Positions 1 through 42,599 of a stretch of 42,599 bases of DNA are shown here, piece by piece. Below the pieces are notes generated by a model, which was given only the letters and a program-made list of their open reading frames with translations, was not told the DNA's origin and searched no databases. The stretch spans positions 1 through 42,599 of the forward strand of contig CATKYT010000008.1 in assembly GCA_949841245.1 (NCBI GenBank), in the 5' to 3' direction. Made by a program: the position numbers and the translations under genes. This DNA comes from an uncultured Eubacteriales bacterium. Its GTDB lineage: Bacteria > Bacillota > Clostridia > Christensenellales > UBA1242. The first letter of the stretch is position 1; each line of letters begins with the position of its first letter.

Positions 1-52
1 GTTATTATTGAAATAATTGATTTAGTTAAGTTAAATTAAACAGGAGTAATAA

Positions 53-2761
53 ATGGGACTTTTTGGAAATGAAAATAAATCACAAGTAAAAAAATTAAGA
101 AAGATTGCTGATAAGGTTATTGAACTTGAAGAAAAATATAAATCTTACAGTGACAGCGAATTGCAAAATTGCACTGAAGATTTTAAAAAGAGATACAATG
201 AAGGCGTAAGTTTGATGGACTTGTTGCCAGAAGCTTTTGCTGTTATGCGTGAAGCATCATCAAGAGTGCTTAATATGCGTCATTTTTACACTCAGATTTT
301 GGGCGGAATAGCACTTCATCAAGGCCGTATTGCAGAAATGGCCACAGGTGAAGGTAAAACTTTGGTTGCCACTTTGCCTGCTTACTTAAACGCTATTTCT
401 GGGCTTGGAGTGCATGTTGTAACTGTCAATGAATATTTGGCAAAGCGTGACGCTGAATGGATGGGAAAAGTTTACAGATTTTTGGGACTTACAGTTGGTG
501 TCATTGTTTCAGGCATGGATGAAAAAGCAAAACGCCAAGCATATAATTGTGACATCACTTATTGCACCAACAACGAACTTGGTTTTGACTATCTTCGTGA
601 CAACATGGCAATCACAAAAGAACAACGCGTTCAACGCGGACACAATTTTGCCATAGTTGACGAAGTGGACTCTATTTTGATTGATGAAGCAAGAACCCCA
701 CTCATCATTTCAGGACGCGGAATGAAATCAAGTGACAATTATATAAAAGCACAAAAGTTTGCCGAAACATTAAAGCCAGACGACTATGAAAAAGATGAAA
801 AGACAAAGGCTTTAAACTTGACAGACAGCGGTGTTGCAAAAGCAGAAAGATTTTATGGCACAGACAACCTTTCAAATGTTGAAAACTTGGAAATAAACCA
901 CTATATTAACAATGCTTTGAAAGCAAATTTCATCATGAACTTAAATGATAACTATATTGTAAAAGATGGAGAAGTTGTCATCGTTGACGAATTTACCGGA
1001 AGAACAATGCCAGGACGAAGATATAACGATGGTCTGCATCAAGCGATTGAAGCCAAGGAAGGTGTGGAAATTAAAGATGAAAACAAGACAATGGCAACCA
1101 TCACATTCCAAAACTTTTTCCGAATTTACAACAAACTTTCTGGCATGACAGGAACAGCTAAAACAGAAGAAGGTGAATTTCGTGCAATTTATAAGTTGGA
1201 TGTTGTTACAATTCCAACAAATCGTCCAAACATCAGAAAAGATGAACCAGACATTGTTTTCACAACAGTAAACGGCAAAATTAAGGCAATTATTGATGAA
1301 ATTAAGCGTCATCATGAAATTGGACAACCAATTTTGGTGGGCACAATAACCATTGAAAAAAGTGAATTGCTTTCAAAAGCTTTGAAAGAAAACAAAATTC
1401 CGCACACTGTTTTAAACGCCAAAAACCACGAAATGGAAAGTCAGATTGTGGCACAGGCAGGCAGAAAAGGTGCTGTCACCATTGCCACAAACATGGCTGG
1501 TCGTGGAACTGACATCTTGCTTGGTGGAAACCCTGAATTTATGGCGAAAAAGCAGATGAAAGACGAAAATTACACTGACGAACAAATTTCTTATGCCACT
1601 GCTTTCAACACAGTTGACGACAAAGATATGAACAAAGCAAGACAGCGTTACAACGAACTTTACAGCGAATTTAAAAAGGTTACAGATGCAGAAAAAGAAG
1701 AAGTTGTAAAGGTTGGTGGTCTTCATATTGTCGGCACTGAAAGACACGAATCAAGGCGTATTGACAATCAGTTGCGTGGTCGTGCTTCTCGTCAAGGGGA
1801 CCCAGGTTCAAGCGTGTTTTTCTTGTCTTTGGAAGACGATTTAATTCGCATTTTTGGTGGCGACAGAATTAAAAGTGTTGCTCAGTTTTTCCGATTGGAA
1901 GAAGACACCCCTATTCAATTGAAAATTCTTTCAAGACAGATTGAAAGTGCACAGAAAAAAATTGAAATGCAAAACTTTGCCATAAGAAAAACAGTTTTGC
2001 AATTTGATGATGTAATGAACGCTCAAAGAGAAGTTATATATAAAGAAAGAAACAAGGTTTTGGATGGTTTGGAAGTGCATGACCAAATTATGAAAATGTT
2101 CCCAGAAGTCATTGCTTCAGTTGCTGAAAAATGTGTTTCTGATGAAAAACCTTATTTTGAATGGGATTTTGCAAAAATTAATCAAGAGTTTGAACGCGGA
2201 CTTCTTGAAAAAGGTCAAAATGTCATTACAGAAAAATTCTGTGAAGGTTTTGACAGCGAAGATTTAGAACATGCAGTTTTCAAACTTGTTCAAAAGCGTT
2301 ATGCTGAAAGACAAGCAGAAGCCGAAAAATATGGCATCGACTTTGAAAAAATTGAAAAATTTGTGCTTTTAAAGGTGGTTGACACCAATTGGATGAATCA
2401 TATTGATGACATGCAAACAATGAAAAACGAAATCTTTGCAAGGGGATTTGGTAATCAAGACCCTGTTTTGGCATATAAAAAAGACAGTTATGAAATGTTT
2501 GACAATATGATTGAAAAAATCAGAGAAATTGCCTGCACTGTGCTTTTAAACACCAGCATTGAAATAAGACAACCAACCCCACCACCACAACCTAAGATGC
2601 AAGAAGCAAGGGTTTATGACCCAGCAATGACAAAACCACAAGTTGTGGAAACCCAACAAATTCAAAAAACCGATGTTCGCACAGAAAGAAAAGTTGGCAG
2701 AAACGAACTTTGTCCATGCGGAAGCGGAAAAAAATATAAAAATTGTTGTGGAAAAGAATGA
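53..2761 (+). CDS. secA: Preprotein translocase subunit SecA
   Basis: DEAD motor motifs (MATGEGKTLVA, VDEVDSILIDEARTPLIISG, TNMAGRGTDILLGG, GRASRQGDPGSS) and C-terminal SEC-C motif GRNELCPCGSGKKYKNCC. Confidence 0.98.
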   Translation: MGLFGNENKSQVKKLRKIADKVIELEEKYKSYSDSELQNCTEDFKKRYNEGVSLMDLLPEAFAVMREASSRVLNMRHFYTQILGGIALHQGRIAEMATGEGKTLVATLPAYLNAISGLGVHVVTVNEYLAKRDAEWMGKVYRFLGLTVGVIVSGMDEKAKRQAYNCDITYCTNNELGFDYLRDNMAITKEQRVQRGHNFAIVDEVDSILIDEARTPLIISGRGMKSSDNYIKAQKFAETLKPDDYEKDEKTKALNLTDSGVAKAERFYGTDNLSNVENLEINHYINNALKANFIMNLNDNYIVKDGEVVIVDEFTGRTMPGRRYNDGLHQAIEAKEGVEIKDENKTMATITFQNFFRIYNKLSGMTGTAKTEEGEFRAIYKLDVVTIPTNRPNIRKDEPDIVFTTVNGKIKAIIDEIKRHHEIGQPILVGTITIEKSELLSKALKENKIPHTVLNAKNHEMESQIVAQAGRKGAVTIATNMAGRGTDILLGGNPEFMAKKQMKDENYTDEQISYATAFNTVDDKDMNKARQRYNELYSEFKKVTDAEKEEVVKVGGLHIVGTERHESRRIDNQLRGRASRQGDPGSSVFFLSLEDDLIRIFGGDRIKSVAQFFRLEEDTPIQLKILSRQIESAQKKIEMQNFAIRKTVLQFDDVMNAQREVIYKERNKVLDGLEVHDQIMKMFPEVIASVAEKCVSDEKPYFEWDFAKINQEFERGLLEKGQNVITEKFCEGFDSEDLEHAVFKLVQKRYAERQAEAEKYGIDFEKIEKFVLLKVVDTNWMNHIDDMQTMKNEIFARGFGNQDPVLAYKKDSYEMFDNMIEKIREIACTVLLNTSIEIRQPTPPPQPKMQEARVYDPAMTKPQVVETQQIQKTDVRTERKVGRNELCPCGSGKKYKNCCGKE

Positions 2762-2906
2762 AAAAACTGCGCTTTTGGCTCAGTTTTGACAACAAGTGTC
2801 AAAACATATCGCTTTGATGCTTGTTTTTTCATTTTCGCGACCAAACGAAATCGCACTTTGTAAAAGAGAATAAGCAATTTTTGTTCGTTGGCGATTTGTC
2901 GCGACT
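2759..2906. repeat. Dispersed structured element, copy 1 (overlaps secA stop codon)
   Basis: Stems TGAAAAAAC(2759-2767)/GTTTTTTCA(2823-2831), GTTTTGACA(2783-2791)/TGTCAAAAC(2797-2805), TCGCGAC..AAATCGC(2835-2854)/GCGATTTGTCGCGA(2891-2904); homologous to copies at 26285 and 40560. Confidence 0.85.
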
Positions 2907-3000
2907 TTTTTGGAAGATAGAGAATTAAATTTTAATGACAAAATGCTGATTTAAAATCAGTTTTAATGTTTTTTATTGAAAAAAATGGCAATATAAAAAC

Positions 3001-3210
3001 ATGGAAAATGATACTTTTGGCAAAAGATTAAAATATTTGCGTTCAGAAAAAGGTTTAACTCAAATTCAGTTGGCACAAGAATTGAATATTGATAAATCCA
3101 CCATTGCAAAATATGAAACAGACAAGATAGAACCAAGTCTTTCTATGTTGTTGGTTTTTGTAAGATATTTCAAAGTTTCGGCAGATTTTATTTTAGGATT
3201 GGAAGATTAA
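3001..3210 (+). CDS. Small XRE-family HTH transcriptional regulator
   Basis: 69 aa single HTH_3 domain: LRSEKGLTQIQLAQELNIDKSTIAKYETDKIEPS. Confidence 0.9.
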   Translation: MENDTFGKRLKYLRSEKGLTQIQLAQELNIDKSTIAKYETDKIEPSLSMLLVFVRYFKVSADFILGLED

Positions 3211-3227
3211 TTTAATCTTCTTTTTTT
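3202..3227. terminator. Bidirectional terminator between convergent small genes
   Basis: GAAGATTAATTTAATCTTC followed by T7. Confidence 0.7.
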
Positions 3228-3454
3228 ATAATTTCATCCAAAATTTTGCATGAAAGGTCATCAACATGATTTGTTTTAAAATGTTGATTAAGAATTTTTA
3301 CAAGTTCTGGATTATTCCACAAAAATTTGTTTCTCATGTATGCACAAATTCCAAAATGTTTTGAAAATATGTTTAAATTTGAAACTTTTTCTAAATCAAA
3401 ATTTTTTTCCAAATCTTCCTTAATTTTTTCGATTATTTCTTTTATTATTGTCAT
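3212..3454 (-). CDS. Small hypothetical protein, possibly DUF6794-like
   Basis: 80 aa ORF with RBS-like AAGGAGTAAAT upstream; HFGICAYMRNKFLW...HVDDLSCKILDEI resembles DUF6794 pattern (tentative). Confidence 0.6.
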   Translation of the reverse strand: MTIIKEIIEKIKEDLEKNFDLEKVSNLNIFSKHFGICAYMRNKFLWNNPELVKILNQHFKTNHVDDLSCKILDEIIKKED

Positions 3455-3541
3455 ATTTACTCCTTAAATTCTGATTAATAGTCAGAATATAAGTTATTTT
3501 ACTGATTTTCTGTCAGAATGTAAAAAGAAATGGAGATAAAT

Positions 3542-3745
3542 ATGCAAGGTTTTGGTGAAATCTTAAAAAGTTTACGAAAAGAAAAGGGATTGACGCAGAT
3601 TGAGTTGTCTAAATTGCTGAATTTAGATAAGTCCACAATCGGGAAATACGAAACTGATAAAATTAAACCAAGTTTAGATATGTTGCAAATAATTGCAGAT
3701 TTTTTTGAAGTAACTAGTGATTATTTGTTGGGCAGGGAAGATTAA
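3542..3745 (+). CDS. Small XRE-family HTH transcriptional regulator (paralogue of 3001-3210)
   Basis: LRKEKGLTQIELSKLLNLDKSTIGKYETDKIKPS; ATG at 3542 chosen over 3530 because GGAG lies just upstream. Confidence 0.88.
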   Translation: MQGFGEILKSLRKEKGLTQIELSKLLNLDKSTIGKYETDKIKPSLDMLQIIADFFEVTSDYLLGRED

Positions 3746-3888
3746 GATTTTAATTTTCTAATTCCTAATAAATAGTCAATTTTAAAATCAATTAAATTTT
3801 AAATTTTTCTTTAAAGTGAAAAATTTATTGTAACTTCTTACAAAATTTTCGCAATTTTTCTCTTATTATATATATTACATAAAAATGC

Positions 3889-3918
3889 TTGACAAAATGG
3901 AACTTATTGTGTTATATT
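3889..3918 (+). promoter_or_regulatory. SigA-type promoter of rpsF operon
   Basis: TTGACA (3889-3894), 18 nt, TATATT (3913-3918). Confidence 0.75.
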
Positions 3919-3925
3919 TAAAACG

Positions 3926-3975
3926 CAGTAAAAATACTGTCCTTGTCCTTATTTTTTTATAAGGACCATTAGTCC
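3926..3975 (+). promoter_or_regulatory. Structured 5' leader of rpsF (candidate S6/S18-type autoregulatory leader)
   Basis: CAGTA/TACTG hairpin, GTCCTTAT/ATAAGGAC hairpin and alternative GGAC/GTCC pairing just before SD AAAGGAGGT. Confidence 0.45.
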
Positions 3976-3992
3976 AAAAGGAGGTAATTAAG

Positions 3993-4274
3993 ATGAATAA
4001 GTATGAACTTATGTTTATCATTTCAAGCGATGCCAGCGATGAAAAGAAAGAAGCCCTTATTGCTAAATTTAAGGCTTACATCGAAGAACGCAAAGGCACT
4101 GTTGACGGAATTGATAAAATCGGAATGAAAAAGTTGGCATACCCAATCAACTTCAAAAATGAAGGTTACTATGTTTTGATGAATATCACTTTCAGTCCTG
4201 AAGAAGTTGACGCTATGAACAAACTTATGACCATCACTGATGGCATTGTTCGTCAAATGTTTGTAAGAAAGTAA
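3993..4274 (+). CDS. rpsF: 30S ribosomal protein S6
   Basis: MNKYELMFIIS..., S6 length, followed by ssb and rpsR. Confidence 0.95.
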   Translation: MNKYELMFIISSDASDEKKEALIAKFKAYIEERKGTVDGIDKIGMKKLAYPINFKNEGYYVLMNITFSPEEVDAMNKLMTITDGIVRQMFVRK

Positions 4275-4318
4275 GAAAATTTGATAAACAAAAAGGCTTT
4301 TTGCCTTAGGAGAAAATT

Positions 4319-4747
4319 ATGAATAAAGTTGTTTTAATTGGAAATTTGACAAGAGACCCAGAACTTCAAACCACAAACAGTGGTGTTTCTGTTTGCAGAT
4401 TCTCACTTGCTGTTGCAAGAAGATTTGCAAATTCTGATGGAGAAAGGGAAGCAGATTTCATCAACATTGTTGTTTGGAGAAATCAAGCAGAAAATTGTCA
4501 TAAATATCTTAAAAAAGGCTCTAAGTGTGCTGTTGTTGGAAGAATTCAAACATCATCTTATGATGCAGCAGATGGCTCTAAAAGATATACAACCGATGTT
4601 GTTGCAGATGAAGTTGAATTCATCAGCACAAGAAATGGTGGAGATAACAGTGAAAGCGGTTTCACTCCTTCTGATGAAGGCAAAGTTGCTTCGCCAAAAC
4701 AAACTGCTGAACTTGAAGAAATTGACGATGATTCATTGCCATTCTAA
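4319..4747 (+). CDS. ssb: Single-stranded DNA-binding protein
   Basis: MNKVVLIGNLTRDPELQTT N-terminus and acidic DDDSLPF C-terminal tip. Confidence 0.97.
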   Translation: MNKVVLIGNLTRDPELQTTNSGVSVCRFSLAVARRFANSDGEREADFINIVVWRNQAENCHKYLKKGSKCAVVGRIQTSSYDAADGSKRYTTDVVADEVEFISTRNGGDNSESGFTPSDEGKVASPKQTAELEEIDDDSLPF

Positions 4748-4795
4748 TTAATTTAATCAGTTTGTTGAATTTTTAAATTTTAATAGGAGAATAAA

Positions 4796-5056
4796 ATGAG
4801 CGAAACTGTTAAGACCGAAGAAAAGGTCGTTAAAAAATATCGTAAACCTGCAAAGAAAAAAGTATGTGCTTTTTGTGTTGCTGGTGAAAAGACAATTGAC
4901 TACAAAGATGTAGCAAAAATCAGAAAATACATTACTGAAAAAGGCAAAATTTTGCCAAGACGCCAAACAGGTGTTTGCTCTTATCATCAAAGAGAACTTG
5001 CAAATGCAATCAAGAGAGCAAGAAATATGGCACTTCTTCCATATGTTGGAGATTAA
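4796..5056 (+). CDS. rpsR: 30S ribosomal protein S18
   Basis: [43 protein letters not shown]. Confidence 0.97.
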
Positions 5057-5065
5057 AAGGAGTTT

Positions 5066-5275
5066 ATGATGAAAAAAGAATTACATCCAGATTATCATGA
5101 AGTTACTGTTTCTTGTGCTTGCGGAAACACTTTTAAGACTGGCTCTTGTGTTAAGGGTGACACTCTTAAAATTGATATTTGCAACAAATGCCATCCTTTC
5201 TATACAGGAAAGAAGAAGGTTGTTGATGCCAGCGGAACAGTTGAAAACTTTAAGAAAAAATATAACCTTGACTAA
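5066..5275 (+). CDS. rpmE: 50S ribosomal protein L31
   Basis: [26 protein letters not shown]...[16 protein letters not shown] at 5069 also possible. Confidence 0.95.
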
Positions 5276-5291
5276 TTAAGTTTAATCAATT

Positions 5292-5322
5292 AAAAAAAGA
5301 CGCAAGATTGTCGTCTTTTTTT
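5292..5322. terminator. Rho-independent terminator (bidirectional)
   Basis: AAAAAAAGACG ... CGTCTTTTTTT. Confidence 0.8.
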
Positions 5323-5327
5323 AATCT

Positions 5328-6068
5328 CTATTTGTTTTCATCTCCAAGTCCGCCACGGCCGGTGTCAGATTTTTTTTCTGTTTTTGTGTATATTTTTGTT
5401 GTCTTATTATATGGATTAATTTTGCTTGGGTTTTCAACTTTTATTGAATTTTTTGGTAACAAATTATTGCACTTGTTTGCCATTAATTCCAAATATTCAT
5501 TTGCTGTTGTTTCAAACAAAGAGTAAAACAAAATTTGGCTGATTTTTGGAAATTGATTTTGCAAAAATTCAGCAACATTGGTTTTGTTTGCTTCCGCAAG
5601 ATTATAAATTTCTTGTTGAGTTGCTTTAATCAATTTATTGCCGAAAAACATATGCAAAGCATTTGGAGTAGAATCCAAAAGTGGAAGCAATTTAAGTTTT
5701 GGAAGGCTTGGGATGTTTTTTACTTTTTCCGTGGCTAAAAGTTCCAGTCTTTCCTTGGTTTTTAAAAGTAAAAATCCAGCATTGTCAGCTGCCAATTGTT
5801 TTATTGTGAAATGAACTAAATCGTTTTCTGTGAAATTCATAAAACTCTCAACAGAATCTGCTTTAAGTCTAATCAAAACTTCTTGGTTTGGCTTATAGAT
5901 ATCATAAATATTGTTGAAAGCATCTAATTTTATGTAATATCCCATAAATATGCCATCTTGAATTTGCCAAGTTTTGAAATTTGTTCTCAAATTTAATGGA
6001 CTTGAAACTTCACTTTGTGCTTTAACTATATCTTTTAAAGTTATCAATTTGTTTTGGGGTAAATTCAT
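5328..6068 (-). CDS. Hypothetical protein
   Basis: Long ORF; start set at ATG 6068 with upstream AAGGAG. Confidence 0.7.
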   Translation of the reverse strand: MNLPQNKLITLKDIVKAQSEVSSPLNLRTNFKTWQIQDGIFMGYYIKLDAFNNIYDIYKPNQEVLIRLKADSVESFMNFTENDLVHFTIKQLAADNAGFLLLKTKERLELLATEKVKNIPSLPKLKLLPLLDSTPNALHMFFGNKLIKATQQEIYNLAEANKTNVAEFLQNQFPKISQILFYSLFETTANEYLELMANKCNNLLPKNSIKVENPSKINPYNKTTKIYTKTEKKSDTGRGGLGDENK

Positions 6069-6170
6069 AGAAACTCCTTTATACATATTAATTATATTAC
6101 AAAAACTTGAGTTTGTCAAGATTTACTGGGTTTAAAGTTATTTTTATCGCTTTTTGGCAATAATTTACGC

Positions 6171-7928
6171 ATGGATAGGTTTGTTTTTCCAACTTCAAAT
6201 GGTGTTGTGGTTTCCAGTGCTGACAAAAAAGTGATTTCTGCAACCAATTGTCAAGGTGAAAAGAAATTGAAAAGTGCACTTACAAAAAATAAAATTGTGT
6301 TTTGGCACTTTCCTTTTTTAAGGGGATTGCAAATTTTTTTCTGTGGGCTTTTGGCTTTTTTTGATGCTCTTATAATGTCTTTGGATTTATGCGACAATTC
6401 CAAAATTAAGAAAGACAACAAATATTATATGCAAAAACTGATTGTTTTGGGAGCAGTTGTGATTTTTGCTTGTTTAATTTCTTTTTTTGTTTTGGGCAGT
6501 TTTCCCAACAAATTGGCGGTTTTAATTGTTGGGCTTTTTGGAAATTCTTTTTTAAGAAATTTGCTTGTTGTGTTGTTTAAAGTTTTGTTTTTTGTCATTG
6601 TGATTTTGTGTTTAAGGTGTTTTGCCAATGTTTGCGAATGTTTCAGGTTTAACCGTGCTTGTGACAAGTTGCAAAGTGAACAGGTTTTGAACAAGTCAAA
6701 AAAGAAACAAACGCAAAACTTGAAAACTAAAAACAAGCAAAAACAAACCAAGAAAAATATTGCAAAAAAAGAAATGTTTGTGCCAAATTTCTTAAATTAT
6801 CTTATTTTTGTTTTTCTTTTAGATGTTTCTGTGGTAACATTATGTGGAGCAAGTTTTGGTTTTTGGTTCAACTTGGCTTTTTCAGTTGCACTTATGCTTG
6901 TATGCGTAAGCGTGGGTTATGAAATTGCATGGGTTGTGGAAAATGTGGTTTGGCTTAGATGGCTCAGGTTTGTGACGGGTGCTTTGGTTTTTGTCAAACC
7001 TTCAAGAACACACACCGAAACAGTCAATGTTGCCATGACTGAACTTGGACTGCTTATTACACAAAAGGACAGAGAATTGGTGGTTGACGAAAATAAAAAG
7101 GCTTTTTCAGTCGTTTATAATGAAGTTAGAAACAAACTTATTTCTGCTGGCATCAATGACAAAAGTGATGCTGATTGGCTTATTGCCACAATTTTAGGCA
7201 AAAATCGTGCAGAAATAAAACTTACACCTTTTGTGACAGATAAACAAGAACAAGAAATTTTGCGTGCAGCAGACAGACGTGCAAAAGGGGAAAGTTTGGA
7301 CAATATATTTGGTTGGACAGAATTTTATGGAATAAGATTTGATGTTAACAAAAAAGTCCTTACTCCAAGAATGGAAACAGAAATTTTGGTGGAACAAGTT
7401 TTAAAAGCACAGAAAGAATTTAAAAAACCGAAAATTCTTGATTTGGGAACAGGCTCTGGGGCAATTGCGATTGCTTTGGCAAAGAATTGTGAAGCTGAAA
7501 TTACGGCAATTGATGTCAGTAAGACTGCACTGGCCACTGCACAAAACAATGCCAAGAAAAACGATGTGAAAGTGGAATTTTTGCATTCAAATTTGTTTGA
7601 AAACTTGAAATGGCGACAAAGATTTGATATAATAGTGTCAAATCCGCCATACATTAAAACGGCAGACATCGAAAAATTGGATAAGAATGTTAAAGATTGT
7701 GACCCACATTTGGCACTTGATGGTGGTGAAGATGGATTGGATTTTTATCGCGAAATCACAAAAAAAGCAGGCAAAAGGTTAAACGATGGTGGGCAGCTTT
7801 TCTTTGAAGTGGGAAAAGGTCAAGCATCAGCGGTTCGTAAGATTATGAAAGATTGTGGTTTTGAAGATGTTAAAACAATAAAAGATTACAATAAAATTGA
7901 AAGAGTGGTTTATGGAAGATTTAAGTAA
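6171..7928 (+). CDS. prmC: Fusion: degenerate DUF1385/YqhQ-like membrane domain (N-term) + PrmC release-factor glutamine methyltransferase (C-term)
   Basis: Uninterrupted 585 aa ORF. C-terminal half has ILDLGTGSGAIAIALA and IIVSNPPYI and sits beside prfA; N-terminal half has multiple hydrophobic segments, FPFLRGLQ-like and WLRFVTGALVF..TETVNVAMTEL resembling DUF1385 ends. Confidence 0.85.
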   Translation: MDRFVFPTSNGVVVSSADKKVISATNCQGEKKLKSALTKNKIVFWHFPFLRGLQIFFCGLLAFFDALIMSLDLCDNSKIKKDNKYYMQKLIVLGAVVIFACLISFFVLGSFPNKLAVLIVGLFGNSFLRNLLVVLFKVLFFVIVILCLRCFANVCECFRFNRACDKLQSEQVLNKSKKKQTQNLKTKNKQKQTKKNIAKKEMFVPNFLNYLIFVFLLDVSVVTLCGASFGFWFNLAFSVALMLVCVSVGYEIAWVVENVVWLRWLRFVTGALVFVKPSRTHTETVNVAMTELGLLITQKDRELVVDENKKAFSVVYNEVRNKLISAGINDKSDADWLIATILGKNRAEIKLTPFVTDKQEQEILRAADRRAKGESLDNIFGWTEFYGIRFDVNKKVLTPRMETEILVEQVLKAQKEFKKPKILDLGTGSGAIAIALAKNCEAEITAIDVSKTALATAQNNAKKNDVKVEFLHSNLFENLKWRQRFDIIVSNPPYIKTADIEKLDKNVKDCDPHLALDGGEDGLDFYREITKKAGKRLNDGGQLFFEVGKGQASAVRKIMKDCGFEDVKTIKDYNKIERVVYGRFK

Positions 7929-8997
7929 AGAATTTTTGGAAAAAACAGAAAAATCAAAGGTCAGATTTGATGAACTTACTGACCTTATTTCTCGCCCTGA
8001 AATTTTGGCAGATAACCGAGAATTTAAAAAATTGGTTAAAGAAAGAAATTCGCTTGAAGGATTGGCAGAAGCACATGAAGATTTAAAGAAACTTTTGAAA
8101 GATTGTGAAAGTTGTGAAAAAGATTTCAAAAGTGAAACTGACAATGAAATGAAAGCACTTTTTGAAAGCGAAATTCAAAATCTTAACACTTTGATTGGGC
8201 AGAAAGTTGAAGATATAAAAATCATGCTTTTGCCAAAAGATGAAAATGACGAAAGTAATGCGATTTTGGAAATTCGTTCGGCAGCAGGTGGGGAAGAATC
8301 TGCTTTGTTTGCTCTTGAACTTTGCAGAATGTATTCTCATTATGCTGAAAAATGTCGTTGGAAAGTGGAATATATTGACATGTCAGAAACTGAAATTGGT
8401 GGTGTGAAAGAAGCAACAATTTTGATTAAAGGCAAAGGTGCTTATTCCAGACTTAAATATGAAAGTGGTGTTCACAGGGTGCAAAGGGTGCCAGAAACAG
8501 AAAGTCAAGGACGAATTCACACTTCAACAGCAACTGTTGCGTGTCTTCCAGAAGTTGAAGATATTGATTTTGAAATCTTGGATAAAGATTTAAGAATTGA
8601 TACATATCATTCTGGTGGTGCGGGTGGACAAAATGTCAATAAAGTGGAAACAGCAATAAGAATAACTTATCTTCCACTTAATATTGTGGTTACATGTCAG
8701 GATGAACGAAGCCAACTTAAAAATAAAGAAAAGGCTTTCAACATCTTGAAAGCAAAACTTTATGATTATTATCAAGAACAGCGTGACAGTGAATATCGTG
8801 AAGACAGAAAAAGTCAGGTGGGACGCGGAAACAGAAACGAGCGTATTCGCACTTACAACTATCCACAAGGTCGTGTAACAGACCACCGAACAAATTTGTC
8901 GTCGTATGATTTGGATGGGGTGCTTAATGGCGGACTTGATGAATTTATTGATGCCATGATTTTAAAAGAAAGGACAGAACTGCTTGCACAGGCATGA
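7912..8997 (+). CDS. prfA: Peptide chain release factor 1
   Basis: GGQ motif in YHSGGAGGQNVNKVETAIRI; RGNRNERIRTYNYPQGRVTDHR. Start at MEDLSKEF (7912), overlapping prmC end. Confidence 0.96.
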   Translation: MEDLSKEFLEKTEKSKVRFDELTDLISRPEILADNREFKKLVKERNSLEGLAEAHEDLKKLLKDCESCEKDFKSETDNEMKALFESEIQNLNTLIGQKVEDIKIMLLPKDENDESNAILEIRSAAGGEESALFALELCRMYSHYAEKCRWKVEYIDMSETEIGGVKEATILIKGKGAYSRLKYESGVHRVQRVPETESQGRIHTSTATVACLPEVEDIDFEILDKDLRIDTYHSGGAGGQNVNKVETAIRITYLPLNIVVTCQDERSQLKNKEKAFNILKAKLYDYYQEQRDSEYREDRKSQVGRGNRNERIRTYNYPQGRVTDHRTNLSSYDLDGVLNGGLDEFIDAMILKERTELLAQA

Positions 8998-9385
8998 AAA
9001 TTTCAAAATTTGTGACTTATAAGGATGATTCTGTATAAGTTTACAACATGACAATTGATATTGTTTAATAAAATTCATTTTTTTAAGTTGTTATTTATAG
9101 TCCAATGCAGAAAATTGAAAATTGATTAAGAATAATTTTAAATTAATTTGTTTGATTAATAAAAATAATTTATAATAAAAAATTCATTTAATTTTAATTT
9201 TTAAAACTTTTTTATGAGCCTAAATTAGGGATATTAAATGGTGTCAGAAAAATTTTTCAAATTTTTCGATTTTTTGTCGAAAATTATTTGGAAATTAAAA
9301 TTGTTTATGATATTATATTGATATACAAAAAGCAGAAGAATAATAATTCAACTTTTTGGGATGATAATTTTATCGGAGGTTTGTT

Positions 9386-9811
9386 ATGAACTCAATGTTA
9401 TTGGATATTGCTTATGACTGGGAAACATTTGTTACTATGTCAGGAAGTGGTCTTGGAGGAGAATGGCTTAGCACATTATTAAGAACTCTTTCAACCGTTA
9501 TGTGGATAGTTCTTGCTTTAGTTGGTGCCGCTGGTGGTATGTATGCTGTTTTTGTAGGTGTAAAAATGGCAAGAGCAGATTCTGCTGAGCAAAGAGAAGA
9601 AGGCAAAAAGAGATTTATCAATGTTATCGTTTCAGTTATTGTTGTTATTGTTTTGATTATTTTCTTTAATATATTTTTACCTATGATTTTAAGTACAGTA
9701 ATGGATTTAGATCATAATAACATTAATTCTTCATCTTCTGTTGCTGGAAAAGTTCAAGTTATTTCAAACATGACAAATGCAGCAAAAGTAATGCTTAGAT
9801 TGCCACTTTAA
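9386..9811 (+). CDS. Small membrane protein resembling Mbov_0395-type/TrbC-VirB2-like pilin
   Basis: Two TM segments separated by VFVGVKMARADSAEQREEGKKRFINV, typical of pilin-like conjugal transfer proteins; GGAGG RBS. Confidence 0.65.
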   Translation: MNSMLLDIAYDWETFVTMSGSGLGGEWLSTLLRTLSTVMWIVLALVGAAGGMYAVFVGVKMARADSAEQREEGKKRFINVIVSVIVVIVLIIFFNIFLPMILSTVMDLDHNNINSSSSVAGKVQVISNMTNAAKVMLRLPL

Positions 9812-9826
9812 TTGAGATGAATAAAT

Positions 9827-9855
9827 AAAAGACATTCAAACGAATGTCTTTTTTT
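9827..9855 (+). terminator. Rho-independent terminator
   Basis: AAAAGACATTC AAAC GAATGTCTTTTTTT. Confidence 0.8.
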
Positions 9856-10031
9856 ATTTTTTAATTAATTTTTTTAAATTAACTTTCAATTGTGTGAATT
9901 GCAAAACTTTGTTTCGGCAAGCAATAATTGAAAATCACAACAGTGAAGAAAGATTGGGACAGGAACCAAAGTTTAAGCGGAGCAAATATTTTAAATTTCG
10001 TGTCCGCAAAAAAATTGGGAGATTTCCAAGT

Positions 10032-10214
10032 TTAGAAGTTTCCGAAGCATCTTCTGCAACTGCATGTGTTGGTGTTGTTATTAAAATTGTTATTGTTGTC
10101 TGACAGACCAAGAAGAAGCAAAAGCAAGATGTTTGTGTTGGTTGCCAAATTTGTGTCGTTGTTTGAACTTAACACAGACAACAAAAATACCCATAAAAAT
10201 TCCTGAGACGACAT
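10032..10214 (-). CDS. Putative 60 aa Asn-rich, Cys-tailed small protein
   Basis: MSSQEFLWVFLLSVLSSNNDTNLATNTNILLLLLLGLSDNNNNFNNNTNTCSCRRCFGNF; strong SD AAAGGAGG 6 nt upstream on minus strand. Confidence 0.55.
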   Translation of the reverse strand: MSSQEFLWVFLLSVLSSNNDTNLATNTNILLLLLLGLSDNNNNFNNNTNTCSCRRCFGNF

Positions 10215-10417
10215 GACAATCCTCCTTTTTGACAAAATTTAACATTCTTCGTCTAAAAAGGCCGTTTAAAACCTTTTGACTTTTCGTCTTTGGTTTATAT
10301 AATGATTGTGAAAGCAGCAACTTCGTTTTTCTGTTTAAGCAATACATAGTCGAAGTTGTGTTTGCTGTTGTTATATATTCTTTAATTTTTTAATGTGTTA
10401 CAAAAAGGGGTGAAATT

Positions 10418-10753
10418 ATGAATAAATTGTTGAAAATTTCTGAAAAAGGAAGATATGAAATGTTGGAACTTTTGCCAAATGAAGAAAGCACTAACAAACT
10501 GGCACTTTATTTTCAAAATTTTTCTGACCAAACCAGAATTAAAATTTTGTCTGCACTTGCACTGAAAGATTTATGTGTAAATGATTTATCAAAAATCTTG
10601 GACATCAATCAAACAACAATTTCTCACCAACTTAAAACGCTTAAAGACCAAGGTTTGGTGGAATATAAACGCGAAGGCAAAATTTTGGTTTATCGTTTGA
10701 AATCGCCACATGTAAATGAAATGATGGAATATGCTGTGCAAATTTTGTGCTGA
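10418..10753 (+). CDS. ArsR-family HTH transcriptional regulator
   Basis: DQTRIKILSALALKDLCVNDLSKILDINQTTISHQLKTLKDQGLVEYKREGKILVYRL. Confidence 0.92.
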   Translation: MNKLLKISEKGRYEMLELLPNEESTNKLALYFQNFSDQTRIKILSALALKDLCVNDLSKILDINQTTISHQLKTLKDQGLVEYKREGKILVYRLKSPHVNEMMEYAVQILC

Positions 10754-10883
10754 AAAATTAGGTTTAAGAAACAAACAAAAAACATAACAATTAAAAATAA
10801 CCTGTTGAAACTTAAATAAAACATTATTCGTATTTGATTGATGTTGCTTGACAAAACAGTTTGAAACCATTAAAATATTTGTT

Positions 10884-11423
10884 ATGAAAAAGAAATTGCT
10901 TTTGCATTCATGTTGTGGGCCGTGTTCAACTGTTGTGATTGAAAGATTGAAAGAAAATTTTGATGTCACAGTCTTTTATTATAATCCTAACATCGAGCCA
11001 CGCGAAGAATATGAAAAACGCAAAGTGGAAGAACAAAAAGTTTGCCAATATTTTGATGTTCCGTTTATTGATTTTGATTGGGATAATGAAAATTGGCTTA
11101 ATTTTGTCAAAGGTTTGGAAAACGAAAGAGAAGGCGGAGCAAGATGTGAAAAGTGTTTTGTCTATCGCTTAAAAAGAACTGCTGTCTATGGAAAAGAACA
11201 TGGGTTTGACATTTTTGCTTCAACTCTTTCAGTCAGCCCACATAAAAATACAGAAATTATAAATAAAGTGGGAAATGAAATTGCAAGTGAAGAAAAAATT
11301 GAATTTTTGCCAGAAAGTTTTAAAAAGAAAGATGGATATAAACGAAGTATTGACATTTCAAAAGAGTTGAATCTTTACAGACAAAACTATTGTGGTTGCC
11401 ACTTTTCAAGGAGAGATGATTGA
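10884..11423 (+). CDS. queH: Epoxyqueuosine reductase QueH
   Basis: LLLHSCCGPCSTVVIERL, FYYNPNIEPREEYEKRK, CxxC, LYRQNYCGCHFS; start at ATG 10884. Confidence 0.93.
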   Translation: MKKKLLLHSCCGPCSTVVIERLKENFDVTVFYYNPNIEPREEYEKRKVEEQKVCQYFDVPFIDFDWDNENWLNFVKGLENEREGGARCEKCFVYRLKRTAVYGKEHGFDIFASTLSVSPHKNTEIINKVGNEIASEEKIEFLPESFKKKDGYKRSIDISKELNLYRQNYCGCHFSRRDD

Positions 11424-12301
11424 AAAATTTTGATAAGGATTTCATTCAATACAGTGACAAAAAGGTTAAGGAAGAAACCAAAAATTTGGCTTTATATTTG
11501 ACCTTGCATATATCATTGTATATTGTGCTTATCTTCTTTGTCATCTTTTTTGCTTGGTATACCTATTTTACAACCACACACAGTTTCTATGAAGTGAAAG
11601 GTGCTTCAATGAAAAACACATTAAATCAAAATGTGAGTGACACTGACGGAAATGCCGCTTATGATGCTGTTTATGTAAACACAACTGATAAAGGAAATGT
11701 TTTCGACATTGTTGTTATTAAGAAACCAACCGATGCAGAAGCAATCATCAAAAGAACGATGGCTGTTGCAGGTGACTTTATAACCATTGCCAAAGATAAA
11801 AGTGGATTTTACAGATTTTATAGAATTGAGAAAAATGAAATGTCTGTTCAAGAAAATAAATTGGTTTCAAGCAAAACTGATGAGCAAGCAAAGTTGGAAG
11901 AAAACGGCACAAATGGCTATGAAATTCGTGGTTATGAAGATTGGACGGCAAACAGAGATTCACAGTTTACCTTTTTAAATTCCAAAGAAAGACATTATGA
12001 AGAAGATTTTTATGTAAAATTTTTGCAACCATTCTTTGACAATCCTGAAAGTGAAGATTTGAAATATAACTATTTTGTTTCAGATGATGAACTTGTTTAT
12101 GTTCAAGTGCCAGAAGATTATTTCTTTTATATGGGCGACAATCGTGGACACAGTGATGATTCAAGATTAAAAGGCTTTTGTCCTGTGGAATATATTGTTG
12201 GAAAAGCCGATTTGGTGGTCTATGACTATAACTTTGGTAACCGATTATGGGAAGTTATTAAGTTTTATTTCAACCAAGTAGATAAATTTTTTGCAAGATA
12301 A
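11420..12301 (+). CDS. lepB: Signal peptidase I
   Basis: VKGASMKNTL, IIKRTMAVAGD, FFYMGDNRGHSDDSR; TTG start after AAGGAGAGATGA, overlapping queH stop. Confidence 0.9.
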   Translation: MKNFDKDFIQYSDKKVKEETKNLALYLTLHISLYIVLIFFVIFFAWYTYFTTTHSFYEVKGASMKNTLNQNVSDTDGNAAYDAVYVNTTDKGNVFDIVVIKKPTDAEAIIKRTMAVAGDFITIAKDKSGFYRFYRIEKNEMSVQENKLVSSKTDEQAKLEENGTNGYEIRGYEDWTANRDSQFTFLNSKERHYEEDFYVKFLQPFFDNPESEDLKYNYFVSDDELVYVQVPEDYFFYMGDNRGHSDDSRLKGFCPVEYIVGKADLVVYDYNFGNRLWEVIKFYFNQVDKFFAR

Positions 12302-12383
12302 GCGAATTTGTTTGCTAAAAACCTTTAATTATGTTAAAATAAGTATAGCATAGATAAAATGCAAAAAATTAAAGGAGATATAT

Positions 12384-12656
12384 ATGAATAAAGGTGAATT
12401 CGTTAAAGCGGTTGCAGAAAAAGCAAATTGCACTCAAAAAGATGCTGGAATTGTTTTTGATGCTGTGATTGACACTATTGTAAGTGTTCTTAAATCAGGA
12501 GATAAAATTCAAATTCCTGGCTTTGGTTCTTTTGAAGTTGTTTCTAAATCAGCAACAACAAAAATCAACCCACTTACTAAGCAAACAATCAAAGTTAGTG
12601 CTTGCAAAAGTCCAAAATTTAAATTTGGTAAAAGTTTTAAAGCCCTTTTTAACTAA
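12384..12656 (+). CDS. hup: HU-family DNA-binding protein
   Basis: MNKGEFVKAVAEKANCTQKDAG...GDKIQIPGFGSFEV. Confidence 0.96.
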   Translation: MNKGEFVKAVAEKANCTQKDAGIVFDAVIDTIVSVLKSGDKIQIPGFGSFEVVSKSATTKINPLTKQTIKVSACKSPKFKFGKSFKALFN

Positions 12657-12672
12657 TATAATTCATATAACG

Positions 12673-12702
12673 AAAAATCTCACAATAAGTGAGATTTTTT
12701 TT
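12673..12702. terminator. Rho-independent terminator
   Basis: AAAAATCTCAC AATAA GTGAGATTTTTTTT. Confidence 0.8.
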
Positions 12703-13309
12703 AATTTGTTGGGTCTGTTTTTTCTTCTTTTTCAAAATCTATTATAATATATCCGCTTGGCATACTGCAAAGTGGGCAAGTGCTCCAACCTTGTTTGGAA
12801 ATTTCTACATTACCACAGTTGGAACATTTCCATTCTGTTGCCACATTTCTTTTATGCATACGATTGGATTTATACAGTTTTGCAAGATAATTTAAAATGC
12901 GAAAATGTGTTTTTTCAACTCTTGCCACAAGTTCGAAAGATTTGGCAATTTCTGGAAAACCTTCATCGCGTGCAATACGGGCAAAACTTGGATAGATGTT
13001 ATCTCCTTCGGCAAGTTCAATTTTGCTTTCTTCCATCAAACTGGTTTTCAAAATTGGGTCGTCAAAAGGATAGCCCGCTTCAATCGGAATGTTTTTCACA
13101 CTTCCACCACTCATTTTCAAAATATGGTCATAGAAAACTTTTGCATGTGCCATTTCATTTTTTGCCAAAGTTTTCAATGTGTCCGAAATAAACTTTTGTT
13201 GATCTGCTATGGCAAGTTTGGACATAAATTGATATCTTGCACCTGCTTGACATTCCGCTGAAAACGAACGCGCAAGATTGTTTTTTGTTACACTGTCATT
13301 AAAATTCAT
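12701..13309 (-). CDS. Rubrerythrin (ferritin-like plus rubredoxin-like domain)
   Basis: FSAECQAGARYQFMSKLA, NEMAHAKVFYDHIL, C-terminal WKCSNCGNVE...CPLC. Confidence 0.95.
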   Translation of the reverse strand: MNFNDSVTKNNLARSFSAECQAGARYQFMSKLAIADQQKFISDTLKTLAKNEMAHAKVFYDHILKMSGGSVKNIPIEAGYPFDDPILKTSLMEESKIELAEGDNIYPSFARIARDEGFPEIAKSFELVARVEKTHFRILNYLAKLYKSNRMHKRNVATEWKCSNCGNVEISKQGWSTCPLCSMPSGYIIIDFEKEEKTDPTN

Positions 13310-13408
13310 ATTATTCTCCTTTCACAGTCAAAGTATTGACTTTTTTTGTTTGTTTAAACATTTGCTTTTTTTTAATTTTTTGTTTACAATAATATAAAAG
13401 GAGTTACT

Positions 13409-14191
13409 ATGTTTCTTGGTGACAGAGGAAAGCCCAATAAATTCCCATCTATAAGAATGAATTATGACATCATTATTGACAATGAAAAACTTACTTTGCA
13501 CAAAATGACTGCTAAACTTGGCTTTTATTCCATTCTTAATGCTGGCAAAATAAATGAAATTGAAACTGTCTATGACACTGAAAGAAATCTGCTTACTGGT
13601 GCTGGGCTTTTACTTAGAAAAAAACAGCATCCAAACAGAGCGTATTTTTCGTTGGTTCGCATAAGTTCTATGAACAACATTCAAAATCGTGAAAAGAAAT
13701 CATTTTTGGGAGAATGTGAACACAAAGACCAACCAAGTGATTTCCCTGTGCAAATTGCTGATGTTATGAACAAAACTTTTTATAATCTTTTCACTGTCAA
13801 TTTGGTGGATGTGGTTAAGCATGTTACGCCTTATGTAAGAATTGAAATGACTGGAAATCGATATAAAATTGTCAGCGGAACAGGTTATGAAGCCGAAATC
13901 AATTTTGAGAATTTAAAGTTTAAAGATGTGCGCACTGGCAAAAAAGCAAAAAGAAGAAATTTTTCCATTGAAATGCTTGCTGACCCAAATTATGAAAAGG
14001 AAAGACAACAAATTTTGGATGTAATTGAACATTATTGCAAAGAATTGCAATTTGTCAATCGAAATCGTTTTGAAATGGCTGATGTCATGTTGCATCCACG
14101 CATTCCTGCTGTGAAAAAATCTGATGAAAATGAAGATGATTTCAAAGATAAAAAGAAAAAAAAGAAAAAGAAAATTGATGAGAATGTTTAA
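13409..14191 (+). CDS. CYTH-like (triphosphate tunnel) domain protein, lysine-rich C-terminus
   Basis: EIETVYDTERNLLTGAGLLLRKK..AYFSLVRIS resembles CYTH strand pattern; C-terminal KDKKKKKKKK. Confidence 0.5.
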   Translation: MFLGDRGKPNKFPSIRMNYDIIIDNEKLTLHKMTAKLGFYSILNAGKINEIETVYDTERNLLTGAGLLLRKKQHPNRAYFSLVRISSMNNIQNREKKSFLGECEHKDQPSDFPVQIADVMNKTFYNLFTVNLVDVVKHVTPYVRIEMTGNRYKIVSGTGYEAEINFENLKFKDVRTGKKAKRRNFSIEMLADPNYEKERQQILDVIEHYCKELQFVNRNRFEMADVMLHPRIPAVKKSDENEDDFKDKKKKKKKKIDENV

Positions 14192-14206
14192 ACATTCTCT
14201 TTTTTT
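14180..14206 (+). terminator. Terminator overlapping the stop of 13409-14191
   Basis: GAGAATG TTTAA ACATTCTC + T7. Confidence 0.75.
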
Positions 14207-14283
14207 GTTTCGTTGAATTGGCTTTTCTGCAAGCTTTAAAGTTCTCTGTTATTTTATAAATTTTTGTTTCATATAAATAAAGC

Positions 14284-15756
14284 GTGAAGAAAAAACAAAA
14301 CAAAAAGAATGGGCTGAATTTAAGAACAAAAATCTGTTATGGTGTTGGAAACCTTGGTTATGGTTCAATGGGACAAACGGTCAGCACTTTTATCATGTTT
14401 TTTGGGACAAGCGTGCTGGGTCTTTCTGGCATGCTTGTAGGTTTTATGATTGCTTTGACTTCACTGTGGGACGGGCTGTCTGACCCTATTATTGGTTTTC
14501 TTTCTGACAGAACAAGAAGCAAAGTTTTTGGAAGACGATTGGGGCATATGTTGTTTGCGTCTTTTGCACTTGCCATTTGCAACATTTTGCTGTGGCTTTG
14601 TCCTTTTGGAAACGGTAATCCTTTGGCACTATTGTGGCTTTTGGTGTTTTTGTTGTTGCAGGAAACTTTCAACACATTTTTTGCCACACCTTATTCTGCA
14701 CTTTGTATTGACATTGCTCCTGACTATAACGACCAATCTAAAACCCAAGGTTACAAAACAGTTTTTTACATTTTTGGGCTTATTATGCCAAGCATTTTGA
14801 TGTCTGTTTTTATGCCATCCTCTGGGGCAGGAACACAAGGTCAATTTAACAGAAATGCTTACATTTATATTGCGCTTGTCAATTCTGCACTTGTGTTAGT
14901 GTGTGGACTTATCACAATTTTTGGAACAATTAAACGAGTAAGGTCAATGCCAAATTATCATGAAAAATTGGAAGAACAAGAAGAAAAAGATAAAAAGAAA
15001 AACAATCAGAAAACTCACAGTTTTAAGAAAATTCTTTCAGGTTATGTTGAAACATTCAAGAAAAAAGATTTCAGAACAGTCATGCTTGGTTATTCAGTTT
15101 CTTTGATTGCCACAGTTTTCATAACTTCTGTGGGCATGCACCTTTTTACTTTTTGCTATCATTTTTCGAGTATGCAAATTTCAGTGCTTATGATTTGTTT
15201 GTTTGGCGGAGCCATTGCGTCACAGATTTTGTGGGTAAACATTGTTAAAAAATATGACAAAAAACAAACTCTAATTTTTGCTTTGGCTGTTTTGCTTTTT
15301 GGAATTGCCATGACCAGCATCACATTTCTTTTCAGACTTTATTGCTCGTCAGATTTCATCTTTTGGTTTGTTTTTCCTTGTTTGTTTATTTGTGGCATAG
15401 GTTCAGGGGCTTTATATTCACTTCCGCACTCTATGTATGCAGATGTAGTGACAATGGAACAATATCGCACTGGTGTCAATAATGCTGGAAGATATACAGG
15501 TTATTACACTTTCACATACAATTTTTCTAATTCTGTTGCTTTGCTTTTTATTGGGCTTCTGTTGGATTTGGTCAAGTTTGATTCATCACAACCTGTTCAG
15601 GCACTTGCTGTGCAAAATGGACTTGGCAGAATTGTCTTTTTTGGAAGTTCAATTGCAATTTCTATTGCCATTATAATTTTTTCTAAGTATTCAATCAAAC
15701 GCAGTGATGTGCTTAAAGTGCAGATTAAAGCAAATGAACAATCAGTTAAAAGATGA
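14284..15756 (+). CDS. MFS transporter, GPH (glycoside-pentoside-hexuronide:cation symporter) family
   Basis: YGVGNLGYGSMGQTVSTFIMFF, WDGLSDPIIGFLSDRTRSKVFGRR, ~12 hydrophobic segments; GTG start. Confidence 0.9.
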   Translation: MKKKQNKKNGLNLRTKICYGVGNLGYGSMGQTVSTFIMFFGTSVLGLSGMLVGFMIALTSLWDGLSDPIIGFLSDRTRSKVFGRRLGHMLFASFALAICNILLWLCPFGNGNPLALLWLLVFLLLQETFNTFFATPYSALCIDIAPDYNDQSKTQGYKTVFYIFGLIMPSILMSVFMPSSGAGTQGQFNRNAYIYIALVNSALVLVCGLITIFGTIKRVRSMPNYHEKLEEQEEKDKKKNNQKTHSFKKILSGYVETFKKKDFRTVMLGYSVSLIATVFITSVGMHLFTFCYHFSSMQISVLMICLFGGAIASQILWVNIVKKYDKKQTLIFALAVLLFGIAMTSITFLFRLYCSSDFIFWFVFPCLFICGIGSGALYSLPHSMYADVVTMEQYRTGVNNAGRYTGYYTFTYNFSNSVALLFIGLLLDLVKFDSSQPVQALAVQNGLGRIVFFGSSIAISIAIIIFSKYSIKRSDVLKVQIKANEQSVKR

Positions 15757-15853
15757 AAATAATATATATAATAATTTTATTTATAAATAATAAGTAAAAC
15801 AATGTTTTTTCGACAAATTGAATAAATTTTCGACATTTTCACAAAATAAAGAC

Positions 15854-16360
15854 ATGAAAATGTTGAAAGTCGTGTTGATTATGTTATGTTTAAGTTGTGC
15901 TGTTTTGGCATCGGGATGTGGAGATAAACAACTTCCATCAGCAAAAATAACTCGTGATGAAGCACGAGTTGGTGGCAGTTTAAGTTTTGTCTTTGACCAA
16001 AATGATGGTGTTGTTTATGTGGGTGGAAAAGATGAATACTTATCCTACACCACAGGTGACGAAAGCAAAGGTTATGCAGAAGGAAACAGAGTTGGGCTTA
16101 AAGTCACAGCACCTGATGTAGAACTTGACCTTGAAAATGCCGTTTTGGAAATGAATGATGTAACATATTCCGCAGGTGATTTTTTGGAAAGTGTCAATGG
16201 TGAAAATCAAAGATTCTTCTATATATATCCAAGTTTTGACAAGAAAAATAATGAAGTAAGTTTTTCAATTACATGGCAAGAAGGAACCAAGGCACAAGAA
16301 TATCGTGTGATTGTCGTTGAAGGAACAAAATTTTTAAATCAAAATGGAGAGATTATTTAA
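15854..16360 (+). CDS. Putative lipoprotein
   Basis: Signal peptide with lipobox VLASGC; start set at ATG 15854. Confidence 0.75.
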   Translation: MKMLKVVLIMLCLSCAVLASGCGDKQLPSAKITRDEARVGGSLSFVFDQNDGVVYVGGKDEYLSYTTGDESKGYAEGNRVGLKVTAPDVELDLENAVLEMNDVTYSAGDFLESVNGENQRFFYIYPSFDKKNNEVSFSITWQEGTKAQEYRVIVVEGTKFLNQNGEII

Positions 16361-16366
16361 AAAAAT

Positions 16367-16391
16367 AAAAACCGCTTTATGCGGTTTTATT
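16367..16391. terminator. Rho-independent terminator
   Basis: AAAAACCGC TTTAT GCGGTTTTAT. Confidence 0.7.
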
Positions 16392-16968
16392 TGTTATTGG
16401 ATGGTTCAGATTTTAAAATTGGTTTTTCATCTGGAAGAAATTCAGTATAGTTTATTTTAAGTTTTTTGCCAATGCTTGTAATTAAATTCTTTTCTGAAAT
16501 TGGTTTGCAAGGCACAAGTTCCTTTTCAAGATAAGTCGGATGATTATTTGCAAAGAATGTTGTTCCATCTTTCAATTTTAATCCATGTTTCAAGGCGACA
16601 TATTGAATGACATTTGGTGTGAACACTTGAAGAACATTCAAAATTTCGTTTTTTGTTATAAACATAGACATATCAAATTTCATTTTACAGTTTTCTTTAT
16701 CAATTTGAGTTAAAGCGGCAACTTCCAATCTAAAAACTGCATCATCAACGGCATTTTGATTTAAGGATTCTAAGTTTACTTTGTTGATTTGAAGTGCAAG
16801 TTTTTTTACACTGTTCAAAAACTTTCTGAATACAAATTCTTCTGGTGTAAATCCACCAATCAATCCTGTTTCTGAAAATAAACTGCGATAATTTGATTGC
16901 TTTAACTCAATTTCATCGGCATATACACTTTTTAAAAGTTTTGGTGTTATATAAATTTGTTTATCCAT
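16387..16968 (-). CDS. Hypothetical protein
   Basis: ORF with start at MDKQIYITPK (16968) preceded by AAGGGGG. Confidence 0.65.
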   Translation of the reverse strand: MDKQIYITPKLLKSVYADEIELKQSNYRSLFSETGLIGGFTPEEFVFRKFLNSVKKLALQINKVNLESLNQNAVDDAVFRLEVAALTQIDKENCKMKFDMSMFITKNEILNVLQVFTPNVIQYVALKHGLKLKDGTTFFANNHPTYLEKELVPCKPISEKNLITSIGKKLKINYTEFLPDEKPILKSEPSNNK

Positions 16969-17048
16969 AATCTTTGGTTTCCCCCTTACATATTGAAATA
17001 TATCACAAAATCGTAAATTTGTCAATATATAAGATGTCTACCTATGGT

Positions 17049-17282
17049 TCAATTTTTTTCATCAAGAACGACATTTCCACAAAGAACATCAAAATAAGAA
17101 AAAGTTTGAAGTTTTTCATCGGATGTTTTTATTGTAAACACGCTTGGATAAACATCTTTTATTGTGGCGCGAACAAATTCAATCTTTTTTCTTCCACGGT
17201 TTATGCTCATCTGAACATTTTGTCCTTTCATGTTTGTTATTTTCAACTTGATGTCATCAAGTCCATAAATTATTTTTCTCAT
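17049..17282 (-). CDS. veg: Veg family protein
   Basis: GQNVQMSINRGRKKIEFVRATIKDVYPSVFTIKT...FSYFDVLCGNVVL matches Veg pattern. Confidence 0.85.
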   Translation of the reverse strand: MRKIIYGLDDIKLKITNMKGQNVQMSINRGRKKIEFVRATIKDVYPSVFTIKTSDEKLQTFSYFDVLCGNVVLDEKN

Positions 17283-17391
17283 AAACACTCCTTAAAGCGA
17301 TTTTTGACAATTTTAAAAAGTTTATTCAAATTTTTGTTCTAAGTGAGATATGGGCTTAGTATAATATACTAGTTTTGATTTGGAGGGAACT

Positions 17392-18906
17392 ATGGCATTT
17401 GAAATCAATAAATTTAATGTGGTCAAGAAGAAACGCTTGGAAACAAGTGGGTTTAATGTGGAATGCAATGTTGCAACTGAAAGTGAAATAGACAAAATCT
17501 TGTCTGTTTGTCATTCTGCAAGCGCAGAAAATGCAGAAGTGCTTAATGGCGAAGTAAACTATTCTGGAAACATTGATGTTTGCATTCTTTATTCCACTGT
17601 TGACGGTGAAATTGGAACACTTAATGCAACTTGTCCTTTTGTGTCTAAGTTTGAAGACGCATCTATTCAAGTTGGGGATAAGGTTGGAATTGATGTGAAT
17701 GTGGAAGACTGCACTGTTGACAGTGTGGCAAATTCCAACATTAAACTTACTTGTTCTTGCACTCAAAGTGGCGTTTTGATTAAGTGTAATGAAATTTCAA
17801 ATGTCACAACTGGTGACGAAAACATTTGTCTTAAAGAAGACGAAATCTTTGTAAACACCTTAGTTGGTCAAGCAAAAGAAGTGTTTTCAGTTGAAAGTGA
17901 AGTTTCCATTAAAGAGCCTGTTCAAAGAGTGCTTCTTTGTGACAGTCAAGTTTCAGTAAAAAGTGTGGAAAGTGGTGTTGACTTTGTTTCTGTTGGTGGC
18001 GAAGTTGTTTCAAGAATTTTATATCTTACAGAAAAAGACCGTTTTGAATCTTGTTATGTAACTGAAAATTTCAAAGAAGAAATTGAACTTGCTGGCGTGA
18101 CAAGAGAAGCAATCAGCGAAGCAGTTGCTTGCGTTAAAAGAAGTTCTGTAAAATGTGAAATTGAAGAAGTTGAAAAAGGTGTCAACATCAAATTGGTTGT
18201 GCCAGTTGAAGTTAAAGTTACTTCTTATATGGAAGTTTCTCAAACTGTCATTAAAGATGTTTACAGTTTAAACAACGAACTTGAAGTGACAACAGAATCT
18301 TTTGACATGACAAAGAAAACTGTTGGCGACTATTTTGAAAGCAAAATTGACGGCAACTTAGTTTTGGATTCTGACAAACCAAGAGTTGACAAAATTATGT
18401 TTGTTGGCGGGTCAAACTTGTGTCTTACAAATGCTTACCTTAAAAATGGTGAAGTGGTTGTTGAAGGTGTGACAAAGACAAATGTGATTTATCTTAACGA
18501 TGAAACAAACTCTTTGCACAGTGTTGTAATTGAAGTGCCATTTGTTGTAAGTGACAAGGCAAGTGTAGATTGCGAAACAGCAGATGTATGTGCTCATGCA
18601 ATTTTGCACGATGTTGATGTAGTGGTTAAGAAAGGGAGAGAATTTTTCTTTGATGCAAAAATCAAAGTGCATGTAGATTATGATTGTGAAGAAATTTCTG
18701 CTGTGATTTCAAAAGTGGATTTGGCTTCTGAATATCCAGAACGCGACTGTGCTTTGGAACTTGTGTTTGCTTCACAAGGACAAAGTGCTTGGGAAGTTGC
18801 CAAAAATTTAAGAGTTTCAGAAACGACAATTTTGCTCCAAAACCCAGATTTGGTTTTCCCACTTGAAAAAGATGAAGGTGTTATTGTCTTCTATCAAAAA
18901 GCATAA
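17392..18906 (+). CDS. DUF3794 / SipL-like spore-coat morphogenesis protein with C-terminal LysM
   Basis: Repeated DUF3794-like segments; C-terminal GQSAWEVAKNLRVSETTILLQNPDL (LysM-like); adjacent to veg. Confidence 0.85.
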   Translation: MAFEINKFNVVKKKRLETSGFNVECNVATESEIDKILSVCHSASAENAEVLNGEVNYSGNIDVCILYSTVDGEIGTLNATCPFVSKFEDASIQVGDKVGIDVNVEDCTVDSVANSNIKLTCSCTQSGVLIKCNEISNVTTGDENICLKEDEIFVNTLVGQAKEVFSVESEVSIKEPVQRVLLCDSQVSVKSVESGVDFVSVGGEVVSRILYLTEKDRFESCYVTENFKEEIELAGVTREAISEAVACVKRSSVKCEIEEVEKGVNIKLVVPVEVKVTSYMEVSQTVIKDVYSLNNELEVTTESFDMTKKTVGDYFESKIDGNLVLDSDKPRVDKIMFVGGSNLCLTNAYLKNGEVVVEGVTKTNVIYLNDETNSLHSVVIEVPFVVSDKASVDCETADVCAHAILHDVDVVVKKGREFFFDAKIKVHVDYDCEEISAVISKVDLASEYPERDCALELVFASQGQSAWEVAKNLRVSETTILLQNPDLVFPLEKDEGVIVFYQKA

Positions 18907-18942
18907 AAATGTTTCTTCAAATCAAAAAACGAACATTTTATC

Positions 18943-18972
18943 AAAAAAAACGCAAAATTTTGCGTTTTTTTT
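18943..18972. terminator. Rho-independent terminator
   Basis: AAAAAAAACGCAAAA TTT TGCGTTTTTTTT. Confidence 0.8.
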
Positions 18973-19008
18973 ATTCATTTCAGCCAAAAATCTTAGTACG
19001 AGGTTGTT

Positions 19009-19536
19009 ATGAAATATATTTTGTCATTTGTTGGTGTTGTCATTGTTGTGTGTGCTATTTGCTTTTGTGGTTTTAAAAAAGATGATGTAAATCAAGATTT
19101 TTTGCGAATTCACATTTCAGCAAATTCAAATTCTGTGCAAGACCAAAATGTTAAATATGTTGTCAAAGATGCGGTAGTGGATTTTTTAATTCCTTATCTT
19201 GCTGATGCAACAAATAAAGAAGAAGCAATGAAGATTGTGAAAGCAAACTTAAATAAAATTGAAGAAGTGGTTTCATGTGCTTTGAAAACAGAAGGTGTTT
19301 CCTATGATGCCAAGATTAAGTTGTCCCAAGAAGAAGTGCCAACTCGTGCTTATTCCAATCTTGTTTTGGAAAGCGGAATTTATGATTGCCTTGAAATTGA
19401 ACTTGGAAATGCACAAGGTGACAATTGGTGGTGCGTGGTTTTTCCTGCTGTGTGTTTTCTTTCTTCGGAAAATCTTGAAAACTGCGAATATATTTCAAAA
19501 ATTTGGGAGATTATAAATAGTGTAACAAATAAGTAA
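19009..19536 (+). CDS. spoIIR: Stage II sporulation protein R
   Basis: LRIHISANSNSVQDQNVKYVVKDAVVDFL; ...GDNWWCVVFPAVCFL. Confidence 0.92.
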   Translation: MKYILSFVGVVIVVCAICFCGFKKDDVNQDFLRIHISANSNSVQDQNVKYVVKDAVVDFLIPYLADATNKEEAMKIVKANLNKIEEVVSCALKTEGVSYDAKIKLSQEEVPTRAYSNLVLESGIYDCLEIELGNAQGDNWWCVVFPAVCFLSSENLENCEYISKIWEIINSVTNK

Positions 19537-19551
19537 AAAAAGGAGAAACTT

Positions 19552-20238
19552 ATGAAGAAAAAACTTATTGCACTTACCTTTGCGGTGGTCTTTGCAATTT
19601 TGGCGATGGGGTCTTATGTCATCGTTTCGTCAAATTACATAAATTCAAACATTGAAGTGGCAGAAGCATTAACCAACAGTCAAACTAAAACAGTGCAGAA
19701 CAAACTTAAAAGATGGGGCTATTACACAGGCTCTGTTGACGGAATTTTTGGAGCAAAAACAAAAGCGGCTGTAAAAAGTTTTCAAAGAAAAAATGGTCTT
19801 GTTGTGGACGGCATTGTTGGAAAGAAAACTGCTGCTGCAATGGGAATCACTTTGTCTGGAAGTGGAACAGATGACAGTTCAATTTCCAACAGTGATTTAA
19901 ACCTTCTTGCAAAATGTGTCTATGCAGAAGCAAGAGGAGAAAGTTATGAAGGACAAGTTGCGGTTGCTGCTGTCATTTTAAACAGAGTGAAAAGTGCCGA
20001 CTTTCCAAACACTATTGCTGGTGTAATCTATCAACCTTGGGCATTCACTGCTGTCAATGACGGACAAATTAACTTAACTCCAAACCAAACTGCTTTCAAC
20101 GCTGCTCGTGATGCAATGAATGGATGGGACCCAACTTACGGTTGTTTGTATTACTATAATGCTAAGACAGCAACAAGCAAATGGATTTACAACAAGAAGA
20201 CTGTTGTAACAATTGGAAACCATGTGTTTGCCATTTAA
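19552..20238 (+). CDS. sleB: Spore cortex-lytic enzyme SleB
   Basis: Peptidoglycan-binding domain (VQNKLKRWGYYTGSVDGIFGAKTKAAVKSFQ) plus Hydrolase_2 (LLAKCVYAEARGESYEGQVAVAAVILNRV); followed by ypeB. Confidence 0.93.
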   Translation: MKKKLIALTFAVVFAILAMGSYVIVSSNYINSNIEVAEALTNSQTKTVQNKLKRWGYYTGSVDGIFGAKTKAAVKSFQRKNGLVVDGIVGKKTAAAMGITLSGSGTDDSSISNSDLNLLAKCVYAEARGESYEGQVAVAAVILNRVKSADFPNTIAGVIYQPWAFTAVNDGQINLTPNQTAFNAARDAMNGWDPTYGCLYYYNAKTATSKWIYNKKTVVTIGNHVFAI

Positions 20239-20247
20239 AGGAGAGAA

Positions 20248-21678
20248 GTGATGAAAGAAAATAAAGAAACAAAAAACAAAAAAGATACAACATCGTCAAG
20301 CACTAAACAATCAAGCAAGACAAACACAAAAAACAAAAACAAAGGTTTAAAAGGTGCTGTGATTGGGCTGACTGTTGCCACCAGCATTTTGGGGGCAAGC
20401 ACACTTGGACTTGCCATCGGACTTGGCATTTCCATTGGCATGGAAAATGAATATGCTAATCATCTTGAAAATTTATATCAAAAGAATTATTATGAACTTG
20501 TTGATAATGTCAACAGTGCAGATACAGCTATGAGCAAACTTTTGGCTTCAAACAGTTCTTCATATCAAGCCAAAATGCTTACAGATGTGGCTCAAACTTC
20601 CAAAGAAATGCAAAACAATATTGCTTCATTGCCACTTACTGGCGATGATATTGTGGAATGTGTGAAGTTTATCAATCAAATGTCTGGTTATACACAGACT
20701 TTGGAAGAAAAACTGGTTCAAGGTGGAACTCTTACGGATGCCGACCTTGACACATTAAATCAAATGCATGACTCTTTGACTGAAATGAAAAAATATCTCA
20801 ACAATATGACTCAACAAATGGCGTATGGCTATAACATTTTGAAAGCAAGTGGTGACATTGTGGGGGATTTTGACAGATTTACTTTGGACTTTGCACAAAT
20901 AAAAGCGGATGGAGCAGATTATCCAACAATGATTTATGACGGACCTTTTGCTGATTCAGTTGTAAACCAACAAATTAAAGGTTTAACAGGTGATGAAGTG
21001 ACAAAAGAAGAATGTTATGCCATCATAGATAAAGTGTTTAAAAATATTTCCAGCCTTAAATATCAAGGTCAGTCTGACGGACGCTTTTCAACATTTAATT
21101 ACTTATTGACAAATGCTGATAATCAAAAACTTTATGTTCAGGCAACAAAAATTGGTGGACATATTTTGACTGTCAGTGGTGGAACAGTAAATCATTCTCA
21201 AACTTTAAGCAAAGAAGAAGCAGAAAAAGTTGCATTGGATTTTGTTAGAAACAATGGAATAAATGATGTTCAAGTTGTTTGGAGCGATGTGATTGGAAGT
21301 TCGGCTTTCTTTAATGTTGCACCTATGCAAAATGGTGTGGTGCTTTATCCTGACCTTGTGAAAGTTAAGGTTGACCTTGAAACAGGAACAATTATAGGAT
21401 ATGACGCCATGACTTATTATACAAATCATACTGACAGGGTTGTTCCAAAAGCAAGTATCACAACTGCAAATGCGGAAAAACTTGTTGATGACAGTTTTAT
21501 GATTGTGGGAAGCAGAGTTGTTCTTGCTCCACTTGAATATAACCGAGAAGTTTTGTGTCATGAATTTGAATGTGAAAGAAATGATGCAACTTATTACATT
21601 TACATTAATGCAGAAACAGGTGTTGAAGAAAACATCTTGAAAGTTGTTACAACCGATGATGGAAGCAAATTGATGTAA
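20248..21678 (+). CDS. ypeB: Germination protein YpeB
   Basis: Membrane anchor, YpeB-like body, C-terminal PepSY-like segments; directly downstream of sleB. Confidence 0.9.
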   Translation: MMKENKETKNKKDTTSSSTKQSSKTNTKNKNKGLKGAVIGLTVATSILGASTLGLAIGLGISIGMENEYANHLENLYQKNYYELVDNVNSADTAMSKLLASNSSSYQAKMLTDVAQTSKEMQNNIASLPLTGDDIVECVKFINQMSGYTQTLEEKLVQGGTLTDADLDTLNQMHDSLTEMKKYLNNMTQQMAYGYNILKASGDIVGDFDRFTLDFAQIKADGADYPTMIYDGPFADSVVNQQIKGLTGDEVTKEECYAIIDKVFKNISSLKYQGQSDGRFSTFNYLLTNADNQKLYVQATKIGGHILTVSGGTVNHSQTLSKEEAEKVALDFVRNNGINDVQVVWSDVIGSSAFFNVAPMQNGVVLYPDLVKVKVDLETGTIIGYDAMTYYTNHTDRVVPKASITTANAEKLVDDSFMIVGSRVVLAPLEYNREVLCHEFECERNDATYYIYINAETGVEENILKVVTTDDGSKLM

Positions 21679-21720
21679 CATCTGTCAATTATATTTTGGA
21701 AAAATTAAAATTTATATTTG

Positions 21721-21750
21721 AAAAAAAGTGAAGTAATCTTCACTTTTTTT
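21721..21750 (+). terminator. Rho-independent terminator
   Basis: AAAAAAAGTGAAG TAAT CTTCACTTTTTTT. Confidence 0.8.
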
Positions 21751-21819
21751 ATTTAAATTTACATGAAATTTTTTTAATGTTATAAAAATTATTTGATTTT
21801 TGAAATTTTATTTATTTTG

Positions 21820-21847
21820 TTGACAAATCCCCCCCCCGTGTTACAAT
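21820..21847 (+). promoter_or_regulatory. SigA-type promoter with C9 homopolymer in 16-nt spacer
   Basis: TTGACA (21820-21825) AATCCCCCCCCCGTGT TACAAT (21842-21847). Confidence 0.7.
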
Positions 21848-21866
21848 GTCTCAAATTGAGGTGATT

Positions 21867-22421
21867 ATGGAATACATTGACATTTTAAATGAAAATGGTG
21901 TTAAAACTGGGGAAATTCTTTCAAGAGATGAAGCTCACAGACGCGGGGAATGGCATCGTTCTGTAATTGCAGTCATAGTTGATGAAAACAACAAAGTTTT
22001 AATGCAACAACGCTCTGAGGTGAAACAAAAATTCCCAGGACTTTGGGATTTATCAATGGCAGGCCACATCAGAAGTGGAGAATATGCTTTGGAATCATTG
22101 AACAGAGAGTTGAATGAAGAAGTTGGCTATATGATGAGAAGAAATATGCAAATTCGAGAATGTCGTTTTATTTCTTCGTTTAAAAACATACACCGCTATA
22201 TTGAAAAAGATGGGACTTCAATTGATGAAAAAAGTTTTTATGAATTGTTTGTCATTTTCGTTGAAAGCAAAGATTTTAACATTATTTTTAATGACAAAGA
22301 AGTTCAAGATATAAAATGGATGTCTTACTTTGAAGTAAAAAAGTTACAGCAAGAAAACAAACTTCATCCACGAACTGAATGGATTGAAGAAGTGTTTGAA
22401 TATTTAAAAAATTTATATTAA
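21867..22421 (+). CDS. NUDIX hydrolase (IDI/YfcD-like)
   Basis: GHIRSGEYALESLNRELNEEVG Nudix box; RRGEWHRSVIAVIVD. Confidence 0.92.
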   Translation: MEYIDILNENGVKTGEILSRDEAHRRGEWHRSVIAVIVDENNKVLMQQRSEVKQKFPGLWDLSMAGHIRSGEYALESLNRELNEEVGYMMRRNMQIRECRFISSFKNIHRYIEKDGTSIDEKSFYELFVIFVESKDFNIIFNDKEVQDIKWMSYFEVKKLQQENKLHPRTEWIEEVFEYLKNLY

Positions 22422-22427
22422 TTAAAA

Positions 22428-22459
22428 TAAAAAAGACTGGTTAAATGACCAGTCTTTTT
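22428..22459. terminator. Bidirectional terminator
   Basis: AAAAAGACTGGTTAAATGACCAGTCTTTTT between convergent genes. Confidence 0.8.
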
Positions 22460-22467
22460 AAGGTTAA

Positions 22468-22737
22468 TTATTCGTTGTTTGCGAGTGCTTTTTCGTATTC
22501 AGCGATAATTCTTTCTTTCAACATTTCTCTAACTTCGGTTTTGATTGGATGAACGATGTCTTTGAATTCTCCTTCGTTAGTTTTTCTGCTTGGCATTGAA
22601 AGAAAATAACCGTCTCTGCCGTTGATGACTTTAATGTCGTGAACAACAATTTCATCATCAATTGTGATTGATGCAACTGCTTTAAGTTTGTCATTATTGT
22701 TGTTTACAAGTCTCACTCTAATGTCAGTAATAGTCAA
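22468..22737 (-). CDS. spoVG: SpoVG regulator
   Basis: MTITDIRVRLV...LKAVASITIDDEIVVHDIKVINGRDGYFLSMPSRK...DIVHPI. Confidence 0.96.
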   Translation of the reverse strand: MTITDIRVRLVNNNNDKLKAVASITIDDEIVVHDIKVINGRDGYFLSMPSRKTNEGEFKDIVHPIKTEVREMLKERIIAEYEKALANNE

Positions 22738-22862
22738 GTTCGTATACCTTCCTTTTTTTAAATTAACCTTTCACGGTCAAATATATTATAACACAATTAA
22801 ACGAATATGCAAAAGAATTTGCAAGATTGTCAAACATTTTTTATAAATCATATAACACAAAT

Positions 22863-24140
22863 ATGAAAAAAGCATATTTTTTAGGAATTGGCGGAGTTTC
22901 CATGTCCGTCTTAGCGATTATGTATAAAAACTTAGGTTGGGAAGTTGGTGGAAGTGATGAAGTTGAAAGTCGCGCAACTTTGCTTTTAAACCATCATGAA
23001 ATTGATGTTGACTTTGAAATAAACAAACAAAAAATGCTGGAAGCAGACGAAATTATTGTGTCATCTGCCATAAAAAGTGACAATCCACAATTTGTTTTCG
23101 CAAAAGAATTTGGCAAAAAACTTCTTACTCGCGGTCAGGCTCTTGGAAAGATAAGCGACTTTTACGACAAAGTTATTGCAGTTTCTGGTTCTCATGGAAA
23201 GACAACAACCACTGCAATGATTTATCAAATTTTGTTGTGTGCAGGGAAAAATCCAACCTTGCATTTAGGTGGTTTTCGAATTGAAGATGGCAACAATTTT
23301 GTTTTGGGTGACAACGAATATTTTGTAACTGAAGCATGTGAATATTGTGATAATTTTTTAAATTTAAAACCATATCTTTCTGTAATAACAAACATTGAAA
23401 AAGAACACATGGATTATTTTAAAACTTTTGAAAGACAACTAAGGTCTTTTGAAAAATTCAGAAGAAAATCAGCCATTGTTGTGGAAGATTGCAAAGGTTT
23501 CTTTGTAAGAAAATTGCGTCACGACACCGATGGAAGTTTAATGTTTGAACTTTATGAAGGCAAAGAAAAATTGTTTGATTTGCATTTAAAATTATGTGAA
23601 GAAATTAACACACAAAACTGCATTTTTGCTTTAAAAGCATGCAGACTTTTAAACATTCCTGACCATATTATTAAATTGGGTTTGGAAAGTTTTAAAGGTG
23701 TCGGCTCACGCTTTGAAAAAATGAGTTGTCCTTATTTTAAAAATGTCATCTGTGACTATGCACATCATCCTACTGAAATTTCCAAAGCATTGTGTTCGGC
23801 AAGAAACATCTATCGCCGACAAAAGTTGATTACAATTTTCCAACCACATACTTATTCTCGCACTAAAAACCTTTGTCATGAGTTTTTGGAAGTTTTCAGA
23901 TTTATTGAAATGCCACTTTTCTTCAAAACTTATTCGGCGCGTGAAAAGCCAAATGAAGGATTAAGTGCAAAAGAGTTTACAGAAATTTTGAAAAAAGAAA
24001 ATCCAAATGCCAAATATTTTGATGACTTTGAAAGTCTTTACAAGTTTTTGATGCAGTTTTCAAATGACGAAGTTGTTTTGCTTTTTGTGGGTGCAGGTGA
24101 CCTGCCAACCATTGCTCACAAAAATAATTTTCTGACATAG
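22863..24140 (+). CDS. murC: UDP-N-acetylmuramate--L-alanine ligase
   Basis: YFLGIGGVSMSVLA, VSGSHGKTTTTAMI, CDYAHHPTEI; start at ATG 22863. Confidence 0.93.
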   Translation: MKKAYFLGIGGVSMSVLAIMYKNLGWEVGGSDEVESRATLLLNHHEIDVDFEINKQKMLEADEIIVSSAIKSDNPQFVFAKEFGKKLLTRGQALGKISDFYDKVIAVSGSHGKTTTTAMIYQILLCAGKNPTLHLGGFRIEDGNNFVLGDNEYFVTEACEYCDNFLNLKPYLSVITNIEKEHMDYFKTFERQLRSFEKFRRKSAIVVEDCKGFFVRKLRHDTDGSLMFELYEGKEKLFDLHLKLCEEINTQNCIFALKACRLLNIPDHIIKLGLESFKGVGSRFEKMSCPYFKNVICDYAHHPTEISKALCSARNIYRRQKLITIFQPHTYSRTKNLCHEFLEVFRFIEMPLFFKTYSAREKPNEGLSAKEFTEILKKENPNAKYFDDFESLYKFLMQFSNDEVVLLFVGAGDLPTIAHKNNFLT

Positions 24141-24149
24141 AATGATTTT

Positions 24150-24869
24150 ATGATATACAACTTTCGAGAAAATCAAATTTTTTATAAGTTTACAGACAAA
24201 AGAAAAAATGTGACAAACATATATCTTCATGGTTGGGGATGTGACCACACTAGTTTGCTTTTTTGCCAAGATTACATAACAGAAGCAAACTCTTTGTTTG
24301 TGGACTTTCCACCATTTGGAAAAAGTGAAAAAAACATCAAAGATTTTTCTGTGTTTTCTTATGCAAACATGGTTATCTCTCTTTGCGAATTTTTAGGCAT
24401 TAAAAATTATAATATTATTGGTCATTCGTTTGGTGGTCGCATTGCAATTATAATGGCAGTTTTGACCAAAACCCAGACTCAAAAACTTGTGCTTGTGGAC
24501 AGTGCTGGATTAAAACCAAGACGCAGTTTGAAATATTATTTCAAAGTTTTTTCTTACAAATTCAAAAAACGATTTGGTTTGAAAATCAAGAATGCTGGAA
24601 GCAGTGACTATCAAAAGTTAAGCGCAGATATGAAACAAATTTTTGTCGGGATTGTAAACACTCATCTTGATGATTTTTTGCCGTTTATACATGCCAAGAC
24701 TTTGATTGTTTTTGGAAAGAATGACAAAGACACACCTGTTTACATGGCGAAGAAAATGCACAAAAAAATTAAAAATTCTTCGCTTATCATTTTGGAAAAC
24801 GCAGGGCATTTTTCGTTTGTGGACCAAAGGGTGAAATTCTTGACAGAGTTAAAAACATTTTTAAATTAA
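24150..24869 (+). CDS. Alpha/beta hydrolase
   Basis: YLHGWGCDHTS, IIGHSFGGRIAIIMA nucleophile elbow, LIVFGKNDKDTP, ENAGHFSFVDQ. Confidence 0.9.
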   Translation: MIYNFRENQIFYKFTDKRKNVTNIYLHGWGCDHTSLLFCQDYITEANSLFVDFPPFGKSEKNIKDFSVFSYANMVISLCEFLGIKNYNIIGHSFGGRIAIIMAVLTKTQTQKLVLVDSAGLKPRRSLKYYFKVFSYKFKKRFGLKIKNAGSSDYQKLSADMKQIFVGIVNTHLDDFLPFIHAKTLIVFGKNDKDTPVYMAKKMHKKIKNSSLIILENAGHFSFVDQRVKFLTELKTFLN

Positions 24870-24881
24870 GGAGGAAGGTTT

Positions 24882-26285
24882 ATGTTTGTTTTGTTTGCAA
24901 TCATCGTTTCAGTTTGCTTTGCATTCTTAGATTTAATTTACATTAAACTGTTTCAATTGGAAAACTATCGTGTTAAAAATTACATAAACAAAGTTTTAAG
25001 ATTTGATTTTGCCTTTGGCAAAAAAAATAAATTAAATTTCACAAAAAGGGTAAATCGTTTAATTTTTATTGATTTTTTAATTAAATTTGCCATATTTTTG
25101 TTGTTTTTTGGCGTTTTTCCTGTTTTTTGGAAAGGGCTTCTTGTGGTTGTTGCTTTTCTGGTTGTAAGCAGTGAATTGATGTGCGTGACATTTTTTGTTG
25201 CACATCCAATCGAGCAAATGATTAAGAATTTATATATCAAGAAGGCAAAAAACAAATTGAAAAAAATGAAATGTAAGAAGATTGCCATTACAGGCAGTTT
25301 TGGAAAAACATCCACAAAAAACATTTTACATCAAATTATGAAAGAAGAATTTGATGTATGTGTTTCTCCAAAAAGTTACAACACGCCTATGGGTGTTTGT
25401 CGAACTGTTTTGGAAAATTTGAAGGAAACTGATGATTTTTTAATTTTGGAATTTGGTGCAAGAAGAAAAGGTGACATAGAATTTTTGGCAGAATTTGTTG
25501 GTGTTGATTTTGGCGTAATAACTCCAATTGGAAATTGTCATTTGGAAACTTTTGGCAGTGTGGAAAACATTGAAAACACAAAATATGAACTATGTCAACA
25601 TACAGATTGTGTTGTCTTTAATGGCAAAAGTGCTTCAAGCAGAAAATTGTTTGAAAGATATCCAAAACGCAAATATTTGGTTTGTGTGGAAAACAGTTTC
25701 GCTTACGCCAGCGACATCTATGTTGGAAAAGATGGTTCACGCTTTGTAATGACATTAGATGACAAACAATTTTTCTGTAAGACAAAACTTCTTGGCAAAG
25801 CAAACATTGACAACATTGTTGTAGGTGCTGCTATGGCTTATTTGTTGGGCGAAAATTTGTTTAACATTCAAAAAGCAATTGAAAAGTTGGAACCTACTTC
25901 TCACCGATTGGAACTTATCAAAGGTGAAAAAAGTTATGTAATAGATGATTCTTATAACAGTAATTTTGATGGCTTTAAAGAAGCATTGGAAATTTTGAAT
26001 GAATTTGATGGAAAGAAAATTGTTGTTTCGCCAGGAATTGTCGAACTTGGTAAAGAACAGTTTAAAGTAAACATGCAAGCAGGTCAATTAGTTGGTCAGA
26101 CAGCAGATGTTTTTGTCATTATGAACAAAACTAATAAAGAAGCGTTATATCAAGGGGCAAAAGATGGTAAGGCCAAAATCTTCTTTGCTGACACAAGACA
26201 AGAGCAACTTGATGTTTTGAAAAAAGTTATAGAGCAGGGAGATGTTGTGCTTTTTGAAAATGATTTTCCAGACAATATAAAATAA
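24882..26285 (+). CDS. murF: Mur ligase, MurF-type, with N-terminal membrane segments
   Basis: N-terminal ~110 aa hydrophobic segments; KIAITGSFGKTSTKNILHQI, ILEFGARRKGDI, VIDDSYNSN. Confidence 0.85.
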   Translation: MFVLFAIIVSVCFAFLDLIYIKLFQLENYRVKNYINKVLRFDFAFGKKNKLNFTKRVNRLIFIDFLIKFAIFLLFFGVFPVFWKGLLVVVAFLVVSSELMCVTFFVAHPIEQMIKNLYIKKAKNKLKKMKCKKIAITGSFGKTSTKNILHQIMKEEFDVCVSPKSYNTPMGVCRTVLENLKETDDFLILEFGARRKGDIEFLAEFVGVDFGVITPIGNCHLETFGSVENIENTKYELCQHTDCVVFNGKSASSRKLFERYPKRKYLVCVENSFAYASDIYVGKDGSRFVMTLDDKQFFCKTKLLGKANIDNIVVGAAMAYLLGENLFNIQKAIEKLEPTSHRLELIKGEKSYVIDDSYNSNFDGFKEALEILNEFDGKKIVVSPGIVELGKEQFKVNMQAGQLVGQTADVFVIMNKTNKEALYQGAKDGKAKIFFADTRQEQLDVLKKVIEQGDVVLFENDFPDNIK

Positions 26286-26427
26286 ACGAAAAACTTCACT
26301 TTTGGCTTGTTTTCGTGCAAACACGAAAATCTACGCTTTCATGTTCGTTTTTCGCTTTCGCGACCAAACGAAATCGCACTTTGTCCGTCAAGAGAATAAA
26401 ATAGTCTGTTGGCGATTTGTCGCGACT
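26285..26427. repeat. Dispersed structured element, copy 2
   Basis: CGAAAAAC(26287-26294)/GTTTTTCG(26347-26354); TTTTCGTG(26310-26317)/CACGAAAA(26322-26329); TCGCGAC..AAATCGC(26358-26377)/GCGATTTGTCGCGA(26412-26425). Confidence 0.85.
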
Positions 26428-26555
26428 TCTAAGGGGTTGTGTTTTATATTAATTTGGCGGTGAAAGAATGATAACTAAATTTTTTGTTTGCAAAGCAAAA
26501 TATAAGGACAGTTTAAATTAATTTTTAAAAGTTTTAAATAAATTTAACCAACTTT

Positions 26556-26592
26556 AAAAAACCTTCATATCTATTAAGGGAAGGTTTTTTTT
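26556..26592 (+). promoter_or_regulatory. Terminator-like hairpin directly abutting ddl start (candidate attenuator/SD sequester)
   Basis: AAAAAACCTTC(26556-26566)/GAAGGTTTTTT(26580-26590), T8 tract immediately before ATG. Confidence 0.5.
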
Positions 26593-27702
26593 ATGAAAGA
26601 AAAAATTATGATTTTATTTGGTGGAAAAAGTGTTGAACATGACATTTCCATCATCACTGCTTTGCAAGTTTCTAAGTCTTTGCCAGAGCAATTTGATTAC
26701 TTGCCAATTTACATAGACAAAGAAGGAGTTTGGTGGAAAGCCGACAATTTGCTGGACATCAAAACTTACAAAAATTTTGACAGATACGCCAAAAACAAAA
26801 AGCAAGTCACCTTGGTTTTGGGGGACAATATTTTGTTGGAAAGAAAAAATTTCAAATTTGTTAAATGTGCCAAAATTGACACAGTTTTAAATTGTTGTCA
26901 TGGAAATGTCGGAGAAGATGGCAGCGTTCAAGGTATTTTTAAATCTTGTGAAATTCCACAGACATGTTCTTATTTAACATCGGCTTCTGTTTGTATGGAT
27001 AAGGCATTTATGAAAGATATTTTAAAAGCAAACAACATTAAATCACCAAATTATCTTTATGTGAAAAAATGTGAATATGACCAAAAGACCATTCAAGAGC
27101 AAATTGTCACTAAAATAGGGTTACCTGTCATTGTTAAACCTGCAAACCTTGGTTCAAGCATTGGAATTTCTGTTTGTCACAGTGAAACAGAAATTGCAGA
27201 AGCCATTGAACTTGCATTTGAATTTGATGAAAAAGTGCTTATTGAAAAATTGGTGGAAAATTTAAGCGAGTTTAATTGTGCTTGTTTTAAATATCGTGAT
27301 CAATTCTTCACATCTCAAGTTAATGTTGTGGAAGAAAAAGGTGAAATCTTTTCATTTGAAGACAAATATTTAAAAACAAATGCCAAGAACAAAGAAGCAA
27401 GTAAACGATTATCTGAGAAAATTCAAAGTTTTACCGAACAAGTTTTCAAGTTGTTTGATTGTCGCGGAGTTGTAAGAGTGGATTTTCTTTATGATGGCAA
27501 AACTTTGTTTGTAAATGAAATTAACTCTATACCTGGTTCTTTGGGACTTTATTTGTTTAAGAATGTTCCTGCTAAGGAACTTTTAAGATGCATAATTGAA
27601 GAAAGTAAAAATGACTTTGATAAGCAAATCAAACTTGTTAAATCTTTTGACAGCAAAGCACTTGAAATTTTTAATTCAGTGAATGTTACAGCCAAAAAAT
27701 AG
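26593..27702 (+). CDS. ddl: D-alanine--D-alanine ligase
   Basis: ILFGGKSVEHDISIITA, HGNVGEDGSVQG, LPVIVKPANLGSSIGIS, FVNEINSIPGS. Confidence 0.96.
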   Translation: MKEKIMILFGGKSVEHDISIITALQVSKSLPEQFDYLPIYIDKEGVWWKADNLLDIKTYKNFDRYAKNKKQVTLVLGDNILLERKNFKFVKCAKIDTVLNCCHGNVGEDGSVQGIFKSCEIPQTCSYLTSASVCMDKAFMKDILKANNIKSPNYLYVKKCEYDQKTIQEQIVTKIGLPVIVKPANLGSSIGISVCHSETEIAEAIELAFEFDEKVLIEKLVENLSEFNCACFKYRDQFFTSQVNVVEEKGEIFSFEDKYLKTNAKNKEASKRLSEKIQSFTEQVFKLFDCRGVVRVDFLYDGKTLFVNEINSIPGSLGLYLFKNVPAKELLRCIIEESKNDFDKQIKLVKSFDSKALEIFNSVNVTAKK

Positions 27703-27792
27703 TTGCAAATTTTGTCATATTTAAACTTTTTTTGACAGTGTAACACTATTGGCAGATTAATATATTAAAATATCGTAAGAAAGGAGAAATTT

Positions 27793-29250
27793 ATGCTTCT
27801 TAAAGACATAATAAAGCAAAAGTCGGATTATGGAGATTTGCAGATAAACGGCGTAAGTAAAGACAGTCGCACTGTAAAGAAAGGAGAAATTTATTTCTGT
27901 TTAAACCAAGATCATGACCTTACGCAGAAAAGATGTAAGCAGGCTTTGGAAAATGGGGCAAGTGCAGTTGTATGCTCTTATGAACTTCCATATGAAAATT
28001 GCATTATGGTGAAAGACAGCAGAGAGTGTTTTGCTTATGCATGTGCAAATTTTTATGAAAGGGCTTGCGATTCTTTGAAAATAATTGGAATTTCAGGCAC
28101 AAACGGCAAAACAACAACAGCGCACATTATTTCTCACATGCTTAAACATAATTGTAAGAACGCAGGAGTAATCGGCACTAATGGCATCTTTTATAATGGC
28201 AAAACCATTGAAACAAACATGACAACACCAGATGCAGATGTGCTTCATAAGACTTTTTTAGACATGAAAAATGCTGGGGTGGAATATGTGGTTATGGAAG
28301 TTTCTGCACATGCCATTGACCAGAAGCGTATTGAAGGAATTTTGTTTGAAGTTGGTGTTTTAACCAACATTACACAAGACCATTTGGATTATTTTAAAAC
28401 TTTTTCTTCTTATGCCAGAACAAAATTTTCTTTTTTCAGCAAAGCACACATAAAGAAAGCAATCGTTTGTGTGGATGATAAAAACGCCAGCAAATTGATT
28501 GGAAAGACAAATGTTCCAGTAAAGACCTATGGCATACACAGCCCAAGTGATTCGTTTGCGATTGATGTTTGTTCTTCAATGGATGGTTCAAGGTTTGTGG
28601 GCAATATTTGTGACAGTGTGGTGAATATAAAAACAAATCTTATTGGCGAATACAACACTTATAACACACTTGCTGCTTTGACTGTCTGCCATGAACTTGG
28701 TTTTTCAGATAAAGAATTGGAAACTGGTTTAAATTTCATTGAACCAGCAGAAGGAAGATTTAATGTTGTTAATTTCAGTGGAAAATATGTTGTAATTGAC
28801 TATGCACACACACCAGATGGTTTGTTGAACATTTTGAAAACTGCCAGAACTTTGACAGATAAAAAAGTTTATGTAATTTTTGGATGCGGTGGAGATCGTG
28901 ACAAAGATAAGCGTGCCAAAATGGGGAAGATTGCCGAAGAATATGCCGATTATGTCTGTCTTACAGACGATAACCCAAGAAATGAAAAATCTTATGACAT
29001 CATTATGGACATTGAAAAGGGTATGAAAAAACCACATTTTATTCAAACTGACAGAAAGCGTGCCATTTCCAGAATGATTGACTTGGCACAGCCAAATGAC
29101 ATTATAATCATTGCTGGCAAAGGCGCAGAAAAATATCAAGAGATTGGTGACAAGAAATATCCTTATAATGACTTTGACGCAGTTTATGGGCATTTCAAGG
29201 AACTAGATCCTTGCAGTTTTAAAGGAATAGGTGAAAAATATGTATATTAA
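27793..29250 (+). CDS. murE: UDP-MurNAc-tripeptide synthetase MurE (DNPR motif, meso-DAP type)
   Basis: DSRTVKKGEIYF, GISGTNGKTTTAHII, DDNPRNEKSYDI. Confidence 0.95.
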   Translation: MLLKDIIKQKSDYGDLQINGVSKDSRTVKKGEIYFCLNQDHDLTQKRCKQALENGASAVVCSYELPYENCIMVKDSRECFAYACANFYERACDSLKIIGISGTNGKTTTAHIISHMLKHNCKNAGVIGTNGIFYNGKTIETNMTTPDADVLHKTFLDMKNAGVEYVVMEVSAHAIDQKRIEGILFEVGVLTNITQDHLDYFKTFSSYARTKFSFFSKAHIKKAIVCVDDKNASKLIGKTNVPVKTYGIHSPSDSFAIDVCSSMDGSRFVGNICDSVVNIKTNLIGEYNTYNTLAALTVCHELGFSDKELETGLNFIEPAEGRFNVVNFSGKYVVIDYAHTPDGLLNILKTARTLTDKKVYVIFGCGGDRDKDKRAKMGKIAEEYADYVCLTDDNPRNEKSYDIIMDIEKGMKKPHFIQTDRKRAISRMIDLAQPNDIIIIAGKGAEKYQEIGDKKYPYNDFDAVYGHFKELDPCSFKGIGEKYVY

Positions 29251-30205
29251 GTATCTGATTTGTGGGCTGTTTTGTCTGCTTTTTGCAAGCATAATAGCCC
29301 CAGCAGTGCTTTGGCTTTGCAGAAAGTTAAAAGCACAGCAAAGCATTTTGCATTATGTGGACAAGCATGCCAGTAAAGAAGGAACGCCAACAATGGGCGG
29401 GCTTATCTTTTTGTTGACTTTGTTGTTTGCAACATTTTTCTTGTTTCAAGAAGACACTTATCTCGCTTGGTTTGGAATTATTGTGACTTTTGGTTATGGG
29501 TTGCTTGGTTTTTTGGATGATTTTATAAAAGTGCATTGGCATCATAATGAAGGATTGAAACCTTATCAAAAAATTATTGGACAAGTTGGACTTGCCATCA
29601 TAGTGGCTCTTTATGTCTTTTTCTCCAACAGGACAAGCCTTACTTTTTTTGGCTGGACCTTTGACATTGGCTGGGTGATAATTCCGCTTATCATAATTGT
29701 TTTGGTGGCAACCACAAACAGTGTCAATCTTACAGATGGTTTGGACGGACTTGCAGGTGGAGTTTCTTTTGTGTGTTGTCTTTGTTTTGGGGTAATTTTA
29801 GCACTTCTTGGTGGCTATGAAAACTCCAACCTTGCCATGTTGTGTTTTGGTCTTTGTGGGGGACTGATTGGCTTTTTGATGATTAATTGTTATCCTGCAA
29901 AAATCTTTATGGGGGACACAGGCTCTTTGGCACTTGGTGGTTTTATTGGAGTGATTGCAGTGCTGTCTGGTCTGGAACTTTTAATCCCAATCATAGGCAT
30001 CATGTTTGTGCTTTCAACAGTGTCAGACATCATTCAAGTTTTGCATTATAAACGCACAAAAAAGCGTATCTTTTTAATGGCTCCGCTTCATCATCATTTT
30101 GAACAAAAAGGAGTGCATGAAAATCGAATTGTCGTAGTATATATAGTTATAACAACGGCAGTTTCTTTAGCAGTTTTAATTGGGATGCTTGCCGTTGGAA
30201 TTTAA
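29240..30205 (+). CDS. mraY: Phospho-N-acetylmuramoyl-pentapeptide-transferase
   Basis: GTPTMGGLIFL, LLGFLDDFIKV, NSVNLTDGLDGLAGG, FMGDTGSLALGG, APLHHHFE. Confidence 0.97.
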   Translation: MYIKYLICGLFCLLFASIIAPAVLWLCRKLKAQQSILHYVDKHASKEGTPTMGGLIFLLTLLFATFFLFQEDTYLAWFGIIVTFGYGLLGFLDDFIKVHWHHNEGLKPYQKIIGQVGLAIIVALYVFFSNRTSLTFFGWTFDIGWVIIPLIIIVLVATTNSVNLTDGLDGLAGGVSFVCCLCFGVILALLGGYENSNLAMLCFGLCGGLIGFLMINCYPAKIFMGDTGSLALGGFIGVIAVLSGLELLIPIIGIMFVLSTVSDIIQVLHYKRTKKRIFLMAPLHHHFEQKGVHENRIVVVYIVITTAVSLAVLIGMLAVGI

Positions 30206-30220
30206 CCAAAGGCAGTATTT

Positions 30221-31516
30221 ATGAAATTAAAAAATAAAAAAGTTTTAGTGTATGGATTGGGTGACAGTGGACGAGCTGTAATCAAACTTTTGCAAAAGCA
30301 CAATGCCAGAGTTTCGTTTTATGACGATGACCCATATCTTATTGACCACATTGGGTTTGAAAGGCATCCAGAAGAAAAGGTCTATGATTTTGTTGTTGTC
30401 AGCCCTGGTGTGAAAATTCGTGAAAACAAAATGATTGAAAATTTTGTTAAGCGCGGCATTGAAGTTATGTCTGAAATAGACTTCGCCTATCTTTTGTCAA
30501 AAGGAAAAATAATTGCAGTTACTGGCACAAATGGTAAAACAACAGCGTGCATGCTTACCAACAAAATTTTGTATAATGCTGGTTATAAAACTTTTTTATG
30601 TGGAAACATAGGTTTGCCATTTTCAGCAGTTTGTGAAAAAACAACAAAGGATTCTGTGGTGGTTTGTGAAGTAAGTAATTTGCAGTTGGAAATAAGCAAA
30701 TATTTTCGCAGTGACATTGCTTGCATTTTAAATGTCAAGCCAGATCACATTGACAGACATGGGTCTTTTGAAGAATATAAAAGATGCAAAGCCAAACTTG
30801 CTGAAAATTTAAAACACAAAGATTTGTTGATTTTAAATTTAGATGATGAAGAAAGTAAAAAGATGGTTTTGCATAAAAATTACACATTTTTTACGAAAAA
30901 AACATTAAAAAAAGGTGTTTTCATTAAAAATAATCAAATTTACATCAACCGAAAACCAGTTTTAAGTTTAAACAGCATACATCTTCGTGGTGAGAAAAAT
31001 TTGGAAAATGTGCTTGCATGTGTCAGCATATGTTCACAATTTAAAGTTACGCCAATTCATTTTGCCAAAGCCCTTGAAAACTTTTTACCAGCATCACACC
31101 GTATTGAAAATGTGGGAACAATTGACGGTGTAACTTATATTGATGACTCTAAGGCAACAAATGTGGCATCGACAATTGCTTGTGTTGAAGCCTTTAAAAA
31201 TGAATCATTTTTCTTGCTTATGGGTGGACTTGGAAAAAATATAAACTATGACGAATTTTTCTCGCTTGGTTTTTCAATTAAGCAAGTTGTTTGTTTTGGA
31301 AAAGACAAAGACAACATAAAATTGTCATCTGAAAAATTTGGTTATAAAACAGAAATGTTTGAAAAATTTGACGATGCTGTCAAGTTTTGTTTGTGTCATG
31401 CGATTGCTCCTGATTATGTTTTGCTTTCGCCAGCATGTGCAAGTTTTGATGAATTTGGAAGTTATGCCGAGCGTGGTGATCGCTTTAAATCTTTGGTTTT
31501 GGGGCATGATGAATGA
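30221..31516 (+). CDS. murD: UDP-N-acetylmuramoylalanine--D-glutamate ligase
   Basis: VYGLGDSGRAVIKLL, AVTGTNGKTTACML, NVKPDHIDRHGSFEEY, YIDDSKATN. Confidence 0.95.
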   Translation: MKLKNKKVLVYGLGDSGRAVIKLLQKHNARVSFYDDDPYLIDHIGFERHPEEKVYDFVVVSPGVKIRENKMIENFVKRGIEVMSEIDFAYLLSKGKIIAVTGTNGKTTACMLTNKILYNAGYKTFLCGNIGLPFSAVCEKTTKDSVVVCEVSNLQLEISKYFRSDIACILNVKPDHIDRHGSFEEYKRCKAKLAENLKHKDLLILNLDDEESKKMVLHKNYTFFTKKTLKKGVFIKNNQIYINRKPVLSLNSIHLRGEKNLENVLACVSICSQFKVTPIHFAKALENFLPASHRIENVGTIDGVTYIDDSKATNVASTIACVEAFKNESFFLLMGGLGKNINYDEFFSLGFSIKQVVCFGKDKDNIKLSSEKFGYKTEMFEKFDDAVKFCLCHAIAPDYVLLSPACASFDEFGSYAERGDRFKSLVLGHDE

Positions 31517-32631
31517 AGAATTTTAATTGGTTTAAAAAGCAAGAAATTTTTGTCATCTTAATTGTTTTTGCTTTGGTTGGCTTTGGCTGTTTAATGGTTT
31601 ACAGTGCAAGTTGTTATTCTGCTGAATATAGATATGGCAACGAATTTTTCTTTCTTTTCAAACAACTGTTTGGTGTGGCTTTGGGTGTGTTTGCTTTGGT
31701 GTTTTTTGCACTGATTGATTATCACATTTTAAAGAAATTCAGATATGTTGTTTTGGCAGTCAGTGTGGTGCTTTTAATTTTGGTTTTTGTGCCTGGCTTT
31801 GGTGTGCAAAGTTATGGGGCAAGTCGTTGGGTGAATTTGTTTGGAATTTCTGTTCAACCATCAGAAATTGCCAAATTTGCATTGGTGCTTTTCTTGGCAT
31901 ATTACTTGTCGGAAAACCATGAAAAAATTAAAACCTTTAAAGGACTTTTGCCTGCTTTGGCTGTTGCTGGAATGTTGTGTGTTTTGGTAATCATCGAGCC
32001 AAGTATGAGTGTCACAATGTGTCTTGGTTTTGTTACGCTTTTCATGCTGATCATTGGCGGAATGAGCAAAAAACATACAGTCATTTTTTCCAGTATGGCT
32101 GGGGCAATGGTTCCACTTTTGATTTTGGCAGAACCATATAGAATGAAAAGATTGTTTGCTTTTGTCAATCCTTGGGCTTCACCACAAGGGGAAGGATTTC
32201 AACTTATTCAATCGCTTTACAGTCTTGGTAATGGCGGTTGGTTTGGTGTTGGGCTTTTTTCTTCCAAACAAAAATATCTTTTTTTGCCTTTTGCGGAATC
32301 TGATTTCATTTTTGCCATAATAGGCGAAGAATTGGGTTTTATAGGTAGTTTGATTTTAATTGCTGTTTACTGTGTTTTGGTTTTCCTGCTTTTCAAGATT
32401 GGGCTTAATGCCAAAGACAGGTTTGGTTGTTTGCTTGCATGCGGAGTTGGCATTGTTATTGCTGTGCAGACGCTTCTTAACATTGCCGTAGTCACTGGAA
32501 GCATTCCGCCAACAGGGCTTCCACTTCCTTTCATTTCAAGTGGTGGAACAAGTGTTGCAGTTTTTATGGGTGCCATTGGAGTTGCACTTAGTGTCAGCAG
32601 GCATTCTAAAAGAGAATTGTCAAAATATTGA
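31513..32631 (+). CDS. ftsW: SEDS-family glycosyltransferase FtsW/SpoVE
   Basis: Multi-TM; GASRWVNLFGISVQPSEIAKFALV, GNGGWFGVGL, AESDFIFAIIGEELGF, LPFISSGGTS. Confidence 0.94.
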   Translation: MKNFNWFKKQEIFVILIVFALVGFGCLMVYSASCYSAEYRYGNEFFFLFKQLFGVALGVFALVFFALIDYHILKKFRYVVLAVSVVLLILVFVPGFGVQSYGASRWVNLFGISVQPSEIAKFALVLFLAYYLSENHEKIKTFKGLLPALAVAGMLCVLVIIEPSMSVTMCLGFVTLFMLIIGGMSKKHTVIFSSMAGAMVPLLILAEPYRMKRLFAFVNPWASPQGEGFQLIQSLYSLGNGGWFGVGLFSSKQKYLFLPFAESDFIFAIIGEELGFIGSLILIAVYCVLVFLLFKIGLNAKDRFGCLLACGVGIVIAVQTLLNIAVVTGSIPPTGLPLPFISSGGTSVAVFMGAIGVALSVSRHSKRELSKY

Positions 32632-32651
32632 TAATAACATATACTGATTTT

Positions 32652-33908
32652 ATGGAAACACTTAAGATATTCGGCGGAAACACTTTAAATGGCGAGATTG
32701 AAGTTGACGGCTCGAAAAATTCTTTTTTGCCTATTATGGCAGCAAGTGTCTTATGCGATGGAGAAATAGTTTTAAAACGCTATCCAAACCTTTCAGATTT
32801 AAACATCATGAGAGAAATTCTTGGAACGCTGAACATTTCAACTCATGTCGATGGAAAGACACTTTACATAGATTCTCGTAACAGTGAAAACAAAAAAATT
32901 ACTCACGAACTTACACAAAAAGTGCGTGCTTCTATATTTATTTTAGGCGCTCTGTTGGGTAAATTTAGGTCAGCAGTGATTGCTTATCCTGGTGGTTGCA
33001 ATATAGGTGAAAGGCCAATTGACATTCATCTTAAAAGTTTCAGAACACTTGGTTGCCGAATTATTGAAAGGCATGGTTACATCTATTGCTATGGAGAAAA
33101 CATGAAGGCGGGCGAAGTTGTTTTGGATTTCCCAAGCGTTGGTGCAACTGAAAGTTTGCTCATGTGTGCAAGTTTGCTTGAAGGCGAAACAATCATAAGA
33201 AACCCTGCCAAAGAGCCTGAAATTGTCGATTTGCAAGATTTCATTAATTCCATTGGTGGTAATGTCAAAGGTGCAGGAACAGACATAATTGTTGTTCAAG
33301 GTGTTAAATCACTTCATGGAACAAATTTTTCAGTTATGTATGACCGAATTGTTGCAGGGACATATCTTCTTGCCACAGCAACTTGTGGTGGTCATGTGCT
33401 TATTAAAGGTGTTGACAGTCGTCAAAATTCTTCGTTATTGGCATATCTTAGGCAAACTGCTTGCCAAATTGATGTGTTTAATGATAAAATAGAATTGAAA
33501 GCAGACAAAAGGCTTTCTTCAATCAAAAGAGTGACAACAATGCCATATCCTTTCTTTCCAACAGATTTACAAGCACCAATGATGGTTTTGCAGTCAGTCA
33601 GCCAAGGGGTTTGTTTCTTGGAAGAAACCATCTTTGAAAATCGTTTTGGGCATGTGTTTGAACTTAAAAAGATGGGTGCAGACATCATCATAAAAAACAG
33701 AGTGGCAATGATAAGGGGTGTTGAAAAACTTTTTGGTGCAGATGTCACTGCAACGGATTTGCGAGCAGGCGCTGCACTTGTTATGGCTGGCATGAAAGCG
33801 GAAGGATACACCACAATTCATAATGTTGACTTGATTGACCGTGGTTATGAAAAGATTGAAGAAAAATATGCTCTTTTGGGTGCTGATATAAAAAGGATGA
33901 CAACTTGA
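32652..33908 (+). CDS. murA: UDP-N-acetylglucosamine 1-carboxyvinyltransferase
   Basis: KIFGGNTLNGEIEVDGSKNSFLPIMAAS; catalytic-Cys loop YPGGCNIGERPIDIHL; TDLRAGAALVMAGM. Confidence 0.95.
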   Translation: METLKIFGGNTLNGEIEVDGSKNSFLPIMAASVLCDGEIVLKRYPNLSDLNIMREILGTLNISTHVDGKTLYIDSRNSENKKITHELTQKVRASIFILGALLGKFRSAVIAYPGGCNIGERPIDIHLKSFRTLGCRIIERHGYIYCYGENMKAGEVVLDFPSVGATESLLMCASLLEGETIIRNPAKEPEIVDLQDFINSIGGNVKGAGTDIIVVQGVKSLHGTNFSVMYDRIVAGTYLLATATCGGHVLIKGVDSRQNSSLLAYLRQTACQIDVFNDKIELKADKRLSSIKRVTTMPYPFFPTDLQAPMMVLQSVSQGVCFLEETIFENRFGHVFELKKMGADIIIKNRVAMIRGVEKLFGADVTATDLRAGAALVMAGMKAEGYTTIHNVDLIDRGYEKIEEKYALLGADIKRMTT

Positions 33909-34879
33909 ACAAAAAACTGATTATATCATTATCCATAGTTTTTTCAGTCATTGCTGTCATATTGATTCTTTTTTGGACTTTGTTTGCTCTTTCTTCTGTT
34001 TCGGTTGTTTATGGAAGTTCCACAATAAACTTGAAGTTGACAGAAAAAGAGATTGTTGAAGCAGGAGAGTTTCGATATGGTGCATGTGTGTTTTTTGACG
34101 GCAAAAGTGGTTATTTAAAAAACATAGAGAAAAAAGTTGAAACAAACCAAAATTTTGCATATCTAAGAGTTGTAAATATTGAAACTGTTTTTCCAAATAA
34201 ATATATCATTCATGTTTCCGAGCGTGAAGAACTTTTTGCTGTTAAACACAATGGACAAGTTTATGTTTGTGACAGAGATTTAAGGGTGCTTAAAAAGTCA
34301 GATGCATACAGTTCCAACTCAGCAAACCCTATTTTGCTTGATGGATTAACAATTAAAAATCAACAAATTGAAGTGGGCGACTTTTTGGAAATTGAAGAAG
34401 ATGCTGTCAAAAAGTTTTATAGTCACATGATTTCACTTAACAGAGATTTGGCTCAGCAGATAGGGAAATTTAAAGAAATAAAACTTGAAAAATATGAAGA
34501 TCATGGAAAGAATTACACAGCAATGACTTTAACAACTTTTCAAAACAGAAAGTTTATAATAAACAACATCGATTTTGCTTTTAAAAATAAACTGAATTTA
34601 ATGTTCAGTGCAGAAAGCACTTTGTATTCACAAAAAGTCAGTGAAAATGGAATAATATTGGATTCGAGCGGTGAAGAAATGTTTGTTTACAAGTCCGAAA
34701 ATAATGAATTGTTGCCAGCAAAGAATTTAAGTGACGAAGATAAAGAAAAAACAGAAATTATTGCTTTGACATATGACCTTATAAGCAAATGTAATTTAAA
34801 AGTGGACAATCTTACATTGTCAGACTTTGTAAATCGCACAGAAAATGACATTTATTATTCACTTATAGAACAAATTTAA
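33905..34879 (+). CDS. Cell division protein DivIB/FtsQ-like
   Basis: TM segment followed by POTRA/FtsQ-like region (VVNIETVFPNKYIIHVSEREELFAVKHNGQVYVCDRDLRVL); position between murA and ftsA/ftsZ; TTG start. Confidence 0.75.
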   Translation: MNKKLIISLSIVFSVIAVILILFWTLFALSSVSVVYGSSTINLKLTEKEIVEAGEFRYGACVFFDGKSGYLKNIEKKVETNQNFAYLRVVNIETVFPNKYIIHVSEREELFAVKHNGQVYVCDRDLRVLKKSDAYSSNSANPILLDGLTIKNQQIEVGDFLEIEEDAVKKFYSHMISLNRDLAQQIGKFKEIKLEKYEDHGKNYTAMTLTTFQNRKFIINNIDFAFKNKLNLMFSAESTLYSQKVSENGIILDSSGEEMFVYKSENNELLPAKNLSDEDKEKTEIIALTYDLISKCNLKVDNLTLSDFVNRTENDIYYSLIEQI

Positions 34880-34905
34880 AATTTTTTAAAAAATAAATTT
34901 AGGTA

Positions 34906-34934
34906 TTGACAAAATCCCTCCCCCGTGTTATATT
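34906..34934 (+). promoter_or_regulatory. SigA-type promoter with C-rich spacer
   Basis: TTGACA AAATCCCTCCCCCGTGT TATATT, 17-nt spacer; matches the promoter at 21820. Confidence 0.75.
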
Positions 34935-34973
34935 AAGTTTGATTTCAATAAATATAATAAAGGAGAAAATAAA

Positions 34974-35186
34974 ATGGACGCAAGAAGAAGGGCTAATGTT
35001 GAAGCGGGGAATAAAGCTGCAAATGCTCAAAGATTAGAAACTGAAAAAAATTATCCAAGTTTAAATTCAAAAGCACCTAAATATGTCACAAATGAAAAAC
35101 CAATCAAGAAAGGACAATTTAACCACGAAGTTACTGCTTTTGGAAAAACTTATCACATAAATGATAACGGCGAATTGGTTAAATAA
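34974..35186 (+). CDS. Small hypothetical protein (70 aa)
   Basis: AAAGGAG RBS, own promoter and own terminator; charged soluble sequence. Confidence 0.75.
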   Translation: MDARRRANVEAGNKAANAQRLETEKNYPSLNSKAPKYVTNEKPIKKGQFNHEVTAFGKTYHINDNGELVK

Positions 35187-35193
35187 GTTAAAT

Positions 35194-35222
35194 AAAAAAA
35201 GACGCAAAATTGCGTCTTTTTT
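35194..35222. terminator. Bidirectional terminator
   Basis: AAAAAAAGACGCA AAAT TGCGTCTTTTTT. Confidence 0.8.
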
Positions 35223-36510
35223 ACTTTTTGATTGGAACTATTTTTTCTTTTCCGCCCATGTAAGGTTGAAGTGCTTTTGGAACAAGAATTGTGCCATCTT
35301 TTTGAATATTGTTTTCAAGCAATGCAATCAATGCTCTTGGTGAAGCCAAAACTGTGTTGTTTAAAGTGTGCAAATAATATGTTCCTTTTTCGCCCTTAGT
35401 GCGAATTCCAAGGCGTCTTGCTTGTGCATCAGTAAGGTTGGAACAAGAACCAACTTCAAAATATTTTTGTTGTCTTGGACTCCATGCTTCAACATCGCAA
35501 CTTTTTACTTTAAGGTCTGCCAAATCTCCACTGCAACATTCCAGAGTTCTGACAGGAATGTCTAAGTTGCGGAAGATGTCAACGGTGTATTTCCACATTT
35601 TGTTATACCAATCCATGCTTTCTTCTGGTTTGCAGATGACAATCATTTCTTCTTTTTCAAATTGATGTATGCGGTAAATTCCGCGTTCTTCAATTCCGTG
35701 TGCGCCAACTTCTTTACGGAAACAAGGGCTGTAAGATGTCAAAGTGACAGGAAGTTCGGTTTCTTTAATGATTTGGTCTTTAAAGCGTCCTATCATTGAG
35801 TGTTCACTTGTTCCTATAAGGAAAAGATCTTCTCCTTCAATTTTATACATCATGGCTTCCATTTCAGCAAAACTCATAACACCATTTACTACATCGCTTC
35901 TTATCATGAAAGGCGGAATTACATATATGAAGCCTTGTTCAATCATATAGTCACGACCATAACTTATCATAGCGGTGTGAAGTCGAGCAGCATCTCCCAT
36001 CAGATAATAGAAACCATTTCCACTTGTTCTTCCAGCACTGTCTTTATCAAGCCCACAGATGGTGTCAAGAATGTCGGCATGATAAGGGATTTCAAAGTCA
36101 GGAACTTTTGGTTCTCCAAATCTTTCAATTTCCACATTTTCGCTGTCGTCTTTTCCAATTGGAACGCTGTCATCTATGATATTTGGAATGACAAGCATAA
36201 TCTTGCGAATTTTTTCTGTCAAAATTTCTTCTTCTTTTTCAATTTCGGCGATGCGGTCGTTGTTTTGGCGAACTTGCTGTTTAACTTTCTCTGCTTCTTC
36301 CAACTTCTTTTCGCGCATAAGTGTGCCAATTTGTGTTGAAAGAGAGTTTCTGTCGGCTCTAAGTGAATCTCCTTCTTGTTTCAAAGCACGAAATTTTTTG
36401 TCAAGTTCTTCAACTTCATCCACAAGTGGAAGTTTGGAATCTTGAAACTTTTTTCTGATGTTTTCTTTTACTTTTTCTTTGTCTGTTCTGATTAAATTTA
36501 TGTCAATCAT
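35221..36510 (-). CDS. serS: Seryl-tRNA synthetase
   Basis: MIDINLIRTDKEKVKENIRKK; LIGTSEHSMIGRFKDQIIKETELPVTLTSYSPCFRKEVGAHG; LNNTVLASPRALIALLEN. Confidence 0.97.
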   Translation of the reverse strand: MIDINLIRTDKEKVKENIRKKFQDSKLPLVDEVEELDKKFRALKQEGDSLRADRNSLSTQIGTLMREKKLEEAEKVKQQVRQNNDRIAEIEKEEEILTEKIRKIMLVIPNIIDDSVPIGKDDSENVEIERFGEPKVPDFEIPYHADILDTICGLDKDSAGRTSGNGFYYLMGDAARLHTAMISYGRDYMIEQGFIYVIPPFMIRSDVVNGVMSFAEMEAMMYKIEGEDLFLIGTSEHSMIGRFKDQIIKETELPVTLTSYSPCFRKEVGAHGIEERGIYRIHQFEKEEMIVICKPEESMDWYNKMWKYTVDIFRNLDIPVRTLECCSGDLADLKVKSCDVEAWSPRQQKYFEVGSCSNLTDAQARRLGIRTKGEKGTYYLHTLNNTVLASPRALIALLENNIQKDGTILVPKALQPYMGGKEKIVPIKK

Positions 36511-36529
36511 TTTCTTCTCCTTTTGTTTT

Positions 36530-36750
36530 AGGGATAAAAAAATCCCTAAAAAGTAAACTTTTTAGAGATGATGAAATTTCACCACGGTGCCACTCTAATT
36601 GGACCAAAGTCCCACTCATTTTTGCAAATTGTGTCATGCAATCGACCTTGCTTTCACAAGTGTCTTAGGGGTGGAAATGACTTGCATGTTGTTTGCTTTC
36701 ACCAACCGCAAACTCTCTGAAAACCTTGGCAGTCAACAGTCCCGTCAACG
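36530..36750 (-). ncRNA. T-box leader of serS
   Basis: Minus-strand RNA has AGAGAGUUUGCGGUUGGUGAAAGC (stem I), T-box AGAGUGGCACCGUGG (UGGC matches a GCCA 3' end) and terminator CUCUAAAAAGU..ACUUUUUAGGGAUUUUUUU. Confidence 0.9.
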
Positions 36751-36931
36751 ACATATATGTTTATAATAACAATTTAGACAAATTTTGTCAAGAAAATTCT
36801 AAACTTAATTCAAATTTTTATGTAGAAAAATGTATAATTATGAAAAAAAGTAAATTTTTATAAATTTTTTATATTTTTGTTTGACTTTTTATAAAAAAAT
36901 GCTTATTATAAAACTAAATGATGAGGGTTTT

Positions 36932-38077
36932 ATGGCAAAAGAGTGTGTAACAGTCGTTGAAATAGGGTCTTCAAAACTGTCTTGTGTGGTTGCACAACGG
37001 GGAGTCAACGGCATTTTTAATATCAAAGCCAAAGCCAGCGTGGAATATGCAGGTTTTTTCGAAGGCGAATTCATTGAAAAAAGTTTGCTTGAAGACGCTT
37101 TGTTATCTCTTTTTGCACAAATTCAAGCAGTTTATAAAAAAGAAATAGACAAAGTTTATGTTGGAGTTCCTGCCGAGTTTTCAAAGGTGGTTTCAACCAG
37201 TGAACAATTAAGTTTTAAATTCAGAAAAATTGTTCGTCAACGCGATTTGGATGTTTTGACTGAAAATGTTTCCAAAAAAATTGAAGTTGACGGCATGGAA
37301 ATTTTGTCGGTAAATCCAATTTTCTATGTTTTGGATGACAGCAGAAAGACCAGTGAACCGCTTAAACTTAAAGCGGGCAAAATTTCAGCGGAATTTTCCA
37401 CAATTTTGGCGCAAAAAGAGTTTATTCAACTTTTTAATAAAATTTGGACAAGAATAGGAATTTCCCAAGTTGTTTATTTAAGCGAACCACTTTGCGAAGC
37501 AATGCTTGTTTTGGAAAAAGAAGAAAGAGAACGCACTTGCATTGTCATAGATGTCGGTGCAAGGTCAACAAGCGTGGCTTTTGTGAAAGGTGAAGGACTG
37601 ACAAACTTGGCTTCATTTTCACTTGGTGGCTCTTACATAACAAGCGATTTAAGTTCGGCATGCGGGATTGATTATTCTGACGCAAGACGACTTAAAAAGC
37701 ACATTGTCCTTTCACTAAGGGGAAGTGATGAAGACTGTTATGAACTTTCTTTGCTTGGCGGAAAAGTTATAAAAGTTCCTATGAACTATGCAAATGATGT
37801 CGTTTGCTATAGATTGGAAATCATTGCTAAGACAATCAACGAATGTATAAGGGTTTTTGCCAAAGAACATGTGCCTTATTATCCAATTTATTTGTGTGGT
37901 GCGGGCGTAAGCAAAATCAAAGGCGGAAAAGACTATTTGGCTCGTTGCATTGGAAGAAGCATATCCTATGGTTTGCCACCTGTTCCAGCAATGGACAAAC
38001 CAGAAAATGCCAGTTTGCTGGGCATTTTGAATGTCGCTCTTGATGATAAGACAGAGATATTTAGGGAAAACTTTTGA
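36932..38077 (+). CDS. ftsA: Cell division protein FtsA
   Basis: VVEIGSSKLSCVVA, IVIDVGARSTSVAFV, YLCGAGVSKIKGGKDYL; immediately upstream of ftsZ. Start at ATG 36932. Confidence 0.85.
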   Translation: MAKECVTVVEIGSSKLSCVVAQRGVNGIFNIKAKASVEYAGFFEGEFIEKSLLEDALLSLFAQIQAVYKKEIDKVYVGVPAEFSKVVSTSEQLSFKFRKIVRQRDLDVLTENVSKKIEVDGMEILSVNPIFYVLDDSRKTSEPLKLKAGKISAEFSTILAQKEFIQLFNKIWTRIGISQVVYLSEPLCEAMLVLEKEERERTCIVIDVGARSTSVAFVKGEGLTNLASFSLGGSYITSDLSSACGIDYSDARRLKKHIVLSLRGSDEDCYELSLLGGKVIKVPMNYANDVVCYRLEIIAKTINECIRVFAKEHVPYYPIYLCGAGVSKIKGGKDYLARCIGRSISYGLPPVPAMDKPENASLLGILNVALDDKTEIFRENF

Positions 38078-38145
38078 AAATAGTTAAAAATTCTTGCAAA
38101 TTAAATTGTTTTGCGGTAAAATTATTATAAATTTAAGGAGAATAT

Positions 38146-39336
38146 ATGGAAAACAATACTACAAATCCTACATCAGTGGTTAAAATCAAAGTTTTAGGTG
38201 TTGGCGGTGGCGGAAACAACGCTGTTAATCGCATGATTGACGCAAATGTTTGCTCTGCTGAATTTGTTGCAATCAACACAGATAAGCAAGCCCTTTTGGT
38301 TTCAAAAGCAGAAAAGCGTTTGCAAATCGGTGAAAGATTGACTGGCGGTCTTGGTGCTGGTGCAATTCCTGAAATTGGAAGAAAAGCAGCCGAAGAAAGC
38401 AAGGCTTCCATCACTGAAATTTTGAAAGATACAAATTTGGTATTCATCACTGCTGGTATGGGCGGTGGAACAGGAACAGGTGCTGCACCTGTTATTGCTC
38501 AGATTGCCAAAGAAAAAGGCATTCTTACAGTTGGTATTGTTACTAAACCTTTCCAATTCGAAAACAGAAAAAGAATGGAAAATGCTGAAAAGGGCATTGC
38601 CGAACTTAAAAAATATGTTGACACAATTGTCATTATTCCAAACGAAAGACTTTTGACAATTTTGCCTGAAAAGACAACTTTGGTGGAAGCATTTAGATAT
38701 GCTGATGATGTTTTAAGACAAGGAATTCAAGGAATTGCCGACCTTATCACTTTCCCTGGAATGATTAATCTTGACTTTGCTGACATTGAAACAGTTATGA
38801 AAAACCGTGGCATGGCTCACATGGGCATTGGTCATGGAAAAGGCGAAAACAGAACATTGGAAGCTGTTCGTCAAGCGGTTGCTTCTCCACTTATTGAAAC
38901 AACAATTGAAGGTGCAACTGGCATCATCATGAACATCAAGGGCGGAACAGACATCACATTAAGAGAAGCAAATGAAGCGGCAAACATGGTTAAAGAAGTT
39001 GTTGACCCTAACTGTAATGTCATTTTTGGTTCAAGCATTGACCCAGAAATGAGAGATGAAGTTGAAATCACAATCATTGCCACAGGTTTCAAAAACCCTG
39101 CCGAAGAAAAAGAAGAAAAAGTGGAAGAAGAACCTGTCGAAACAAAAGAACCAGAAGATAAGTTTAAAGGTTTCAATCCTTTTGGTGGTTACAACGCACA
39201 ACCACAACAGACACAAAGCGATGTTCGTCTTGAAAGCCAAAACGACAACTCATCACGAGTTAATCCTGTTGGTCCAGACATCAACAGCATTCCACCTTGG
39301 ATTAAAAAAATCAGAGATAAGAACAATAAAAGATAA
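38146..39336 (+). CDS. ftsZ: Cell division protein FtsZ
   Basis: [18 protein letters not shown], tubulin signature [14 protein letters not shown]-terminal IPPWIKKI. Confidence 0.98.
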
Positions 39337-39380
39337 ATTTAAAAAGACCAGTCAATTTGACTGGTTTTTTAAGTTATAAA
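39331..39380. repeat. 50-bp direct repeat, left copy (contains ftsZ terminator)
   Basis: AGATAAATTTAAAAAGACCAGTCAATTTGACTGGTTTTTTAAGTTATAAA; identical to 40508-40557. Confidence 0.95.
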
Positions 39381-39834
39381 TGTTAACACATTTCTTTTTC
39401 ATTTTAATTGCATAGTCATAAGCAATTTTAGTTCCGCTGTGAGTAAAGTCAGGGGTATATTTTTCATTGCAATAAAAAACCATTAAATCGCTATCATTTA
39501 TGATTGCTTTATTTCTTTCTATATATAAGTATTTGCCTGCATTTATTACATTAGCAGGTTTATTTATTTTATCGTAATATTTTTGGCCTATAACTTTATA
39601 CTTTTTTAACATTGGTTTTTCGAAACCACAAAAATAATTAATCATTTCTATATTATAAGTGTTTTGTAAATCAGAAATGATTTGCCAACATAAATCATCA
39701 AATTCACTTTTGCTTCCAAAAATAAAAGTGTCTACTTTTTCATTATTTATTAAATTTTCAAACAAATCTCTAAGTTTTAATTCTAAAAGATTTTTAAATT
39801 CAATTTTTCTGTTACCAATTATGCCACATTTCAT
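39352..39834 (-). CDS. SLOG-family (DUF1273/YspA-like) nucleotide-binding protein
   Basis: CGIIGNRKI...VDTFIFGSKSEFDDLCWQIISDLQ...NDSDLMVFYCNEKY..SGTKIAYDYAIKMKKKCVNIY; start ATG 39834 after GGAG. Confidence 0.75.
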   Translation of the reverse strand: MKCGIIGNRKIEFKNLLELKLRDLFENLINNEKVDTFIFGSKSEFDDLCWQIISDLQNTYNIEMINYFCGFEKPMLKKYKVIGQKYYDKINKPANVINAGKYLYIERNKAIINDSDLMVFYCNEKYTPDFTHSGTKIAYDYAIKMKKKCVNIYNLKNQSN

Positions 39835-39850
39835 ATTTTTCTCCATTTTA

Positions 39851-39968
39851 ACGATACATTCACAACTATTATAATATATTTTTTAAAAGTTGTCAATAAA
39901 TTCACAACTTGTGCATGCATTCACAACATTATTTTTGTTAAATTGATAAAATTTATTGTGAATGTATC
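39851..39968. promoter_or_regulatory. Divergent promoter/operator region between SLOG gene and XRE pair
   Basis: Inverted repeat GATACATTCACAA(39853-39865)/TTGTGAATGTATC(39956-39968); further TTCACAAC at 39901-39908 and 39920-39927; minus-strand TTGACA-17-TATAAT. Confidence 0.7.
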
Positions 39969-39982
39969 ATTAGGAGAATGAA

Positions 39983-40216
39983 ATGAAACTTTATAAAGCG
40001 GTTGGTTTAAGAATATTAGAGTATTGTCGTGAAAGAGATATAACACCAAATAAACTTTGCACAATGTCAGGAGTTATTCAATCAACAGTAAATAGTATAT
40101 TTTCTGGAAGAAGCCAAAATCCAAAAATTGGAACTATTAAAGACCTATGTTCAGGTCTTGGTATAACATTGAGAGAATTTTTTGATAGTGAATTGTTTAA
40201 CAATTTGGATGATTAG
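39983..40216 (+). CDS. XRE-like HTH regulator (tandem copy 1)
   Basis: MKLYKAVGLRILEYCRERDITPNKLCTMSGVIQSTVNSIFSGRSQNPKIGTIKDLCSGLGITLREFFDSELFNNLDD. Confidence 0.9.
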   Translation: MKLYKAVGLRILEYCRERDITPNKLCTMSGVIQSTVNSIFSGRSQNPKIGTIKDLCSGLGITLREFFDSELFNNLDD

Positions 40217-40253
40217 ATTTTTTAATAATTTAATAAGAAAATTGGAGAATGAA

Positions 40254-40487
40254 ATGAAACTTTATAAAGCGGTTGGATTGAGAATATTAGAGTATTGCCG
40301 TGAAAGAGATATAACACCGAATAAACTTTGCACTATGTCGGGAGTTATTCAATCAACGGTAAATAGCATTTTTTCAGGAAGAAGTCAAAATCCAAAAATT
40401 GGAACAATTAAGGACCTATGTTCAGGTCTTGGAATAACATTAGAAGAATTTTTTGATAGTGAGTTATTTGATAATTTAGACGATTAA
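40254..40487 (+). CDS. XRE-like HTH regulator (tandem copy 2)
   Basis: Near-identical to 39983-40216; same GGAGAATGAA ATG context. Confidence 0.9.
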   Translation: MKLYKAVGLRILEYCRERDITPNKLCTMSGVIQSTVNSIFSGRSQNPKIGTIKDLCSGLGITLEEFFDSELFDNLDD

Positions 40488-40507
40488 GTTTAATTTAAAT
40501 AGATAAT

Positions 40508-40557
40508 AGATAAATTTAAAAAGACCAGTCAATTTGACTGGTTTTTTAAGTTATAAA
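40508..40557. repeat. 50-bp direct repeat, right copy
   Basis: Identical to 39331-39380. Confidence 0.95.
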
Positions 40558-40559
40558 CA

Positions 40560-40683
40560 TTTCTGGTGAAAAATACATTTTTGGCTTGTTTTCGTGTAAA
40601 CACGAAAAGCATCGCTTTGACATTTGTTTTCACCATTCGCGACCAAACGAAATCGCACTAGTGTTGGCGATTTGTCGCGACTT
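40560..40683. repeat. Dispersed structured element, copy 3
   Basis: GGTGAAAA(40565-40572)/TTTTCACC(40627-40634); TTTTCGTG(40589-40596)/CACGAAAA(40601-40608); TCGCGAC..AAATCGC(40637-40656)/GCGATTTGTCGCGA(40667-40680). Confidence 0.85.
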
Positions 40684-40747
40684 CAATGCTAAGAACGGGA
40701 TTCTAAGACATAAATTGTAATAATTGTGCATGTGTTCAAATTATAAT

Positions 40748-40951
40748 TTAATCTATAATTCCCAGCAAATAGTCAGCGGAAACTTGAAAAAATTTGCAAA
40801 GAAAAATAATTTGTTCTATGTTTGGTTGTCTTTGTTTTAATTCTAATTTACTTATATGTGTTTGACTTACCATCAATTCATCGGCAAGTTGTTTTTGAGA
40901 TAATCCTTTTTCTGTTCTTAATTCTTTTAATCTTTCAGAAAATTTGTTCAT
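40748..40951 (-). CDS. XRE-family HTH regulator
   Basis: MNKFSERLKELRTEKGLSQKQLADELMVSQTHISKLELKQRQPN; start at 40951 with AAGGAG upstream. Confidence 0.88.
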   Translation of the reverse strand: MNKFSERLKELRTEKGLSQKQLADELMVSQTHISKLELKQRQPNIEQIIFLCKFFQVSADYLLGIID

Positions 40952-40996
40952 AATAAACTCCTTAAATTTATTATAAGACAAAATGGCTTAAAATAC

Positions 40997-41047
40997 TTGA
41001 CATACCCCAAAATGGGGTATATAATATTTTTAATCCAAAATGGATTA
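40997..41047 (+). promoter_or_regulatory. Consensus SigA promoter with palindromic spacer and second palindrome downstream
   Basis: TTGACA(40997-41002) TACCCCAAAATGGGGTA(41003-41019) TATAAT(41020-41025); TAATCCAAAATGGATTA(41031-41047). Confidence 0.85.
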
Positions 41048-41059
41048 AAGGAGTTTGTT

Positions 41060-41308
41060 ATGTTGAAATATGAAATTAAAGTTAAAGAAGTTATTTTAAA
41101 CGAATGGGTAGCAAGGGAATTAAAAGGCAACGAATGGAGAAGCCTAGGTAAAAGTAATGAAAAAAGAAATAATCTTTATAAAAGTTTAAATAGAAAACAA
41201 AAAGAAATGCTCTTGGAATTGGAAGAATGTTACGACAAGGATATGGTGCAAAACGAACAAAACTTAGTGGAATTTGTTTTAGAGTTTATTAAAGCAGTCT
41301 ATAAGTGA
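41060..41308 (+). CDS. Small hypothetical protein (82 aa) divergent from XRE gene
   Basis: ORF from ATG 41060 with AAAGGAG RBS; MLKYEIKVKEVILNEWVARELKGNEWRSLGKSNEKRNNLYK. Confidence 0.75.
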   Translation: MLKYEIKVKEVILNEWVARELKGNEWRSLGKSNEKRNNLYKSLNRKQKEMLLELEECYDKDMVQNEQNLVEFVLEFIKAVYK

Positions 41309-41314
41309 CCTGAC

Positions 41315-41352
41315 AAAATGAGAGTTAAAAAGACCTTTTCTCTCATTTTTTT
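41315..41352 (+). terminator. Rho-independent terminator
   Basis: AAAATGAGAG ... CTCTCATTTTTTT. Confidence 0.7.
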
Positions 41353-41399
41353 ATTTAATGGTTTTGTTTGTTTTTTAATAAAATGGTTATGAGGCGAAC

Positions 41400-42206
41400 A
41401 TGAAAATTGTTGTGGAGTATGTTTTACTTGAAAACTTTTTGATTAACCTTATAATTCTTAAAACCACCGCCAATGTTTTGAAAGAAAAAGGACGGTTATT
41501 TTTTGTTTCGGCTGTTTTGGGTGCATGTGTAACTGTCGTTATTCCACTTTTGTTTCTTAATTCGCTTGGAGAGTTGTTGCTTCAAGTGGGCTTGGCTGTG
41601 TTTTACATTTGCATTTCATTCAGGTTTAAAACTCTTAAAAAGTTTGCAAGGCTCTATGTTTGTCATTTTGTTGTTACGCTTCTTTATGGTGGGGCATGTT
41701 TCTTTTTTGAAAGGTTGTTTGGCATTGAATCTGTCATTGTAGTTTTGCTTGTTGTGGTGTTTACATTTTTATGTGTCAAATTTTTGCTTAAAGTGCGAAA
41801 CCGAAAAAAGATGTTGGAAAATTTTTGTTTTGAAATCCAAATTGTCGCAGGAGATAAAACCACCAAATGGAAAGCGTTTTTGGACAGCGGAAATCTGCTG
41901 TTTGACCCTTTGACTGACAGCCCTGTTTCACTTATAAATTACAAAGTCTTTTCTGCTTTATATAAAGACATTGACCTTGAAGACATTTTAAGGCGGACAA
42001 AAAAATTGAAGCAGTTGAAGTTGGCTCATTACATTAATTTCAATACACTTGGGGCAGACAATAAAATTTTGGTGTTTCAAGTTGACAAAGTGGTGTTGGA
42101 AAACGGCAGTGTCTTGGAAAATGCCACACTTGGTTTGGCGTTGAAAAATTTTAATGAAGCATTTGGAACAGATGTGATTTTGCACAATAATTTAAGTTTG
42201 GCGTAA
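41400..42206 (+). CDS. spoIIGA: Sigma-E processing peptidase SpoIIGA
   Basis: N-terminal multi-TM (VEYVLLENFLINLIIL) and aspartic protease-like AFLDSGNLLFDPLTDSPVSLI; followed by sigE. Confidence 0.9.
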   Translation: MKIVVEYVLLENFLINLIILKTTANVLKEKGRLFFVSAVLGACVTVVIPLLFLNSLGELLLQVGLAVFYICISFRFKTLKKFARLYVCHFVVTLLYGGACFFFERLFGIESVIVVLLVVVFTFLCVKFLLKVRNRKKMLENFCFEIQIVAGDKTTKWKAFLDSGNLLFDPLTDSPVSLINYKVFSALYKDIDLEDILRRTKKLKQLKLAHYINFNTLGADNKILVFQVDKVVLENGSVLENATLGLALKNFNEAFGTDVILHNNLSLA

Positions 42207-42217
42207 GGGGGGAGTAA

Positions 42218-42599
42218 ATGAAAATAATTTTAAAAATAAAGTTGTTGTTTTGGAAACTTTTAAACCGAGAAAACAAAAAATATGCACAAAACATCATGTG
42301 TTATATATGTGGCAATAAGGCACTTCCACAACCACTTGAAGCAGATGAAGAATTGGTGCTTTTGGAAGAAATTAAAAATGGTAATCTTTCTGCGCGCGAC
42401 CGCATAATTGAACACAACTTGCGTTTGGTGGTTTACATTGCAAAAAAGTTTGAAATGTCGGGCATTGACCTTGAAGACCTTATTTCCATTGGTGCAATTG
42501 GACTTATTAAGGCTGTGAAAACTTACAGCATAGACAAAAACATTAAACTTGCCACTTATGCAAGCAGATGTATTGAAAATGAAATATTAATGCAACTGA
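42218..42599 (+). CDS. sigE: RNA polymerase sporulation sigma factor SigE (partial, truncated by window end)
   Basis: Translation from ATG 42218: ...[92 protein letters not shown]. Confidence 0.93.

Follow-up and report, generated by a model that had tools for sequence, protein, structure and literature searches.

A predicted XRE repressor switch with an operator in the promoter spacer, next to a DUF6809-related gene of an uncultured Eubacteriales bacterium

Two small divergent genes of an uncultured Eubacteriales bacterium (UBA1242) very probably form a self-contained, lambda-like repression switch. Judging from sequence comparison, a dedicated, autoregulating and sensor-less XRE protein of 67 amino acids (XRE67) would keep the very strong promoter of an 82-amino-acid protein (P82) off. 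The switch is ordinary in kind: it is an XRE repressor switch assembled from familiar parts, with logic of the lambda/phi11 type. The locus itself appears to be real, conserved, and functional. The term window is used below for the whole stretch of 42,599 nucleotides that was analyzed.

Promoter and operators between the XRE67 and P82 genes

The region comprises the following features:
40748-40951, minus strand: XRE67 gene, 67 aa, DNA-binding domain only (HTH_3, E 3.2e-17, above cut-off)
40970-40975, minus strand: presumed XRE67 -10 element TATAAT, without a good -35 (read from the sequence)
40974-40990: predicted operator O3, TAAGACAAAATGGCTTA, 6 of 7 arm pairs (comparison with relatives)
40997-41002, plus strand: P82 promoter -35 element TTGACA (12/12 in the consensus scan)
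41003-41019: predicted operator O1, TACCCCAAAATGGGGTA, a perfect 7-3-7 palindrome that exactly fills the 17-bp spacer
41020-41025, plus strand: P82 promoter -10 element TATAAT (12/12 in the consensus scan)
41031-41047: predicted operator O2, TAATCCAAAATGGATTA, a perfect 7-3-7 palindrome at the expected start site, 5' of the ribosome-binding site
41060-41308, plus strand: P82 gene, 82 aa, related to DUF6809 via intermediates (profiles and predicted structure)

The original prediction described a perfect-consensus promoter whose 17-bp spacer is itself a palindrome, and this holds base for base (40997-41025). The second 7-3-7 palindrome, which had been placed between the -10 element and the ribosome-binding site with the same core, was likewise found at 41031-41047, and the centers of O1 and O2 are 28 bp apart. 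The two palindromes can be extended to arms of 8 and 9 bases; they have a common core, but their outer arms are unlike, which is a point against the proposed switch. The AAAATGG motif noted near 40980 is present, but it is not a lone half-site: it belongs, as the core, to a third predicted operator of 17 bp, O3, which overlaps the presumed XRE67 -10 element and shares two bases with its TATAAT. The core CAAAATGG occurs at 40979, 41008, and 41036, with a pitch of 29 and then 28 bp.

Perfect 12/12 promoters occur three times in the whole window. In this AT-rich sequence, about 8.7 palindromes of the 7-3-7 type are expected and 12 were found, while the expectation for the 109-bp intergenic stretch is only 0.03. 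Since two palindromes with a common 9-bp core are joined by a third site at equal pitch, the arrangement of O1, O2, and O3 is not due to chance. Elsewhere in the organism's own 1.0-Mb genome, operator-like sites occur at approximately chance frequency (125 vs. 104 control matches, at up to three mismatches). Consequently, XRE67 looks dedicated to its own locus. At up to two mismatches the genome holds 13 sites, whose sole cluster is the set of three in the window. A genome-wide regulon for CCAAAATGG was rejected because matches elsewhere are close to the control count. An Rfam search of the P82/XRE67 region returned nothing credible.

The nearest solved relative of XRE67 is the Xre protein of ICEBs1 (7t8i, E 1.3e-8), and further solved relatives include C.BclI, DdrO, and C.AhdI. 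XRE regulators are typically autoregulatory dimers that bind palindromes (PMC12565409). The predicted palindromic operators overlap both the target promoter (O1 and O2) and the -10 element of the XRE67 gene (O3), at positions that appear to be conserved. Because O3 sits on the presumed promoter of the repressor itself, the circuit is probably autoregulatory, a feature that the original prediction did not include. In a defence-system search, XRE67 gave only generic XRE matches and P82 gave none.

Operator layout in relatives and the P82 family

If the palindromes are true XRE operators, diverged XRE proteins should be accompanied by sites that keep their positions and change their letters jointly. 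One paralogue of P82 is encoded in its own genome (L013, 57%), and the sister genome G035 contributes two homologues (L010 and L014, approximately 55%). The family was detected by profile search in 14 of 112 genomes of the genus and, with a broader profile, in 31 of 396 genomes of the order; relatives with named records come from metagenome assemblies of uncultured Eubacteriales or Clostridia. At the paralogue and at homologues elsewhere, a divergent pair of XRE and small-protein genes is again associated with a near-consensus promoter and a different spacer operator, with copies 28-30 bp to either side.

In the window, the best matches to O1 lie at -29 and +28 from the spacer, as they do in L010 and L013. 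The spacer site of L010 is TAGGACTATTTGTCCTG, flanked by TAGGACAATAAGTCCTA at +28 and TATAACAAATTGTCCTA at -29, while L013 has sites of the type TAAGnC..GTCTTA at -29/0/+28. Sites of the form TTATC..GATAA lie at -29/0/+29 in L018, and those of L017 at -28/0/+30. L039 (TTGACA-TATGGCAAAATGCCATA-TATAAT, copy at -30) shows the same design in other letters; L060 combines TATCTATGTCATAGATT with a copy at +28, and the best O1-position match of L012 is found at +29. The position equivalent to O3 is occupied in L010, L013, L017, L018, and L039. Averaged over 16 loci, the window not included, spacer self-similarity peaks at -30, -29, and +29 (8.4-8.6 matches; mean 7.06, sd 0.55), and these offsets are the window's own geometry. 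With site positions fixed and letters changed in diverged copies, the comparison lends support to the proposal of a compact switch between divergent genes, in which the neighboring XRE protein uses operators to control a very strong promoter.

Compared with 73 control promoters, those of the family have spacers with stronger palindromic symmetry (p = 0.0009). Palindromic spacers also occur in three of the controls, and the design is therefore not unique to the P82 family. The layout is common and not universal, as several XRE-paired loci have no clear spacer operator (L022, L026, L027, L028, L029, and L030; L026-L030 in part). Exact 12/12 promoters precede 11 of 20 XRE-paired family genes vs. 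0 of 30 unpaired ones (p = 2e-7 on scores), a comparison confounded by the greater average evolutionary distance of the unpaired homologues. L014, which has no XRE gene, has kept an L013-type palindrome (TAAGCCAATAGTCTTA) and lost the consensus promoter. Duplication of the XRE gene is recurrent in these modules: L013 has two XRE genes, and in L028 three tandem XRE paralogues (782-1395) adjoin a single P82 homologue.

P82 is predicted with high confidence to consist of three helices (mean pLDDT 91.8). Sequence and fold searches against the PDB and viral models gave no significant match, and no match was obtained to Pfam or to HTH, toxin, or defence families. The relation to DUF6809 (PF20648) comes from the family: 8 of 20 aligned members match the profile (best E 7.5e-9), the P82 of the window itself does not match at the curated cut-off, and its own genome contains no PF20648 match. 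Across DUF6809 loci of the class, a divergent XRE gene is seldom detectable, and the XRE pairing is therefore a property of the P82 clade and not of DUF6809 overall. A literature search found no paper naming DUF6809. In some family genes (L015, L018, L039, and L040), a stop codon lies inside the matched stretch, which may reflect C-terminal truncation or decay.

These data also bear on a toxin-antitoxin-like reading, in which P82 would be harmful and XRE67 would act as an antitoxin mainly by silencing the P82 gene. The confinement of consensus promoters to XRE-paired copies is in line with it, as is the joint absence of XRE gene and consensus promoter at L014. However, the two genes are divergent and not operonic, searches matched P82 to no toxin or defence family, solved structure, or fold, and P82 copies without an XRE gene persist in several genomes. 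Toxicity of P82 finds no direct support in these data, and such a pair is considered a possible but improbable explanation.

Surroundings and mobility of the module

The genes adjoining the module are ftsZ, a SLOG-like gene, XRE77, and spoIIGA, and neither an integrase gene nor a phage gene was seen next to XRE67 and P82. A tblastn search of phages and plasmids with P82 and a scan of viral contigs gave no match. A phage or plasmid origin was rejected on these grounds. The description of the switch as phage-type is accordingly retained as an analogy of logic only; with regard to origin, it is not supported by these searches or by the flanking ftsZ and spoIIGA.

In the sister genome, whose SpoIIGA is 96% identical, the SLOG-like gene and XRE77 are present between ftsZ and spoIIGA, and XRE67 and P82 are absent; a broken XRE-like gene occupies their place. 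At a yqeY-like locus the situation is reversed, with a module in the sister genome and none in the genome of the window. This reciprocal presence and absence suggests that the cassette is gained and lost. In many other members of the genus, the gap between ftsZ and spoIIGA is only about 90-200 bp.

The sensor-less XRE protein and the DUF6809-like three-helix effector may together represent a previously undescribed mobile cassette. Its perfect promoter would fire on arrival in a cell without repressor and then be shut off, giving a pulse of P82 on entry, and the target of P82 would be the host, competing elements, or the repressor itself. This idea is tentative and has perhaps one chance in several of being correct. 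Less probable still is a prophage or ICE remnant, in which only the immunity region of a formerly integrated element would survive. The logic and the three-operator layout resemble the immunity regions of phi11 and lambdoid phages (PMC3991615), the nearest solved XRE protein comes from ICEBs1, and the presence of the module differs between sister genomes. Nevertheless, the adjoining genes are not those of such an element, P82 has no match in viral contigs, phages, or plasmids, and it shows no HTH match.

Other features of the surroundings were observed. A second divergent module lies next door, in which the SLOG-like gene (39352-39846, minus strand) faces an XRE gene starting at 39983 (plus strand) across an intergenic region at 39847-39982. 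The SLOG-like gene has its own perfect promoter, from TTGACA at 39896 to TATAAT ending at 39868 (minus strand), and four ATTCACAA sites lie within 106 bp at this gap, with one other in the window. The 77-aa XRE gene is tandemly duplicated (39983-40216 and 40254-40487, proteins 97% identical), and the pair is also present as a pair in G035. A terminator-like palindrome, ACCAGTCAATTTGACTGGT, brackets the SLOG/XRE77 block at 39347-39365 (after ftsZ) and 40524-40542 (after the XRE77 pair); the two copies are possibly a trace of cassette insertion. Finally, positions 40568-40708 hold a dispersed repeat, about 115-140 bp long, that contains several inverted repeats. It has 10 matches in its own genome, 9 in G035, 9 in G108, and none in G091, one of the G035 copies adjoins the XRE gene of L010, and no credible Rfam match to it was obtained.

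Proposed mechanism and comparison with known systems

In the proposed repression switch, an XRE67 dimer would bind O1, O2, and O3, as the palindromes and the comparison with relatives suggest. On O1, the dimer would span the spacer between the two hexamers and deny RNA polymerase the -35 and -10 elements of the P82 promoter, while on O2 it would cover the P82 start site. Binding to the weaker, asymmetric O3 would limit transcription of the repressor's own gene from its weak promoter. Left free, the P82 promoter would consequently be very strong, and the presence of the repressor would close it. As XRE67 lacks any ligand-binding or protease-sensitive domain, the P82 gene is probably silent in the steady state and released when the repressor level is low. 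Such a shortage could arise by dilution or titration, or when the cassette enters a cell that contains no repressor; an antirepressor, perhaps P82 itself, is a further possible trigger.

XRE proteins can also act as activators; some small members do so, and activators of the MerR type bind promoter spacers. It is conceivable that XRE67 activates the P82 promoter from the spacer, in the manner of a C protein or MerR. However, this promoter already combines perfect consensus hexamers with a spacer of the optimal 17 bp and requires no activator, and a protein bound to O2, at the start site, would obstruct transcription; activation is therefore regarded as quite unlikely. The notion that the palindromes are RNA hairpins (a terminator or an mRNA-protecting stem) and not DNA operators is the least credible. 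In its favor, O1 was flagged in both orientations by a terminator scan, and O2 could give a stem of 6 bp at the 5' end of the mRNA. However, O1 lies inside the spacer and is transcribed from neither divergent promoter, the predicted fold of O2 does not surpass that of shuffled sequences (z -0.81), and RNA stems need no single sequence repeated at fixed pitch as in O1, O2, and O3.

Among known systems, the repression switch closely recalls the immunity regions of phage phi11 and lambdoid phages, where three homologous operators lie between divergent repressor genes (PMC3991615). As in CI-Cro circuits, two divergent genes, one of them encoding an HTH repressor, are separated by three homologous operators, each about 15-17 bp long, which overlap the promoters. 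In contrast, the second gene here is P82 and not a Cro repressor, with no HTH family match; the 67-aa repressor has no C-terminal domain, O1 fills the spacer exactly, and no phage or ICE genes lie alongside. ICEBs1 ImmR/Xre provides the nearest solved DNA-binding relative, an autoregulated XRE dimer on palindromes (PMC12565409), whereas XRE67 consists of the DNA-binding domain alone, and no gene for an ImmA-like protease, an integrase, or conjugation was seen next to it.

The C proteins of restriction-modification systems are small XRE autoregulators that use operator pairs and time expression after entry into a new cell. Two of them, C.BclI and C.AhdI, are among the solved relatives of XRE67; unlike C-protein loci, the present one has no restriction or methylase gene, its genes are divergent, and its target promoter is of perfect consensus with an operator in the spacer.

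The recurring modules constitute a natural series of repressor-operator pairs, in which one fixed promoter geometry with a 28-30 bp pitch is combined with different operator letters and different XRE proteins. Such a series is useful for studying the DNA specificity of XRE proteins and for obtaining orthogonal, tight promoters. It also places a DUF6809-related protein in a regulatory setting and offers a clear starting point for testing the action of this protein once it is released.
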